DNA of 64,000 nucleotides from Clostridium sp. MB40-C1 (GTDB taxonomy: Bacteria; Bacillota; Clostridia; Clostridiales; Clostridiaceae): positions 3,462,001 to 3,526,000 of the forward strand of contig NZ_CP133189.1 of NCBI RefSeq assembly GCF_030913655.1, in the 5' to 3' direction. A program made the translations under genes and the position numbers. Below, in pieces: positions 1 to 64,000 of the stretch (position 1 is its first letter; each line of letters starts with the position of its first letter). The notes below the pieces were generated by a model. It saw only the letters and a list, made by a program, of their open reading frames with translations, made no database searches and had not been told where the DNA came from.

Positions 1-78
1 TATAATTAGATTAATATAAAACTATAAAAAAGCTAAAATATTTAAGCTTAACTTATAAATAATAGGAGGGAATTAAAA

Positions 79-1260
79 ATGGCAAGACAAAAGTTTGAAA
101 GAACAAAGCCACATGTAAACATAGGAACAATAGGACACGTAGACCATGGTAAGACAACAACAACAGCAGCAATCACAATGACATTAGCAAAAACAGGTGG
201 AGCACAAGTACAAAACTACGAAGATATAGACAAAGCACCAGAAGAAAAAGAAAGAGGAATCACAATCAATACATCACACGTTGAGTATGAAACAGACAAC
301 AGACACTATGCACACGTTGACTGTCCAGGACATGCTGACTATGTAAAGAACATGATCACAGGAGCAGCACAAATGGATGGAGCAATCTTAGTAGTATCAG
401 CAGCAGATGGTCCAATGCCACAAACAAGAGAACATATACTACTAGCATCAAGAGTTGGAGTTAACCACATAGTAGTATTTTTAAACAAATCAGACCAAGT
501 AGATGATCCAGAATTATTAGAATTAGTAGAAATGGAAGTAAGAGAATTATTAAGTGAATATGGATTTGATGGAGATGGATGTCCAGTAGTAACAGGATCA
601 GCTTTAAAAGCAATAGAAGAAGGCGATGATCAATGTATACTAGACTTAATGGCAGCAGTAGATGAATATATACCAACACCAGAAAGAGCTACAGACCAAC
701 CATTCTTAATGCCAGTAGAAGATGTATTCACAATTACAGGAAGAGGAACAGTTGCAACAGGAAGAGTAGAAAGAGGAATTCTTCATGTAGGAGATGAACT
801 ACAAATCATCGGAATGAAAGAAGAAATAGGAAAGACAACATGTACAGGAGTAGAAATGTTCAGAAAGATGCTTGACGAAGCAATGGCTGGAGATAACATC
901 GGAGCATTATTAAGAGGTGTTCAAAGAGATGATATCGAAAGAGGTCAAGTATTAGCAAAACCAGGAACAGTAACTCCACACAAAAAATTTGTAGGTCAAG
1001 TTTACGTATTAAAGAAAGAAGAAGGTGGAAGACACACTCCATTCTTTAACGGATACAGACCACAATTCTATTTCAGAACAACAGACGTAACAGGATCAAT
1101 CGCATTACCAGAAGGAGTAGAAATGGTTATGCCAGGAGATCACATAGATATGAATGTTGAATTAATAACACAAGTAGCAATGGAACCAAACCTAAGATTC
1201 GCTATCAGAGAAGGTGGAAGAACAGTAGGTTCAGGAGTTGTTACTACTATAATAGAATAG
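79..1260 (+). CDS. tuf: Elongation factor Tu
   Basis: GTPase that delivers aminoacyl-tRNA to the ribosomal A site in the cytoplasm. The 393-residue protein has the P-loop GHVDHGKT at residues 19-26, the DCPGH switch motif near 81-85 and the NKSD guanine-specificity motif, followed by the two beta-barrel domains. It is slightly shorter than common 397-residue forms; the difference lies around residues 185-195. A strong AGGAGGG site lies 9 bases before the ATG. Codon use is extremely biased toward A-ending codons (ACA, GCA, GGA), as expected for a very highly expressed gene. fusA usually precedes tuf, but the window begins too late to show it. A terminator follows directly. Confidence 0.98.
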
Positions 1261-1296
1261 TTCTATTTCATTTAATTATAAATAAAGGCCTTTACG

Positions 1297-1336
1297 AATA
1301 AGAGAAGAAGGGAGAAACTTTCTTCTCTTATTTTAA
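1297..1336 (+). terminator. Terminator after tuf
   Basis: A 13-bp perfect stem (1297-1309 with 1320-1332) with a 10-nt loop is followed by a T-rich tail. It separates tuf from the rpsJ operon. Confidence 0.85.
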
Positions 1337-1403
1337 ATTTAAAACCGTATATTGTATACAATTTATAAAACATAAATAAATTAATGTAAAAACTAAAAAA
1401 TAC

Positions 1404-1432
1404 TTGTCAAAATGAAAAAAATATTATACAAT
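1404..1432 (+). promoter_or_regulatory. Sigma-A type promoter of the S10 operon
   Basis: TTGTCA at 1404-1409, a 17-nt spacer and TACAAT at 1427-1432 give a likely start near 1439, at the beginning of the structured leader. A perfect 12-bp palindrome, ATTGTATACAAT, lies upstream at 1351-1362 and has no known meaning to me. Confidence 0.6.
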
Positions 1433-1438
1433 ATAAGA

Positions 1439-1630
1439 GTTGTAACACAACAATGGCGATGAAGCAAGAGGTTGCTGGGATTTCCAGGTTATTCTTAGCT
1501 GAGCATGCCTCGATCTTGAATCGGGCGACGATGCTGTAAAATGTATCAGTGTGAGTTTTAATATGCAACACCTGGAACAGTTTACATTACATCGGAAAGT
1601 ATTGTGAAGTAAAGAGAAATGAAAAGGAGG
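1439..1630 (+). ncRNA. Structured 5' leader of the S10 operon
   Basis: About 190 nt of non-coding, relatively GC-rich sequence precedes rpsJ. A hairpin can form from 1502 to 1535 (AGCAT with ATGCT outside, CTCGAT with ATCGGG inside). GCTGGGA at 1474-1480 can pair with TCTTAGC at 1493-1499. TTCCAGGT at 1482-1489 is perfectly complementary to ACCTGGAA at 1570-1577, a possible long-range or pseudoknot pairing. By position and structure this is a candidate ribosomal-protein autoregulatory leader; which protein would bind is not visible. Confidence 0.65.
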
Positions 1631-1638
1631 GAAATATA

Positions 1639-1947
1639 ATGGCAAATCAAAAAATAAGAATTAGATTAAAGGCGTTTGATCACAATATTTTAGATCAATC
1701 AGCTGAAAAAATCGTTGAAACTGCTAAAAATACAGGAGCTAAAGTAGCTGGTCCAGTACCACTACCAACTGAAAAAGATATAGTTACAATCTTAAGAGCA
1801 ACTCATAAATACAAAGACTCTAGAGAGCAGTTCGAAATAAGAACACATAAAAGACTTATTGATATATTAAGTCCATCACCAAAAACTGTTGATGCTTTAA
1901 TGAGATTAGATTTACCAGCAGGTGTAGATATTGAAATAAAACTATAG
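1639..1947 (+). CDS. rpsJ: 30S ribosomal protein S10
   Basis: S10 of the small subunit, also known from NusB-dependent antitermination. The 102-residue protein has the usual length and the family sequence ([12 protein letters not shown] start, VDIEIKL end). AAGGAGGG lies 7-8 bases before the ATG. It is the first gene of the superoperon and follows a long structured leader, so operon-wide control probably acts just upstream of it. Confidence 0.98.
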
Positions 1948-1953
1948 TATATA

Positions 1954-1998
1954 ATCACAAGCTATTATCATGAGATATTATGATTGCTAATTTGTGAT
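1954..1998 (+). promoter_or_regulatory. Intercistronic hairpin between rpsJ and rplC
   Basis: ATCACAA at 1954-1960 pairs with TTGTGAT at 1992-1998, with an inner ATCAT (1967-1971) and ATGAT (1980-1984) stem. There is no T-run, so it is not a terminator. It may mark RNA processing or a protein-binding site in an otherwise tightly packed operon. Confidence 0.4.
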
Positions 1999-2025
1999 CC
2001 GCTAATATTTAGGGAGGTGCGATAA

Positions 2026-2655
2026 ATGAAAAAAGCTATAATAGGTAGAAAGTTAGGAATGACTCAAATATTTGATGAAAATGGTAAAGTTGTTCCAGTT
2101 ACAGTTGTAGAAGCAGGACCATGTGTAGTTATTCAAAAGAAAAGCGAAGAAAAAGACGGATACAATGCTATCCAAATTGGATTCGGTGAAATAAGAGAAA
2201 AATTAGTTAATAACCCTGTTAAAGGTCATTTTGCAAAAGCAGGTGTCGCTTTAAAGAGAATAGTTAAAGAATTTAGATTAGAAAATATAGATGAATATGA
2301 AGTAGGAAACGAAATAAAGGCTGAGGCGTTTGTAGCTGGAGATAAAGTAGATGTTTCAGGGGTTTCAAAAGGAAAGGGATTCCAAGGAACAATTAAGAGA
2401 TGGAATATGCACAGAGGGCCTATGGCTCACGGTTCTAAGTACCATAGAGCAGTTGGATCAATGGGTGCAGCATCATATCCAGCAAGAACATTCAAAAATA
2501 AAAAAATGCCAGGACATATGGGTAACAAGAAAACAACTGTTTTGAATCTTCAAGTTGTAAAAGTTATGCCAGAAAAGAATGTTATCTTAATCAAAGGTGG
2601 AATACCAGGACCAAACAAAGGTTATGTTGTAATAAAAGATACAGTGAAAGCTTAA
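2026..2655 (+). CDS. rplC: 50S ribosomal protein L3
   Basis: L3 is an early-assembling 23S rRNA-binding protein near the peptidyl transferase centre. The 209-residue protein starts [16 protein letters not shown], a family hallmark, and carries the GHMGNKKTT loop near residues 163-172 that extends into the ribosome core. AGGGAGGTG precedes the ATG. It is second in the S10 operon, with a 30-base gap to rplD. Confidence 0.98.
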
Positions 2656-2685
2656 TAAAAGTTTTTCAGGAAAGGAGGATATAGG

Positions 2686-3306
2686 ATGCCTACATTAGAT
2701 TTATTTAATAGAGAAGGACAAAAAGTTGGAGATATACAATTAGCAGATAACGTATTTGGAGTAGAAGTAAATGAAAGTGCTTTACACCAAGTTGTAGTTG
2801 CACAATTAGCAAATAAAAGACAAGGAACTCAATCAACTAAGACTAGAGCAGAAGTTTCAGGTGGGGGAAAGAAGCCTTGGAGACAAAAAGGAACAGGTAG
2901 AGCAAGACAAGGATCAATAAGAGCTCCTCAATGGATTCATGGTGGAATAGTTTTTGCACCAAAACCAAGAGATTATAGAATGTCTATTCCAAAATCAATG
3001 AGAAGAGTTGCTATGAAATCAGCATTAAGTAGCAAAGTTGCTGAACAAGAAATGATAGTTATTGAAAGCTTAGAATTAGAAGCACCAAAAACAAAAGAAA
3101 TGGTTAAAATGTTAAATGCATTTGAAACTGAAAAAGCTTTAATAATTGTATCAGAATCTAATGAAAATATTTATAAATCAGCAAGAAATATACAAGGGGT
3201 AACTGTGTTACCAGTTAACAACTTAAATGTTTATGATATATTAAAACATGGAAAGTTTATTGTTACAAAAGAAGCGATTGCTAAAATTGAGGAGGTGTAT
3301 GCATAA
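2686..3306 (+). CDS. rplD: 50S ribosomal protein L4
   Basis: L4 lines the peptide exit tunnel; its extended loop (around [24 protein letters not shown]) is where macrolide-resistance mutations occur. The 206-residue length is normal. In E. coli L4 represses its own operon through the leader, so L4 is one candidate ligand for the leader at 1439-1630, an inference only. The stop overlaps the rplW start by one base. Confidence 0.98.
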
Positions 3307-3599
3307 TGGCAATGAGCAGTTATGATATTATAAGAAGACCAGTAGTAACTGAAAAAAGCATGGCTGATATGGCTGATAAAAAATACACCTTCGTTGTAGA
3401 TATTCATGCTAATAAATCTGAAATAAAAAGAGCAGTAGAAGCTATATTCGATGTAAAAGTTGAATCAGTAAATACTGTTAGAGTAAGTGGAAAGATTAAA
3501 AGAGTTGGAGTGCATATCGGAAAGAGAGCTGACTATAAAAAAGCAATGGTTAAGCTAACTTCAGACAGTAAAACAATAGAATTCTTCGAAGGAATGTAA
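3306..3599 (+). CDS. rplW: 50S ribosomal protein L23
   Basis: L23 lies at the tunnel exit and is the docking site for trigger factor and SRP. The 97-residue protein has the family start [13 protein letters not shown] and a normal length. Its ATG overlaps the rplD stop (TAATG), so it is translationally coupled, with GAGGAGG at the end of rplD as the binding site. A small hairpin (TGGC/GCCA, about 3615-3626) occupies the 56-base gap to rplB. Confidence 0.98.
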
Positions 3600-3655
3600 T
3601 TCATTAAGCCGTTATTGGCGAAAAGCCAGATAAGCGAAAAAAGGAGGGAATACAA

Positions 3656-4489
3656 ATGGCAGTTAAGAAGTTTAGACCAACTACACCTTCAAGAAGACAT
3701 ATGACAGTTGCTACTTTTGAAGAAATAACAACAGATAGACCAGAAAGATCACTTCTTGTTTCATTAAACAAAAAAGCAGGAAGAAATGCTCATGGTAAGA
3801 TAACTGTCCGTCATCGTGGTGGTGGAGAAAAAAGACAATATAGAATAATAGATTTTAAGAGAAATAAAGATGGAATACCTGCAAAGGTTGCTACTATAGA
3901 ATATGATCCAAACAGAACAGCATACATAGCACTTTTAAATTATGCTGATGGTGAAAAGAGATATATAATTGCCCCAGTTGGATTAAAAGTAGGTGATACA
4001 GTAATGTCAGGTGCGGAATCTGATATTAAAGTAGGTAATGCACTTGCTCTTAAAAACATACCAGTAGGTACAGTAATTCACAACATCGAATTACAAGCTG
4101 GTAAAGGTGGTCAAATGGTTAGATCAGCTGGATCTTCAGCTCAACTTATGGCTAAAGAAGGCAATTATGCTATTTTAAGACTTCCAAGTGGAGAAATGAG
4201 ATACGTAAGAATAGAATGTAGAGCTACAATAGGAACAGTTTCAAATCTAACAAATGACATTATTAAAGTAGGTAAAGCAGGAAGAAAAAGACATATGGGA
4301 TTCAGACCAACTGTAAGAGGATCTGTAATGAACCCTAATGACCATCCACATGGTGGTGGAGAAGGCAGAACACCTATCGGACGTCCAAGTCCAGTTACAC
4401 CATGGGGTAAACCTGCTCTTGGATATAAGACTAGAAAGAATAAAAAATATTCTGATAGCATGATAGTTAAGAAAAGAGGACAAAAGTAA
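3656..4489 (+). CDS. rplB: 50S ribosomal protein L2
   Basis: L2 is a primary 23S rRNA binder needed for subunit joining and peptidyl transfer. The 277-residue protein has the two beta-barrel RNA-binding domains and the conserved C-terminal segment [15 protein letters not shown], whose histidine approaches the active centre. AGGAGGG lies before the ATG. Confidence 0.98.
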
Positions 4490-4502
4490 TAATATAAAAA
4501 CA

Positions 4503-4535
4503 AAGGAGAGAATTTCGGTTCTCTTCCTGGACTTT
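4503..4535 (+). promoter_or_regulatory. Intra-operon hairpin between rplB and rpsS
   Basis: AGGAGAGAA pairs with TTCTCTTCCT (one bulge) around a TTTCGG loop, followed after four bases by five Ts. It looks like a weak terminator or attenuator inside the operon. The rpsS binding site follows at about 4550-4556. Confidence 0.45.
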
Positions 4536-4562
4536 TTAAATTATGCGAAAGGAGGATTCTAA

Positions 4563-4847
4563 ATGGGAAGATCAGTTAAAAAAGGACCTTTTGTTAAGGA
4601 ATCTTTAATAAAGAAAATAGAAGCTATGAATGAACAAGGGGAAAAGAAAGTTATAAAGACTTGGTCAAGATCATCAACAATATTCCCACAAATGGTAGGT
4701 CATACTATAGCAGTTCATGATGGTAGAAAACATGTTCCTGTTTATGTGAGCGAAGATATGGTAGGACACAAATTGGGAGAGTTTGTTTTAACTAGAACAT
4801 TTAAAGGTCACGTAGATAAAAGTGAAAAATCATCACGTGTAAGATAG
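4563..4847 (+). CDS. rpsS: 30S ribosomal protein S19
   Basis: S19 sits in the 30S head and forms a complex with S13 contacting the A-site tRNA. The 94-residue protein starts [14 protein letters not shown] and ends with the typical basic segment. AAAGGAGGA precedes the ATG. It follows the only hairpin-containing gap in this part of the operon. Confidence 0.98.
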
Positions 4848-4868
4848 TCATAGGAAGGAGGAACTGAA

Positions 4869-5204
4869 ATGGAAGCTAGAGCTATAGCAAAGTATGTTAG
4901 AGTATCTACAACAAAAGCTGGAGTTGTCCTTGATTTAGTAAGAGGGAAAAATGTTAACGAAGCTTTCGCTATACTAAATTACACTCCAAGAAAAGCAGCT
5001 GAAGAAATCAATAAAGTATTAAAATCAGCTGTAGCAAATGCGGAAAATAATTTTAACTTAGATGTTAATAAGTTATATGTTTCAGAAGCTTATGCTAACC
5101 AAGGGCCAACTTTAAAGAGATTTAAACCACGTGCACAAGGTAGAGCATATTCAATAATGAAGAGAACTGCACATATTACACTAGTTGTTAAAGAAAGAGC
5201 ATAG
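4869..5204 (+). CDS. rplV: 50S ribosomal protein L22
   Basis: L22 contacts all 23S domains and, with L4, forms the tunnel constriction through a long beta-hairpin (the [14 protein letters not shown] region near residues 79-92). The 111 residues fit the family. AGGAGGA lies upstream; 21 bases separate it from rpsS and 15 from rpsC. Confidence 0.98.
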
Positions 5205-5219
5205 AAGGAGGGAAATAGA

Positions 5220-5885
5220 GTGGGACAAAAAGTACATCCACATGGCCTCAGAGTTGGCGTTATAAAAGATTGGGATGCTAAATGGTATGCAGATAGCAAG
5301 AATTTTGCAGATAACCTAATCGAAGATGATAAGATAAGAAAATTCATAAAAGAAAAATCTTACTCTGCAGGAATTTCTAAAATAGAAGTTGAAAGAACTC
5401 CAAAGAGAGTTAAAGTGAATATATACACTGCTAAACCAGGAATGCTTATAGGTAAAGGCGGAAAAGGAATAGACACATTAAAAGCAGACTTACTTAAGGT
5501 AGCTTCAGAAAAGAATGTTATAATAAACATAGTTGAAGTTAAGAAACCAGAATCAGACGCTCAATTAATGGCAGAAAACATTGCTCATCAACTTGAAAGA
5601 AGAATATCTTTCAGAAGAGCTATGAAGCAAACTATACAAAGAGCTATGAGAAGTGGAGTAAAGGGTGTTAAAACTGCTTGCGCAGGAAGACTTGGTGGAG
5701 CTGAAATAGCTAGAACAGAACAATATCACGAAGGAACAATACCTCTACAAACATTAAGAGCAGATATAGATTATGGATTTGCTGAAGCAGATACAACATA
5801 TGGAAAAATAGGTGTTAAAGTTTGGGTATATAATGGTGAAATTCTTCCAAAAAGAAAAGTTGAAGCAGAAGAAGTTAACCAATAA
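5220..5885 (+). CDS. rpsC: 30S ribosomal protein S3
   Basis: S3 forms part of the mRNA entry channel helicase. The 221-residue protein starts at GTG with the family N-terminus [13 protein letters not shown], and includes the KH domain with GKGGKGI near residues 79-85. GAAGGAGGG precedes the GTG. Confidence 0.98.
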
Positions 5886-5903
5886 AGGAAGGAGGAATAA
5901 CTT

Positions 5904-6347
5904 ATGTTGATGCCAAAGAAGGTAAAACATCGTAAGCAACAACGTGGCAGAATGAGAGGAAAAGCTACAAGAGGTAATTTTCTTGCATACGGAGATTACG
6001 GTATTCAAGCAACTGAATGTTGTTGGATGACAAGTAATCAAATAGAAGCTGCCAGAATTGCAATAAATAGATATATAAAAAGAGGAGGAAAACTTTGGAT
6101 TAAGGTTTTCCCAGATAAACCAGTAACTGCAACTCCTGCTGAAACTCGTATGGGTAAAGGTAAAGGTGCTGTTGAATATTGGGTAGCTGTAGTTAAACCT
6201 GGTAGAGTATTGTTTGAATTATCTGGAGTTCCAGAAAATGTTGCTAGAGAAGCTATGAGACTTGCTTCACATAAGCTTCCAATGAAGACTAAGTTTGTTA
6301 CAAGAAGAGATTTCGAACAAATGGGTGGTGAAGTAAATGAAGGCTAA
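5904..6347 (+). CDS. rplP: 50S ribosomal protein L16
   Basis: L16 organises the A-site and the peptidyl transferase region. The 147-residue protein starts [17 protein letters not shown], matching the family exactly, which fixes the ATG at 5904. The conserved [17 protein letters not shown] segment is present. It overlaps rpmC by 11 bases, so the two are probably translationally coupled. Confidence 0.98.
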
Positions 6348-6546
6348 CGAGTTAAACGAATTAAAGCAAAGTTCTTCTCAAGAACTATCAACAAGATTAA
6401 ATGACTTGAAAGCAGAGTTATTTAACTTAAGATTTCAATTAGCAACTGGCCAACTTGAAAACCCAATAAGAATCAGACAGGTTAAAAAATCAATAGCACA
6501 AGTCAAGACAATACTTAGAGAAAAAGAAATACAAGGGCTTAACTAA
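6337..6546 (+). CDS. rpmC: 50S ribosomal protein L29
   Basis: L29 is a small two-helix protein at the tunnel exit next to L23. The 69 residues include the conserved [16 protein letters not shown] and [17 protein letters not shown] segments. The start overlaps the end of rplP (GGTGGTGAAGTAAATGAAG), with a G-rich binding site within rplP. Confidence 0.97.
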
Positions 6547-6573
6547 ATAATCAACTGAAAGGAGGATTACCAA

Positions 6574-6828
6574 GTGGAAAGAGGAAACAGAAAAACTAGA
6601 ATAGGTAGAGTCGTTTCAGATAAGATGGATAAAACTATTGTAGTTGCAGTTGAAGATAAAGTTCGTCACCCATTATATGGAAAAACAATGAATAAAACAA
6701 GAAAATTCAAGGCTCATGATGAAAATAATCAAGCTGGAATAAATGATAGAGTTTTAATAATGGAAACAAGACCATTGTCAAGAGATAAGAGATGGAGATT
6801 AGTAGAAATCGTTGAAAAAGCTAAATAA
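6574..6828 (+). CDS. rpsQ: 30S ribosomal protein S17
   Basis: S17 is a primary 16S rRNA binder with an OB fold. The 84-residue protein starts at GTG ([21 protein letters not shown], family-typical) after AAAGGAGGA. Spacing to rpmC and rplN is 27 bases on each side. Confidence 0.98.
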
Positions 6829-6855
6829 TTTAACGGTTGAAAGGAGGAAGTTCAC

Positions 6856-7230
6856 ATGATACAACCACAAACTCGATTAAAAGTTGCAGATAATACTGGC
6901 GCTAAAGAAATTATGTGTATAAGAGTTTTGGGCGGTTCTAAAAGAAAGTATGGGAACATTGGAGATGTAATAGTTGCTAGCGTTAAAAGTGCAACACCAG
7001 GCGGTGTTGTTAAAAAAGGAGACGTTATTAAAGCTGTTATAGTTAGATCCAAAAGAGGCGTAAGAAGAGCTGACGGATCTTACATAAAATTCGATGAAAA
7101 TGCAGCAGTAATTATAAAAGATGATAAACAACCAAGAGGAACTCGTATTTTCGGAACAATTGCTAGAGAATTGAGAGAAAGAGATAAAGAGTTCAACAAA
7201 ATATTATCATTAGCACCTGAAGTTCTATAA
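6856..7230 (+). CDS. rplN: 50S ribosomal protein L14
   Basis: L14 forms inter-subunit bridges and is the docking surface for the silencing factor RsfS. The 124-residue protein begins [18 protein letters not shown] and ends with LAPEVL, both invariant in the family. AAAGGAGGA precedes the ATG. Confidence 0.98.
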
Positions 7231-7246
7231 AAGGGAGGTGGCTGTG

Positions 7247-7564
7247 ATGGCTAAAGTTCATGTAAGAAGAACAGACAAAGTAGTTGTTATTTCAGGTAAA
7301 GATAAGGGTAAAATAAGTGAAGTTCTAGCTGTGTACCCAAAAAAAGGAAAAGTTTTAATTAAAGATGTAAATGTTGTTACTAAACATATGAAACCAAGCA
7401 GAGAAAATATGCAAGGTGGAATTGTTAAAAAGGAAGCAGCTATAAATAGCTCAAAAGTTATGTTATATTGCACAAAATGTAATTCGGCTACAAGAGTTAG
7501 TAAAAAACTTTTAGAAGACGGAACTAAAGTTAGAGTTTGCAAAAAGTGCGGAGAAATACTATAG
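7247..7564 (+). CDS. rplX: 50S ribosomal protein L24
   Basis: L24 is an assembly initiator with a KOW motif (VVISGKDKGKISEVLAVYPKKGKVLIK). I chose the ATG at 7247 (105 residues, MAKVHVRR) because the in-frame GTG at 7238 lies inside the GGGAGG binding site. The C-terminus has CTKCN and CKKCG, two CxxC pairs that likely bind zinc, typical of the Cys4 form of L24. Confidence 0.97.
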   Translation: MAKVHVRRTDKVVVISGKDKGKISEVLAVYPKKGKVLIKDVNVVTKHMKPSRENMQGGIVKKEAAINSSKVMLYCTKCNSATRVSKKLLEDGTKVRVCKKCGEIL

Positions 7565-7586
7565 ACTTTGAAAGGAGGATTACCTA

Positions 7587-8126
7587 ATGAATAGACTACA
7601 AGAAAAATACGTTAATGAAGTAGTACCTGCATTAATGGAAAAGTTCGGATATAAAAATATAATGCAAGTTCCAAAGTTAGAAAAGATAGTTGTTAATATG
7701 GGTATTGGTGAAGCTAAGGATAATGCTAAAGTATTAGAATCAGCTGTTTCTGATTTACAACAGTTTACAGGACAAAAACCTATATTAACAAGAGCTAGAA
7801 AATCTGTAGCTAACTTTAAAATAAGAGAAAACATGCCAATAGGATGCAAAGTTACATTAAGAAAACAACAAATGTACGAATTTGCTGATAAATTGATGAA
7901 TGTAGCTTTACCAAGAGTTAGAGACTTTAGAGGAGTTTCTGCTAAATCATTTGATGGTAGAGGAAACTACGCATTAGGATTAAAAGAACAAATCATATTC
8001 CCAGAAATAGAATACGACAAAATAGACAAAGTAAGAGGTATGGATATAATATTTGTTACTACTGCCAAGACTGATGAAGAAGCAAGAGAATTATTAAAAT
8101 GTCTTGGAATGCCATTTGCTCAATAA
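7587..8126 (+). CDS. rplE: 50S ribosomal protein L5
   Basis: L5 binds 5S rRNA and the P-site tRNA in the central protuberance. The 179 residues match the family, including [14 protein letters not shown] and [25 protein letters not shown] precedes the ATG. Confidence 0.98.
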
Positions 8127-8141
8127 TAAGGAGGGAAAAAC

Positions 8142-8327
8142 GTGGCACGTAAAGCGATGATTGAAAAATGGAAAAAAGAACCGAAATTTTCAACTAGAGC
8201 ATATACAAGATGCAGAATATGTGGAAGACCTCATTCTGTACTTAAAAAATATGGAATATGCCGTATTTGTTTTAGAGAATTGGCTTACAAAGGTCAAATT
8301 CCAGGATGCAGAAAAGCTAGTTGGTAA
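8142..8327 (+). CDS. rpsN: 30S ribosomal protein S14, zinc-binding type
   Basis: S14 of the 30S head. At 61 residues this is the short zinc-binding type (S14Z): CRICGRPHS and [10 protein letters not shown] supply the four cysteines, and [11 protein letters not shown] is the conserved C-terminus. It starts at GTG after AAGGAGGG. No zinc-free paralogue is present in this window. Confidence 0.98.
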
Positions 8328-8357
8328 TATATGATATTTAGAAAGGAGGCATAATAA

Positions 8358-8753
8358 ATGGTTATGACAGACCCTATTGCAGATATGCTAACTCGTGTAA
8401 GAAATGCAAATATAGTTAGACATGAATATGTAGAAGTTCCATCTTCAAACGTTAAAAAGGCTATAGCAAACATATTGCTTCAAGAAGGATATGTTAAGGA
8501 TATTGAAGAATATGCAGATGGAGCAGTTCCAATGCTAAAATTAGCTTTAAAATATAATCAAAAAGAAAGAGTTATAACTGGTCTTAAGAGAATATCAAAG
8601 CCAGGTTTGAGAGTTTATTGTAAGAAAGACAATATTCCTAAAGTATTAAATGGATTAGGAGTTGCTATTATTTCAACTTCTAAAGGAATAGTTACAGATA
8701 GAGAAGCAAGAAAATCAGGATTAGGTGGAGAAGTTATTTGTTACATTTGGTAA
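8358..8753 (+). CDS. rpsH: 30S ribosomal protein S8
   Basis: S8 is a primary 16S rRNA binder; in E. coli it represses the spc operon by binding near rplE. The 131 residues include [15 protein letters not shown] and the C-terminal GGEVICYIW. The ATG at 8358 (MVMTDP) is favoured by AAAGGAGGC upstream; starting at the second ATG would remove two residues. Confidence 0.97.
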
Positions 8754-8778
8754 TTTATTGTGAATAGGAGGTGTGGTC

Positions 8779-9318
8779 ATGTCAAGAGTAGGAAGACTTC
8801 CAATAGAAATACCTAATGGAGTAAAATTTGATGTAACACCAGATAACGTTGTTACAGTTAAAGGACCAAAAGGTGAATTAGTAAAGCAAATGCATAAAGA
8901 CATGAATATAGCAGTAGAAGACAACAGTGTAGTTGTTACAAGACCAAGTGATGTTGCTCAACATAGAGCTTTACATGGTTTAACAAGAGCATTAATTAAT
9001 AATATGGTAGTTGGTGTAACTGAAGGTTACCAAAAAACTTTACAATTAGTTGGTGTAGGTTATAGAGCTCAAAAGAAAGGTGCTGGATTAGTATTAAATC
9101 TTGGATATTCTCATCCAGTTGAGATAGATGCTGTTAAAGGTGTTGAATTTGAAGTACCTGAAGCTACTAAGGTTGTAGTTAAAGGAATCGACAAAGAATT
9201 AGTTGGTTCAATTGCTGCGAACATAAGAGTATGGAGAAAACCTGAACCATATAAAGGAAAAGGTATTAAATACGAAAACGAAGTTATAAGACGTAAAGAA
9301 GGAAAATCAGGTAAATAG
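8779..9318 (+). CDS. rplF: 50S ribosomal protein L6
   Basis: L6 lies near the factor-binding site. I chose ATG 8779 ([14 protein letters not shown], the family N-terminus, 179 residues) over the GTG at 8773 because AGGAGG sits at 8767-8772. The two related beta-sheet domains and the C-terminal [16 protein letters not shown] motif are visible. Confidence 0.97.
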
Positions 9319-9348
9319 TAGGAATAATAGCGGAAAGGAGTGAATTAA

Positions 9349-9711
9349 ATGTTCAACAAAGTAGACAGAAAAAAGTCTAGAGAAAAACGTCATCTTAGAG
9401 TTCGTAATAAGATTTCTGGAACAGCTGTAAGACCAAGATTAGCAGTATTCAGAAGTGAAAAGAATATATACGCTCAAATCATTGATGATGTAGCTGGAAG
9501 AACTTTAGTTTCTGCTTCAAGTTTAGATAAAGATTTTAGTATAAAAATTGGAAGTAATAAAGAAGCAGCAAAAGCTGTTGGAGAACTTGTAGCTAAAAAA
9601 GCTTTAGAAAAAGGAATAGAAGAAGTTGTTTTTGATAGAGGCGGATACGTATATCACGGAAGAGTACAAGAACTTGCAGAAGGTGCAAGAGAAGCTGGCT
9701 TGAAATTCTAG
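9349..9711 (+). CDS. rplR: 50S ribosomal protein L18
   Basis: L18 binds 5S rRNA together with L5 and L25. The 120 residues contain [32 protein letters not shown] and the C-terminal [26 protein letters not shown] lies before the ATG. Confidence 0.98.
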
Positions 9712-9727
9712 AAAAGGAGGGAAAGGT

Positions 9728-10225
9728 ATGAAAATAGATCCTAATACACTAGAGCTAAAGGAAAAGGTTGTATTCATTAACAGAGTTGCAAAAGTTGTTA
9801 AGGGTGGAAGAAACTTTAGATTTAGCGCACTTGTTGTAGTTGGAGACGAAAACGGACACGTTGGAGTTGGAATGGGTAAAGCTGTTGAAATCCCAGAAGC
9901 TATAAGAAAAGGTATCGAAGATGCTAAGAAGCATTTAGTAGATGTAGCTATAGTTGGAACAACTGTTCCACATAGAATAGAAGGTAAGTTTGGAAACGGA
10001 GATGTTTTAATAATGCCTGCTGCTGAAGGTACAGGAGTTATCGCTGGTGGTCCTGTTAGAGCAGTCCTTGAATTAGCAGGATTAAAGGATGTTAGAGCAA
10101 AATCTTTAGGTTCTAACAATCCTAAGAATATGGTCGGTGCAACAATAGATGGATTATCAAAACTAAGAACTGCAGAACAAATTGCTAAATTAAGAGGCAA
10201 AACTGTAGAAGAGATATTAGGTTAG
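9728..10225 (+). CDS. rpsE: 30S ribosomal protein S5
   Basis: S5 affects decoding fidelity and is part of the mRNA entry site. The 165-residue protein has the double-stranded RNA-binding fold ([18 protein letters not shown]) and the [13 protein letters not shown] and [11 protein letters not shown] segments. The site where spectinomycin-resistance mutations occur in other bacteria is in the N-terminal part. Confidence 0.98.
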
Positions 10226-10237
10226 GAGGGGTCTGCC

Positions 10238-10417
10238 TTGGCTAAGCTTAAGGTTACGTTATCTAAGAGTTTAATTGGTAGAAAGAAAGACCATATTGCT
10301 ACTGTAAATGCTCTTGGAATAAAAAAAATTGGTAAAAGTGCTACTCACGAAGATACTCCTCAAATAAGAGGTATGATACAAAAAGTAAGTTACTTATTAC
10401 AAGTAGAAGAAATATAA
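10238..10417 (+). CDS. rpmD: 50S ribosomal protein L30
   Basis: L30, 59 residues, starts at TTG 10238 after TTAGGAGGGG. My translation begins [19 protein letters not shown] and continues into the conserved [23 protein letters not shown] segment. It fits exactly between rpsE and rplO, the invariant spc order. It is easy to miss because it is short and has a TTG start. Confidence 0.96.
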
Positions 10418-10436
10418 ACAAGAGGAGGTGTAAAGC

Positions 10437-10877
10437 ATGAAACTTCATGAATTAAAACCTGCTGCAGGATCAAGAAAAGCTTCAAAAAGAGTTGGTAGAG
10501 GAAGCGGTTCTGGATTAGGTAAAACTGCTGGAAAAGGACAAAAAGGACAAAAGTCTAGATCAGGTGGAGGCGTAAGACCAGGATTTGAAGGAGGTCAAAT
10601 GCCTTTATATAGAAGATTACCAAAGAGAGGCTTTACAAACATCTTTGCTAAAGAATATGTTGAAGTTAATGTAAATAGATTAAACATTTTTGAAGATGGA
10701 ACAGAAATTACACCAGAGTTATTAAAAGAAAATGGTGTAATTAGTAAAGTTAAAGATGGAGTAAAAATAATGGGACATGGTGAATTAGAAAAGAAGCTTA
10801 CTGTTAAGGCTACTAAGTTCACAAAAGGTGCAGTTGATAAGATCGAATCCATGGGAGGAAAAGTAGAGGTGATATAA
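10437..10877 (+). CDS. rplO: 50S ribosomal protein L15
   Basis: L15 is a late-assembly 23S binder. The 146-residue protein has the glycine- and basic-rich N-terminal extension ([22 protein letters not shown]) that penetrates rRNA and a globular C-terminal domain. AGAGGAGGTG precedes the ATG; secY begins one base after its stop codon. Confidence 0.98.
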
Positions 10878-10878
10878 A

Positions 10879-12156
10879 ATGGTATCAACCTTACGAAATG
10901 CTTGGAAAGTTCCCAACTTAAGAAAAAGAATTATGTTTACAATTTTCATGGTGGCAATTATCAGGATGGGAAATCATATTCCTGTTCCTGGAATTGATGC
11001 CGGTGCATTATCTAACTTAACTAAAGCTGGAACGTTATTTAGTTTCTATGATTTAATGTCAGGTGGAGCCCTAAGCAGTTTTAGTATATTTGCCATGGGA
11101 GTTGTACCATATATTAACTCATCAATCATATTTCAATTGTTGACAATTGCAATTCCTTCATTAGAACAGCTTTCTAAAGAAGGAGAAGAGGGTAGAAAGA
11201 AAATACAAAAGTATACTAGATATGGAGCAGTTGTTTTAGCTGCACTTCAATCCTTTGGAACATATGCATTAATCAGACAGGCAGGAGCTATATCTGATGT
11301 GCAGAAAGTAGATGTATTTTTAATTATACTTACTTTAACTACTGCATCAACATTTTTAATGTGGTTAGGGGATCAAATAACAGTTAAGGGTATTGGTAAT
11401 GGAGTATCATTGATAATATTTGTAAACATAATTTCAAGATTACCACAAAAAATAATGCAGATTGCTAGTCTGCAAAAAACCGAAGAAGTAAACTTTATAG
11501 AAGTTATATTATTAGTGGCATTTTCTATAGTCTTATTTGCTGTAGTAGTTATAGCTACATTAGCAGAAAGAAGAATACCAATACAGTATGCAGCTAAAGC
11601 TTCTGGTGGAAGAATGGCTAAAGGACAATCAACACATATACCTATAAACATGAATTCGTCAGGAATAATAGCTATAATCTTCGCAATGTCTGTCATGCAA
11701 TTTCCTGCAACAATAGGAGGTTTTTGGCAAGATTCTGCTTTTAATAAGTTTATAACGACTAGTAAATATAGTATATTTAAATATAATTCATGGCCATATG
11801 CCTTAGCGACGATTGTTTTGGTTATTTTCTTTACATGGTTTTATACAGAGGTTACTTTTAAACCAGATGAGATGGCTGAAAACATACATAAGTCTGCGGG
11901 CTTTGTACCTGGTATAAGACCTGGGGAACCTACTGCAAGATTTATTGAAAGAGTACTATTAAGAGTTTCAATACTTGGAGGATTATACGCTTCCGTAATA
12001 GCAATAATTCCTATGGTAGTTGAAACGTATAGTAAATTTAAGGGACTATCCTTTGGAGGTACCGCATTGTTAATTGAAGTTGGAGTTGCGCTTGACTTTA
12101 TGAGACAACTAGAATCTCAATTAATGATGAGACACTATAAAGGATTCCTTAAGTAA
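10879..12156 (+). CDS. secY: Protein translocase subunit SecY
   Basis: Channel-forming subunit of the SecYEG translocon in the inner membrane. The 425-residue protein shows about ten hydrophobic segments, the N-terminal RKRIMFTIFMVAIIRMGNHIPVPGID and cytoplasmic loops such as AERRIPIQYA and FKPDEMAENIHKSAGFVPGIRPG. Its GTGATATAAAATG context, starting just after rplO, indicates translational coupling. It has the normal position within the spc operon. Confidence 0.98.
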   Translation: MVSTLRNAWKVPNLRKRIMFTIFMVAIIRMGNHIPVPGIDAGALSNLTKAGTLFSFYDLMSGGALSSFSIFAMGVVPYINSSIIFQLLTIAIPSLEQLSKEGEEGRKKIQKYTRYGAVVLAALQSFGTYALIRQAGAISDVQKVDVFLIILTLTTASTFLMWLGDQITVKGIGNGVSLIIFVNIISRLPQKIMQIASLQKTEEVNFIEVILLVAFSIVLFAVVVIATLAERRIPIQYAAKASGGRMAKGQSTHIPINMNSSGIIAIIFAMSVMQFPATIGGFWQDSAFNKFITTSKYSIFKYNSWPYALATIVLVIFFTWFYTEVTFKPDEMAENIHKSAGFVPGIRPGEPTARFIERVLLRVSILGGLYASVIAIIPMVVETYSKFKGLSFGGTALLIEVGVALDFMRQLESQLMMRHYKGFLK

Positions 12157-12186
12157 GATAATTCAAAGAATTTGGAGATGATAATT

Positions 12187-12837
12187 ATGAAAATAATATT
12201 ATTAGGGCCTCCTGGAGCAGGTAAGGGTACACAGGCGAAATTAATAAGTGAAAAATATACTATTCCACATATCTCTACTGGAGATATATTTAGGAAAAAC
12301 ATATCAGAGAAGACAACATTAGGCGTAAAAGCTAAAGAATATATGGATAAGGGACTGCTAGTTCCAGATGAACTTACAATCGATTTAGTTAAAGATAGAT
12401 TGGCTGAATCAGACTGTAAAAATGGATTTTTATTAGATGGATTTCCTAGAACAGTAAAGCAAGCAGAAGCCTTAGAAGATTTTCTAAGAATAAACAATGA
12501 AAAAATTGACACTGCGTTGCTTATAGATGTGCCTGGAGAATTTATTTTCGAAAGAATGACAGGAAGAAGAGTTTGTCCAGCATGCGGTGCAAGTTATCAT
12601 GTAAAATTCAACCCTCCTAAGATTGAAGGAAAATGTGATTCTTGCGGCAGTGACATAGTTCAAAGAAAAGATGATGCAGAAGAAACAGTTAAAGATAGAA
12701 TAACTGTTTATGAAAAACAAACTCAGCCTTTAGTAGAATACTATAATTCTAAAGATCAGTTGTTTGTGGTTGATGGTACACAATCAATCGAGGAAGTATT
12801 CAATACTATTTCTAATTACATGGGAAGCAAAAAGTAA
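12187..12837 (+). CDS. adk: Adenylate kinase
   Basis: Catalyses ATP + AMP to 2 ADP in the cytoplasm. I chose ATG 12187 ([16 protein letters not shown], 216 residues) because GGAG lies at 12174-12177; the upstream in-frame TTG overlaps that site. P-loop GPPGAGKGT at residues 7-15. The long LID domain carries CPACG and CDSCG, the Cys4 zinc-binding form common in Gram-positives. Its stop overlaps the map start. Confidence 0.98.
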
Positions 12838-13583
12838 TGATAATAATTAAGAATAATAAAGAAATAGAATACATGAGACAGGCTGGAAAAGTAGTTGCTG
12901 AAACTCTTTTGGAAATTGAAAAAATTGTAAAACCAGGAATATCTACTGGTGAATTGGATAGAATAGCAGAAGAATATATTAAAAGTCAAAATGCTGTTCC
13001 TTCATTTAAAGGATATTATGGTTTCCCTGCATCAATTTGTGCTTCTGTAAATAATGAAGTTGTTCACGGAATACCAGGTAAAAGAGTATTGCAAGAAGGC
13101 GATATAATAAGCATAGATTGCGGTGCTATTTTAAATGGATATCACGGAGATGCTGCTAGAACTTTTGCTGTAGGTGAAATCTCTGAGGAAGCTAAGAAGT
13201 TAATCGAAGTTACTCAAAAAAGTTTTTTTCAGGGTATAGAAAAAGCTATCATAGGTAACAGATTGACAGATATATCTTCAGCTGTCCAAGAATATGCAGA
13301 AGGACAAGGATATTCTGTAGTAAGAGATTACGTAGGTCATGGAATAGGAAGAGATATGCATGAAGATCCTGAAATACCTAATTTCGGGAGACCAGGCAGA
13401 GGACCTAAGTTAACCGAAGGCATGGTTTTAGCAATTGAACCTATGATTAATATAGGTCAATATAATGTTAAAGTTGAGCCAAATGGTTGGACTGTAGTTA
13501 CTAATGATGGAACATTATCAGCTCATTATGAAAACACTGTTGCAATTATGAAAAATGGCCCTGAAATATTAACTTTAAGTTAG
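12837..13583 (+). CDS. map: Methionine aminopeptidase
   Basis: Removes N-terminal methionine from nascent proteins. The 248-residue type I enzyme shows the metal ligands in SIDCGAILNGYHGDAARTF (two Asp), VGHGIGRDMHEDP (His) and the Glu residues of AIEPMI and YENTVAI. ATG overlaps the adk stop (TAATGA), giving coupling. Type I without an N-terminal zinc extension. Confidence 0.98.
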   Translation: MIIIKNNKEIEYMRQAGKVVAETLLEIEKIVKPGISTGELDRIAEEYIKSQNAVPSFKGYYGFPASICASVNNEVVHGIPGKRVLQEGDIISIDCGAILNGYHGDAARTFAVGEISEEAKKLIEVTQKSFFQGIEKAIIGNRLTDISSAVQEYAEGQGYSVVRDYVGHGIGRDMHEDPEIPNFGRPGRGPKLTEGMVLAIEPMINIGQYNVKVEPNGWTVVTNDGTLSAHYENTVAIMKNGPEILTLS

Positions 13584-13594
13584 TCGAGGTGACC

Positions 13595-13876
13595 ATGTTG
13601 GATTATAATAACCTTATAGGTAGAGTTGTATACTCACAAGCTGGGAGAGATTCTAAAAAATTCTTTATTATTATAGATGTAATTGATAAAGAGTATGTTT
13701 CTATTATAGATGGAGATCTAAGAAAGCTTGATAAACCAAAGAAAAAGAAGTTAAAACATTTAAGTTTAACTAATGAAGTAGCAGAGAATATAAAACAGTT
13801 GATAATATCTGACAATCTTAGTAATTCAAAAGTTAGAAAGTACTTAGAAAATAGGGAAGCTAATAAGGAGGGTTAA
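13595..13876 (+). CDS. KOW-domain RNA-binding protein (L14e-like)
   Basis: A 93-residue basic protein that resembles the L14e/L6e-like KOW proteins found between map and infA in Firmicutes. An N-terminal SH3-like segment, [25 protein letters not shown], is followed by a lysine run (PKKKKLKH) and a helical C-terminus. ATG 13595 is favoured because GAGGTG lies just upstream. Its location inside a ribosomal operon suggests an rRNA-binding role; the exact function is unknown to me. Confidence 0.85.
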
Positions 13877-13883
13877 GTGCCTT

Positions 13884-14102
13884 ATGTCAAAAGATGATGT
13901 AATTGAAATGCAGGGTACAGTTTTAGAAGCGTTACCTAATGCTATGTTTCAAGTTCAGTTAGAGAGTGGTCAAAAAATATTAGCGCATGTATCTGGAAAA
14001 TTAAGAATGAATTTTATAAGAATTTTACCAGGTGATAAAGTTACAGTTGAGCTTTCTCCATACGATTTAACAAGAGGTAGAATAACTTGGAGAGCTAAAT
14101 AA
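13884..14102 (+). CDS. infA: Translation initiation factor IF-1
   Basis: IF-1 occupies the 30S A site during initiation. The 72-residue OB-fold protein reads [28 protein letters not shown] and ends RGRITWRAK, both family hallmarks. The binding site lies in the end of the KOW gene (AAGGAGGG). Confidence 0.98.
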
Positions 14103-14228
<126 letters not shown>

Positions 14229-14372
14229 TAATCATTAATTTTTTTTAAAACCATTGATAAATTTATAGTTTTGCAATATTATGTATAGGTATGATACTTA
14301 AACAAAGATAATATGCGGCTGCTATATATAAATAAAGTTATTATAATTGAAAATTAGGAGGTGTAGTATTTA
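14229..14372 (+). other. Gap between rpmJ and rpsM
   Basis: 144 AT-rich bases in an otherwise close-packed operon, ending in TTAGGAGGTG before rpsM. A T8 run at 14239-14246 has no convincing stem. An internal promoter or alpha-operon leader is possible, but I see no decisive motif. Confidence 0.4.
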
Positions 14373-14741
14373 ATGGCTAGAATAGCTGGTATAGACTTAC
14401 CAAAAGATAAAAGAGTTGAAGTAGGTCTAACATACATCTATGGAGTTGGAACATCAAGAGCTCGCCAAATTCTTGCTGAAACAGGAGTAAATCCTGAAAC
14501 AAGAGTTAAGGATTTAACAGAAGAAGAAGTTAATACTTTAAGAGATTATGTAACCAAGACTTTTGAAGTTGAGGGAGATTTAAGAAGAAAAGTTGCTCTT
14601 GATATAAAGAGATTAGTTGAAATAGGATGTTATAGAGGAATAAGACATAGAAAAGGACTTCCAGTAAGAGGACAAAAGACAAAAACTAATGCAAGAACTA
14701 GAAAAGGTCCTAAGAAGGCAGTTGCTAGGAAAAAGAAATAA
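14373..14741 (+). CDS. rpsM: 30S ribosomal protein S13
   Basis: S13 in the 30S head contacts P-site tRNA and bridges to the 50S. The 122 residues include [25 protein letters not shown] and the basic C-terminal tail ([21 protein letters not shown]). First gene of the alpha operon segment. Confidence 0.98.
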
Positions 14742-14762
14742 TTAAAGAAGGAGGGACGATAA

Positions 14763-15152
14763 GTGGCTAAAGCAAAAGTGAGAAAAAGAAGAAAAGAAAG
14801 AAAGAATATAGAACACGGTTGCGCACATATAAAATCAACTTTCAATAATTCCATTGTTACATTAACTGATGTTAACGGAAATGCTTTATCTTGGTCAAGT
14901 GCAGGTGCTTTAGGTTTTAAAGGTTCAAAAAAAAGCACACCATTTGCGTCACAGATGGCTGCTGAAACTGCAGCAAAATCAGCAATGGAACATGGTTTAA
15001 AGAGTGTTGAGGTTTATGTAAAAGGACCAGGTGCTGGTAGAGAAGCTGCTATAAGATCTCTACAAGCAGCAGGACTTGAAATAACATTAATAAAAGATGT
15101 TACTCCAATACCACATAATGGTTGTAGACCACCAAAGAGAAGAAGAGTTTAA
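14763..15152 (+). CDS. rpsK: 30S ribosomal protein S11
   Basis: S11 in the 30S platform near the E site. The 129-residue protein starts at GTG after GAAGGAGGG and contains [21 protein letters not shown] and the C-terminal [16 protein letters not shown]. Confidence 0.98.
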
Positions 15153-15179
15153 TTATTAGAAACAGGAGGTGTTACTTGA

Positions 15180-15800
15180 ATGGCTAGATATACTGGACCT
15201 ACATGTAGACAATGTAGAAGAGAAGGTATGAAACTATTCCTAAAAGGGGATAGATGTTATACAGACAAATGTGCGTTTTCTAGAAGAGGATATGCACCAG
15301 GACAGCACGGACAAAGTAGAAAGAAGCTTTCTAACTATGGAGTTCAATTAAGAGAAAAACAAAAAGCAAGAAGAATCTATGGAATACTTGAAAAACAATT
15401 TAGAAAATACTATGAAAAAGCTGATAAAATGAGAGGTATAACAGGTGAAAACTTATTAAGACTTCTTGAAATGAGATTAGACAATGTAGTATTTAGATTA
15501 GGATTAGCTTCTTCTAGAACAGAAGCTAGACAATTAGTAACTCATGGACATTTCTTAGTAAATGGTAAGAAAGTAAACATTCCATCATACCAAGTAGATG
15601 TTAATGATGTAGTAAGTGTTCGTGAAAATAGCAGAGCTAGTGAAAAGTTTAAAGTATTTGCTGAAAATCCAAAAGCATTACCAGCTTGGTTAGAGGGAGA
15701 TATAGCAAACTTCGAAGCAAAAGTTGTTGCTCAACCTAACAGAGAAGACATTGATGTTCCAGTAAATGAAACATTAATCGTTGAGTTATATAGTAAATAA
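15180..15800 (+). CDS. rpsD: 30S ribosomal protein S4
   Basis: S4 nucleates 30S assembly and often autoregulates. The 206 residues include the S4 RNA-binding domain ([33 protein letters not shown]). The N-terminus has CRQCRREG and CYTDKCAF, four cysteines matching the zinc-binding form of S4. In Bacillus subtilis rpsD lies outside this cluster, so its presence here is the clostridial order. Confidence 0.98.
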
Positions 15801-15865
15801 TAAATGGTGATTGGAATGGAATCAGTTACCCTCAGTTTGATATAATTGATTAAGGGAGGGTTCGT

Positions 15866-16813
15866 ATGTTAGAAATAGAAAAGCCCAAAATAGAATGTGT
15901 TGAAGCCGCTGAAGATGGTACTTATGGCAAATTTGTCATTGAACCATTAGAAAGAGGCTATGGCATAACGCTTGGGAATTCATTAAGAAGAATTCTTTTA
16001 TCATCGCTACCTGGAGTTGCAGCTAATGCAATAAAGGTAGATGGAGTTCTTCATGAATTTTCAACTGTAACAGGCGTTAAAGAAGATGTAACTGAATTAA
16101 TACTTAATATTAAAGGCTTAGCATTAAAGATGGAAAGCGATGGTCCGAAGACTATATATATAGATGCAGAGGGACCAGGTGAAGTAACTGCTGCTGATAT
16201 TACATCAGATGGAGATGTTGAAGTTATCAATAAAGATTTACATATAGCTACCTTAGAAGAAGGTGGAAAATTATATATGGAAATCAATGTTGATAGAGGA
16301 AGAGGGTATGTAGCTCAAAATAAAAACAAAAGAGATGATATGCCTATAGGAAATATTCCTATTGACTCAATATATACTCCAGTTAAAAGAGTTAACTTTA
16401 CAGTAGAAAATACAAGAGTTGGTCAAATCACAGATTACGATAAGTTAACTATCGAAGTTTGGACTAATGGCACTATAAAACCAGAAGAAGCTATAAGTCT
16501 TTCAGCTAAAATTCTTATAGAACACTTTAAATTATTTATGACACTTACTGATCATGCAGATAATGTTGAAATCATGATTGAGAAAGAAGAAGATAAGAAA
16601 GAGAAAGTTCTTGAAATGACTATAGAAGAATTAGATCTTTCTGTTAGAAGTTATAATTGTTTAAAGAGAGCAGGAATAAATACTGTGCAAGAACTTACTG
16701 AAAGAACTATGGATGATATGATGAAAGTTAGAAATTTAGGTAAAAAATCACTTGAAGAAGTGCAAGAAAAACTAGCAGCTTTAGGTTTAGGCTTAAAGAA
16801 ATCCGATGAGTAA
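15866..16813 (+). CDS. rpoA: RNA polymerase alpha subunit
   Basis: Alpha dimerises to start RNAP assembly; its C-terminal domain contacts UP elements and activators. The 315-residue protein has the NTD motif [21 protein letters not shown] and the [27 protein letters not shown]. The 65-base gap before it can form an 8-bp hairpin (GGTGATTG with CAGTTACC, two G-U pairs included), a possible S4 or processing site. Confidence 0.98.
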
Positions 16814-16826
16814 AGGAGGATGAAAC

Positions 16827-17168
16827 ATGGCACAGCAACGCAAGTTGGGGCTTCCAACTGATCAGAGAAGAGCTATGCTAAGAAATTTAGTAACTAGTTT
16901 CTTAAAACACGGTAGAATAGAAACTACTGTAACTAGAGCAAAAGAAACTAGAAATATGGCTGAAAAAATGATAACTCTTGCTAAAAGAGGAGATCTTCAC
17001 GCTAGAAGACAAGTATTAGCATATGTTACTGAAAAAGAAGTAGTTAATAAATTATTTGAAGATGTTGCTCCAAAATATGCGGATAGAAATGGTGGATACA
17101 CTAGAATATATAAAATGGGACCAAGAAGAGGCGACGGAGCAGAAGTAGTTATACTTGAATTAGTATAA
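16827..17168 (+). CDS. rplQ: 50S ribosomal protein L17
   Basis: L17, last gene of the ribosomal superoperon. The 113 residues start [24 protein letters not shown] and end with the [18 protein letters not shown] segment. AAAGGAGGA precedes the ATG; a terminator follows immediately. Confidence 0.98.
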
Positions 17169-17178
17169 TTGCAGAGGA

Positions 17179-17216
17179 GGGGATTAAGTATTTTCTAGCT
17201 TAGTCCCCATTTTGTT
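17179..17216 (+). terminator. Terminator of the ribosomal superoperon
   Basis: GGGGATTAAG at 17179-17188 pairs with CTTAGTCCCC at 17199-17208 (one G-U), followed by ATTTTGTT. It separates rplQ from the ECF genes. Confidence 0.8.
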
Positions 17217-17256
17217 ATAATTATTTTTATAGATAATTAAAGGGGTATTTGTTCAT

Positions 17257-18105
17257 ATGAGCGAAAATATGATAGAATGCAAAAAAGTTGTTTATAAATA
17301 TCAAAAAAGTGAGAATGAGAGCGACACTAAAATTGCTGTAAATGAAGTGGATTTGGAAATTAAAAAAGGTGAATTTTTAGTAGTTCTTGGACACAATGGC
17401 TCAGGGAAGTCTACTTTAGCAAAGCATATGAACGCACTTTTGCTACCCAGTGGAGGAAAAGTGTATGTAGACAATATGGATACGTCTAACCCTGAAAACC
17501 TATGGTATATAAGAAATAAGGCTGGAATGGTATTTCAAAATCCAGATAATCAAATTGTAGCAACAATAGTGGAAGAAGATGTAGCATTTGGACCAGAAAA
17601 TTTAGGCATTGAACCATTAGAGATAAGAAGAAGAGTAGATGAGTCATTGCAAAAGGTTGGAATGTATGACTATAGAAAACATGCTCCACATTTGTTATCA
17701 GGTGGACAAAAACAGAGAATAGCAATAGCTGGTATTTTAGCTATGAGACCAAATTGTATTATATTGGATGAGCCCACAGCTATGTTAGACCCTTCTGGAA
17801 GAAAAGAAGTAATCAATACAATTAAAGATATTAATAAAAATTATGGAATTACGATTGTACTAATTACTCATTATATGGAAGAAGCTGTTGAGGCAGATAG
17901 AATAGTAGTTATGGATAAGGGAAAACTCATACTAAAAGGAATCCCTAAAGAGATTTTTAGTAATGTACCTCTAATGAAAGAAATCGGGCTTGATGTTCCA
18001 CAGATGACTGAGCTTGCTTATGAACTTAATAAAAGTGGTATAGATATTAAGACAGATATATTAACTATAGATGAGATGGTGAACGTATTATGTCAATTAA
18101 AATAG
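17257..18105 (+). CDS. ecfA1: ECF transporter ATPase EcfA1
   Basis: One of two ATPases of the energy-coupling-factor module that powers vitamin and metal uptake with interchangeable S components. The 282-residue ABC domain has Walker [10 protein letters not shown], the Q-loop (FQNPDNQ), signature [13 protein letters not shown], Walker [10 protein letters not shown] and the switch His (LITHYMEEA). No S component is nearby, so this is the shared, group II type. It overlaps ecfA2 by 16 bases. Confidence 0.95.
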
Positions 18106-18953
18106 AAAATTTAACACATATATATATGCCAGGATCACCTTTTGAAAAGATAGCACTTGATGAGGTTAATTTAACTATTGAAGATGGTGAATTTGCAGCT
18201 TTAATAGGTCATACTGGTTCAGGAAAATCCACACTTATTCAGCACATAAATGGATTACTTAAACCTACAAGAGGCAAAATAATAATCGATGGAATAGATA
18301 TTACAGCAGAAAAAATAAAATTAAGTGATGTTAGAAAGAAAGTTGGACTGGTATTCCAATATCCAGAGTATCAATTATTTGAGGAAACCATAGAGAAAGA
18401 CATTTCTTTTGGTCCAAAAAATCTTGGATTGAAAAATGAAGAAATAGTTAGCAGAGTAAAAAAAGCTATGAATATGGTAGGGTTAGATTATGAGGTGTAC
18501 AAAGATAAGTCACCATTTGACTTAAGTGGTGGACAAAAGAGGAGAGTTGCTATAGCAGGTGTTGTTGCTATGGAACCTCAGGTATTAATTTTAGATGAAC
18601 CTACTGCTGGATTAGATCCTAAAGGTAGAGATGAGATTTTAGATAGAGTTAAGCAACTTAGAGAAGAATATAATATGACAATAATATTAGTTTCACATAG
18701 TATGGAGGATGTTGCAAAATTTGCAACAAAAATTCTTGTTATGGACAAAGGTAAGTGCATACTAAATGATGTACCATCAAATGTGTTTAAAGAGATAGAA
18801 ACTCTCGAAAAAGTAGGCCTTGCAGTTCCACAGGTTACATATCTTGTACGAAAACTTAAAAATAATAATTTTAATATATCCGAAGATATCTTTACGATAG
18901 ACAAAGCAAAGCAAGAAATATTAAAGATATTAAGGGGAGCTAAAAATGATTAA
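18090..18953 (+). CDS. ecfA2: ECF transporter ATPase EcfA2
   Basis: Second ATPase of the ECF module, 287 residues, with Walker [18 protein letters not shown]-loop, signature [13 protein letters not shown], Walker [10 protein letters not shown] and switch His in LVSHSMEDV. EcfA1 and EcfA2 form a heterodimer. The start lies inside ecfA1 and the end overlaps ecfT by 8 bases, so all three are coupled. Confidence 0.95.
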
Positions 18954-19758
18954 AGATATTAGCATAGGACAGTATGTTCCAGGACATTCCTTTATTCACA
19001 AATTGGATCCAAGAATTAAAATAGTACTATCAATAGTTTATATAATCAATTTATTTTTAGTTAATAATTTTAAAGGATATATTTTTGTTGTAGTTTTTAC
19101 AGCAGGCATGATAATGATTTCTAAGGTGCCATTTAAATATATATATAAAGGACTAAAGCCTATATTTATATTGCTTCTTATAACAGCCTTGTTAAATATT
19201 TTTATGACTGGTGGAGGTGTTGGAGAAATACCTCTATGGAGATGGAAATTCTTAAAAGTTTATAAGCAAGGGCTAATTTTAGCAGCATTTATGATAATAA
19301 GATTAGTTTTTTTAATAGTAGGAACTTCATTATTAACATTAACTACTTCTCCCATAGAATTAACAGATGGAATAGAGAAACTTCTAAATCCATTTAAAAA
19401 GATAGGATTGCCAGCACATGAACTTGCCATGATGATGACTATAGCTCTTAGATTTATTCCTACACTTATGGATGAGACAGATAAGATAATGAAAGCACAA
19501 ATGGCAAGGGGAGCAGATTTTGAATCTGGTAACCTTTTTAGCAGAGCTAAAAATTTAATACCTTTACTAGTTCCATTATTTATTAGTTCTTTTAGACGTG
19601 CTGATGAGCTTGCTATGGCTATGGAAGCAAGATGCTATAGGGGTGGAGAAGGTAGAACAAGAATGAAGATATTAAAAATAGAAAATAGGGATTTGGTAGC
19701 AACTGCTATTACATTAATTTTAGTGGTTATATCTATTTGGAGTAGAAGCTTTGTATAG
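18946..19758 (+). CDS. ecfT: ECF transporter transmembrane protein EcfT
   Basis: Membrane scaffold that links the ATPases to substrate-binding S components. The 270-residue protein has several hydrophobic helices and the two coupling motifs near the C-terminal part, AQMARGAD and [14 protein letters not shown], that contact the ATPases. AGGGGAGC precedes the ATG. Confidence 0.94.
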
Positions 19759-19792
19759 ACATAAAGTATTTTATTATACTGAGGTGTAGTTA

Positions 19793-20548
19793 GTGAAAAA
19801 AAATATAAAACTTTTAATAGAATATGATGGGACAAATTATGCAGGTTGGCAGAAGCAAAAAAATGCTGTTACAATTCAGCAAGTTTTAGAAGAGGCTATT
19901 AAAAAAATTACAAAAGAAAATATTGAAGTTATAGGTTGTAGCAGAACAGATGCTGGAGTACATGCAAGAGGTTTTATAGCTAATTTTTTTACTGAGAGCA
20001 GTATTCCAGGAGATAAATTTAAGTATGCAATCAATTCAAAGTTACCAGATGATATTGTTATATTGCTTTCTGAAGAAGTAGAGAGTGACTTTCATTCTAG
20101 ATATAGTAGTGAAGGAAAAAAATATATCTATACAGTTTTAAATAGAGAAGAAAAAGTTGTAATTGGTAGAAATTATTTATATAATTTTTCACCAAAATTA
20201 GATTTAAAGTTGATGATAGAAGGTAGTAAATATTTTTTAGGTACACATGAATTCGATTCTTTTAGGAAAAAAGGAAGTTCTGTAAAAACTACAAGAAGAA
20301 CTATATATTCTTTAGAGATAATTAAGATTGAAGATACAATCAAGTTTATAATTAGTGGCGATGGTTTTTTATATAATATGGTAAGAATAATGGTAGGGAC
20401 TTTGCTAGATGTAGGAACAGGAAAAATCAAGCCAGATCATGTAAAAGATATTATATTAGCTAAGAGTAGAGCAGAAACTAAAAGGTCTGTTCCAGCCAAG
20501 GGATTGTGTTTAGAAGAAGTATTTTTCAGTAAAGAGAAACTTAAATAG
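19793..20548 (+). CDS. truA: tRNA pseudouridine synthase A
   Basis: Makes pseudouridine at tRNA positions 38-40. The 251-residue protein starts at GTG after TGAGGTG and has the catalytic Asp in CSRTDAGVHARG, plus the typical LLIEYDGTNYAGWQ N-terminus. It commonly follows ecfT in Firmicutes. Confidence 0.96.
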   Translation: MKKNIKLLIEYDGTNYAGWQKQKNAVTIQQVLEEAIKKITKENIEVIGCSRTDAGVHARGFIANFFTESSIPGDKFKYAINSKLPDDIVILLSEEVESDFHSRYSSEGKKYIYTVLNREEKVVIGRNYLYNFSPKLDLKLMIEGSKYFLGTHEFDSFRKKGSSVKTTRRTIYSLEIIKIEDTIKFIISGDGFLYNMVRIMVGTLLDVGTGKIKPDHVKDIILAKSRAETKRSVPAKGLCLEEVFFSKEKLK

Positions 20549-20576
20549 ATTTACAATTTAAATAAAAAAAGATATG

Positions 20577-20605
20577 TTGACACGCCCGGCTAATTGTATT
20601 ATAAT
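20577..20605 (+). promoter_or_regulatory. Promoter of rplM-rpsI
   Basis: TTGACA (20577-20582), 17-nt spacer, TATAAT (20600-20605): a perfect sigma-A consensus, with the start expected near 20612. Confidence 0.88.
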
Positions 20606-20609
20606 ATTC

Positions 20610-20680
20610 TTTGTTTGGTAAAAGTATATAAGACCACAGGCTCCGGTCTTGATATAGAAGAACACGAGTAAAAGTTCAAG
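20610..20680 (+). ncRNA. L13-type ribosomal leader
   Basis: The transcript leader between the promoter and rplM can form a GACC/GGTC hairpin (20631-20634 with 20644-20647) within a larger fold. Rfam describes an L13 leader at this position in Firmicutes, in which L13 represses rplM-rpsI. I assign it by position and presence of structure, not by a covariance search. Confidence 0.6.
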
Positions 20681-20691
20681 GAGGGAAAAAG

Positions 20692-21126
20692 ATGAAATCA
20701 TATATCGCAAAGCCAAATGAAGTAGAGAGAAAATGGTATATTGTAGACGTTGAAGGAAAAGCATTAGGAAGAGCAGCAAGTCAAGTTGCTTCAATATTAA
20801 GAGGTAAACATAAACCAACTTATACACCAAGTGTTGACACTGGAGATTATGTTATAGTATTGAATGCTGAAAAGATATTGTTAACAGGAAAAAAATTAGA
20901 TCAAAAAATGTTAAGACATCATTCGTTATATCCAGGCGGATTAAAAGAAATGTCTTACAAAAAAGCTTTAGAAGTTAAACCAGAATTTGTTTTCACTGAA
21001 GCAGTAAGAAGAATGCTTCCACAAGGACCTTTAGGAAGAAAGATGCTTAAAAAATTAAAAGTATATAGTGGTTCAGAACATAACCAAGAAGCTCAAAAAC
21101 CAGAAGTTTTAGAGTTAAGATACTAG
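20692..21126 (+). CDS. rplM: 50S ribosomal protein L13
   Basis: L13 is an early 50S assembly protein. The 144 residues include [28 protein letters not shown] and the conserved [19 protein letters not shown]. First gene of a two-gene operon with its own consensus promoter and leader; AAGGAGGG precedes the ATG. Confidence 0.98.
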
Positions 21127-21152
21127 GATAACTGAAGGGAGGATACATATAG

Positions 21153-21545
21153 ATGGCTAAAGTTCAATATTTTGGAACAGGTAGAAGAAAGAAAGCAGTA
21201 GCTAGAGTAAGACTTGTACCAGGCGAAGGTAAAGTTACAATAAATAAAAGAGATATTCAAAACTTTTTTGGATTAGAAACTTTAAGATTTATTGTAAATC
21301 AACCATTAGTTTTAACAGCAACAAAAGAAAAATTTGATGTACTAGTAAATGTACACGGTGGTGGATTTACAGGTCAAGCTGGAGCTATAAGACATGGTAT
21401 ATCAAGAGCACTTGTTAAAGCTGATGAAACATTAAAACCAGAGCTTAAGAAAGCAGGATTCTTAACTAGAGACCCAAGAATGAAAGAAAGAAAGAAATAT
21501 GGTCTTAAGAAAGCAAGAAGAGCTCCTCAATTCTCAAAGAGATAA
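21153..21545 (+). CDS. rpsI: 30S ribosomal protein S9
   Basis: S9, 130 residues, with the C-terminal tail ending QFSKR whose last Arg touches the P-site tRNA anticodon loop. The N-terminus [15 protein letters not shown] is typical. GGGAGGA precedes the ATG; a terminator follows. Confidence 0.98.
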
Positions 21546-21559
21546 CAAGAAATGTTTCG

Positions 21560-21592
21560 AAGCAAGAGAGAGAGATCTTTCTTGCTTTTTTT
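21560..21592 (+). terminator. Terminator after rpsI
   Basis: AAGCAAGA (21560-21567) pairs with TCTTGCTT (21580-21587), followed by a T-run. Confidence 0.85.
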
Positions 21593-21788
21593 ATGCACAT
21601 TATACGGTAATTGGAAGTTAATACAATCCATGGGCTGGAAATAATAAATTTAATTTAAAATAATTTGGTATTCAATTTATTAAGAATATGTTTAAATATA
21701 GTAGTATATACATAAAACGATTAAAGAATAGACAAAACCTATGTAATGTGAGATATTTATTTTTATGAAGAATAAATGGAGGGGTTGT

Positions 21789-23396
21789 ATGAATTTAAGT
21801 GTAGTTATTATAGGCCTGTTAGGTGGATTAGGATTATTTTTATATGGAATGAAGTTAATGGGTGATGGTCTAGAAAATTTTGCTGGAGACAATATGAAAG
21901 TTTTCTTTGAAAAGATAACATCAAATCCAGTAAAAGGAGTTATTACAGGTGCTATTATTACAGCAATAATTCAAAGTAGTAGTGCAACAACTGTTATGGT
22001 AGTAGGATTTGTTAATGCAGGATTAATGAATTTATACCAAGCTGCAGGAGTAATAATGGGAGCTAATATAGGAACTACTATTACTACTCAAATTATAGCT
22101 TTTAATATGACTGGAATTATACCAGCATTTATAGCTTTAGGTGCATCAATGACTCTATTTTCTAAAAAAGAAAAAGTAAAGGAAATAGGAAATATCATAT
22201 TAGGATTTGGTATACTCTTTATGGGTATGGAATTAATGAAAGAAACTATGGCACCATTGGCTCAATCTGATTTTTTTGGAAAGATGATTATCTCTCTTAA
22301 AGGAAATATTGTATTAGGAATTTTAGTTGGTATGATTATGACAGCTGTAATACAAAGCTCTTCAGCATCTACTGGAATTTTAGTAGCATTATCAGCAACA
22401 GGAACACTTCCTATTGAGGTTGCAATACCTATATTGTTTGGTAATAACATAGGTACTTGTGTAACGGCGTTGATATCAAGTGTAGGGACACAAAAGACAG
22501 CTAAGAAAGCAGCACTTATTCATTTGTTTTTTAATTTAATGGGTACAATTATATTTATACCTTTTATACCTTTTTTAAAGGATATTGTTATAAAACTTGA
22601 TGCAAATAATGTAGAAAGACAAATAGCTAATGCTCATACTATTTTCAATATAGTGAATACTATAATTATGGTACCTTTTATTAATTATTTAGTTATATTA
22701 GTAAATAAGATAATACCAGGAGATGATGAAGTAGAAACTTTTGGAACTAAGTATATTGATGAAAGATTATTAGAGACTCCTATAATAGCTGTAGGACAAG
22801 CAACCCAAGAAATTGTTCGTATGGCTGAAAAAGCAAAAGAAAATTTAACTCTTGCAATGCAATCTTTTGAAACATCTAATGAAGATTTAATTAAACAAGT
22901 TTATGAAAATGAGAAGTTAATAAATCTACTTGAAAATGAAATTACAATTTTTTTAGTAAAATTGTCTAATAAAGATACATCAGAGGAACAAAAAAATATA
23001 GTTACATCCATGTTTCATGTAGTTAATGATATAGAACGTATAGGCGACCATTGTAAAAACTTGGTGGATCTTTCCAGTGAAAAAATACAAAAAAGGTTAA
23101 TATTTACTGATGATGGTATGAAGGAATTAAAGCATATGTATGAATGCACTATGGATGCTTTAACTATAAGTTTAAGTAGTTTTAAGGAAAATAATATACA
23201 AAAAGCTCAAAATATATTAATTATTGAGGAAAATATAGATAGATTGGAAAAAGAATATAGAGAAGCTCACATCAAGCGATTAAATAGAGGTGCTTGTACT
23301 GCAAGAGAAGGAGCTGTATTTTTAGATATGATTAGCAATTTTGAAAGAATAGGCGATCATTCAACTAATATTGCTGAATCAATTATAAACAGATAG
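21789..23396 (+). CDS. Na+/Pi cotransporter with C-terminal PhoU-like domain
   Basis: Predicted sodium-dependent phosphate transporter of the NptA/YjbB type, 535 residues. I chose ATG 21789 (MNLSVVIIGLLGGLGLFLYGMKLMGDG) because GGAGGGG lies just upstream. The duplicated membrane domain carries the paired QSSSA motifs (IIQSSSATTVM and VIQSSSASTGI). The C-terminal 200 residues are helical with two PhoU-type repeats (NDIERIGDHCKN and FERIGDHSTNIAES). A close paralogue lies at 27813-29420 on the other strand. Monocistronic. Confidence 0.9.
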   Translation: MNLSVVIIGLLGGLGLFLYGMKLMGDGLENFAGDNMKVFFEKITSNPVKGVITGAIITAIIQSSSATTVMVVGFVNAGLMNLYQAAGVIMGANIGTTITTQIIAFNMTGIIPAFIALGASMTLFSKKEKVKEIGNIILGFGILFMGMELMKETMAPLAQSDFFGKMIISLKGNIVLGILVGMIMTAVIQSSSASTGILVALSATGTLPIEVAIPILFGNNIGTCVTALISSVGTQKTAKKAALIHLFFNLMGTIIFIPFIPFLKDIVIKLDANNVERQIANAHTIFNIVNTIIMVPFINYLVILVNKIIPGDDEVETFGTKYIDERLLETPIIAVGQATQEIVRMAEKAKENLTLAMQSFETSNEDLIKQVYENEKLINLLENEITIFLVKLSNKDTSEEQKNIVTSMFHVVNDIERIGDHCKNLVDLSSEKIQKRLIFTDDGMKELKHMYECTMDALTISLSSFKENNIQKAQNILIIEENIDRLEKEYREAHIKRLNRGACTAREGAVFLDMISNFERIGDHSTNIAESIINR

Positions 23397-23534
23397 ACTT
23401 TATACATAAATATATAATAAGAGAACAGTAAGGATGTCTGCGATATTCTTACTCTTTTTTTATAAATTACAACTAATAAAAAATAAATATTAAGGACAAA
23501 ATAAAGAGAACAGTTTAAATTAGGAGGTATAAAG

Positions 23535-24305
23535 ATGATACAAAGGAGAAAGTTTAAACATATCCTGTTTTTTATGTTAATAGCATTTTTTATCTCTTAT
23601 AATTTTAAATATACAGCCTTAGCTGAGGAAAATCAGCAAAAGGTCATACTAATTGATCCAGGACATGGAGGAATTGATGGTGGAGCTGTATCAAAAAATG
23701 GAACAATAGAAAAGAATATTAATTTAGCAATTAGTAAAAATTTAAAGACTAATCTAGAAAAAAAAGGCTTTAAGGTAGTTATGACGAGAGAAGAAGATAA
23801 AGGGCTTTATTCTGATAAAGGAAGAATTAGAGACAAAAAAAATGAAGATTTAAACAATAGATGCAAAATAAAAAAAGAATCAAATTGTGATGCTTTTATT
23901 AGTATCCACTTAAACATGTTTCAACAAAGTCAATACTATGGTGCACAAGTATGGCATGAAAAACAGCCAGAGAGTGCTAAATTGGCTCATATAACTCAAC
24001 AAAATCTTATAAAAGATTTAAATAATAACAATAATAGAAAAGAAAAATGTGCAAAAGGTGAATATAAAATATTAAGATGCGCTTGTGATATACCATCTAT
24101 TTTAGTTGAATGTGGATTTTTATCAAATCAGTCAGAAGAAAGGATGTTAATAACAGATTCTTATCAAGAAAAAATAGCTTCATCATTATCAAAATCTATA
24201 GAGGAATATTTTAATACCAAGAACGAAGTAACAGAAGATATTAAAGAACAAGAAAGTAATGGTATAAAAAGAATTTGGGATATATTTACCAGTAAAATGC
24301 GCTAA
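23535..24305 (+). CDS. cwlD: N-acetylmuramoyl-L-alanine amidase, CwlD type
   Basis: Zinc amidase of the Amidase_3 family, 256 residues. An N-terminal hydrophobic segment (residues about 9-30) suggests export. Zinc ligands and catalytic residues are visible in IDPGHGGIDGGA (His), IEKNINLAI (Glu), SIHLNMF (His) and VECGFLSN (Glu). CwlD-type enzymes start muramic-delta-lactam formation in the spore cortex. The tail of about 40 residues past the domain is longer than usual. Function inferred from family; it could be another cell-wall amidase. GGAGGT precedes the ATG. Confidence 0.8.
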   Translation: MIQRRKFKHILFFMLIAFFISYNFKYTALAEENQQKVILIDPGHGGIDGGAVSKNGTIEKNINLAISKNLKTNLEKKGFKVVMTREEDKGLYSDKGRIRDKKNEDLNNRCKIKKESNCDAFISIHLNMFQQSQYYGAQVWHEKQPESAKLAHITQQNLIKDLNNNNNRKEKCAKGEYKILRCACDIPSILVECGFLSNQSEERMLITDSYQEKIASSLSKSIEEYFNTKNEVTEDIKEQESNGIKRIWDIFTSKMR

Positions 24306-24366
24306 GAGAAATAAATAATAAACGACATATTTCCTAGGAAATATGTCGTTTATTATTTATTTCTCT
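24305..24366. terminator. Bidirectional terminator, 62-nt perfect palindrome
   Basis: A perfect inverted repeat with 31-bp arms and the centre CCTAGG, ending in A/T-rich sequence on both sides. It lies between two convergent genes; the last codons of the minus-strand gene lie inside it. Confidence 0.85.
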
Positions 24367-24569
24367 CCCATGCAATAAGGGCATTTTGTGTGTACAGGAT
24401 GATCTAACATTAATGAACCTTCGTTTAGGGAACTATACATTTCGATATCCTCTTCATCTAATTCATTAATTTTACAGTCATCTTTTTCGTTTTTTAAGTC
24501 GTGTAGTACATTTTTTGAAAGATCATAAGCATAACGTTTGTAAAAAAACGGATATTGTTTTCTAATCAT
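24357..24569 (-). CDS. Small conserved-type protein with CPYC motif
   Basis: A 70-residue protein, not recognised. It starts MIRKQYPFFYKRYAYDLSK, is acidic in the middle (INELDEEDIEMYSSLNEGS) and ends HTKCPYCMGEK. The CxxC could bind metal or be redox active. A clear GAGGTG lies before the ATG on the minus strand, so it is likely translated. The stop codon falls inside the shared terminator palindrome. Confidence 0.65.
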   Translation of the reverse strand: MIRKQYPFFYKRYAYDLSKNVLHDLKNEKDDCKINELDEEDIEMYSSLNEGSLMLDHPVHTKCPYCMGEK

Positions 24570-24875
24570 ATTTTCACCTCAATATTATTATGTATAGTGC
24601 AATATAATTCTATCATATATAATGTTATATTTCATTAAATACGATGCAATTTTTAAATGAAATACATTGGAAATAATTATTTATTATAAGTGTTATTTTA
24701 GTAGAATTATTCTTGAGTTATATGAAATTAACAATATATAAAAATATATCCTTATTATAAAGTGGTTAAAAACAAATATTTTATTAAAATACATACTAAT
24801 TTTATGGTAAAATATAAATTGATATAGAAAAATATATCTAAATGAAAGGAGTAAGTTGGTTACCATTAAAAGCCA
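24570..24875. other. Divergent intergenic region before fumA
   Basis: 306 AT-rich bases that must hold the promoters of the small minus-strand gene and of the fumarase genes. I see no strong consensus promoter, repeat or stem. Confidence 0.5.
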
Positions 24876-25727
24876 ATGAATTATATGAGAGAAATAAAAA
24901 CTTCTGAAATAATTAAAATAATTAGAAATATGTGTATAGAAGCTAATTGTTATATATGTGAAGATATAAAAGATTCATTAAAGCAATCTTATGAAGATGA
25001 AAAATGGGAAGTAGGCAAAAATATTTTAGGCAAAATATTAGAAAATTTAAATATATGTGAAAGACAACAAATGCCTATATGTCAAGATACAGGTATGGTA
25101 TGTGTGTTTTTAGAGATTGGTCAAGAGGTTCATGTTACAGGAGGAAGTTTAGAAGAAGCTATAAATGAAGGAGTAAGACAAGGCTATAAAGAGGGATATT
25201 TAAGAAAGTCAGTTGTTAAGGATCCATTACAAAGAATAAATACAAATGACAATACTCCTGCAGTTATATATTATGAGGTTGTAGAAGGAGAAGGACTTAA
25301 AATAACAATTGCCCCTAAGGGATTTGGTTCCGAAAACATGAGTAGTATAAAAATGTTGAAACCATCAGATGGAGTAGAAGGAATTAAAAATTTTGTTATA
25401 GATACTGTAAGAAAAGCTGGACCAAATCCATGTCCTCCAATAGTTGTAGGTGTTGGCATAGGAGGCACTTTCGATAAGGCTGCGTATTTAGCAAAAAAAG
25501 CTTTGATAAGACCTATAAATATAAGAAACTCAATTAAATATTATGAAGATTTAGAGAAAAAACTTTTAGAGAGTATTAATGAATTAGGGATAGGTCCTCA
25601 AGGCTTTGGAGGTAGGACAACAGCTTTAGGAGTCAATATTGAAACTTATCCCACTCATATAGCAGGATTACCTGTTGCAGTTAATATTAATTGTCATGTT
25701 ACAAGACATGTTACAAAGGAAATTTAA
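24876..25727 (+). CDS. fumA: Fumarate hydratase class I, alpha subunit
   Basis: Fe-S hydro-lyase subunit (fumarate to L-malate, or tartrate dehydratase as an alternative), 283 residues. Cysteine ligands of the 4Fe-4S cluster are visible in [10 protein letters not shown], in [12 protein letters not shown] and in INCHVTRH. The start is uncertain: ATG 24885 ([10 protein letters not shown]) matches the usual N-terminus, but neither ATG has a well-spaced binding site; AAAGGAG lies about 25 bases away. The beta subunit follows. Confidence 0.9.
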
Positions 25728-25841
25728 GTAAGTGATTTCATAAAATAGAGATTATATACTATCAATAAATATACTAAAGAATAATTACTTGTTTAAGGGA
25801 AGATATATAAGTGATAAGTATAACATAAGAGGTGATTTGTT

Positions 25842-26411
25842 TTGGATAAGAAAATTACAACACCATTAAGTGATATAGTAGTTGAAAATTTAAAAGTTGG
25901 AGATACTGTATTAATTTCCGGAACTATTTATACTGCTAGAGATGCAGCTCATAAAAGGTTAATTGAGCTTATAGATAAAAATGAAAAGTTACCTATAGAA
26001 ATAGAAAATCAAATAATATATTATGTAGGACCTACACCAGCTAAACCAGGAATGCCAATAGGATCTGCAGGTCCAACAACGAGTTATAGAATGGATGCAT
26101 ATACTCCACAGCTATTAGATATAGGGCTTAAGGGAATGATAGGTAAAGGTCTTAGATCTCAGAATGTAATTGATTCAATAGTAAAGAATAAAGCGGTGTA
26201 TTTTGCAGCAATAGGTGGGACAGCTGCTCTTATTGCTAAATCTATAGTTAAATCAGAAATTGTGACATATGAAGACTTGGGGTCAGAAGCTATAAGAAAA
26301 TTGGAAATTGTAGATTTCCCTGCTATAGTAGTTATAGACAGCCAAGGGAATAATTTATATGATATAGGACAAAAAGAATATTTGCGATTTTTTAATAAAA
26401 GGGGGAAGTGA
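25842..26411 (+). CDS. fumB: Fumarate hydratase class I, beta subunit
   Basis: Partner subunit, 189 residues, with the family segment YYVGPTPAKPGMPIGSAGPTTSYRMD and the GMIGKG loop. It starts at TTG 25842 after AGAGGTG. The two subunits are fused in many bacteria and split here, as in many clostridia. The 114-base gap to the alpha gene shows no terminator, so they are probably cotranscribed. Confidence 0.9.
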   Translation: MDKKITTPLSDIVVENLKVGDTVLISGTIYTARDAAHKRLIELIDKNEKLPIEIENQIIYYVGPTPAKPGMPIGSAGPTTSYRMDAYTPQLLDIGLKGMIGKGLRSQNVIDSIVKNKAVYFAAIGGTAALIAKSIVKSEIVTYEDLGSEAIRKLEIVDFPAIVVIDSQGNNLYDIGQKEYLRFFNKRGK

Positions 26412-26444
26412 GAAGATAGGTTTGGATAACTTCTCAATTTGAAT

Positions 26445-26966
26445 ATGAAATATAGCAAAGAAGATATTTTAGTAGATAAAAAAAATAGATTTAAATTTCA
26501 AGAGGCACTTATAAAAAAGTTTAATATGCCTTTGGTTGTAGTGACTGTTAATTATCCAGGAACAAGTAGATATAATGATATTACTAACAATATTATTGAA
26601 AACATAGACAATATTATTTCAGATATATTTTCTTTTTATATACATTTTAAGGTTTTAAGAATAACGGGAGAGGGACCAATATTAACTATTGCATTAGACA
26701 AGGATCCCAAAGAAATAAAACAAACGGCTATACAAATTGAAGATAAGCATATTTTAGGAAAATGTGTTGACATAGAAATATATGATAAAGATACAAATAA
26801 GATAGAGAGAAATGAATTAGGGTATTTTGAAAAAAGATGTTTTTTATGCAATAACTATTGGAAAGAATGTAAAGAACTAAATATTCATAGGGACGATGAA
26901 ATAATGCAATATGTAGTGGAAAAGTATAGAGAATATATGGATAGCTTTTCTGGAAGAAGTATATAA
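26445..26966 (+). CDS. citX: CitX-like phosphoribosyl-dephospho-CoA transferase
   Basis: Resembles CitX, which attaches the prosthetic group to the citrate lyase acyl carrier protein. Of about 173 residues, the visible family features are the MPLVVVTVNYPG strand near residue 30, ITGEGPILTIAL, the LGKCVDIEIYD motif and the C-terminal RCFLCNNYWKEC followed by a histidine. No citrate lyase genes are in the window. ATG 26445 is chosen over the in-frame TTG 26439; neither has a good binding site. Its place after the fumarase genes suggests cotranscription. Confidence 0.75.
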   Translation: MKYSKEDILVDKKNRFKFQEALIKKFNMPLVVVTVNYPGTSRYNDITNNIIENIDNIISDIFSFYIHFKVLRITGEGPILTIALDKDPKEIKQTAIQIEDKHILGKCVDIEIYDKDTNKIERNELGYFEKRCFLCNNYWKECKELNIHRDDEIMQYVVEKYREYMDSFSGRSI

Positions 26967-27078
26967 GAAATTGTTTTAAGACATATCTTTAGGAATGCTA
27001 AAAAAGTTTTAGGAGAAGTTATTTATATTTATTTAAAGGATATATTAAAGTAAAAGTTTAAACATTGGGAGATAAATA

Positions 27079-27774
27079 ATGTTAAAAAGATTTTCTTTGA
27101 AGACGAAGCTAATAATTTTTATTATAATTTCTATAATATCAATATGTATTATTATTAAAGAAGGAATAAATAATAGAAAAGCAAATTCAATAACAAACAA
27201 GAAAATAGAAATTAAGTCTTCTTCAAATGAGGAAGTAAAACTACAGAATAAAAGTAAAGATACAGAAATAATTAAAGATAAAGGGAATTTGTATTTAGAG
27301 GAGAAATATAAAAAAGGATATGATACTTTTCATAGGGGAAATTATGAAGAAGCAATAAAGATAGTAGATGAAGTAATTGCAAAAGATAAAAATTTTTATA
27401 AAGCGTATAGCATTAAAGGAATAGCTTTATGTTTTCTTGGTAATTATGAAGAAGGTATGAAGTTTATAAATAAATGTCTGCAAATAAACCCCCAATATGG
27501 TTATGGAAGGTTTAATAAAGCTCTTGGGTATGAATTATATGGACACTATGATGAAGCTTTAAGGTGGTATGATAAGGCATTAGAAGTTGAACGATATATA
27601 TGGAGTTATTATGGTAAGGCTAGTATATATGGTAGACGTGGAGATATAAACAATACGGTAAAATATCTAAAAATAGCTATAAATATGGATTCTTCTGTAA
27701 AGAAGATTGCTGAAGAAGAAAGAGATTTTAATAATGTAAGGAAATTTAAAGAGTTTAAAGAACTTGTTAAGTAA
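27079..27774 (+). CDS. Membrane-anchored TPR protein
   Basis: 231 residues: an N-terminal hydrophobic anchor (about 11-27), a charged linker, then at least three TPR units (YDTFHRGNYEEAIKIVDEVI, IKGIALCFLGNYEEGMKFINKCL, NKALGYELYGHYDEALRWYDKAL). TPRs mediate protein contacts; the partner is unknown. GGGAG lies before the ATG. It faces the Na/Pi gene and shares a terminator with it. Confidence 0.75.
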   Translation: MLKRFSLKTKLIIFIIISIISICIIIKEGINNRKANSITNKKIEIKSSSNEEVKLQNKSKDTEIIKDKGNLYLEEKYKKGYDTFHRGNYEEAIKIVDEVIAKDKNFYKAYSIKGIALCFLGNYEEGMKFINKCLQINPQYGYGRFNKALGYELYGHYDEALRWYDKALEVERYIWSYYGKASIYGRRGDINNTVKYLKIAINMDSSVKKIAEEERDFNNVRKFKEFKELVK

Positions 27775-27810
27775 AAAGCTCTAAAAGTACATATTACTTT
27801 TAGAGCTTTT
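27774..27810. terminator. Bidirectional terminator
   Basis: A 16-bp perfect stem (27774-27789 with 27795-27810) with loop CATAT, A-run on the left and T-run on the right, between two convergent genes. The left arm starts in the stop codon of the TPR gene. Confidence 0.9.
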
Positions 27811-27812
27811 GC

Positions 27813-29420
27813 TTATTTTTTATCTAACACCATTAGGGCTATATTTGTTGAGTGGTCACCTACTCTTTCAAGGTTTGTTACCAAGTCAATGAATATTGCA
27901 CTACCAGCTGTGTTACATTCTCTATTATTTAATCTAGCAAAGTGTTCATCTCTAAATTTCTTTTCTAGTGTGTCTATTTTTGATTCTACTTCTATAACTT
28001 GCTTTGCTTTATTATGATCAAAATTCTCTAGAGCAGCTATTGAATAATTAACAGCTTCGCTAGCTGCTGAATACATTTCTCTAGCGTCATCTAATCCTTT
28101 TTCAGAAAACATGACAGAATCATTTATTTTCAATTCAGCTAATTCTGTAATATTTTTTGAATGATCACCTATTCTCTCTATATCACTTACAACATGGAAT
28201 AGAGAGGACACAAGTTGTGATTGGTTTTGTGATAAATCAGCATTTGCTAAAAGAATCATATAATCAGTTATTTCTCTTTGCAGAAAATTAATAAGGTTTT
28301 CTTGTTCAAGGACAGAACTTATTAATTCTTCATTTCCTGTAAAAAATGTTTCCATAGAATTATCCAAATTTCTAGAAGAAAGTTTACCCATTCTTACAAT
28401 TTCTTTTACTAATTGGCCACAAGCTATTGATGGAGTTTCTAAAAGACGTTTGTCAAGATATTCTAAGTTATGTACATTATCTGCTTTATCTTCTCCTGGT
28501 ACCAATTTATTAACAAACTCAACTAGTAAAGGAATAAAAGGTACTTGAATTATTACATTAACAATGTTAAATAAAGTATGAGTATTTGCTATTTGTCTTT
28601 GTATGTCTCCTCCAAGTATAGGCACAATCTTTAGCACAAGACCTAGACATAGCATGAATATGACCGTTCCTATTGTATTAAAGGTTAAGTGTATAAGAGA
28701 TGCTCTCTTTGCATTTTTAGTAGTTCCAATACTTGCTAAAAGAGCTGTAACACATGTTCCCATGTTATCACCAAAAAGTATTGGTAGTGCTGCATCTAAA
28801 GTAATAGCATTAGTTCCAGCTAAAGCCATAAGTATACCAATAGTAGCACTACTACTTTGTACTGTTGCAGTCATAGCTAATCCAACAAGAACGCCTAATA
28901 CTGGATGTTTACCTAAAGTAAGCACTAGGTTTTTGAAGCTTTCCATCTCACCTAAAGGTTCCATAGAAGTTTTCATTATTTCCATTCCTACAAATAAAAT
29001 ACCAAAACCAAGAACGATATCTCCAATATCCCTTGTCTTTTTCTTTTTACTGAATAATACCATAGCTGCACCTATTGCTAAAACTAAAGGAGCAACATCA
29101 GATAATTTAAAAGCTATAAGTTGAGCAGTCATAGTTGTACCTATGTTTGCTCCCATAATAACTCCAGCAGCTTGAAATAAATTAAGAAGTCCAGCATTAA
29201 CAAATCCTACAGTCATTACTGTTGTAGCACTACTACTTTGAATTATTGCAGTAACACCAGCACCAACAAGCACAGCAAAAATTCGATTACTAGTTAGTAC
29301 CTCAAGAATTTTTTTTAACTTTTCTCCTGCAGCTTTTTGAAGACCATCTCCCATGAGTTTCATTCCATAAACAAATAGTCCCAATCCACCTAATAATTGA
29401 AAAATCATTATGTAATTCAT
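27813..29420 (-). CDS. Na+/Pi cotransporter with C-terminal PhoU-like domain (second copy)
   Basis: 535 residues, the same length and layout as the protein at 21789-23396: GGLGLFVYGMKLMGDGLQ start, paired QSSSA motifs (IIQSSSATTVM, VQSSSATIGI), GDNMGTCVTALLASIGTTKNA and the C-terminal PhoU-like repeats with DIERIGDHSKNI and LERVGDHSTNIA. GGGAG lies before the ATG. Two such genes about 5 kb apart suggest an old duplication; orientation differs, and sequence divergence is clear. Confidence 0.9.
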   Translation of the reverse strand: MNYIMIFQLLGGLGLFVYGMKLMGDGLQKAAGEKLKKILEVLTSNRIFAVLVGAGVTAIIQSSSATTVMTVGFVNAGLLNLFQAAGVIMGANIGTTMTAQLIAFKLSDVAPLVLAIGAAMVLFSKKKKTRDIGDIVLGFGILFVGMEIMKTSMEPLGEMESFKNLVLTLGKHPVLGVLVGLAMTATVQSSSATIGILMALAGTNAITLDAALPILFGDNMGTCVTALLASIGTTKNAKRASLIHLTFNTIGTVIFMLCLGLVLKIVPILGGDIQRQIANTHTLFNIVNVIIQVPFIPLLVEFVNKLVPGEDKADNVHNLEYLDKRLLETPSIACGQLVKEIVRMGKLSSRNLDNSMETFFTGNEELISSVLEQENLINFLQREITDYMILLANADLSQNQSQLVSSLFHVVSDIERIGDHSKNITELAELKINDSVMFSEKGLDDAREMYSAASEAVNYSIAALENFDHNKAKQVIEVESKIDTLEKKFRDEHFARLNNRECNTAGSAIFIDLVTNLERVGDHSTNIALMVLDKK

Positions 29421-29596
29421 ACCAACTCTCCCATTTAAATATTAAATTTATGTTAAGTACGTTAAGAATTCTATCACACAAATGTTAAATCTATATTAAG
29501 TTATAAAAATAAATTAGATTCATGTATATATTTTTTAAAATAAATAAATGAAAATAAATATTATATAGAAGTTAAGAATAAGTATGTTGACAATAT

Positions 29597-31606
29597 TTAC
29601 AAATTGTCTGTATTTATTCCATATTTTTTACATTTAAGTGATACAGTTCTATGCGTTAGTCCTAATGCTTTTCCTGCTTTATTATAGCTTTTATATTTTT
29701 TCATAGCTAATTTTATAATCTCTTTCTCATATTCTTCCATGGGTAAAATTTCTTCATCTACTAAGTTTATTAAGTTATTGTTCTTAGAAAAATTATTTGT
29801 TATGTAAAAAGGTAAATCCTTACTAGTTAAGATTTCACCATCACACATATTAATGGCTCTTTCTATTATATTTTCAAGTTCACGTATATTACCTGGCCAA
29901 TGATAATTTTGAATATAGATTAAAGCATCTGGATTTATACCGATGATTTTCTTATTCATTTTAGAACTGATTTTTTTCATAAAGTATTCTACTAAAGAAT
30001 TAATGTCTTCTTTTCTATCTTTTAGGGATGGCAAATATATGCTTATTACATTTAGTCTGTAATATAAGTCTTCCCTAAATTCTTCTTTTTCCATCATTTC
30101 CTCTAGATTTTTATTTGTAGCAGCTAGTATTCTAACATCTACTTTCTTTGTATCAATACCACCTATGCTTTCAAATTCTTTCTCTTGAATAACTCTAAGC
30201 AATTTTACTTGCATAGAAGGAGGCATATCTCCAATTTCATCTAAGAATATAGTTCCATTATTAGCTATGAGAAATTTACCAGGTTTGCTTTTTAATGCTC
30301 CTGTAAAGGCACCTTTTTCGTATCCAAACAACTCACTTTCTAGGAGATTTTCTGGTATGGCTGCGCAATTAACTCTTACAAAAGGATTATTTTTTCTACA
30401 ACTATTATTATGAATTGCTTTTGCAATAAGTTCTTTTCCAGTACCACTTTCTCCACGTATTAGTACAGTGGAAGAAGATCTAGAAGCTTTATCAGCGATT
30501 ACTAAACATTCTTTTAAGCTTGTGCTATGTCCTATAATATTGCTGAAAGAACTATTTAAAGAAGTGTGTCTTTTTAATTCTTCTTTATAATAATTTAATT
30601 CCTCTTCAAAATTTTCTAATTTTTTCATAAGAGATTTAATTTCATCTACTGGTTTAGAAATAGAAATAACACCTTTAAAAGAATTATCTATAAATAGGGG
30701 CTGTACTGTAGAAATTATATTTACATCCTTTTTTTGATGAACTATATCTTGTAGTTTAGTTTTAGAACTAAATACTTTCATTCTTAGTCCATTAGATGAA
30801 ATATCCATCAAGTCTTTACCAAGTATACTTTCACTATCTATGTCAAAATATTTCTCATAGGAAGGGTTTATGTAGCTGATTTTACGATTCTCATCTACAA
30901 AACAAATTAATTCATGAGATGTTTCTAGTATCTTCTTAAATTTTTCATTTAATTCTTTCATACCAACAAGTTCAGATATATCTTGAAAAATACCTACTGC
31001 TCCTAAAACCTTATTATCTGATATTATAGGTGAACGATTTACAATTACAATGTTATTATATATGTGTTGTATTTTACCGTACTGGTTTTCTTTACTATGT
31101 ATTATATAAGGTAAATCAGAAGTTGGTATAATATCTTTTACAAACATACCAATTACATTTTTGGGTTCTTTATTTATTAGTTTAAGAGCATATTTATTCA
31201 TAGTGGTGATTTTACAATTAGTATCAATTACTATAACACCAACAGGGATACTTTCTATAATTTGTTTATTTGCAATAGTATTTTCTTCTAAAATAGCATC
31301 AATTTTTGTCATAGAAAAGTTAACAGGTTTTAGTTCTTTAGAGATAAAGCTACATAATTCATCTACAGCTTTTTTTCCTTCTATACCTGAGTTTAAACAA
31401 GAGACTTCGATTTCTTCATTTTCTTCAATTTTTAAAGAAATTAAAGCTAACATACTTACAGCTATAGATTCATGAGCATTTGATTTTTTTATATGTAGTT
31501 CTACATTATATTTTGCTTTTAATTCAGATACTTTATGAACGATTGTAGCTGCTACACGAGTATGTATTCCATTTTTAATATTAATTTTAATATTTCTTTT
31601 ATACAT
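29597..31606 (-). CDS. Sigma-54 activator with N-terminal HPr-like domain
   Basis: 669 residues. Residues 1-90 are HPr-like with the phosphorylatable His at 15 and Arg 17 (NGIHTRVAATIV) and the Ser-containing segment HESIAVSMLALISL. Two PAS domains follow (about 105-210 and 215-320), then an AAA+ domain with Walker A GESGTGKE, the sigma-54 contact GAFTGA and Walker B LDEIGD, and a Fis-type HTH (YNKAGKALGLTHRTVSLKCKKYGI). It is divergent from ptsI, with operator-like palindromes and a sigma-54 promoter between them. I infer that it senses PTS phosphorylation and activates ptsI. Confidence 0.9.
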   Translation of the reverse strand: MYKRNIKINIKNGIHTRVAATIVHKVSELKAKYNVELHIKKSNAHESIAVSMLALISLKIEENEEIEVSCLNSGIEGKKAVDELCSFISKELKPVNFSMTKIDAILEENTIANKQIIESIPVGVIVIDTNCKITTMNKYALKLINKEPKNVIGMFVKDIIPTSDLPYIIHSKENQYGKIQHIYNNIVIVNRSPIISDNKVLGAVGIFQDISELVGMKELNEKFKKILETSHELICFVDENRKISYINPSYEKYFDIDSESILGKDLMDISSNGLRMKVFSSKTKLQDIVHQKKDVNIISTVQPLFIDNSFKGVISISKPVDEIKSLMKKLENFEEELNYYKEELKRHTSLNSSFSNIIGHSTSLKECLVIADKASRSSSTVLIRGESGTGKELIAKAIHNNSCRKNNPFVRVNCAAIPENLLESELFGYEKGAFTGALKSKPGKFLIANNGTIFLDEIGDMPPSMQVKLLRVIQEKEFESIGGIDTKKVDVRILAATNKNLEEMMEKEEFREDLYYRLNVISIYLPSLKDRKEDINSLVEYFMKKISSKMNKKIIGINPDALIYIQNYHWPGNIRELENIIERAINMCDGEILTSKDLPFYITNNFSKNNNLINLVDEEILPMEEYEKEIIKLAMKKYKSYNKAGKALGLTHRTVSLKCKKYGINTDNL

Positions 31607-31620
31607 AAATACCTCTTTTC

Positions 31621-31637
31621 TTGATAAAAAATATCAA
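31621..31637. promoter_or_regulatory. Palindromic activator site 1
   Basis: TTGATAAAAAATATCAA: TTGATA and TATCAA arms around 5 bases. It lies just upstream of the regulator's start codon and so could serve autoregulation too. Confidence 0.7.
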
Positions 31638-31651
31638 ATTAGTAAAAAGCT

Positions 31652-31668
31652 TTGATAAAAAATATCAA
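31652..31668. promoter_or_regulatory. Palindromic activator site 2
   Basis: Identical 17-mer to site 1, with centres 31 bp apart, close to three helical turns, as expected for cooperative binding. Confidence 0.7.
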
Positions 31669-31752
31669 CTATATTTTAACCTAGATAAGTTGGGTAGTCT
31701 AGAGGAATTATATAGATTTTATAGGGTCATAATAAATTATAGTAATAAAATC

Positions 31753-31769
31753 TTGATAAAATTTATCAA
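31753..31769. promoter_or_regulatory. Palindromic activator site 3
   Basis: TTGATAAAATTTATCAA, a more perfect palindrome (8-bp arms around one base), 101 bp from site 2 and about 240 bp upstream of the sigma-54 promoter. Confidence 0.65.
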
Positions 31770-31877
31770 ATAAAAGTTTGAAATTATATAAAGAACTTAC
31801 AATATAATTATTTAAAAATAATTATATTGTATTAATTCATTAATGTTATATAAATAGAGTTTTTGATTTAAGGGGAG

Positions 31878-31930
31878 TGCTAGGCTTTAAATGAGGCATA
31901 GCAACAGTTGGTCAAGGTAGTATAGCCTCA
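31878..31930. other. Inverted-repeat cluster upstream of ptsI
   Basis: TGCTA/TAGCA (31878-31882 with 31899-31903) and GAGGC/GCCTC (31893-31897 with 31925-31929) overlap, so they define alternative stems. It lies between the activator sites and the promoter, with no ORF. Its role is unknown; a small RNA or a DNA-bending site is possible. Confidence 0.3.
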
Positions 31931-32007
31931 ATTATTTATAATATATATAAGTGGAATATCAGAGAAGATGGATATAATATATATATATATAAGAGTTTTA
32001 AAGATAG

Positions 32008-32024
32008 TTGGCATTAATTTTGCT
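32008..32024 (+). promoter_or_regulatory. Sigma-54 promoter of ptsI
   Basis: TTGGCATTAATTTTGCT: GG at 32010-32011 and GC at 32022-32023 separated by exactly 10 bases, the invariant -24/-12 spacing, with near-consensus flanks. The start is expected near 32035, leaving a 90-nt leader before ptsI. Confidence 0.8.
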
Positions 32025-32124
32025 AAATATAAAACTATGATATAGTTTTTGTATAGATAGGGACATAATAAATTATGGATAGACATCGGATAAACTAAAG
32101 AAATTAATTTTGGGAGGAAAAATA

Positions 32125-33741
32125 ATGAAAAAAGGAATTGCTGCATCAAAAGGATATGCAATAGGACATGTTGTAATTAAAGAGGACAGTGAAGTAAAAA
32201 TAATAGAAACAATAATAGCAGATATAGAATCTGAAAAAGCAAGATTGCATGAGGCAATTATAAATTCAAAAGAACAATTAGAAAAAATAAAAGAGAAAGC
32301 AGAAAAAGAGCTTGGTGCAGAAAAAGCAGCTGTTTTTGAAAGTCATATGATGCTCTTAGAAGATCCTGAGTTTGCTGGAGCAATTGAAATGAACATTGAA
32401 TCATCTAAAATAAATGCGGAGAAGGCATTGGCTGATGTAGTATCTATGTATATGGGTATTTTTGATTCTATGGAAGATGAGTATATGAGAGAAAGAGCAG
32501 CTGATGTAAAAGATGTTGGGAATAGAATACTTGCTAACCTTACAGGAAAGTTAGGGGGAGGGTTAGACAATTTAAATGAAAATACAATAATAGTTGCTCA
32601 TGATTTAACTCCTTCCGATACAGCTCAACTGGATAAGAGTAAAGTTATTGGATTTTTAACTAACATAGGAGGACGAACTTCTCACAGTGCTATTATGGCA
32701 AGAACTTTAGAAATACCGGCTGTTGTAGGATTAAAAGATATAACTAAGTGTGTGAAAAATGGAGATATTGTTATATTAGATGGAGAAGAGGGTATAGCAA
32801 TAATAAACCCTGATGAAACATTAATAAGTGAATATAAACAAAAAAAGGAAGTTTATGAAAAAGAGAAGGAAGAGTTGAAAAAACTTATTAATATTGAAAC
32901 AGTAACAAAATCAGGAAAACGTATAGAAGTTTGTGGAAATATAGGTAAAGCAGAAGACATACACCAAGTTCTTGAAAATGGTGGAGATGGTGTAGGTTTA
33001 TTTAGGACAGAGTTTTTGTACATGGATAGAGAGGAAATGCCTACTGAAGAAGAACAATTTGAATCATATAAATATGTAGCTGAGAAATCTAATCCAAAGC
33101 CTATAGTTATAAGAACACTTGATATAGGGGGAGATAAAAAATTACCATATCTTCCGTTGCCAGAAGAAATGAATCCTTTCTTAGGATATAGAGCAATAAG
33201 ACTTTGTCTTGATAAAAAAGATATATTCAAGATACAATTAAGAGCATTACTTAGAGCATCAGCTTATGGAAACATTAAAATAATGTTCCCTATGATTTCT
33301 TCATTAGAAGAATTTTTGACTTCTAAAGAAGTACTTAGTGAATGTATGGAAGAATTAAAATCAGAAGGAAAAGAATTTAACTCTGATTTAGAAGTTGGAA
33401 TGATGGTGGAAATACCTGCAGCGGCAATTTGTGCTGATGAGCTTGCAAAGCATGTTGATTTCTTTAGTATAGGTACTAATGACTTAATTCAATATACATT
33501 AGCTGCAGACAGAATGAATGAAAAAGTTTCATATTTATATAAACCAAATCATCCAGCGGTTTTAAGATTAATTAAGATGACAATAGATGCAGCACATAAA
33601 GAAGGAAAATGGTGTGGAATGTGTGGAGAAGTAGCTGGTGATGAAGCAATGATTCCTACGCTTGTAGAATATGGTTTAGATGAATTTTCAATGAGTGCTA
33701 CATCTATATTAAAAGCAAAGCAAATTATAATGAACAATTAG
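32125..33741 (+). CDS. ptsI: PTS enzyme I (phosphoenolpyruvate-protein phosphotransferase)
   Basis: Transfers phosphate from PEP to HPr, the first step of PTS sugar uptake. I chose ATG 32125 (MKKGIAASKGYAIGHV, 538 residues) because GGGAGG lies at 32112-32117; the in-frame TTG at 32110 overlaps it. The phospho-His is in GGRTSHSAIMARTLEIPAVVG. The C-terminal PEP-binding barrel has the FLYMDREEMPTEEEQF and FSIGTNDLIQYTLAADR segments and the active-site Cys in WCGMCGEVAGD. ptsH is not adjacent; the promoter is sigma-54 type, unusual for a general PTS gene. Confidence 0.97.
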   Translation: MKKGIAASKGYAIGHVVIKEDSEVKIIETIIADIESEKARLHEAIINSKEQLEKIKEKAEKELGAEKAAVFESHMMLLEDPEFAGAIEMNIESSKINAEKALADVVSMYMGIFDSMEDEYMRERAADVKDVGNRILANLTGKLGGGLDNLNENTIIVAHDLTPSDTAQLDKSKVIGFLTNIGGRTSHSAIMARTLEIPAVVGLKDITKCVKNGDIVILDGEEGIAIINPDETLISEYKQKKEVYEKEKEELKKLINIETVTKSGKRIEVCGNIGKAEDIHQVLENGGDGVGLFRTEFLYMDREEMPTEEEQFESYKYVAEKSNPKPIVIRTLDIGGDKKLPYLPLPEEMNPFLGYRAIRLCLDKKDIFKIQLRALLRASAYGNIKIMFPMISSLEEFLTSKEVLSECMEELKSEGKEFNSDLEVGMMVEIPAAAICADELAKHVDFFSIGTNDLIQYTLAADRMNEKVSYLYKPNHPAVLRLIKMTIDAAHKEGKWCGMCGEVAGDEAMIPTLVEYGLDEFSMSATSILKAKQIIMNN

Positions 33742-33746
33742 ATAAT

Positions 33747-33850
33747 ATTTTAATCATTAGTTATGGTGAATTTTAAATTGTATAATGATTAAAATAATAA
33801 CTTTTAGATTAAAAGGGTTTTATCACTTAATGTGTATAGAACCCTTTTTG
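33747..33850 (+). terminator. Terminators after ptsI
   Basis: Two stems: a 13-bp perfect inverted repeat (33747-33759 with 33783-33795) and a terminator proper, AAAAGGGTT (33811-33819) with AACCCTTTTT (33840-33849). Confidence 0.75.
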
Positions 33851-33957
33851 TATTAATAATTATAATTTAGGCCATTAATAGGAAAAATTATATGATACAT
33901 ATGGTTTAAATGATATAATGAATAATAAAACATTATAAAAGATTAGGAGGAGATTTT

Positions 33958-34719
33958 ATGAAAAATCATAGTGCTTTTAGATATAATAAAGGTTTAAGTT
34001 TTATAGTATGTTTAATGTTAGCAGGGAATATTGCAGTGCTTACTGGATGCTCTAAAAATAAAGTAGAAAATAATGCAGTTGCTTCACAAAGTGATACTTC
34101 TAAAAATAATGAAGTTGTAGTAGAAAATTCTGAGGAGAAAGCTAAGAATAATAATGAAGATACTAAAAAAGATATTGAAAAAAAAGAAAGCAATAAAAAA
34201 CCAATGGCAAGTAAGCAAGGCGAAAGTAAAAAGGGTTTTAATTTTGTTAAACATAAATTAGATAAGAATAAAGAACCAGGATTTTCAACACAATGGAAAA
34301 AATCTACTAATAGCAAGTTAAGTGCATGTATAGAGGGTAAGGGGCCTGATGGAAATGAAGAAGGAGTAGGAAAAATATATGTAAAGGACTTATCAAGTAA
34401 TGAAAAATGGTTTCTTGAACTTATAACGGAAGACAAGCAAAATTCTCCAAAGATAAACTTAGAATGGTTAGATGATGAAAATATAGCAATTATAATGGGA
34501 ATGGCATATGGAACAGTGGGAGTAGGAGGAAATGTATATAAAGTTAATGTTAAAACAGGTAAAACAGAGGTTTTATATAATACAAACAGTACAAAGAAAC
34601 AAGTTATATCTATGAAAAAGGCTAATAATAGTTTAGAACTTGAAGTATTAATATATGATGATGATAATTTTGAAAATAGCCACAACGAAAAGAAAATAAT
34701 AAATTTAGGGGGAAAATAG
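33958..34719 (+). CDS. Putative lipoprotein
   Basis: 253 residues. A lipobox (VLTGC, Cys about residue 31) ends a signal peptide with an unusually long positively charged n-region. A low-complexity Lys/Asn/Glu linker (about 35-85) follows, then a beta-rich domain (FSTQWKKSTNSKLSACIEG ... INLEWLDDENIAIIMG ... VYKVNVKTGKTEVLY) resembling clostridial DUF4652-type domains; this match is from memory. Surface-exposed by inference. GGAGGAG precedes the ATG. It probably forms an operon with the next gene, 9 bases downstream. Confidence 0.7.
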   Translation: MKNHSAFRYNKGLSFIVCLMLAGNIAVLTGCSKNKVENNAVASQSDTSKNNEVVVENSEEKAKNNNEDTKKDIEKKESNKKPMASKQGESKKGFNFVKHKLDKNKEPGFSTQWKKSTNSKLSACIEGKGPDGNEEGVGKIYVKDLSSNEKWFLELITEDKQNSPKINLEWLDDENIAIIMGMAYGTVGVGGNVYKVNVKTGKTEVLYNTNSTKKQVISMKKANNSLELEVLIYDDDNFENSHNEKKIINLGGK

Positions 34720-34728
34720 TTATTACAG

Positions 34729-35994
34729 ATGGATAAGTCAAATAAGCTATATTTAAAGGCTTTAAACCAATATGAGAGCGGATATATAGATAATGCGATA
34801 GCAACATGTGAAGAAAGTATTTCAATAAATATGAAAAATAGAGCATCGATCAACTTAAAGGGATTATTATACTATTTCAAAGGGGATATAGAAGGTGCTA
34901 GAGCTCTTTGGAAATTAAATTCTCAAGTAAATAATGATGAAGTATCTAAGAAGTATTTACAAAGTTTGAATAAGGATGAAAAAAATTTATGTGCATATAC
35001 TAAAGCCGTAAATTATATTAAGCAACTTAAAATACAAGAGGCGCTAACATTACTTATAGAATGTAGTGAAAGTGATTATAATTGCATAAATGTTAGTAAT
35101 GCAATAGCTACTTGCTATATAAAGCTAGGTCAATACGATAAAGCAATTAGTTATATAAATAAGGTTATAAAAATAGACAAAAAAAATGAAATATCATTAC
35201 AAAATAAAAAAGAAGTTATTAAATATGGAATTAGTAGAAAAAAATTAGAATCAACTCAATCAAATAGTTTAATTAAAAAGTTAAGTATAGTAGCGATTTT
35301 GATACTATTTGTTATATTTATAGCAAAATTTAATTTAAAAGGAATAAAGGATACTGCCATTAGTTTCAAAAAACCAAAAGTTAATGCTAACATTAATTTA
35401 AACAATAAAAAGCAACAAATAGATAAGGTTACTGATACAAGCAATAAGCAAAAGAAAAGTATAGAAACTAAACAAGAAAAATTTCCATATGATGATTTTA
35501 AAAAGTGCTTAGATCAGAAGGATTATAATAAACTTTTCAACTATGTTTCTAAATGGAAAAATGAAAATTTAAGTATAAATGATAAAAGCTTATTTGCTAA
35601 AGGTGAAGAATTATTAAAGAATGAAGGAGTAAAATATTTTTATACTAATGGTAAAGATGAATTATTATTGCGTAAAGACTATAAGAAGGCTATAGATAAT
35701 TTGTTGAAAGCTTATTCCTTTGGAGCAAATAGTTATTTATATCAAGATATTATCTATATGATAGGTGTTTCTTATCATAATTTAGGAGATGTAGAAAATG
35801 CTTTAAAATATTTCAATCAATATGATATAAATTATTCTAAGGGTAGCTATGAGGAAGAAGTATTGTATAGGCTTGTTGTATTGAATAAAAATATAAATTT
35901 AAAAAAATCTAAAGAATATGCTGAAAAATTAGTTAGTAATTACCCAAATTCTGATTATAATAATTCTTTAGTTAAGAGTCTATTAAGCAATTAA
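34729..35994 (+). CDS. TPR protein with central membrane segment
   Basis: 421 residues. N-terminal cytoplasmic TPRs (LNQYESGYIDNAIATCEESI; NAIATCYIKLGQYDKAISYINKVI), one transmembrane helix at about 185-202 (LSIVAILILFVIFIAKF), a Lys-rich linker, and a C-terminal outside region with more TPR-like units (YKKAIDNLLKAYSFGANSY; GVSYHNLGDVENALKYFNQY). TPRs on both sides of the membrane suggest a scaffold. The upstream GGGGG site is short. Function unknown. Confidence 0.7.
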   Translation: MDKSNKLYLKALNQYESGYIDNAIATCEESISINMKNRASINLKGLLYYFKGDIEGARALWKLNSQVNNDEVSKKYLQSLNKDEKNLCAYTKAVNYIKQLKIQEALTLLIECSESDYNCINVSNAIATCYIKLGQYDKAISYINKVIKIDKKNEISLQNKKEVIKYGISRKKLESTQSNSLIKKLSIVAILILFVIFIAKFNLKGIKDTAISFKKPKVNANINLNNKKQQIDKVTDTSNKQKKSIETKQEKFPYDDFKKCLDQKDYNKLFNYVSKWKNENLSINDKSLFAKGEELLKNEGVKYFYTNGKDELLLRKDYKKAIDNLLKAYSFGANSYLYQDIIYMIGVSYHNLGDVENALKYFNQYDINYSKGSYEEEVLYRLVVLNKNINLKKSKEYAEKLVSNYPNSDYNNSLVKSLLSN

Positions 35995-36319
35995 TTCATA
36001 TAATGTAAAATGTAATAGAATATTAATTGTAATAATATTAGATATATTAAATATTTAGTATGTCTAATATTATAAGGGATTCCCTTAAAGGAAATTTTAC
36101 CTAAAGTTCAGGATTAATTTATATTATAAATCAAGGCTTAAAAATGAACATTATAGGGCAAAATAAGTTTATTAATGAAAGCTATGTTTCAATGATTGCT
36201 GAATTTGTATAGTATGCAAAATAAATACTATTATAATGAGTTCAACAAATTAAAATAGAATCCAAATAAAGAAATGATTTGCTAATTACAAATTATTATT
36301 AGTTAATAAAAATTAACAC
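35995..36319. other. Non-coding gap before trxA
   Basis: AT-rich sequence without a gene. I see no strong terminator after the TPR gene; a weak AAGGGA-TTCCCTT inverted repeat lies near 36075-36088. Otherwise nothing recognisable before the trxA promoter. Confidence 0.5.
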
Positions 36320-36377
36320 TTGACTTATGTGTAAAATAAGGTTATATTATAAATATAAAGATACCCTATGAGGGTAT
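36320..36377 (+). promoter_or_regulatory. trxA promoter with CsoR/CstR-like operator
   Basis: TTGACT (36320-36325), 17-nt spacer, TATATT (36343-36348). Just past the expected start, ATACCCTATGAGGGTAT at 36361-36377 is an inverted repeat of the TACCC-N-GGGTA form recognised by CsoR-family copper or persulfide repressors. No such regulator gene is in the window. Confidence 0.55.
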
Positions 36378-36402
36378 ACGAACAAAATGGAGGTATTATG
36401 TT

Positions 36403-36720
36403 ATGGTAAGAGAAATCGGAGGTTCAAATTTTATACAAGAAGTTATAAATTCTGAAATACCAGCTGTTGTTGATTTTTGGGCACCATGGTGTGGACCTTG
36501 CAGGATGTTAGGACCAGTTATGGATGAAGTGGCTGAAGAAATGGGGAATAAAGCTAAGTTTTTTAAGATGAATGTGGATGAAAATACAGCAATAGCTCAA
36601 AAATATAAAATTTCTAGTATACCATGTGTTATGATTTTTAAAGATGGAGAAGTAGTAGAAACAATGGTAGGATTTAGACCTAAACAAGATATAGAAAGAT
36701 TAATTGCAATGCACCTATAA
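36403..36720 (+). CDS. trxA: Thioredoxin
   Basis: 105-residue thioredoxin with the WCGPC active site at about residues 30-34 and the cis-proline in SSIPCVMIFKDG. The residue before the cis-Pro is Ile as usual, but the following Cys (IPCVMI; most thioredoxins have Thr) is notable. ATG 36403 has GGAGG 9 bases upstream. Probably an operon with the reductase gene downstream, though a hairpin separates them. Confidence 0.96.
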   Translation: MVREIGGSNFIQEVINSEIPAVVDFWAPWCGPCRMLGPVMDEVAEEMGNKAKFFKMNVDENTAIAQKYKISSIPCVMIFKDGEVVETMVGFRPKQDIERLIAMHL

Positions 36721-36724
36721 AAAA

Positions 36725-36770
36725 TGGGCCCAGCAATACTTTTATAAGTATTGTGGGCTTTTATAATATT
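36725..36770 (+). terminator. Hairpin between trxA and the reductase gene
   Basis: GGGCCCAGCAATACTTTTATAAGTATTGTGGGCTTTTA region: GCCCA-CAATACTT pairs with AAGTATTG-TGGGC, then a T-run. It is a terminator or attenuator that could lower reductase expression relative to thioredoxin. Confidence 0.75.
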
Positions 36771-36785
36771 TAGGAGGAATAAGTT

Positions 36786-37637
36786 ATGAGTGAGAGATAT
36801 GATATAGCTATTGTAGGCTCTGGGCCTGCAGGGCTTGAAGCTGCTGTAAATGCTAAAATAAGAAATAAAAATATAATTGTTTTTGGCAATAAAGATTTAA
36901 GCTCTAAACTAATGAAAGCTCCAAAGATAAATAACTACTTAGGATTTTATGATATTACAGGAATTGAACTTAAAGAACGTTATGAAAATCATATAAAGAG
37001 TATGGGTATACAAATAACAGAAGAAAGAATTAATTCCATATATGCCATGGGAGACTATTTTGCTTTAATGGTAAATGAAAAAACATATGAAGCTAAAGCA
37101 GTTATATTAGCTACAGGTATGGAATATGGTAAACCAATGAAAGGTGAAGAGGAATTTTTAGGTAAGGGCGTAGGGTATTGTGCTACTTGTGATGCTCCAC
37201 TATATAAAGATAAAATAGTTACAGTAGTAGGCTATAATAAAGAGGCTGAAGAAGAAGCTAACTATGTAAGTGAACTTGCAACTACTTTATATTATATTCC
37301 TATGTATAGGGGTGAGTATAATCTAAGCGATAAGGTTATAGTGATAAAGGATAAACCATTAGAAATTACTGGAGATGACAGAGTTAATAAAATTGTTCTT
37401 AAAGAAAATAATTTAGAAACAGATGGTGTATTTATATTGAAAGATAGTATATCTCCAAATCAATTAGTTCCTGGATTAGAAATGGAAAATGAGCACATAA
37501 AAGTAAATAGAAGAATGGAAACTAATATAAAAAATTGTTATGCAGCTGGAGATTGTACTGGAAAACCATATCAATATATGAAAGCAGCTGGAGAAGGGCA
37601 AATAGCTGCTTTATCAGCAGTAGATAGTATATCATAA
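36786..37637 (+). CDS. Thioredoxin reductase-like flavoprotein, probably not NADPH-dependent
   Basis: 283 residues, shorter than the usual 305-320. The FAD site GSGPAGLEAA (about 11-20), redox CATC (CATCDAP) and C-terminal AAGDCTGKPYQYMKAAGEG are conserved. The NADPH domain is degenerate: the GGGxxA motif is replaced by VVGYNKEAEEEA and HRR by PMYR, with a shortened loop. This fits the ferredoxin-dependent flavin thioredoxin reductase (FFTR) type known from clostridia. Electron donor is inferred, not shown. AGGAGGA precedes the ATG. Confidence 0.8.
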   Translation: MSERYDIAIVGSGPAGLEAAVNAKIRNKNIIVFGNKDLSSKLMKAPKINNYLGFYDITGIELKERYENHIKSMGIQITEERINSIYAMGDYFALMVNEKTYEAKAVILATGMEYGKPMKGEEEFLGKGVGYCATCDAPLYKDKIVTVVGYNKEAEEEANYVSELATTLYYIPMYRGEYNLSDKVIVIKDKPLEITGDDRVNKIVLKENNLETDGVFILKDSISPNQLVPGLEMENEHIKVNRRMETNIKNCYAAGDCTGKPYQYMKAAGEGQIAALSAVDSIS

Positions 37638-37687
37638 AATATTTGAAAGAGATGTTGAAGTATAGTAATGAGTGTAAGATAATTTTT

Positions 37688-37737
37688 GTAACCAGTAACC
37701 AGTAACCAGTAACCAGTAACCAGTAACCAGTAACCAG
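37688..37737. repeat. Heptanucleotide tandem repeat (GTAACCA)7
   Basis: Seven perfect copies of GTAACCA plus one G, between the reductase stop and a terminator. Such perfect heptamers mutate quickly by slippage; no coding frame depends on it. Confidence 0.95.
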
Positions 37738-37740
37738 AAA

Positions 37741-37779
37741 AAAGCAGTTTATAATACAAAATTATAAACTGCTTTTATA
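37741..37779. terminator. Bidirectional terminator
   Basis: 15-bp perfect stem (37741-37755 with 37761-37775), loop ACAAA, A-run left, T-rich right, between convergent genes. Confidence 0.88.
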
Positions 37780-37820
37780 TGTTTTTATGGCATATTAAAA
37801 TATGCATGTGTAAGCTTAGA

Positions 37821-38351
37821 TTATTGGACTATAAAAAACACGTGATTACCAATTTTTTTTACATTTGATTTATTTATATTTTTCATCCACTTGGATGTAG
37901 CTATCTTTGGATTGTAAAAGTAAATTGCATTATTTGTTGGATCATTGCCCTTTAGAGCTTCTTTTACAGCACGGTAACAATTTTCATCAGGAGTTACAGT
38001 TATATTTCCATTTCTAACACAAGAAAAAGCTGATTTTTGTTTTACAACCCCTTCAACATTATTAGGGAACCTACCATCACGAAGTCTATTTAGTATTACA
38101 GAGGCTACTGCAATCTTACCTTCATAAGGCTCTGCGCAACTTTCTGCATATACAACTTGAGCCATTAAATGTATATCTGAATTAGTTAAGTAAAAGTTTT
38201 GTCCGTTAGTGTTAAAAACAGTTACTATTTGTGCTTCCTCCTTATATAAATTCTTTGTGTCTGTATCTCTTAGAACTTGAGCGTTGGCATAATTAAATAA
38301 AGATAGAACTAAAATAATTAACATAATTATGCTAACAAATGTTTTTTTCAT
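37821..38351 (-). CDS. Cell-wall hydrolase, SleB/CwlJ family
   Basis: 176 residues. A signal peptide (KKTFVSIIMLIILVLSLFNYANA) suggests export. The Hydrolase_2 domain shows LMAQVVYAESCAEPYEGKIAVASVILNRL with the catalytic Glu (AES), then CYRAVKEALKG and YFYNPKIATSKWM. SleB/CwlJ enzymes degrade spore cortex during germination; non-spore paralogues exist, so the process is inferred. On the minus strand, with AGGAGAGG upstream of the ATG. Confidence 0.85.
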   Translation of the reverse strand: MKKTFVSIIMLIILVLSLFNYANAQVLRDTDTKNLYKEEAQIVTVFNTNGQNFYLTNSDIHLMAQVVYAESCAEPYEGKIAVASVILNRLRDGRFPNNVEGVVKQKSAFSCVRNGNITVTPDENCYRAVKEALKGNDPTNNAIYFYNPKIATSKWMKNINKSNVKKIGNHVFFIVQ

Positions 38352-38470
38352 TTACTATATCCTCTCCTTATAAAATTTAATCAGTGAGAATAAGTAGGCT
38401 ATTCATATTGTTCCCCGTTTAAAAAAAATAATTCAAATATATTAAAAATTTCATAAAATAAATAAAAAAG

Positions 38471-39490
38471 TTATTGTGACAAGGATTTATTCTTTAAATT
38501 GTTATATTCTTTTGTAAATTTAGCATAGTCATCGGTAAATATATAAAATTTATTATTTGAACTTTCATATAGGTTAGTTAAAGACTTATTTTTTTGCTCT
38601 GGTAAAGGAGTCAACATTTCTGTTTTTACTGCATATTTTAGGTCTTCTATGTATGAACTGTAATCATCTAAAACCTTTGTGAAATAATTATATAGCATTA
38701 TAGAATCTTGTGGAACGGTTATATTTGAAGCTTTACTTTTGATTTTATCAATAGAATATTTAGTAGTCGTTATTTTATTTATCAGTTCATTATATAAACT
38801 ACTGTCTTGTTGAGCTTTGTTAATTTCTTCAGAAAAATTTTTATTTATAGAGTTAAAATTATCTACAAGAGTTGTAAGAGAATTTAAAAATTCCTTATTT
38901 TGACTATGTGCTATTTCATTATCAGTATTTTGGCGTATCTGCTTTTCAATAAAGAATATAGTATTATTTATAAAATCTAGACATTCTTTAGGGAGTGCTA
39001 TTTTTAATCGCTTTATAGAAACTAAAGAGTATTCATTCATACAATTATCTTTAAATTTGTTAATTAAATTTAGATTATTTTTTAAGGTTTTGCTTTTTGG
39101 ATTTTTACAAACTAAATAAATCTGTTCATAAAGAGATATATTATCTTTTAATCCTTTAAGAAGATTTTCATGGTCAGATTTATATTTATCCATAACCACA
39201 AACCCTTTTGATTTTTGCTCTGATGTTTTTAATGAAGATATCAAAGAAGGAAGCTCATTTAATATTTTTTCATTGTCTATAGTTTGACCTTTAATGAACT
39301 TTGGAGTTGATTCGTTTAGACTATTTATAGTATTTATCTCTGAATGAATATTTTTTTCATAAGTAGATAAAGATTTTTTAGTGAAAAAGTAGTATGTTCC
39401 ATAGAAAGCAACTAATCCTAATAATATAAAGACTAGAACAAAAATTAAGGTTTTTTGAGTTTTTTTATCTTGCAAGTTCAAATGACTCAC
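38471..39490 (-). CDS. Membrane-anchored coiled-coil protein, unknown
   Basis: 339 residues, not recognised. One transmembrane helix at about 14-33 (LIFVLVFILLGLVAFYGTYYFF) is followed by about 300 residues of Lys/Asn/Glu-rich helical sequence, probably outside the cell. No enzymatic motif is seen. GGAGTGAG lies before the ATG. Could be an envelope spacer or a sensor-like protein without output domain. Confidence 0.6.
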   Translation of the reverse strand: MSHLNLQDKKTQKTLIFVLVFILLGLVAFYGTYYFFTKKSLSTYEKNIHSEINTINSLNESTPKFIKGQTIDNEKILNELPSLISSLKTSEQKSKGFVVMDKYKSDHENLLKGLKDNISLYEQIYLVCKNPKSKTLKNNLNLINKFKDNCMNEYSLVSIKRLKIALPKECLDFINNTIFFIEKQIRQNTDNEIAHSQNKEFLNSLTTLVDNFNSINKNFSEEINKAQQDSSLYNELINKITTTKYSIDKIKSKASNITVPQDSIMLYNYFTKVLDDYSSYIEDLKYAVKTEMLTPLPEQKNKSLTNLYESSNNKFYIFTDDYAKFTKEYNNLKNKSLSQ

Positions 39491-40205
39491 TCCTTTGCAA
39501 TAATATATTTATAGATTTGACCATATTTCAAAAAATTGTGTATTCCCTGATTATATCTGATGTCTAACAATTCTAATACGCCAATCTTCTTTAAAGTAGG
39601 AGTATTAGAATTGTTACACTCTGGATAACAGTTTCTCTTAAAGGATAACGACTTCTAAAGAGTAAAAACTCCTAATATTTCTGTTAATACATTTCAGATG
39701 GAGTAAAATTTCAGCGAAATCAAGAAAACTGTTTATATTTTAATATTAACATATAAAGGATATTATTCTAGTATATCATAAATTTTTTTTTATTTAATAT
39801 TTATATTAAATGATTAGTAAATAAAAAATTATGTCTTAATAAATTTTTGAATTTACATAATATTAAGCGGTGAATTATTATTATGATATAAACAATTAAT
39901 ATATATTATTAAGTTATTTAGTTATATTTTAGAACAATATTATTCTAAAATATAACTAAATAAAAGAAATTTTATACTTGAATATTAGACTTTATTTAAC
40001 TAGTTAATAAAAATTCTAAAATTTTATGAATTTGTTTACTTTTTGCTATGAATAAGAAAACTATAGTGTATAATTATAGTTAGGTATTGGGCAATTATCT
40101 AAAGACAAATTTTGAAATAGAGAACAATGAAATTTACCTAAAATCACATGTATTTTAGTAATTATGTAATTTATTATTTAGATATTATTATGAGGGGTGA
40201 AATAA
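39491..40205. other. 715-bp gap with two long inverted repeats
   Basis: No gene found. It contains a 15-bp perfect inverted repeat with 22-nt loop (TAACAATTCTAATAC at 39565-39579, complement at 39602-39616) and a 21-bp perfect stem with 8-nt loop (39914-39934 with 39943-39963). The second is not next to any gene end. TATAAT at 40069-40074 may belong to a cdaA promoter but has no clear -35. Confidence 0.6.
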
Positions 40206-41051
40206 GTGGATGTAATAAACATGATTATAAGTACTGTACAAAATATTAGTATAACTTCTATATTAGACATTATTGTAGTTTCATATATTTTTTATAAAAT
40301 ATATATGTTAATGAATGAAACAAGAGCTGAACAATTGTTAAAAGGAATTCTTTTAATTATATTACTTATTCCAATAAGCAGTTTATTACATTTAACCACA
40401 TTGAATTGGATACTAAATAAAACATTAACAATAGGGGTTCTTTCATTTGTTATAATTTTTCAACCAGAAATAAGAAAAGCACTTGAGCATATTGGAAGAA
40501 GTGCTTTTACAGATAAACATATATTTGAAGATGAAGAAAAAGCTGATAAGATAATAACTGAGATTGTAAATGCAGTAGAAAATCTATCTAAAAGTAGAAC
40601 AGGTGCTCTTATTGTAATTGAGCAAGCGACAGGACTTGGAGATGTAATTGCAACAGGAAATTATTTGGATGCAGCTATTTCAGCGGCATTGTTAGAAAAT
40701 ATATTTGTTGTTAATACACCCCTTCATGATGGTGCTACAATTATTAGAAATGATAGAATTGCAGCTGCAGGATGTTTTTTACCATTAACAAATAATAATG
40801 ATATAAATAAACAACTTGGAACAAGGCATAGAGCTTCCATTGGGATATCTGAAATATCGGATGCTTTAACTATAGTAGTATCTGAGGAAACAGGAATAAT
40901 TTCTCTATCTGTAAGTGGTAATCTGACTAGATATTATACTAGAGATAAGTTAAAAGATGTATTAATTAAGATTATTGAATCTAGAAATAGCAAAAAAGAG
41001 ACATATAAGGAGAAGGTGAAGTCATGGTTAAGAAGAGCAGACAACAATTAA
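40206..41051 (+). CDS. cdaA: Diadenylate cyclase CdaA
   Basis: Makes c-di-AMP from two ATP at the membrane. The 281-residue protein starts at GTG after GAGGGGTG. Three N-terminal hydrophobic segments (about 15-32, 45-62, 65-85) precede the DAC domain with DGATIIRNDRIAAAG and GTRHRASIG (the DGA and RHR motifs). It overlaps cdaR by 28 bases. c-di-AMP controls potassium and osmolyte balance and cell-wall homeostasis. Confidence 0.97.
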   Translation: MDVINMIISTVQNISITSILDIIVVSYIFYKIYMLMNETRAEQLLKGILLIILLIPISSLLHLTTLNWILNKTLTIGVLSFVIIFQPEIRKALEHIGRSAFTDKHIFEDEEKADKIITEIVNAVENLSKSRTGALIVIEQATGLGDVIATGNYLDAAISAALLENIFVVNTPLHDGATIIRNDRIAAAGCFLPLTNNNDINKQLGTRHRASIGISEISDALTIVVSEETGIISLSVSGNLTRYYTRDKLKDVLIKIIESRNSKKETYKEKVKSWLRRADNN

Positions 41052-42328
41052 TAATAAAGATATGCTGTTTTATAGCTGCTTTTGTTTTGTGGCTTTACAC
41101 ATCTAATGACGAAGCTACAAGTAAAACATATAAAATTCCTAATATAGCAGTTGAAATAGTCAATGAAGATGTACTAACTCAATCGGGTCTCATAATATCT
41201 CCTAATCAAAATTTCACTACTTCTTTAAAGGTAACAGGAATACCTTCGGAACTTTATTCTTTAAAAGCTGATGAGTTTAAAATCACTGCAGATGTTGGAG
41301 CTTATGCTTTGAAAAAAGGGAGCAATAGAATTCCTATTAATATTGTAAAAAGGCCTAATAAAAACATAAATATAATAAATGATGGATCTATGTGGATGAC
41401 TATACAGGTAGATGATTATGTTGAAAAGTCTTTTCAGGTAAAATCTAGATTTAGTGGAGATTCTAAAAATGGATTTTATAAAGAACCTCCTATTATAACT
41501 CCTGACAATGTGGTTGTTAGTGGAGCCAAGCAATACGTGGATAAAGTTGATGGGGTTTTTGCAGAAATTAAGATAAACAATTCAGACAAAAATGTTAATA
41601 TGTTAGCACCATTAAAAGCATTAGATAAAACGGGAAGGGAAATATCAGAGGTTCAAATAGCGCCTAAATTTGTAGATGTTGTTGTTCCTATTCAAAAAAC
41701 AAAACAAGTAGGGTTAAACATAAAGACAAAAGGTAAGTTAAAATCTGGTTTAACTCTAAAGGCTATTAAGCCTAAATATGATAAAGTTATAATTACTGGT
41801 AACCCAAAAGATTTGGTTGGAATAGAAAAAATTGATACTGAGCCAATAGACTTAAATTATATAACCCCAGATAAGTCTTATGTTAAATTAAACTTAATTA
41901 TTCCATCCGGAATAAAGCTTGTAAAAGAAGAGCAGTATATTAATGCTCAAGTTGTTTTAGATACAACTACTGAAAAGAATATAGGACTTAAGATAGAGGT
42001 TAAAAATGTAAAAAAAGGATTTGTTGCAAAGTTAGATAATTATAATTTATCTTTAAAAATTTCGGGAACAAAAACTTTAGTAGATAGTATAAAGACTAGT
42101 GATATACAGTGTTCTGTTAATCTAGAGTCCCTTGAAGAAGGAGAGTATACAATTCCTGTAAATATAAAACTGCCATCAGGAGTCAATAAAATATCTCAGA
42201 GTATTGAATTTGCAAAAGTTGTAATCTCTAAAGAAGCTACAACATCAAAGCCAGAGGAGGGAAACAGTAATTCTAATACTAATCCAAATGGAGAAGGTAC
42301 AACAAATACAAAACCTACTAGTAACTAA
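41024..42328 (+). CDS. cdaR: CdaR (YbbR-domain regulator of CdaA)
   Basis: 434 residues: one N-terminal transmembrane helix (KICCFIAAFVLWLYTS) and four YbbR repeats outside the membrane (each with the V.V.G......... pattern, for example DNVVVSGAKQYVDKVDGV), ending with a Ser/Asn/Thr-rich tail. CdaR modulates CdaA activity in other Firmicutes. Start inside cdaA with AAGGAGAAGG upstream. A hairpin element follows. Confidence 0.93.
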   Translation: MVKKSRQQLIIKICCFIAAFVLWLYTSNDEATSKTYKIPNIAVEIVNEDVLTQSGLIISPNQNFTTSLKVTGIPSELYSLKADEFKITADVGAYALKKGSNRIPINIVKRPNKNINIINDGSMWMTIQVDDYVEKSFQVKSRFSGDSKNGFYKEPPIITPDNVVVSGAKQYVDKVDGVFAEIKINNSDKNVNMLAPLKALDKTGREISEVQIAPKFVDVVVPIQKTKQVGLNIKTKGKLKSGLTLKAIKPKYDKVIITGNPKDLVGIEKIDTEPIDLNYITPDKSYVKLNLIIPSGIKLVKEEQYINAQVVLDTTTEKNIGLKIEVKNVKKGFVAKLDNYNLSLKISGTKTLVDSIKTSDIQCSVNLESLEEGEYTIPVNIKLPSGVNKISQSIEFAKVVISKEATTSKPEEGNSNSNTNPNGEGTTNTKPTSN

Positions 42329-42330
42329 AT

Positions 42331-42402
42331 TAGGCTGTGTTTTAGTAAATTGTTGATTTCATATAATTTCAAAAACAATATTCTTTTAAAACAGAGCCTT
42401 AA
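42331..42402. repeat. Imperfect inverted-repeat element after cdaR
   Basis: TTAGGCTGTGTTTTA at the left end and the complement of TAAGGCTCTGTTTTAA at the right end enclose about 40 nt, with further inner complementarity (TTGTT/AACAA). It may be a small non-autonomous transposon remnant (MITE-like) acting as the cdaR terminator. Confidence 0.45.
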
Positions 42403-42443
42403 ATTAAAAAAGAATGTAAAATTAGATACCTTGGAGGCTGTAA

Positions 42444-44045
42444 ATGACAATAAGAATAAATAATTTAACATTAGATATAGATGAGGACATTGAACTATTA
42501 AAAAAGAAAGTATGCAAAAAGTTAAGAATTAAGGATAAGGACATAAATGATTTTAAAATTTTAAGAGAATCTATTGATGCAAGGAAAAGAAATTCTATAA
42601 AATTCAACTATAGTATAGAGGTAGAGTGCGAAAATGAATCAAGAATAGTGGCTTTAGCTAGAGATAAAGATATAAAAATTGAAGAAGTTAAATATGATTC
42701 AGAATTTCAGTTTGGAGATAAAAAATTAAGTAATAGACCAGTTGTAGTAGGAATGGGTCCAGCAGGTATGTTTGCAGCATTACTTTTAGCGGAAAAAGGA
42801 TATAGGCCTATAGTAATTGAGCGAGGAGAAAAGGTAGAGGAAAGAACAAGAACAGTACAAGGTTTTTGGAATGGAGACAAATTAAATTTAAATTCAAATG
42901 TACAATTTGGTGAAGGTGGAGCAGGCACTTTTTCTGATGGTAAATTAACTACTAGAATAAAGGATTCTAGGTGTGATTTTGTCTTAGATAAATTTGTAGA
43001 ATCTGGTGCACCAGAAGAAATTAAATATAAAGGTAAGCCACATATAGGAACGGATATATTGAAAACTGTTGTTAAGAATATAAGAGAAAAAATTATAAGC
43101 TTAGGTGGAGAAGTTAGATTTAATAGTAAACTTGAAGATTTAAAATATAACGATAATAATAAATTGTATGCAATCGTGGTGAATGAGGAAGAGATTCCTT
43201 GTGATGTTTTAATTCTTGCATTAGGACATAGTTCTAGAGATACGTATGAAATGTTACATAAAAGAAGGATTTTTATGTCACCTAAACCTTTTGCTATTGG
43301 GGTAAGAATTGAGCATTCACAAGAATTAATAAACAAAACTCAATATGGCAAATTTGCAAACCACAAAAGGCTTAAAGCTGCAGATTATAAATTAACATAT
43401 ACAAGTAAAAACACAAATAGAGGCGTTTATAGCTTTTGTATGTGTCCGGGAGGAGAAGTTGTTGCAGCATCTTCAGAAGAAGGTAGACTTGTAACTAATG
43501 GTATGAGTTCTTATAAAAGAGACAAGGAAAATGCCAATTCAGCTATTGTAGTTACTGTTGGAGAAAATGACTTTGTAGGAGATACTCCTCTTAAGGGAAT
43601 GGAATTTCAGAGAAAATATGAAAGATTAGCTTTTGAAGTAGGTGGAAAAAATTATAATGCACCTATTCAGCTAGTTGGTGATTTTTTAGAAGATAGAGTA
43701 AGTAAAAAGTTAGGAAGTATAAAACCCACATATAAACCAGGGTATACTTTTGCTAATTTAAAAGATTGTTTACCTAATGAAGTTGTAGAGACTTTAAAGG
43801 AAGGACTAGTAGCTTTTGATAAAAAGATAAAAGGATTTGCTGATAAGGATTCTATTTTAACTGGTATAGAAACAAGAACATCTGCACCAGTAAAAATAGA
43901 GAGAAATGAGAAATTACAAAGTATTTCTGTAGAGGGATTATATCCAGCGGGAGAAGGTGCAGGCTATGCAGGTGGAATTATGTCTGCAGCTGTTGATGGA
44001 TTAAAGTGTGCTGAAAGCATAATGAAGGAATATACACAATTATAA
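42444..44045 (+). CDS. FAD-dependent dehydrogenase-like protein
   Basis: 533 residues. An N-terminal domain of about 85 residues precedes an FAD-binding fold: VVVGMGPAGMFAALLLAEKGYRPIVIERG, then NVQFGEGGAGTFSDGKLTTR and the C-terminal GIETRTSAPVKI and GAGYAGGIMSAAVDG. This is the uncharacterised COG2509-type family often found near cdaA and glmM in clostridia. Substrate unknown. It has a ribosome site CTTGGAGG before ATG. Confidence 0.85.
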   Translation: MTIRINNLTLDIDEDIELLKKKVCKKLRIKDKDINDFKILRESIDARKRNSIKFNYSIEVECENESRIVALARDKDIKIEEVKYDSEFQFGDKKLSNRPVVVGMGPAGMFAALLLAEKGYRPIVIERGEKVEERTRTVQGFWNGDKLNLNSNVQFGEGGAGTFSDGKLTTRIKDSRCDFVLDKFVESGAPEEIKYKGKPHIGTDILKTVVKNIREKIISLGGEVRFNSKLEDLKYNDNNKLYAIVVNEEEIPCDVLILALGHSSRDTYEMLHKRRIFMSPKPFAIGVRIEHSQELINKTQYGKFANHKRLKAADYKLTYTSKNTNRGVYSFCMCPGGEVVAASSEEGRLVTNGMSSYKRDKENANSAIVVTVGENDFVGDTPLKGMEFQRKYERLAFEVGGKNYNAPIQLVGDFLEDRVSKKLGSIKPTYKPGYTFANLKDCLPNEVVETLKEGLVAFDKKIKGFADKDSILTGIETRTSAPVKIERNEKLQSISVEGLYPAGEGAGYAGGIMSAAVDGLKCAESIMKEYTQL

Positions 44046-44104
44046 TAATCGCCTATATTAAGAACATTCGCATCTTTGACTTGTTATTTATTTTCATATG
44101 CTTT

Positions 44105-44211
44105 AAAGGGGATTGTCTCAAAATAAATTTTAGACATAGTATATTGGTATTTTAATATAAAAATAATCAATATACAGTACTATTTTTTATAATCTGAGAC
44201 AGTCTCTTTTT
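44105..44211. repeat. MITE-like element with GTCTCA ends
   Basis: 107 bp. AAAGGGGATTGTCTCA on the left and TGAGACAGTCTCTTTTT on the right form imperfect terminal repeats of 16 bp (three mismatches); inner arms around TATATTG/CAATATA are also complementary. The ends resemble IS1182-type termini (from memory). It may also terminate the FAD gene. No target duplication was established. Confidence 0.5.
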
Positions 44212-44404
44212 ATATTTATTTTTACTTAGAAATTAGGTGTCGGATGGTTAGCATGATTTTTACATAATAAATAGTAAACGTTTAAATAAAACGGAAATTT
44301 ATTTTATAATAGGAATATATTAATAAGTATAATATGTTATAATTAAAAATAGTTATATTATAATTCATATTTTATTAATAATTATTATTTGGAGGAAAGT
44401 AGAT

Positions 44405-45583
44405 ATGAAAAAAAAGCATGATATGAATCTCATAATAAAAATGCTTATAGGTATTGCAATTGGTGTAATCATTGGATTTGTTGCTAATGAAAAATTTATG
44501 CAATTCGTACTTACTATCAAAGAAATTTTAGGTTCTATAATATTTTTCACTGTACCCTTGGTTATATTTGGATTTATAACTCCTGCTATAACAAGCTTGA
44601 AAGATAATGCTAGTAAAATGTTAGGTGCTATGCTAGGTATGAGTTATTTATCTGCTGTATGTGCAGCAACTATGTCAGCGATTGCAGGGTATATTATAAT
44701 ACCTCATCTCAATATTGCTAGCCAAGTTGCTCAACTACAAAAATTGCCAAAAACGGTTTTTAAGTTACAAATAGACCCTATTATGCCTGTTATGACAGCG
44801 TTAGTGTTAGCTATATTTACAGGTATATCAGTAATATGGACAAAGGCTGAAATGGTAGACAAAATTTTAGGTGAAATACAAGAGATGGTGATGGCTATAA
44901 TTACTAGAATAGTAGTACCTATTTTGCCTATTTTTATTGCTACTACATTCAGTGAATTATCATATACAGGAAGTTTAACAAAACAGCTTCCAGTATTTTT
45001 AGAAGTAATAATCATAGTTCTTATAGGACATTTTATATGGCTTACAGTTCTATACTTAATAGCGGGAGCAATTTCTAAACAGAATCCATGGGAGGTAGTA
45101 AAGCACTACTTACCTGCATACTTAACAGCAGTTGGTACAATGTCTAGTGCGGCTACATTACCAGTATCATTAAAATGTGCACATAAATCAAAAGCTTTAG
45201 TACCAGAAGTTGTTGATTTTGCTATTCCTTTAGGAGCTACTACACACCTATGCGGATCGGTTTTAACAGAAATGTTCTTCTGTTTGACAATATCAAAGAT
45301 ATTGTATGGTTCATTACCACATGTAGGGACAGTGGTTTTATTTATAGTTCTATTTGGTATATTTGCGGTAGGTGCACCAGGGGTTCCAGGTGGAACTGTT
45401 ATGGCATCTCTTGCAATTGTAACAGGTGTGCTAGGATTTGAAGCATCAGGAGTAGGATTATTAATTGCAATATTTGCTCTTCAGGATAGTTTTGGTACAG
45501 CTTGTAATATTACTGGAGATGGTGCCTTGGCTCTTGCACTTAGAGGAATGTTTTATGATAAAGATGGAAATTTGAAAAAATAG
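44405..45583 (+). CDS. Dicarboxylate/amino acid:cation symporter
   Basis: 392 residues, DAACS (glutamate/aspartate/C4-dicarboxylate) family. About eight hydrophobic segments, two re-entrant motifs: SSAATLPVS (serine-rich hairpin 1), and FAIPLGATTHLCGSVLTEMFFC in transmembrane segment 7; C-terminal ITGDGALALALRG replaces the common N-x-D-substrate motif. The substrate is not decidable from sequence. TTTGGAGGA precedes the ATG. A TAAACGTTTA palindrome lies upstream at 44275-44284. Confidence 0.9.
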   Translation: MKKKHDMNLIIKMLIGIAIGVIIGFVANEKFMQFVLTIKEILGSIIFFTVPLVIFGFITPAITSLKDNASKMLGAMLGMSYLSAVCAATMSAIAGYIIIPHLNIASQVAQLQKLPKTVFKLQIDPIMPVMTALVLAIFTGISVIWTKAEMVDKILGEIQEMVMAIITRIVVPILPIFIATTFSELSYTGSLTKQLPVFLEVIIIVLIGHFIWLTVLYLIAGAISKQNPWEVVKHYLPAYLTAVGTMSSAATLPVSLKCAHKSKALVPEVVDFAIPLGATTHLCGSVLTEMFFCLTISKILYGSLPHVGTVVLFIVLFGIFAVGAPGVPGGTVMASLAIVTGVLGFEASGVGLLIAIFALQDSFGTACNITGDGALALALRGMFYDKDGNLKK

Positions 45584-45677
45584 ATATATAAGAGGTTTTA
45601 GATAAAAACATGAAAAGTAGTATTTATTTAAAACATAGATAAAAAATAATATAAAATCACCATAATAGTGATCATAT

Positions 45678-45702
45678 CCCTATGCAAATGCATAGGGTTT
45701 TT
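45678..45702 (+). terminator. Terminator after the symporter gene
   Basis: CCCTATGC-AAAT-GCATAGGG (45678-45697) followed by a T-run; about 95 bases after the stop codon. Confidence 0.85.
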
Positions 45703-45793
45703 ACTATATTAAAAAAGTATTAAAAAGATTTGTAAATTTGGCATCTTTGAAAATTAATATATTTAATGTGATTATGATATATATTAATATAAA

Positions 45794-45844
45794 ATATTAA
45801 AAAAATTAATTTTTATAAAAATAATATTAAAAAAATTAATTTTT
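45794..45844. repeat. Two 21-bp direct repeats before the MFS gene
   Basis: Two perfect copies (45794-45814, 45824-45844), 30 bp apart, each containing AAAAATTAATTTTT, itself a palindrome. The region is so AT-rich that chance is possible. It lies about 80 bp upstream of the MFS start, so it could be an operator pair. Confidence 0.5.
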
Positions 45845-45922
45845 CTATTGAAAAATATTATAATAATATATATAATTTAAGTAATAAAAATAAATGGAAA
45901 AAATTAATTGGGAGTGAATATA

Positions 45923-47242
45923 GTGGAATATGAAAAGAAAAAGAATTGCAAAGTGAATTCACAAGTGAATTCACAAAAAAATTATAAATTATTAAAAAAT
46001 ATGTTTTTGTTATTATTCGGAAGATTAATATCTTTATTTGGAAGTCAAATATATACCTTTGCAATAGGATTATATGTATTAAAGACTACAGGTTCTGGAA
46101 TGGCTTTTTCTGGAACATTAATTTTTGCAACTATACCTAGAGTCATATTTGGTCCAATAGCTGGTGTTATATCAGACAGGCTAGATAGAAAGAAAATGGT
46201 TGTAGGTATGGATATATTAAGTGGATTAGTTGTTTTAGCACTTGTAATTGTTTCAAGTATTAATGGTTTTAAGTTATCGTACATTTATGCTGCTAATTTA
46301 TTTTTAAATACCTTTAATACATTTTTTGATATACCTTTTATTGCATCTATACCTAATATTGTAGATGATAAAAGTTTAATGAAGACAAATTCTTTTAATC
46401 AATCAATAACTTCCATAGCTCAAATAGGAGGGCCTTTTGTGGGAGGAATTGTATTTGCCTTTGTAAATATGAAAATATTTCTAATCATAAATGCGGTTTC
46501 TTTTATATTATCAGGTATTTCAGAAATGTTTATAGATTTTAATTATAATAAAGTTTCTAAACCTGAGAATCAGGAAAAAAATGAGATTAAGAATAAAAAT
46601 ATATTGGAAATTCTTTGGAGTGATTTTAGAGAGGGATTCTTATTTTTAAGAAGTCAAAATGCTTTATTTATGTTATGCATATTTTCAGTGTTTTTAAACT
46701 TTTTTGTGTGCTTTGGAATTACAGTACCATATCCATATATAATTAATAATGTAATTAAACTATCTTCAAAACAATTTGGGATTTTAGAGGGAATATTTCC
46801 TTTAGGTATGTTAGTAGGGGCTCTTATAATGGGATATTTGCCAGAAAAACAAAAAAAATATAAATCATTAATTTTAGGAATCGTGACTATGGATATATTG
46901 ATAATTATGATAGGTATTCCTATAATTCCTAGGTTTATGATTTTAAATAAAACTAACTATTTTATTTATTTTATAATAATCTTGTTCATATCTGGAATAT
47001 CGAATGTTTATATTAATCTACCAATAGGAGTTATTATACAAAGAGAAGTACCAGATAATTTAAGAGGAAGGGTATTTGGTATGCTTGAGACAATATGTAT
47101 GGCTATAATTCCTTTAGGAATGATATTGTCAGGTATTATAATAGATAAAGTGGATGTTTGGATATTACCTGTTATATCAGGGATAATTCTATTATTAGTA
47201 ACATTTATAATGACATTAAATAGTGATATTAGAAAAATATAA
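45923..47242 (+). CDS. MFS efflux transporter
   Basis: 439 residues with about 12 transmembrane segments. The MFS loop motif DRLDRKKM follows segment 2. It resembles macrolide (Mef) or siderophore exporters by the layout RLISLFGSQIYTFAIGLYVL and GVISDRLDRKKMVVGMD. Start is GTG 45923: GGAG at 45911-45914 fits; the in-frame TTG at 45908 overlaps it. The N-terminal KVNSQVNSQK is a short peptide repeat from an AAGTGAATTC duplication. Substrate unknown. Confidence 0.85.
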   Translation: MEYEKKKNCKVNSQVNSQKNYKLLKNMFLLLFGRLISLFGSQIYTFAIGLYVLKTTGSGMAFSGTLIFATIPRVIFGPIAGVISDRLDRKKMVVGMDILSGLVVLALVIVSSINGFKLSYIYAANLFLNTFNTFFDIPFIASIPNIVDDKSLMKTNSFNQSITSIAQIGGPFVGGIVFAFVNMKIFLIINAVSFILSGISEMFIDFNYNKVSKPENQEKNEIKNKNILEILWSDFREGFLFLRSQNALFMLCIFSVFLNFFVCFGITVPYPYIINNVIKLSSKQFGILEGIFPLGMLVGALIMGYLPEKQKKYKSLILGIVTMDILIIMIGIPIIPRFMILNKTNYFIYFIIILFISGISNVYINLPIGVIIQREVPDNLRGRVFGMLETICMAIIPLGMILSGIIIDKVDVWILPVISGIILLLVTFIMTLNSDIRKI

Positions 47243-47271
47243 TTTTACAATATACAAAAGGTGGTGAGATA

Positions 47272-47643
47272 ATGACATACAAAGTTTTAAGTAATTGTCC
47301 TGTTTGTAGCTCAAAATTAAGAGTAACAAGACTCAAGTGTTCAACATGTGGAACAGTTATAGAAAATGAATTTGAGTTATCTAAATTTGCATACCTTACA
47401 AATGAACAATTAGGGTTTGTAGAAGTGTTTTTAAAATGTAGGGGAAGTATAAAAGATGTGGAAAAGGAGCTTGGAATTTCATATCCTACTGTAAGATCAA
47501 AGTTAGATGAAGTTATAGAGGCATTAGGATATAAAGCTATTAAAAAACCAAAAGTAAATAGTAAAGATATTTTGGATATGTTAGAAAATGGAGAAATATC
47601 TGCTGATGAAGCAGTAAAGGCATTAAAGTATGGAGAGTTTTAA
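47272..47643 (+). CDS. DUF2089-type protein (zinc ribbon plus HTH)
   Basis: 123 residues. CPVCSSKLRVTRLKCSTCG is a zinc ribbon; the middle (GFVEVFLKCRGSIKDVEKELGISYPTVRSKLDEVI) is HTH-like, and the end (SKDILDMLENGEISADEAVKAL) resembles the start of the next gene product. This is the DUF2089 layout, probably a regulator. AGGTGGTGAG precedes the ATG. Operon with the next two genes. Confidence 0.8.
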   Translation: MTYKVLSNCPVCSSKLRVTRLKCSTCGTVIENEFELSKFAYLTNEQLGFVEVFLKCRGSIKDVEKELGISYPTVRSKLDEVIEALGYKAIKKPKVNSKDILDMLENGEISADEAVKALKYGEF

Positions 47644-47752
47644 AATGAAAGCTATAAATATTAATAATATCAAATTAAGAATAATTTAGTAAGAAAAATA
47701 AAAATTTGAGCGAGTTATTAAACTACAAAATAATATATATGGGGGTATAAAA

Positions 47753-48130
47753 ATGAAAGAGGAAATATCAAGAATTTTAAAAATGCTAGATGATGGTAAA
47801 ATCGATTCTGAAAAAGCGGCTGAACTAATTTCAGCGATAAAAGGGGAAGAAAAATTAGAACATCCCATTAATTTATCTAAATCATCAGAGCAAGACAAGA
47901 TGTTAAAGATTAAAGTAAAATCAAAAAATGGTGATAATGTGGACATTAAATTACCTATAGCTTTTGTAAAAGGTATGTTAGGGATTGCTGGTAAAATACC
48001 TGGAATTAATAAAAATAATATAAACATAGATCCTGAAATTATTCTGAATGCTATAGATAACAATATGCAGGGAAAAATTGTAGATGTTCATAGTTCTGAT
48101 GGGGATATTGTGGAGGTTGTTATAGAATAG
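47753..48130 (+). CDS. Small protein with SHOCT/YvlB-N-like N-terminus
   Basis: 125 residues. The N-terminal EEISRILKMLDDGKIDSEKAAELISAI is a helical motif found in YvlB-type envelope-stress proteins. The rest has DIKLPIAFVKGMLGIAGKIPGINKNNINIDPE and ends with short beta strands (GKIVDVHSSDGDIVEVVIE). No signal peptide. Function unknown; the DUF2089 gene upstream is its likely regulator. Confidence 0.65.
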   Translation: MKEEISRILKMLDDGKIDSEKAAELISAIKGEEKLEHPINLSKSSEQDKMLKIKVKSKNGDNVDIKLPIAFVKGMLGIAGKIPGINKNNINIDPEIILNAIDNNMQGKIVDVHSSDGDIVEVVIE

Positions 48131-48134
48131 AATT

Positions 48135-48389
48135 ATGAAAATATATATTAAACAAAAAGGCAGAAGAAGTTTATTTATCCCAGTACCTTTTTTGGTTTTA
48201 AAAATTATTCTTAATAATAGGTTAAAAAAATTTGTGTTGAGATATACTAAAGGTGAATGTGTGAAATATATAGAGTCTATAGATTTTAGAGAAATATATA
48301 ATGTTTTAAAGATACTGAGATCTTATAAAGGACTTGAAATGGTTAATGTTAAAGATAAAGAACAAAATATAGTAAAGATAGTTATCTAA
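48135..48389 (+). CDS. Small basic hypothetical protein
   Basis: 84 residues, 4 bases after the preceding stop. It starts MKIYIKQKGRRSLFIPVPFLVLKIILNNRL, with a short hydrophobic stretch, and ends GLEMVNVKDKEQNIVKIVI, echoing the end of its upstream neighbour. Not recognised. Clear coupling to the DUF2089 operon. Confidence 0.6.
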   Translation: MKIYIKQKGRRSLFIPVPFLVLKIILNNRLKKFVLRYTKGECVKYIESIDFREIYNVLKILRSYKGLEMVNVKDKEQNIVKIVI

Positions 48390-48611
48390 AGGTGTTTAAG
48401 AAAGGTTTAAAATAATACAGAAAATAGTATTATTTTAAACCTTAGTTTTATTATAAAATGGAAAATTGCTCATATTGTTATATTGCAAAATATGTAATAT
48501 AATAAAAGTTGTATGTAAAAATTTTGTTGAAGATTTATCCTAAAGAACAGGACAAACCTTCAAAGAAATAATTTGAAAATAATAATGTGAAAAATAAAGT
48601 GAGGTAACAAT

Positions 48612-49958
48612 ATGAGTAGATTATTCGGAACAGATGGAGTTAGAGGAATAGCCAATAAAGAGTTAACAGCAGACCTTGCATATAAACTAGGAAGAGCAGG
48701 AGCATTTGTGCTTACAGAAGGGGCTCATAAGCCTAAAATATTAGTAGGAATGGATACAAGAGTATCAGGAGATATGTTAGAGTCAGCTCTTGTAGCAGGA
48801 ATATTATCAGTAGGTGCAGAGGCAATTTGTGTTGGGATTGTTCCAACACCGGCTATAGCTTATCTTACAAGAAAGTATAAGGCAGATGCAGGTGTTGTTA
48901 TATCTGCTTCACATAATCCAGTAGAATATAATGGAATAAAATTTTTTAATAGTCAAGGATATAAACTTAAGGATGAACTAGAAGATAGAATTCAAAGTGT
49001 AATAGAAAGTGATTTAAAGGGGGTTTCATCACCTATAGGGGAGGAACTTGGCAGAAAAGTAATTGAAGATGGAGCAATAGAGGACTATATAGAATTTGCA
49101 AAATCCACAATAGATGTAGATTTAAAAGGTCTTAAGGTTGCTCTTGATTGTGCAAATGGAGCATCTTATGAAACGTCTGTTGAAACTTTTAGAGAGCTTG
49201 GTGCAGAGGTTGTAGTTATAAATAATGACCCAGATGGAGTAAACATTAATAAAAATTGTGGTTCAACTCATCCAGAAGAGTTAATGGATTATGTAGTTAA
49301 AAAAGGTTGTGATTTAGGACTTGCTTTCGATGGAGATGCAGATAGATGTCTTGCAGTAGATGAAAAAGGAAATCTTATAGATGGTGATTTTATAATTGCA
49401 ATATGTGCAAAACATTTAAAAGAAGAAGGTAAGCTTAAAGATAATATGGCAGTTGTAACTGTAATGAGTAATTTAGGACTTGATATTGCTTTTAAAAAAG
49501 AAGAGATATCAACAATAAAAACTAAAGTAGGGGACAGATATGTTCTTGAAGAGATGGTGAAAGATGGGTATGTACTGGGCGGAGAACAATCAGGACATGT
49601 AATATTCTTAGACTTTAATACAACAGGAGATGGACTTGTAACTGGGTTACAGGTTGCCTCAATTGTAAAGAAAAGTGGAAAGAAATTATCAGAATTAGCT
49701 TCAATTATGACAAAGCTTCCACAAGTTTTAGTAAATGCAAAAATACCTAATGATAAAAAAGATATACATGAAAAAGATGAAGAAATTATATCAGAAATAA
49801 AAAAAATGGAAACAAAACTAGATGGTTGCGGAAGAGTACTTATAAGACCTTCAGGTACAGAACCATTAGTTAGAGTTATGCTTGAAGGAAAAAATCAAGA
49901 AGAATTGGATACTATGGCACATGCTCTTGCAGAATTAATTGAGAAAAAAGCAAATTAA
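48612..49958 (+). CDS. glmM: Phosphoglucosamine mutase
   Basis: Converts glucosamine-6-P to glucosamine-1-P for peptidoglycan precursors. The 448 residues show [11 protein letters not shown] at the start, the phosphoserine loop [10 protein letters not shown] (Ser about 101), the metal loop FDGDADRC and the phosphate-binding [13 protein letters not shown]. In many Firmicutes glmM directly follows cdaA-cdaR; here six other genes intervene. Confidence 0.98.
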
Positions 49959-49978
49959 TAATATAAGCTAATTAAATG

Positions 49979-50018
49979 CAGTAAATGATGATCATCTTGA
50001 TTTCATTTACTGTATTTT
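49979..50018 (+). terminator. Terminator after glmM
   Basis: CAGTAAATGA (49979-49988) pairs with TCATTTACTG (50003-50012), followed by TATTTTTG. Confidence 0.8.
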
Positions 50019-50040
50019 TGTATAAGACTATACTTTAATA

Positions 50041-50233
50041 GAAATCAGAATTATATGGTTTATCTATAATATTATTGGGGTTTATTATAAGTACATATAG
50101 TATTCATTTTAAATGGTTTTATTTAAAATACTTTGTAACATATATAGTTTCCTTTATAAGTGGTTTCTTAATAGGAACGGTAGCTATATCTAGAATGTTT
50201 AATATTTATGAATTAATTATGAAACAAAATTAA
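50041..50233 (+). pseudogene. Possible small membrane-protein remnant
   Basis: An open frame of about 60 codons, hydrophobic (LLGFIISTYSIHFKW ... TYIVSFISGFLIGTVAIS), ending TAA 50231-50233. There is no ATG and no binding site; the only start-like codon is TTG 50075. It may be a decayed gene or chance. Confidence 0.3.
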
Positions 50234-50238
50234 TTTTA

Positions 50239-50267
50239 TTGACGTATAATATATTGTCAAATATAAT
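50239..50267 (+). promoter_or_regulatory. Promoter of the glmS transcript
   Basis: TTGACG (50239-50244), 17-nt spacer, TATAAT (50262-50267). The start would be near 50274, giving about 57 nt ahead of the ribozyme cleavage site. Confidence 0.8.
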
Positions 50268-50327
50268 ATTAAGGAAGCTTGTAAGTAATATATTTTTAAT
50301 GGAGAGGGGGACAAGGTTGTTACAACA

Positions 50328-50720
50328 AAAGCGCCAGAACTTAAGTAGAGGTAATAAAATCAATTTAGTTTAGGTTGACGCCTGGCTGAGTTGGTATCGG
50401 CTAAAAGGAAACTCAAGTTAACACTTGAGTAAGTTAGCCTAGCTAAATCGAAGATTTAGAGGGAATAGAGGAAACTCAGACTAAGGTCTGAGTAAGTTCG
50501 TCTAACCAAATCATAGATTTGGAGAGGAAAAAGGAAACTCAAGTTAGCACCTGAGTAAGCGACCATCACAAAATCAAAGATTTTGGATGTCTGCTTAAGT
50601 TGACGAGGTTGGGGAGTATCGAGGATTCGGCGGATGCCCTACGGTAAGGTACTACCGTTAGAGACTAGTAAAGCTGAAAAGTGATTTTCAGTACAAATCT
50701 AGTTGGGTACTAAATAATTG
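50328..50720 (+). ncRNA. glmS ribozyme with a 248-nt insertion in P1
   Basis: Glucosamine-6-P-activated self-cleaving RNA that controls glmS. Cleavage is expected between A50330 and G50331 (AAAA/GCGCCAGAACTT). P1 is AACTTAAG (50338-50345) with CTTAAGTT (50594-50601). The rest of the core is canonical: GTTGACGAGGTTGGGG, GTATCGAGGATTCGGCGG and ATGCCCTACGGT, then the P3/P4 region. The P1 loop, usually a few to some tens of nt, is 248 nt here and contains three tandem 63-nt units. The 3' limit is approximate. Confidence 0.93.
50406..50594 (+). repeat. Three tandem 63-nt structured RNA units in the ribozyme P1 loop
   Basis: AGGAAACTCA begins at 50406, 50469 and 50532, exactly 63 apart. Each unit has hairpin A (stem starts at 50411, 50474, 50537) and hairpin B (50443-50459, 50506-50522, 50569-50585). 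The hairpin B arms are CTAAATC/GATTTAG, CCAAATC/GATTTGG and CAAAATC/GATTTTG: the second pair changes from T-A to C-G to A-T. Hairpin A changes from CTCAAG/CTTGAG to CTCAGAC/GTCTGAG, while the third has one A-C mismatch. Structure, not sequence, is conserved. Confidence 0.9.
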
Positions 50721-50899
50721 AATATAAGCTTCTTTTGAATAAAAGGATTCTTGGCTTAAGGTGTTTTTTATTTCATCTGAAAGTTAGAATCCGTTATCCA
50801 GGGTTGTACCATTCTTAACTTGAACTTTTAAATAAGATTGGAGTTTTAGTATGGGTAGACAGAGGATAAATTATATGATTACTAAAAGGAGAACATATT
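50721..50899 (+). other. 3' leader of glmS mRNA
   Basis: About 180 nt between ribozyme and glmS. CTTTT/AAAAG with outer TAAGC/GCTTA stems (50730-50762), then TTTTTTATTT, form a terminator-like hairpin. AAGTTAGAAT (50781-50790) pairs imperfectly with ATTCTTAACTT (50811-50821). GTTATCCAG within it recurs at about 39620 on the other strand. Confidence 0.4.
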
Positions 50900-52726
50900 A
50901 TGTGTGGAATAGTAGGTTATTTAGGAAAAAATAGAGCAGCAGATATTTTAATAGATGGTTTATCAAAGTTAGAGTATAGAGGATATGATTCAGCTGGAGT
51001 AGCTATTATTGAAAACAATGATATAGATGTAAATAAATGTAAAGGAAGACTTGCAAATTTAGAAGAGAAGCTTAAAGAACATGTTTTAGACGGCACTATC
51101 GGAATAGGTCATACAAGATGGGCAACTCATGGAGAACCATCTGATGTAAATTCTCATCCTCATACTAATGAAAGTGGGACTATAGCAGTAGTACACAATG
51201 GAATTATTGAGAATTATCTTATTTTAAGAGAGTGGTTGTCATCAGAAGGATATAAATTTGTTTCAGAAACAGATACAGAAGTTATACCTCATCTTGTAGA
51301 TTATTATTATGAAGGTGATCTTTTAGATGCTGTAATGAAAGCAGTTAAGAGAATGGAAGGAAGTTATGCTATAGGTGTAATTTGCAAAGATGAGCCAAAT
51401 AAACTTATAGCTGTTAGAAAAGATAGTCCGTTAATTGTAGGTGTAGGTAAGGATGAAAGCTTTATAGCCTCAGATATACCAGCAGTTTTAAATTACACAA
51501 GAGATGTATATTTACTTGAAGATAATGAATTTGTACTTATTGAAGATAAGGGAATAACTATATTAGATGAAAATAAGAAAAAGGTAGAAAAAGAAATTTA
51601 TCATGTAACATGGAATGCAGATGCTGCTGAAAAAGGTGGATATGAACACTTTATGTTAAAAGAAATTCATGAGCAGCCAAAAGCTATAAAAGATACTTTA
51701 ACTTCAAGAGTTGTTAAAGGACAAAAAATAAATTTAGATAGCATTAATATAACAAAAGAACAAATTCAAGATATAGATAAGATATATATAGTTGCATGTG
51801 GAACTGCATATCATGCAGGATTAGTAGGAAAAACTGCTATAGAGAAGTTGGCTAAAGTACCAGTTGAAGTTGAAGTTGCTTCAGAATTTAGATATAGAGA
51901 ACCATTGATTAACGAAAGAACTTTAATGATTGTTATAAGCCAATCAGGAGAAACAGCAGATACTCTTGCTGCATTAAGATTAGCTAAAGCTGAAAATGCT
52001 AGAGTTATAGCTGTTACAAATGTAGTTGGAAGTTCAGTTTCAAGAGAAGCAGATGATGTTTTATACACATGGGCAGGACCAGAAATTGCAGTAGCTTCAA
52101 CTAAAGCTTATGTAACTCAGCTTATAGCAATGTATATAATAGCTTTATACTTTGCGGAAAATAAAGGGTCTATTAGACAATCAGAAATAGATAAAATTAA
52201 ATGCGGATTATTAAATCTTTCAGAAGAAGCTGCAGAAGTATTAAATCAAAAAGATATTATAAAAGACTTTGCGAAGAAAATTTGTAACGATAAGGATATG
52301 TATTTCTTAGGAAGAGGGCTTGACTATGCTGTTGCTTTGGAAGGTTCATTAAAGCTTAAGGAAATATCTTATATACATTCAGAGGCATATGCAGGTGGAG
52401 AATTAAAACATGGACCAATTGCTTTAATAGAAAAAGGAACAAAGGTAATAGCGCTTGCAACTCAAGAACACTTATTTGACAAAATGTTAAGTAATATAAA
52501 GGAAGTTAAAACAAGAGGTGCTAATGTTATAGCTATTGCTATGGAAGGACATGATGTAATAGAAAAAACAGTTGATTCTGCAATATATATACCAAGAGTT
52601 AAATCTTTATTAGCTCCAATACTTTCAGTTATTCCTCTTCAATTGTTATCTTATTATGTTTCAATTGAAAAAGGATGCGACGTAGATAAACCAAGGAATT
52701 TAGCAAAATCAGTAACGGTTGAATAA
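50900..52726 (+). CDS. glmS: Glutamine:fructose-6-phosphate aminotransferase
   Basis: First step of amino-sugar synthesis: fructose-6-P + Gln to glucosamine-6-P. The 608-residue protein starts MCGIVGYLG, with Cys2 as the N-terminal nucleophile after Met removal, then the glutaminase domain (HTRWATHGEPS) and two SIS isomerase domains (ACGTAYHAG; SQSGETADT), ending DKPRNLAKSVTVE. Its product activates the ribozyme upstream, and GlmM acts next. AAAGGAGA precedes the ATG. Confidence 0.98.
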   Translation: MCGIVGYLGKNRAADILIDGLSKLEYRGYDSAGVAIIENNDIDVNKCKGRLANLEEKLKEHVLDGTIGIGHTRWATHGEPSDVNSHPHTNESGTIAVVHNGIIENYLILREWLSSEGYKFVSETDTEVIPHLVDYYYEGDLLDAVMKAVKRMEGSYAIGVICKDEPNKLIAVRKDSPLIVGVGKDESFIASDIPAVLNYTRDVYLLEDNEFVLIEDKGITILDENKKKVEKEIYHVTWNADAAEKGGYEHFMLKEIHEQPKAIKDTLTSRVVKGQKINLDSINITKEQIQDIDKIYIVACGTAYHAGLVGKTAIEKLAKVPVEVEVASEFRYREPLINERTLMIVISQSGETADTLAALRLAKAENARVIAVTNVVGSSVSREADDVLYTWAGPEIAVASTKAYVTQLIAMYIIALYFAENKGSIRQSEIDKIKCGLLNLSEEAAEVLNQKDIIKDFAKKICNDKDMYFLGRGLDYAVALEGSLKLKEISYIHSEAYAGGELKHGPIALIEKGTKVIALATQEHLFDKMLSNIKEVKTRGANVIAIAMEGHDVIEKTVDSAIYIPRVKSLLAPILSVIPLQLLSYYVSIEKGCDVDKPRNLAKSVTVE

Positions 52727-52747
52727 AAAAATTAGTATAATAAAGTT

Positions 52748-52792
52748 ATCCACATCTGTGCATAAAATTTACGCAGGATGTGGATTTTTTTT
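52748..52792. terminator. Terminator between glmS and the collar-like gene
   Basis: ATCCACATC (52748-52756) pairs with GATGTGGAT (52777-52785), followed by a T-run on the plus strand. Confidence 0.88.
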
Positions 52793-52853
52793 ATAAAGCC
52801 TAAGGAAAATAGAGTCAAATTCTAGGTACTAGTATTGTTTTAAAATACATGAA

Positions 52854-53984
52854 CTAGCATTTGATTATAAATGCCAACTTATAAAATGGAGGTCTTATAT
52901 CAATAGAATCTGAATTACCAGTAATATTTGTAATAAAACTGTGGGAATGCTCACCTGTAGGCTCTATTGATAATTCATGATTATGATTACCAGCAGGATC
53001 CATTGATATTGTATGATTATGATTACCAGCAGAATCTGTTGATACATTATGATTGTGATCACCTGAAGTATTAATTGACAATTCATGATTATGATTACCA
53101 GCAGGATTTACTGATATTGTATGATTATGGTCACCAGAAGGATCTATTGATAACGTATGATCGTGAGTACCTTCAGGATCTATTGATATTGTATGAGAAT
53201 GCTCACCAGTAGGATTTATTGATATTGTGTGAGAATGCTCACCAAAGGGTTCTATTGATACGTTATGAACATGATAGCCAGAAATTTCTGTTTCCTCAGA
53301 GCTCACGGAGAGGTTCTGTAATGAATTAGAACCACTCTGAACATGATTTGGTAGTGAAGCAATGTTTGCCTTAGAATACATATGACTGTGTTCACCACCG
53401 GGATATATTGTTCCCATGTGACTATGATTACCGGTAGTATTTGTTGAACCGTTATGATTATGGCTACCAGCAGGGTTTGTTAATCCGTCATGACTATGAC
53501 TACCAGCAGGGTTTGTTAATCCGTCATGACTATGACTACCAACAAAATTTGTTAACCCATCATGACTATGATTACCAGCAGAATCTGTTGAACCACTATG
53601 ACTATGATTACCAGCAGAATCTGTTGAACCATTATGAATATGACTACCAGTAGGATTTGTTGAACCACTATGACTATGGCTACCAGAAGAAACTATTGAG
53701 CCATTATGAATATGATTACCAGTAGTATCGGTTGTCCCACTATGAGAATGGGCAGGTAGTTGGTTTGTATTTAAAGATATAGAGTTAGTTCCACCAACAT
53801 TACCAACATCATTTACAGTTCCTAATATAAAACGATTTGTTAAATCGGGTGTTCCATTATTACCATCACATAATAACCACCCTACAGGAATTTCTGTGAT
53901 TTTTCCAGACCACATAACAATAATACCTTTAGGTAAAGTCTCAGTGGAAATTGTTAATGGTCTTGAATGGTTATACATCATCAT
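52854..53984 (-). CDS. Phage-collar-like protein with 21 HxH repeats
   Basis: 376 residues. Residues 19-81 resemble a phage tail collar domain (PKGIIVMWSGKITEIPVGWLLCDG, PDLTNRFILG, NQLPAHSHS). Two arrays follow: 11 HxH motifs at residues 79 to 201 and 10 at 238 to 348, each exactly 12 residues apart, joined by a 36-residue non-repetitive linker. The end, RPPFYKLAFIIKC, is typical of fibre and microcystin-dependent-protein families. In T4 gp37, HxH motifs bind iron along the fibre needle. No signal peptide, no phage genes beside it. AAAGGTGA precedes the ATG. Confidence 0.85.
   Translation of the reverse strand: MMMYNHSRPLTISTETLPKGIIVMWSGKITEIPVGWLLCDGNNGTPDLTNRFILGTVNDVGNVGGTNSISLNTNQLPAHSHSGTTDTTGNHIHNGSIVSSGSHSHSGSTNPTGSHIHNGSTDSAGNHSHSGSTDSAGNHSHDGLTNFVGSHSHDGLTNPAGSHSHDGLTNPAGSHNHNGSTNTTGNHSHMGTIYPGGEHSHMYSKANIASLPNHVQSGSNSLQNLSVSSEETEISGYHVHNVSIEPFGEHSHTISINPTGEHSHTISIDPEGTHDHTLSIDPSGDHNHTISVNPAGNHNHELSINTSGDHNHNVSTDSAGNHNHTISMDPAGNHNHELSIEPTGEHSHSFITNITGNSDSIDIRPPFYKLAFIIKC
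52938..53750 (-). repeat. 36-bp coding repeats of the HxH arrays
   Basis: Array 1 spans 53379-53750 and array 2 52938-53273, with 12-codon units. Several neighbours in array 1 are nearly identical at DNA level (around 53464-53640), so copy number may vary between strains. Confidence 0.85.
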
Positions 53985-54142
53985 AGATATTCACCTTTTT
54001 TCTATATTTTAGGTTGGTAATAAAAAGTATTTTCAATTATATAGTATTAATTTTAATTACCTTTTGTGAGTATTCAGTTGAAATAAAACTGTTCCTATGA
54101 ATTCATATAATTTATTAATATTTTTACAAAGATACGAAAAAT

Positions 54143-55657
54143 TCACTCAGATATATTCAACGTGAAGAAGAATTTTACTCCTGTTTGTGTGTTTTCTACC
54201 CCAAAATGACTTTTATGAAGAGATAGTATATTTTTGCATATTGCAAGCCCAAGACCTGTTCCACCAAGTTTTTTATCTCTTGATTTTTCAATTCGATAAA
54301 ATTTTTCCCAAATTCTAGGTAGATATCTATTAGAAATATGCTTACCTTGATTTTCAAATTCTACCATTACTTCATTAGATAACTTAGACATGGTTATTTT
54401 TATAATATGATTTTCAGATGTATGACTAATTGCATTAGTTAAGAAGTTTGTAATTACCCCTTCGATTCTAAATTCGTCACCAAAGACAGGTATGTTTTTT
54501 AGCATGTTTATTTCCAATATAATTTTTTTCTGTTGAATGAGATTAATATGTTTACTTAATACTTTTTCAATTAAGTAATCCAGATGAAATGCTTTAATAT
54601 GAAGAGGTATTTTACCAAACTCTAATTTTGAAAGGTCTAGCATTTCATTAACCAGGATATTCATTTTATCACATTCGTCAATTATTATATCTAAGTAATT
54701 ATCTTTTTTCTTTCCTTTAGCTATTCCATCCTTAATGCCTTCAGAATAACCTTTTATTAAGGATATTGGAGTTTTTAATTCATGAGAAACATCTGCAACA
54801 AACTCTTTACGCATATTTTCAAGTTCTCGTTCTTTGTTAATATCTTGTTGAAGCTTTTCGTTAGCTACTTTAAGACTAGTGAGTGCAGTATTTAGATTTT
54901 CTGAAAGAAAATTTAAAGTATTTCCTAAAGCTTCTAACTCGTCATTACTTGATTTAATTTTGCATTTGGCATTAAAATCTAGTTTAGACATTTTTGATGC
55001 AACAGTATTTAATTCTAAAAGAGGACGAGATATCATCTTAGAATATATAAAAGATGTGCTTATTATGATAATAATTGCTATGGCATAAATAATTAAATAG
55101 TATTCTTTTGATATTGATATAACTTCTGAAATTGGTTGTAGTGGATGGACTGCGGCTAAATAATGTGGTCCTTTTGGTGTAGAGACTGATTTAACTATAA
55201 CAAAAAACTCAGATTTAACATCTCCTAAGTCTGTAATTTTTATAGAAACATAAGGATAACCAACAGGAGTTAGTATAGAAAGATTTTTTAAGTTTGACTT
55301 AAGTCTATTTTTTAAGTCATCTGCACCATATTTTCCAAATTTAGAGTGAAATGATGGAGATTCAAACTGTATATCTTTAAGGTCAGTTCCTAATATACAT
55401 ATATATACATCATTAGATTTTTCGTAATTATCTACTCGCTGTTTGAATAATGTTTTATAAAAATGTTCATTATAAGATAAATATCCACCATAAGCTTCTT
55501 GAATTATATCTAAGTTCTTACCAATAAATTTTTCTTTAGTAAGCACATAAAATCTTTTGAAAAACAATCCTTGAACAGATAGTATTAGAGTTACAATACA
55601 AATAAATGTTAATAGTGTGATTTTAAATAGTTTATATGTAATTCCCCTACGAGTCAT
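54143..55657 (-). CDS. Sensor histidine kinase
   Basis: 504 residues. Two transmembrane segments (about 10-30 and 178-198) flank an outside sensor region of about 150 residues; a HAMP follows, then a HisKA domain with the phospho-His in FVADVSHELKTPISLIKGYSEG and a HATPase domain (NAISHTSENH, GTGLGLAICKNIL). It overlaps the regulator gene upstream by 11 bases, so they are coupled. Ligand unknown. Confidence 0.93.
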   Translation of the reverse strand: MTRRGITYKLFKITLLTFICIVTLILSVQGLFFKRFYVLTKEKFIGKNLDIIQEAYGGYLSYNEHFYKTLFKQRVDNYEKSNDVYICILGTDLKDIQFESPSFHSKFGKYGADDLKNRLKSNLKNLSILTPVGYPYVSIKITDLGDVKSEFFVIVKSVSTPKGPHYLAAVHPLQPISEVISISKEYYLIIYAIAIIIIISTSFIYSKMISRPLLELNTVASKMSKLDFNAKCKIKSSNDELEALGNTLNFLSENLNTALTSLKVANEKLQQDINKERELENMRKEFVADVSHELKTPISLIKGYSEGIKDGIAKGKKKDNYLDIIIDECDKMNILVNEMLDLSKLEFGKIPLHIKAFHLDYLIEKVLSKHINLIQQKKIILEINMLKNIPVFGDEFRIEGVITNFLTNAISHTSENHIIKITMSKLSNEVMVEFENQGKHISNRYLPRIWEKFYRIEKSRDKKLGGTGLGLAICKNILSLHKSHFGVENTQTGVKFFFTLNISE

Positions 55658-56333
55658 GATTTACCTCAATTAAATAACCTTTGCCTCTTACAGTGGAAAT
55701 AATATTACAGTTAGTACCAAGTTTTTCTCTGAGTCTTTTAATTTGAGTATCTACAGCTCTTAAATCCCCATCATATTCTGCACCCCAAACATTAAGTAAA
55801 ATAGTATCTCTAGATAATACAATTCCTTTATTTTTCATCATGTATAAGAGAAGATCATATTCCTTTGGAGATAGATTTATTTCTTTGTTATTTATATAGA
55901 CTTTACATGATAGTAGGTTCATTGAGATATTACCAATTCTAATAATTTCACTTCCCTTTGTAATTGCACCATCAATTCTTCTGAGATGAGCTTTAGTCTT
56001 TGCTACAAGAACTTTTGGGCTAAATGGTTTTGTAACATATTCATCTGCTCCTAAATCATATCCTTTTAATTTATCATCTTCATCAGATCTAGCAGTAAGT
56101 ATTATTATAGGAACATCTGAATAGGAGCGTACCTCTTTACAGACTTTCCATCCATCAATATAAGGAATCATTATATCTAATATTATAAGATGAATTTTTT
56201 CTAGCTTAAATTCTTTTAGTGCTTCTTCGCCATTTATAGCTTCAACAATTCTAAAGCCTTCGCTTTTTAAGTAATCGGCAATTAAGTCTCTCATCCTATC
56301 TTTATCTTCAACAATAAGAATAGTTTTATTCAT
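55647..56333 (-). CDS. OmpR-family response regulator
   Basis: 228 residues. Receiver domain with acidic residues near the start (VEDKDRM), the phospho-Asp in LIILDIMIPYIDGWKV and the Lys in DEYVTKPFSP; C-terminal winged helix (INLSPKEYDLLLYMMKNKGIVLSRDTILLNVWG...RAVDTQIKRLREKLG). Pairs with the kinase downstream. Its start lies about 220 bp from the divergent protease gene, an obvious candidate target. Confidence 0.94.
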   Translation of the reverse strand: MNKTILIVEDKDRMRDLIADYLKSEGFRIVEAINGEEALKEFKLEKIHLIILDIMIPYIDGWKVCKEVRSYSDVPIIILTARSDEDDKLKGYDLGADEYVTKPFSPKVLVAKTKAHLRRIDGAITKGSEIIRIGNISMNLLSCKVYINNKEINLSPKEYDLLLYMMKNKGIVLSRDTILLNVWGAEYDGDLRAVDTQIKRLREKLGTNCNIISTVRGKGYLIEVNHDS

Positions 56334-56554
56334 GATTTATCACCTCGATTCAAATTATAGCATAAAAAAATGCTTAGTATGTAAGTAAAGGAAAAAAATT
56401 TAAGTCAGTGACACCAAACTGCCATAAATCATGTGTATACTATTAATTGGAAGATATATATTTTTAATCCAAAACAGTCTAAAATATTTCATTTTAAAAA
56501 TTTCTATGTATGTACAGATATAGAATAAGATATTTTTAGAAAGGAATGAAATGT

Positions 56555-59515
56555 ATGAAGAAAAAATTTAAAGTTCCAATTGTGATTATATCAATAATTG
56601 CTTATTTTTTTGGAATGAGTCAATTGGGAGTTAATTCTTTAACTGCATTGGCTAAAGAAGCTAAAACAGAATTTACAGTTTCAAAGGTGTATTCAGGATT
56701 TAAACTATTGAATAAAAAATATGTTCAAGATGTGGATTCTACAGTTTATGAATTTGAACATGAAAAAACAGGAGCAAAATTAGTTTGTCTTCAGAATAAT
56801 GATAATAATAAGGTTTTTGGAATTACATTTAAAACATTATGTAATGACAATACGGGTGTAAATCATATTATTGAACATGGGGTTTTAGAAGAATCAAATA
56901 CAAAATTAGGTAATCCTTATACTGGATCAGAGTTTACGCAATATTACATTTTAGCTAAAAAAGAAGATGATTTTCAAGATGAGATGGGAAAGTGTTTAAA
57001 TGATGTGTTTTTCCCTAAACTTAGTAAAATGGTTTTTATGAAACATGGATGGCGCTATGAAATAGATTCACCTAATGAAGAAATGAAAATTAACGGGATA
57101 GTATATAATGAAATGAAAGGAAAAGATTCACCTATACAAAAACTAATTAAAACTATGAATAAGTCATTATTGCCAAATACAATATATAAATTTAATTCAG
57201 GTGGAGATCCAAACGATATACCTAAACTTAGTTATGGGAAGTTTTTAGAAACTTATAATAAAAATTATACTCCATCAAACAGTTTAATTTATCTCTATGG
57301 AAATATGAATATTGAAAAGTCACTGGAGAATATAAATAACAATTTAAGTAAATTTAATAAGACACATTTTCATAATGAAATAAATGAAGAAAAACCATTT
57401 AGCAAAATGAAATATGTAGAAGATTATTACCCATCACCAGTAGGAAGCAATACAAAAAATTCAACTTATTTATCATTAAATTATGCAACATGTAAATATA
57501 CAGATTATGAAACAAAAATAGGATTATGTATACTAAGTAGGTTAATTATGGAAGAAGGATCACCTTTAAAAAAAGCATTTTTAGATAATAAAATAGAGGG
57601 AAATGTTTTTGATTTTCTTAATGATACTTTACAAATGCAATATGGCATAATGCTTATGAACTCAAATGAATCACAAAAAGAAAAATTTGTTAAGGTGGTT
57701 AATGATTCATTAAATGATATAGTAAAAAAAGGTTTTGATAAACAACTTATAAATTCAGTAATTAATTCATTTGAAATGGGAATTCGTAACGATGATATAT
57801 CACCAAATAGAGGACAAGATTATATGGAAGAGGTACGAAGTGCATGGCTATATAAAGGGGACATATTAGGAACTATTAATAAAAATTCACAAATTAAGAA
57901 AATTAGGGGGAAAGCTAAAAATCGATATTTTGAAAAATTAATTGAAAAATATATATTGAATAACAATCATTCATCACTTGTAGTTTTAAAACCAAAACTA
58001 GGTTTAGAAGAAGAAAATGCAAAGAAGTTAAAAAGCCAACTTGCCAAATATAAATCAAGCTTATCTAAGAAAGAATTAAATAATATAATAAATGAAAATA
58101 GAGAATTAAAGAAGTGGCAGGAAGAATCTTCAAAGTCAAAGGGGTCTAAGGAAGAGACACTTACTTTAGAAGATATAAGTAAAAAATCAGAAGAAATACC
58201 AACGGAAGTAAAAAATATTAAAGATACAACAGTATTAAAACATCTAATGTATACAAATGGACTTCAATATATAAATTTATATTATGATACAAATAAGGTT
58301 CCACAAAATAAGTTAATGTATTTAATGTTGTTAACTAATATTTTAGGAAAAGTGGATACTGAAAATTATAATAGAAGTAAATTAGTCAGTGATATAAATA
58401 CATATACTGGAGGAATTTCAATTAGTGCAGATGCTTATAAAAGTAGTAAGAACAAAGATGAGTATTATCCAAAGTTAAAATTATCATTTACTTCATTAAA
58501 TAATAATTTAGATAATGCTTTTGTATTATTAGATGATATAACTAACAAAAGTAAGTTTGAAGATAAAAATAATTTAAGAAATTTAATTAAGCAGATAAGA
58601 GCGAATATTGAATTTGATATAGAAGGAGATATCTTTAAATATGTTAGAGAACAGGCACAATCATATACCTCGGATTTTCAGAAATATAATAGTTTAAAAT
58701 GTACACCTTTCTATCAATTTATATGTGAATTAGATAAAAATTTTGATAAAAAATCAGATGAGATCATTAAAAATCTTAATGAAGTAAAAAGTATAGCATT
58801 TAATAAAGAAAACTTAATTGTTAGTTATACTGGTGATGAATCCAAGTATAATAATTTTGAAAAATCCATAAGTAATTTTTTAGATAAAGTAAAACATAGT
58901 ACTTTTCCAGTGCAGAAATATAAATTTGATTATTCAGTGAAAAGAGAAGGATTTGCAATACCATCAAAAGTACAGTATATAGCAAAGGCTGGAGATTTTG
59001 AAAAGTTAGGTTATGAAGATAGTGGTAAATTGGATGTACTTAAGCAAGTTTTATCTAGGTATTTGACTATGGAGATTAGAGCAAAGAGTGGGGCCTATGG
59101 AGCTGGTGCTATAAAAGATGACTCATCTATAGTATTGTATTCATATAGAGATCCGAAATTAAAGGAAACTATAAATACATTTAATAATATGGGAAATTTC
59201 TTAAAAAATTTTACTGCAGATAAAAATGAAATGATAACACATATTACAAGAGCAATATATGTGATAGATTTTCCTAAAGGACCTATGGGCAAGGGAACCG
59301 AGGGAGATGAAATGTATATAACAGGAAGAACACAACAAGATGTACAAAAATATCGTGATGAAATTTTATCAACTACAGTAGAAGATATAAGAAGTTATGC
59401 AGGTATGATAGATGATATTATTAAGCAGAATAACCTATGTGCTGCTGGTAATGAGGAAAAGCTTAAATCCGAAAAAGATTTGTTTCAAGTTATAAAAAAT
59501 TTAGTTATAGATTAA
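56555..59515 (+). CDS. Exported M16C zinc metallopeptidase
   Basis: 986 residues, PreP/insulinase-like. ATG 56555 is chosen because AAGGA at 56541-56545 overlaps the upstream ATG. A signal peptide with cleavage near SLTALA-KE is visible. The inverted zinc motif is H104-I-I-E-H108 (NHIIEHGVLEES), and the third ligand Glu is in GIVYNEMKG. YTPSNSLIYLYGNM and SGGDPNDIP are family motifs. Most relatives are cytoplasmic or mitochondrial; export suggests degradation of extracellular peptides. Confidence 0.88.
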   Translation: MKKKFKVPIVIISIIAYFFGMSQLGVNSLTALAKEAKTEFTVSKVYSGFKLLNKKYVQDVDSTVYEFEHEKTGAKLVCLQNNDNNKVFGITFKTLCNDNTGVNHIIEHGVLEESNTKLGNPYTGSEFTQYYILAKKEDDFQDEMGKCLNDVFFPKLSKMVFMKHGWRYEIDSPNEEMKINGIVYNEMKGKDSPIQKLIKTMNKSLLPNTIYKFNSGGDPNDIPKLSYGKFLETYNKNYTPSNSLIYLYGNMNIEKSLENINNNLSKFNKTHFHNEINEEKPFSKMKYVEDYYPSPVGSNTKNSTYLSLNYATCKYTDYETKIGLCILSRLIMEEGSPLKKAFLDNKIEGNVFDFLNDTLQMQYGIMLMNSNESQKEKFVKVVNDSLNDIVKKGFDKQLINSVINSFEMGIRNDDISPNRGQDYMEEVRSAWLYKGDILGTINKNSQIKKIRGKAKNRYFEKLIEKYILNNNHSSLVVLKPKLGLEEENAKKLKSQLAKYKSSLSKKELNNIINENRELKKWQEESSKSKGSKEETLTLEDISKKSEEIPTEVKNIKDTTVLKHLMYTNGLQYINLYYDTNKVPQNKLMYLMLLTNILGKVDTENYNRSKLVSDINTYTGGISISADAYKSSKNKDEYYPKLKLSFTSLNNNLDNAFVLLDDITNKSKFEDKNNLRNLIKQIRANIEFDIEGDIFKYVREQAQSYTSDFQKYNSLKCTPFYQFICELDKNFDKKSDEIIKNLNEVKSIAFNKENLIVSYTGDESKYNNFEKSISNFLDKVKHSTFPVQKYKFDYSVKREGFAIPSKVQYIAKAGDFEKLGYEDSGKLDVLKQVLSRYLTMEIRAKSGAYGAGAIKDDSSIVLYSYRDPKLKETINTFNNMGNFLKNFTADKNEMITHITRAIYVIDFPKGPMGKGTEGDEMYITGRTQQDVQKYRDEILSTTVEDIRSYAGMIDDIIKQNNLCAAGNEEKLKSEKDLFQVIKNLVID

Positions 59516-59577
59516 TTTAAAAAACTTATTCAAATGAGTATTAGGAACTGATCTAAATGGTCTAAAAAATATTGTGA

Positions 59578-59625
59578 AGCATGAATGAAATGTAGGAAAA
59601 ATCTTACTTTCATCGTGCTTTTTTA
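59578..59625 (+). terminator. Terminator after the M16C gene
   Basis: AGCATGAATGAAATGTA region pairs imperfectly with TACTTTCATCGTGCT, followed by a T6 run. Confidence 0.75.
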
Positions 59626-59663
59626 TGTAGGGTAACTTTACTTTAATAATACATAGAAGAAAT

Positions 59664-59959
59664 GATAATGAGGACAAATTAAAGTTTGCAAAGAATTAAA
59701 TATATACAATAAAGATAAAATTAAGGAATTTACAGAGTTTCAAGAGAGATTTTTGAAGCAGAAATTATTATTTATGACAATATTAAGTGTTTTTGATATA
59801 ATTAAGTGGATGTTGCTATATATATTTAAATTAAATCCAACATGGGTATATGAACAAGATAAACTAATAGGAAGAGATAGATGTTGGATAAATGTTAAAT
59901 TGTCTAATGGTGAAACAGGATGGGTTAGTAAAAGAGCATTAGATATGACAAACAGATAA
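59664..59959 (+). pseudogene. SH3-domain gene remnant
   Basis: An open frame (starts after a TGA near 59663; first candidate start TTG 59753) ending TAA 59957-59959. The C-terminal WINVKLSNGETGWVSKRALD matches the end of bacterial SH3_3 domains, but the rest of the domain, a signal peptide and a binding site are lacking. Probably a truncated gene. Confidence 0.45.
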
Positions 59960-60095
59960 TATTAAAATCCTCTTAGTACTAAGTAAAATTAGTTTTAAGA
60001 GGATTTATTTATGATATGTAAATATATATTAATTAAACATGACGTTTGAAAATAAATTAAGATTATTTATAATACATGTAAGGGGGGAGATTATT

Positions 60096-60770
60096 ATGTA
60101 TGCTCCGCGATATTATTTTACTGATAGTTTTAGAAAATACGAAACTTTATTTCATAGTAAAGAGCATGAAATACAATATTATAAAAAAGGGGAGTATCTT
60201 TGTGGTATAAATGATAGTATGGATACTATATTCTATATTGTATCTGGGACTGCGAAACTATCAATATTACACCAAAGTGGACATGAAAAAAATTTCTCTT
60301 TTCATGGTGCTGGGACAATACAGCCTTTATATTATCCTGTTAATTTTAGTCTTGAACATTCAGTATTGCTTTTAGCAATTTCTGATATGGAAGTTTTAGC
60401 TTTTAAAAAAGAGGATTTTTCAAAAATAGTAAAAGAAAATCCAGAAATGTACGAAACTCTTTTAGAAGGATTTGTGAGAATGGTAGATTTATTGATGTAT
60501 GATACTGCAAACCTTCTTTTTAATGATGGATTAGTTAAAACTTGTAATTTTTTATATTCTTATTTAGTAACTGGTGGGTGTAATGATGGAATAATTAGAT
60601 TGTCACAAAATGATTTAGCTTCTATGATAGGTATGAATAGGACAAATACAGCTAAGTATTTAAAAGCTCTTCGTGAAAAAAAGATTATTAAAACAGATAG
60701 AAATTGTATAACAATAATTGATAAAGATAAGCTTCTTTATCAATGTTCAAGTGAATTGCGAGAAATATAG
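60096..60770 (+). CDS. Crp/Fnr-family regulator
   Basis: 224 residues from ATG 60096, which has AAGGGGGGAGA at the proper distance; an in-frame ATG at 60039 lacks a site. An N-terminal cyclic-nucleotide-binding fold (KKGEYLCGINDSMDTIFYIVSGTAKLSI) is followed by a Crp-type HTH (LSQNDLASMIGMNRTNTAKYLKALREKKII). The Cys cluster of oxygen-sensing FNR is not evident. It lies upstream of the MATE gene, in the same direction, with a terminator between. Confidence 0.88.
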   Translation: MYAPRYYFTDSFRKYETLFHSKEHEIQYYKKGEYLCGINDSMDTIFYIVSGTAKLSILHQSGHEKNFSFHGAGTIQPLYYPVNFSLEHSVLLLAISDMEVLAFKKEDFSKIVKENPEMYETLLEGFVRMVDLLMYDTANLLFNDGLVKTCNFLYSYLVTGGCNDGIIRLSQNDLASMIGMNRTNTAKYLKALREKKIIKTDRNCITIIDKDKLLYQCSSELREI

Positions 60771-61157
60771 TTGTTATGTATTTAAAAGTACATATTAAAA
60801 ATCAAAAACATGATAATATAAACAGTATATTAAATTAAGTATCCTGTTTCTACTAAAACAATACTCAAAAGAGTATGTTGATACAAGTATTTTGTGCCAA
60901 CATACTTTTTTATTATGGAATATATTTGAAAATGTTTTTTAGTTATATAGAAATAGTAAGGTGGGAGTAAAAATGTCTATAATTTTAAATAAGAATTTAA
61001 TGGAAATCATCTTGGGATATTTATAAGTAATTATTATTTACACCAAAATAAAATTAAAACAGAACCTATTGTTTAATTTAAATGAGCAGGAGAAAAAATT
61101 TAATTATGGATTAGAAAATTTAGTATAGATTTTAAAGAAGGAGTTAGAAGGGGAAAG
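60771..61157. other. Gap with terminator and a 17-codon reading frame
   Basis: AGTATGTTG (60872-60880) pairs with CAACATACT (60898-60906) before a T-run, a terminator. A short frame from ATG 60973, MSIILNKNLMEIILGYL, follows a good GTGGGAG site; it may be a leader peptide or a truncated gene. Nothing else is recognised. Confidence 0.55.
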
Positions 61158-62513
61158 ATGAAAAAGAATTTTGATTTAGTAAAAGACAATGAAAAAAAAC
61201 TATATTTAAAATATTTAGCCCCTGGTATATTTGGAATGATGATGCTGGCGGGCTATGTATTTGTAGATGCATTATGTGTTGGTAGGGCTTTAGGGGGACC
61301 AGGATTAGCAGCATTAAATGTAAGTACACCTACTGTCTCACTGATGTATGCAACAGGTTTCCTTTTTGCAACGGGTTCATCAACACTTTATTCTATATTT
61401 AAGGGCAAGAATGAAGATGATAATGCAAGAAAGATGTATAGTTTAGGATTTATTAGTGCTTTATGTGTTGGGATTATTTATGCTATTTTAGGAATTATCT
61501 TTATTGATAAAATAGCATATTTTCTTGGAGCAACAAGTAACACTATTCATATGACAAAGCAATACATGTTAACTATCTTAGGATTTGCTCCATTTTTTAT
61601 ATTAGATATTTTCATGAATGTTTCTGCAAGAAATGATAAAGCTCCTCATATTGCAATGTGTGCAACTATTGCATGTTGCTCTATTAATATTGTATTAGAT
61701 GTATTATTTGTTTTTGGATTTAACTGGGGTATATTTGGTGCAGGGATTGCTACAGCAATTTCAACTGTAATAAGTTTTATAATAACATTTAGTTATTCGT
61801 TGAGTAAGAAATCAGGGCTTAAGCTAATGAAGTTTGTACCAAATATTAAAGACCTTTTAAGAATTTTAACTAATGGTATTAGTAGTTTTATTAGTGAAAT
61901 GTCAGTAGGTATTGTAACTATAGCTTTTAATAAAGTCATTTTAGTGCAAATAGGTGAGATAGGGGTAGCAGCATACGGTATTATTGCCAATATTAATTTA
62001 ATATTCTTTTCAATTTTCATGGGTAATTCTCAAGCAATGCAGCCTTTGGTAAGTATAAATTATGGAGCAAATAAGTTTAAAAGAACTTTTAATTTCTTCA
62101 AACTTGGAGCTATATTTTCTGCTGTTACAGGAGTAATATTTGCTTGTATTGCTGTATTTTTCTCTTATCCAGTATGCTCACTATTTGTAAAAGATGTAGA
62201 AATTATATCAGTTACTGCTTCAGCATTTAAGATACATGGATTAGCATATCTTATTATGGGAATGAATTTATTATTTGATGCTTTTTTCTATTCTGTTGAA
62301 AAGCCTAAATTTGCAGTAAGTATTTCTTTATCTCGTGCATTAATTATTGTTTTAAGTATGTTGTTTATACTTTCTAATCTATTTGGAAGTGTTGGTATTT
62401 GGATGACTGTACCAATTACTGAGCTTATTACATTATGTATTGGACTTACATTGTTTATTAAATACAAAAACAAACAATTATCATTAGATTTACAAAGTAA
62501 TAAAGTGGCATAA
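61158..62513 (+). CDS. MATE-family multidrug efflux protein
   Basis: 451 residues with about 12 transmembrane segments in two halves. The family pattern is visible in LAPGIFGMMMLAGYVFVDALCVGRALGG and FNKVILVQIGEIGVAAYGIIANINL, and GNSQAMQPLVSINYGA near the second half. Na+ or H+ coupled export of cationic compounds is the family role; substrate unknown. GAAGGGGAAAG precedes the ATG. Confidence 0.92.
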   Translation: MKKNFDLVKDNEKKLYLKYLAPGIFGMMMLAGYVFVDALCVGRALGGPGLAALNVSTPTVSLMYATGFLFATGSSTLYSIFKGKNEDDNARKMYSLGFISALCVGIIYAILGIIFIDKIAYFLGATSNTIHMTKQYMLTILGFAPFFILDIFMNVSARNDKAPHIAMCATIACCSINIVLDVLFVFGFNWGIFGAGIATAISTVISFIITFSYSLSKKSGLKLMKFVPNIKDLLRILTNGISSFISEMSVGIVTIAFNKVILVQIGEIGVAAYGIIANINLIFFSIFMGNSQAMQPLVSINYGANKFKRTFNFFKLGAIFSAVTGVIFACIAVFFSYPVCSLFVKDVEIISVTASAFKIHGLAYLIMGMNLLFDAFFYSVEKPKFAVSISLSRALIIVLSMLFILSNLFGSVGIWMTVPITELITLCIGLTLFIKYKNKQLSLDLQSNKVA

Positions 62514-62520
62514 TGAGGAA

Positions 62521-62566
62521 TATAGGTTTTAGGTGAGTTTTATTTCATCTGAAGCCTATATTTTTT
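62521..62566 (+). terminator. Terminator after the MATE gene
   Basis: A 16-bp stem with three G-U or mismatched pairs (62521-62536 with 62545-62560) followed by TTTTTT. Confidence 0.88.
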
Positions 62567-62943
62567 ATTAAATAGAAAAAATTTTTATAAAATAACAGGT
62601 ACTAAAATTATTCTTTGTAATATAATAATATAGACACAATAAGTCCTTTCCTAATTAGTATTACAATAATTAAATAATAATTAAGAAGCTATAGGACTAA
62701 AAGGCATATATGTATAATGAATACAATATTAGGACAACCATGAAGTATGTGAATTTAAAAAATAATTTTATACATTAATAAGCATCTATATTCCTATGAT
62801 TTCTATTGTTGATTAAATATTACAGAAGATAGTAAATGTGTATTGAATGGTAGAGATTTGACTACATAGATAATTACTTTTCTATCGATACATAAAGATA
62901 CTATATCTAGATGTAATATTTTTGAGTAAAGGAGCAAAATAAA
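62567..62943. other. Gap before the chemotaxis receptor gene
   Basis: About 380 AT-rich bases. TTGACT at about 62858 could be part of a promoter, and CTATCGATAC near 62882 faintly recalls a flagellar sigma -10 (CGATA). Neither is convincing. Confidence 0.35.
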
Positions 62944-64000
62944 ATGAAATTTCTTAGGAATATTAAGGTTAGAACAAAGTTATTAGGTGGATTTACAATT
63001 CTAGCTTTTTTCGTTGTTTTAATAAGTTCAATAAGTATAGTAAATTTAAAAACTTTAAATGATAATGCAGAAAAGATGTATAGTTATAATTTATATAGTG
63101 TAGACCAATTACATTTAATAAAAGAAAATTTACTTGAAACTCGTTCTGAGATAATACAGTTAATATACGATAGAAATGTAGAAAACATAAGTAAAAGAAT
63201 TAATAATATTGATAACTTAAAAAATAAAAATATAAAGCTTATTGATACCTATGAAAAACTGCCCTTTTCTAAAGAGGCAAGAGAAATGTGGGATGAAGTT
63301 GAAAAACAAGTGGATTTATATACGGAAAGTAGGGATAAATTAATCAAATTTGTTCAAGATGGTAAGTACGTTGAAGCAGAAAATTATTTAATTGAAGCCA
63401 CAAATATAAGAACAAAGATGTCAGATTCTTTGGACGAGCTAATAGTTAAAAATCAAAATATGGCAAAATTAGCTTATGAATCTAATAAAAAATCTTATTT
63501 AATGATTACTAGAAGCATGTATTTAACTAGCATAATAGCATTTATAATTGCATTCAGTATGGGGATTTCTATATCAAAATATATTTCAAATTCATTAAAT
63601 AAAAGCGTAAAATTTGCTGAAGCTATAGGAAATGGAGATTTAACTGAGAAAGTAGATTTGCAGAATAAAGATGAATTAGGTCAATTAGCTAATGCTTTAA
63701 ATAAATCAAGAGATAATATAAAATCTATAATCGAATCTATTGTGGAACATTCAGAAAATATTAGTTCTGGAAGTGAACAATTATCAGCTACAGTTGAAGA
63801 ATTAACTTCAAAGATGTTAGAAGTTAATAAAAATACAAAGAAAATAGTAAAAGGAACAGAAGATGCTAGTGCAACAACAGAAGAAATATCAGCATCTATT
63901 CAACAAGTTACCTCAGGAATGGGTGAGTTAGCAGAAAGAGCATCAGATGGAAGTTTGAAATCCTCAAGCATTAAAGAAAAAGCTTTAGATGTTAAAGAAA
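62944..64000 (+). CDS. Methyl-accepting chemotaxis protein (partial)
   Basis: My translation from ATG 62944 runs open to the window end (352 codons). MKFLRNIKVRTKLLGGFTILAF begins a transmembrane segment; an outside four-helix-bundle-type domain spans about 35-185, a second transmembrane segment about 191-212, then HAMP (ISNSLNKSVKFAEAIGNGDLTEKV) and the start of the signalling domain (ISSGSEQLSATVEELTSKM). The conserved tip lies beyond the window. AAAGGAGC precedes the ATG. Ligand unknown. Confidence 0.9.
   Translation, partial: MKFLRNIKVRTKLLGGFTILAFFVVLISSISIVNLKTLNDNAEKMYSYNLYSVDQLHLIKENLLETRSEIIQLIYDRNVENISKRINNIDNLKNKNIKLIDTYEKLPFSKEAREMWDEVEKQVDLYTESRDKLIKFVQDGKYVEAENYLIEATNIRTKMSDSLDELIVKNQNMAKLAYESNKKSYLMITRSMYLTSIIAFIIAFSMGISISKYISNSLNKSVKFAEAIGNGDLTEKVDLQNKDELGQLANALNKSRDNIKSIIESIVEHSENISSGSEQLSATVEELTSKMLEVNKNTKKIVKGTEDASATTEEISASIQQVTSGMGELAERASDGSLKSSSIKEKALDVKE

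Follow-up and report, generated by a model that had tools for sequence, protein, structure and literature searches.

A tandem array of small, probably mobile hairpins in the P1 stem of a clostridial glmS ribozyme

Results

The glmS leader and its P1 insert

The window, by which we mean the whole stretch of DNA that was analysed, comprises 64,000 nt of Clostridium sp. MB40-C1 (contig NZ_CP133189.1, positions 3,462,001 to 3,526,000). Within it, glmM (48612-49958) and glmS (50900-52726, plus strand, with matches to the GATase and SIS domains) flank a glmS ribozyme leader on the plus strand (50330-50715), which runs from the ribozyme 5' end AGCGCCAG at 50330 to the end of the Rfam match. The Rfam scan returns a single RF00234 match above the gathering score (80.4 bits against 37), 185 nt before glmS, and this match starts at 50535, inside an insert in P1. 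The leader resembles the consensus glmS ribozyme RF00234 in its core and in the gene that follows, but the short P1 loop of the consensus has become 248 nt here, made up mostly of hairpins that are probably mobile. The two P1 strands, AACTTAAG at 50338-50345 and CTTAAGTT at 50594-50601, enclose precisely 50346-50593, as the preliminary description had claimed, and the three units that it reported begin (AGGAAACTC) at 50406, 50469 and 50532, a spacing of 63 and 63 nt. A repeat search groups the units as a three-copy family, with copies 2 and 3 being 73% and 82% identical to the first, and Tandem Repeats Finder reports an array at 50403-50583 with period 63 and score 188.

Units 1 (50406-50468) and 2 (50469-50531) are each 63 nt long, and unit 3 (50532-50593) continues into the P1 3' strand; all lie on the plus strand. 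The unit covariance model R1, whose training included all three, scores them at 80.7, 77.4 and 72.7 bits, respectively. Each unit consists of a hairpin A, closed by pairs ACTC...GAGT, and a hairpin B with an AAATC-NNN-GATTT cap. Hairpin A (50411-50430, 50474-50493 and 50537-50556) is seen in the sequence, the predicted fold and the pairing counts. Hairpin B is represented by its upper part only in units 1 (50438-50462) and 2 (50501-50525), and by the full element, with TAAGC/GCTTA tips, in unit 3 (50556-50597). A second covariance model, R2, which was built without the window's copies, matches the three hairpins B with 26.8, 29.8 and 32.1 bits (E 0.0015, 3e-4 and 1e-4 in the window), the last over model positions 1-41. 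This last match, at 50556-50597, reaches into P1 itself, the CTTA of the P1 3' strand (50594-50597) doubling as the 3' tip of unit 3's hairpin B. The reported variation in the arms of hairpin B can be read directly: they are CTAAATC/GATTTAG, CCAAATC/GATTTGG and CAAAATC/GATTTTG, so that the second pair is T-A, C-G and A-T. A paired change of hairpin A between units 1 and 2 is likewise present, to which unit 3 adds an A-C mismatch that had gone unmentioned.

In the minimum free energy fold of 50330-50715 (z -7.0 against shuffles), P1 is retained and gains the additional pairing UAGA/UCUG; the core is partly non-native in this fold, as expected from a program that does not treat pseudoknots. Taken separately, 50403-50465, 50466-50528 and 50529-50600 fold with z values of -3.4, -5.5 and -3.6, equalled by 2, 0 and 0 of 200 shuffles. 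The 5' portion of the insert (50354-50402, plus strand) is no unit but a hairpin in its own right, with a similar counterpart in the sister genome G003. We considered whether a degenerate second glmS core lies there (RF00234, 26 bits, 50319-50450) and rejected it: the core likeness of 50354-50403 is matched by 63 of 500 shuffles, and 50354-50402 forms its own hairpin instead. No other Rfam family reaches its gathering score in the insert, where the matches to non-glmS families fall far under it, or in four free-standing units (L043, L065, L067 and L070).

Elsewhere in the window, a 376-aa protein is encoded directly after glmS on the opposite strand (52854-53984, minus strand); its gene contains long arrays of 36-nt (12-aa) histidine-rich repeats and its product has a weak Phage Tail Collar match (20.6 bits, under the 24-bit cut-off). 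An S10-Clostridia ribosomal protein leader lies at 1451-1531 on the plus strand, just above its gathering score (35.9 against 35.1), and GTAACCA is repeated in seven perfect copies at 37688-37737 (Tandem Repeats Finder score 100).

Units in the P1 of related ribozymes

All eight genomes of the genus have a glmS match and seven of them carry units in P1, the exception being G007; the number of units (0 to 4), their spacing and even their orientation vary. The sister genomes already differ in number, with three units in the window's genome (G000) and four in G003. At least one inverted unit is found in the P1 of L008, L049, L055, L068, L093, L097, L106 and L116. At L008, in G002, it is the first unit that is inverted relative to the others, a sign that the array was rearranged inside the ribozyme.

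We asked how well the fold is kept in 16 genus units from six genomes, a set that excludes G005 with its one odd unit. The cells of the alignment are paired in 88.5% of cases, against 79.5 in shuffles, and 28 cells show changes on both sides of a pair, against 9.7 +- 2.5 (none of 500 shuffles as high). Two other counts do not exceed the shuffles: 5 pairs have a double change (4.6 in shuffles), and there are 15 further pair types (14.9 in shuffles). Hairpin A is paired in 95.3% of cells and has three pairs changed on both sides. Hairpin B of the last unit, next to P1, is intact in all six genus arrays, whereas in the units that are not last it is intact in 3 of 10 and has broken pairs in 7 of 10; in the window's array all three are intact. 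An intact hairpin B next to P1, while the inner ones decay, could mean that it is useful there.

When named genomes were scanned with a pattern, 37 glmS leaders proved to have the hairpin continuing into the P1 3' strand, those of C. tyrobutyricum, C. carboxidivorans, C. drakei, C. tetanomorphum, C. sulfidigenes and C. bovifaecis among them. For comparison with a GlmS tree we labelled 91 leaders by eye and motif, 48 with units present and 43 with units absent, in a sample biased to long P1s, which were sought deliberately. Leaders with identical P1 were counted once, and the 91 remain from 103 distinct P1s after removal of three whose GlmS stretch was shorter than 110 aa and nine that came from the scan of named genomes. 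On the tree of these 91 rows presence and absence switch at least 20 times, with 10 of the switches forced by starred branches, a count in which gains and losses are not told apart. Presence is nevertheless clustered (20 changes against 30.7 in shuffles, none of 500 as low), so that part of it is inherited.

The difference between closely related leaders is clearest in G098 and G100, which are identical at 580 of 600 positions upstream of P1 and at 584 of 600 downstream (about 97%). From AGCGCCAG to the end of P1, one of them has 21 nt (GGACTCCATTGGAG) and the other 154 nt, a difference of 133 nt, and the element, from TAAG to CTTA, sits inside the native ACT...AGT, where it replaces about 7 nt. 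The change may have been a replacement of P1 by recombination or horizontal transfer. Several P1s without units, e.g. L012 and L025, contain CTTAAG.

Could the insert be a co-opted regulatory domain, in which the units bind a ligand, a protein or an RNase, or switch the pairing of P1, and thereby tune cleavage or mRNA decay? The presence of units in seven of the eight genus genomes, the well-paired hairpin A with its three covarying pairs and the intact hairpin B beside P1 all speak for such a role. Moreover, since CTTA belongs both to the P1 3' strand and to hairpin B of unit 3, the lower stem of the hairpin and P1 could compete. However, the predicted fold keeps P1, the number of units ranges from 0 to 4 within the genus, the tree requires at least 20 switches between presence and absence, and one unit of G002 is inverted. 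As described in the next section, covariation is also found in copies that lie outside glmS. On balance we consider co-option to be quite unlikely as the main explanation of the insert.

The minimal element

What the free-standing copies have in common is hairpin B with a stem TAAGT...ACTTA. Reduced to its minimum, the element is an imperfect hairpin of 41 nt. Its inverted tips are TAAG...CTTA, and between them it has a 2x2 internal loop, a 4-bp middle helix that is variable and covaries, and a near-constant AAATC-NNN-GATTT cap. Its 5' half reads TAAGT, UC, four variable bases, a short bulge, CCAAATC and the 3-nt loop; its 3' half reads GATTTGG, four bases that pair with the first variable four, UC and ACTTA. 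The alternative tips TAAGC/GCTTA are those of unit 3 in the window.

Covariation of the element was measured in alignment A3, which consists of 88 distinct gapless 41-nt copies out of 108 unique matches (in alignment A2, MAFFT had misplaced a gap). The copies were chosen by the fixed anchors TAAGTT, AAAT, ATTT and CTTA, with the variable columns left free, so that pairs within the anchors are uninformative. With this in mind, the 16 pairs of A3 are formed in 97.3% of cells, and double-change cells number 143, against 36.3 +- 7.2 in shuffles (none of 500 as high). Further pair types (21 against 18.8; 53 of 500 shuffles) are not clearly above expectation, and controls with slid partners pair in at most 46.4%. 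Within the genome G154, 45, 53 and 52 of 59 copies form the first, second and third middle pair, respectively, where about 25 would be expected if the two sides were independent. Mismatch types do not distinguish selection on DNA from selection on RNA, the ratios of G-U to A-C being 4:2 in copies adjacent to glmS, 7:8 in G154 and 4:1 in the rest.

These data bear directly on the reading, given in the preliminary description, that compensatory change means that selection keeps the fold. The statement holds for the element family. As a statement about selection for ribozyme function it does not, because copies outside glmS, those of G154 for instance, covary too, and covariation is therefore no proof of such selection.

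In Clostridiaceae the element often occurs within a composite unit of about 60-75 nt, hairpin A plus hairpin B, and composite units form head-to-tail arrays in which the CTTA of one unit abuts the AGGAAAC of the next. Two inverted units make a MITE-like palindrome. Outward-facing pairs form palindromes of about 200 nt in G008, G184 and G203, and free-standing two-unit palindromes are found at L082-L084 and L086-L088. Both the inverted and the head-to-tail arrangement occur inside glmS P1.

Dispersal outside glmS

The preliminary description had proposed a covariance search with the unit across clostridial genomes, and such a search gives matches both inside and outside glmS leaders. At E <= 0.01, R1 has matches in 114 of the 206 family genomes, some of which match only in glmS; at most 25 candidates were scored per genome, which makes the copy numbers lower bounds. 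R2, with 29 candidates scored per genome, has matches in 109 of the 225 genomes taken from the order, and in 55 of them it has six or more matches. Across the class Clostridia, 27 of 391 genomes have R2 matches, 13 of them outside the family, in seven other families, and the copies inspected there have no glmS core behind them. The 3' tip pattern alone gives 104 exact matches in the 2.2-Mb genome G154, while the reversed control pattern gives none; in G155 the tip pattern matches 15 times. Only one viral contig was matched, and a single 75-nt blastn query, which has low sensitivity for so short a sequence, found no match in plasmids and phages.

With units in other genera, covariation far above shuffles and a control pattern at zero, we can set aside the simplest account of the window, namely a chance resemblance or a tandem duplication private to its genome. 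That the units are tandem and similar is what this account would lead one to see, but its probability is now negligible.

The free-standing copies lie in varied surroundings. In the window's own genome, three lie beside flagellin genes (L073; G000:C1 757315-758655), with weak copies elsewhere. Copies associated with rRNA operons, whose genes were identified by eye, lie in the gap between tRNA-Asn and 5S, before 16S, and in the gap between 23S and 5S (L076, L077 and L092). At L065 a copy lies upstream of a gene that appears iscU-like by eye from its sequence. In G154, none of the 61 copies examined is inside an ORF of 90 aa or more. Of these 61, 51 could be classified: divergent genes flank 18 of them and convergent genes 1, and those among co-directional genes are oriented against them in 22 cases and along them in 10, a distribution that is not what a sense-strand RNA role predicts. 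Counted by gaps, in windows that were chosen for holding copies, 13 of 24 divergent gaps and 1 of 15 convergent ones hold a copy (p 0.005). Ten of the 61 copies are followed by AGGA, which is either the start of a next unit or a ribosome-binding site.

Several further observations concern individual sites. At L073, a flagellin gene on the opposite strand has at least one of the copies right at its 3' end, and G004 and G003 have copies at similar places. The 16S leaders L252, L253, L258, L265 and L274 (G002 and G005) contain unit-like insertions, L274 with several hairpins in a row. At L133, L135, L146 and L147 of G154, copies end at a likely ribosome-binding site (CACTTA, an AGGAG-like sequence, then ATG) and may affect translation of the gene downstream. 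A small ORF (MSNDVLML...) that, judged by eye, looks like a type I toxin peptide has a unit upstream of it at L081, L082 and L084.

Filled and empty sites

In two cases outside glmS a copy can be compared with its empty site. On the GC-rich phage contig L190 the hairpin follows a P22-like portal gene, and a 51-nt insert that ends exactly at CACTTA is absent between the same flanks in the relatives L202 and L203, whose portal proteins are 97% and 90% identical. The insert has only one possible placement and hence no target duplication; as L203 is the more distant relative, a gain in L190 is the simpler reading. The second case is a 16S leader of G003 that carries a unit where the orthologous leader of G000 is empty (153 identities, 6 mismatches and 2 gaps upstream), as are the other 16S leaders inspected, three in G003 and four in G000. 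The site has small changes immediately ahead of the unit; its right-hand edge agrees with a unit ending in GCTTA, and any target duplication is at most about 1 nt and ambiguous.

Dispersed copies at unrelated sites, together with filled and empty sites in close relatives, are what one looks for in a mobile element, and both are seen here, the pair G098 and G100, with its replacement of about 7 nt, adding to the filled and empty sites. As for likeness to MITEs, terminal inverted repeats are present, both as TAAG...CTTA tips and as two-unit palindromes, but a target-site duplication is absent at the phage site and amounts to at most about 1 nt in the 16S leader. Among the readings that the preliminary description had entertained, a structured parasite in a permissive loop is thus the one that is well supported, by the dispersed copies, the rRNA operons, the phage site and the empty sites.

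The direction of spread might also have been the reverse: the hairpin could have begun long ago as an extension of P1 in clostridial glmS and have left it for other sites only afterwards. Some P1s would suit such a history, for in L127, L129, L131 and L132 hairpin B alone, or nearly so, is the distal part of P1, and the 3' junction with P1 is common to most arrays. However, copies occur in the 13 class genomes of seven other families and between phage genes, and P1s without units are interspersed on the GlmS tree, which leaves an origin in glmS very unlikely. As for repeated insertion into P1, the common 3' junction is a point against it, as it could reflect few insertions and many losses.

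Search for a mobiliser

Elements of the IS200/IS605 and RAYT/REP type insert without target duplication, have terminal hairpins and form tip-joined head-to-tail arrays. All three traits are seen here, and the element could accordingly belong to such a family and be mobilised in trans by a Y1 transposase. Y1_Tnp matches were found in 10 of the 14 copy-bearing genomes that we searched, the window's own included. On the other hand, none of the 17 Y1 loci, with flanks of up to 1.5 kb, has an R2 match, and 4 of the 14 genomes lack a Y1 match, one of them being G154 (82% complete), which has the most copies. An IS200/IS605 or RAYT origin is thus unsupported, and we regard it as unlikely.

The gene families that lie beside copies in three or more loci include no common mobiliser by eye. 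Nor did we recognise an autonomous element with matching ends, the 30 listed tip matches (9 genomes) giving only the palindromes of about 200 nt. In G184 (L087, 3992-6376) a nitroreductase-like gene and a small ORF with DUF4351, but no recognised transposase, lie between two outward tips that are 2.4 kb apart (at 3992 and 6360).

Discussion

Our analysis indicates that the P1 of this glmS ribozyme has, in all likelihood, been colonised by small mobile hairpins, and that the copy in the ribozyme is mainly a passenger rather than a ligand domain. How could a catalytic RNA accommodate such an insert? From the sequences we would expect the element to fold on its own and its TAAG and CTTA tips to pair, so that P1 is extended rather than broken, and an insertion with these properties would be tolerated there. 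Entry beside TTA by copies that each end in TTA would recreate the site, from which head-to-tail arrays would follow, and units would be gained and lost by tandem insertion or recombination. Some enzyme presumably recognises the hairpin for its movement, as single-stranded DNA, as a cruciform or possibly as RNA. The fold would then be kept because it is the target that this enzyme recognises, and a middle helix that covaries but is free in sequence is what a fold kept by mobility would produce.

More generally, and more tentatively, the 41-nt TAAG-CTTA hairpin may represent an undescribed mobile class across Clostridia, one that moves without target duplication, has its fold kept by mobility and enters the stems of functional RNAs by extending their helices. 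In glmS it would have been recruited so frequently that P1 was reshaped, and competition between P1 and hairpin B might modulate cleavage in some species. We put this forward as a possibility that has somewhat less than an even chance of being right in full.

Repeats of related kinds are familiar from other systems: the pneumococcal RUP and BOX are short, dispersed, intergenic structured repeats, BOX being modular, tandem repeats occur in cyanobacterial RNase P RNA, and double-hairpin elements occur in fungal mitochondria. That mobile palindromes can lie inside RNA genes is already known from Rickettsia, whose palindromic elements are reported inside tmRNA and the RNase P ribozyme gene (PMC2229807). 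The likeness is that small mobile palindromes are tolerated in structured RNA genes, one of them a ribozyme. By their description, to which the comparison is confined, the Rickettsia elements are 105-146 bp long and often lie in protein genes (PMC2229807), whereas the clostridial element is 41-75 nt long, is tandem and lies in a metabolite-dependent ribozyme. RUP is described as having terminal inverted repeats and a target duplication (PMC2229807); the clostridial element shows no duplication at its phage site. The GC clusters of yeast mitochondria include GC42, a mobile palindrome of 42 nt whose stems are constrained and which merges with others (PMC4478555). It is, however, organellar and GC-rich and, as given there, is flanked by AG repeats like a target duplication, while the clostridial element is bacterial, has an AT-rich cap and shows no duplication at the phage site. 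With IS200/IS605 and RAYT/REP, whose hairpin ends have been described (PMC6006769), the element shares hairpin ends and the lack of a target duplication, but we found no link to a Y1 transposase. Clostridia themselves have Clop-1 of C. perfringens and Clot-1 of C. tetani, stem-loop structured repeats of 93 and 74 nt (PMC2267715). One of them may belong to the same family as the element studied here. In searches of the literature available to us, which is thin on subscription papers and as such weak evidence, we recognised no description of the element or of mobile units in glmS P1.

If our reading is correct, several consequences follow. Strong covariation in a riboswitch leader can reflect the constraint of a parasite rather than that of the riboswitch, and calls for caution when it is taken as a sign of regulatory function. 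Near-identical glmS ribozymes with and without inserts, such as those of G098 and G100, form a natural series in which tolerance and co-option could be measured against each other. Clostridia would harbour a dispersed class of small mobile hairpins, in rRNA operons and upstream of genes. Thus, besides the slow growth of its stems, a catalytic RNA may gain large structured extensions by the repeated capture of mobile hairpins whose ends pair.
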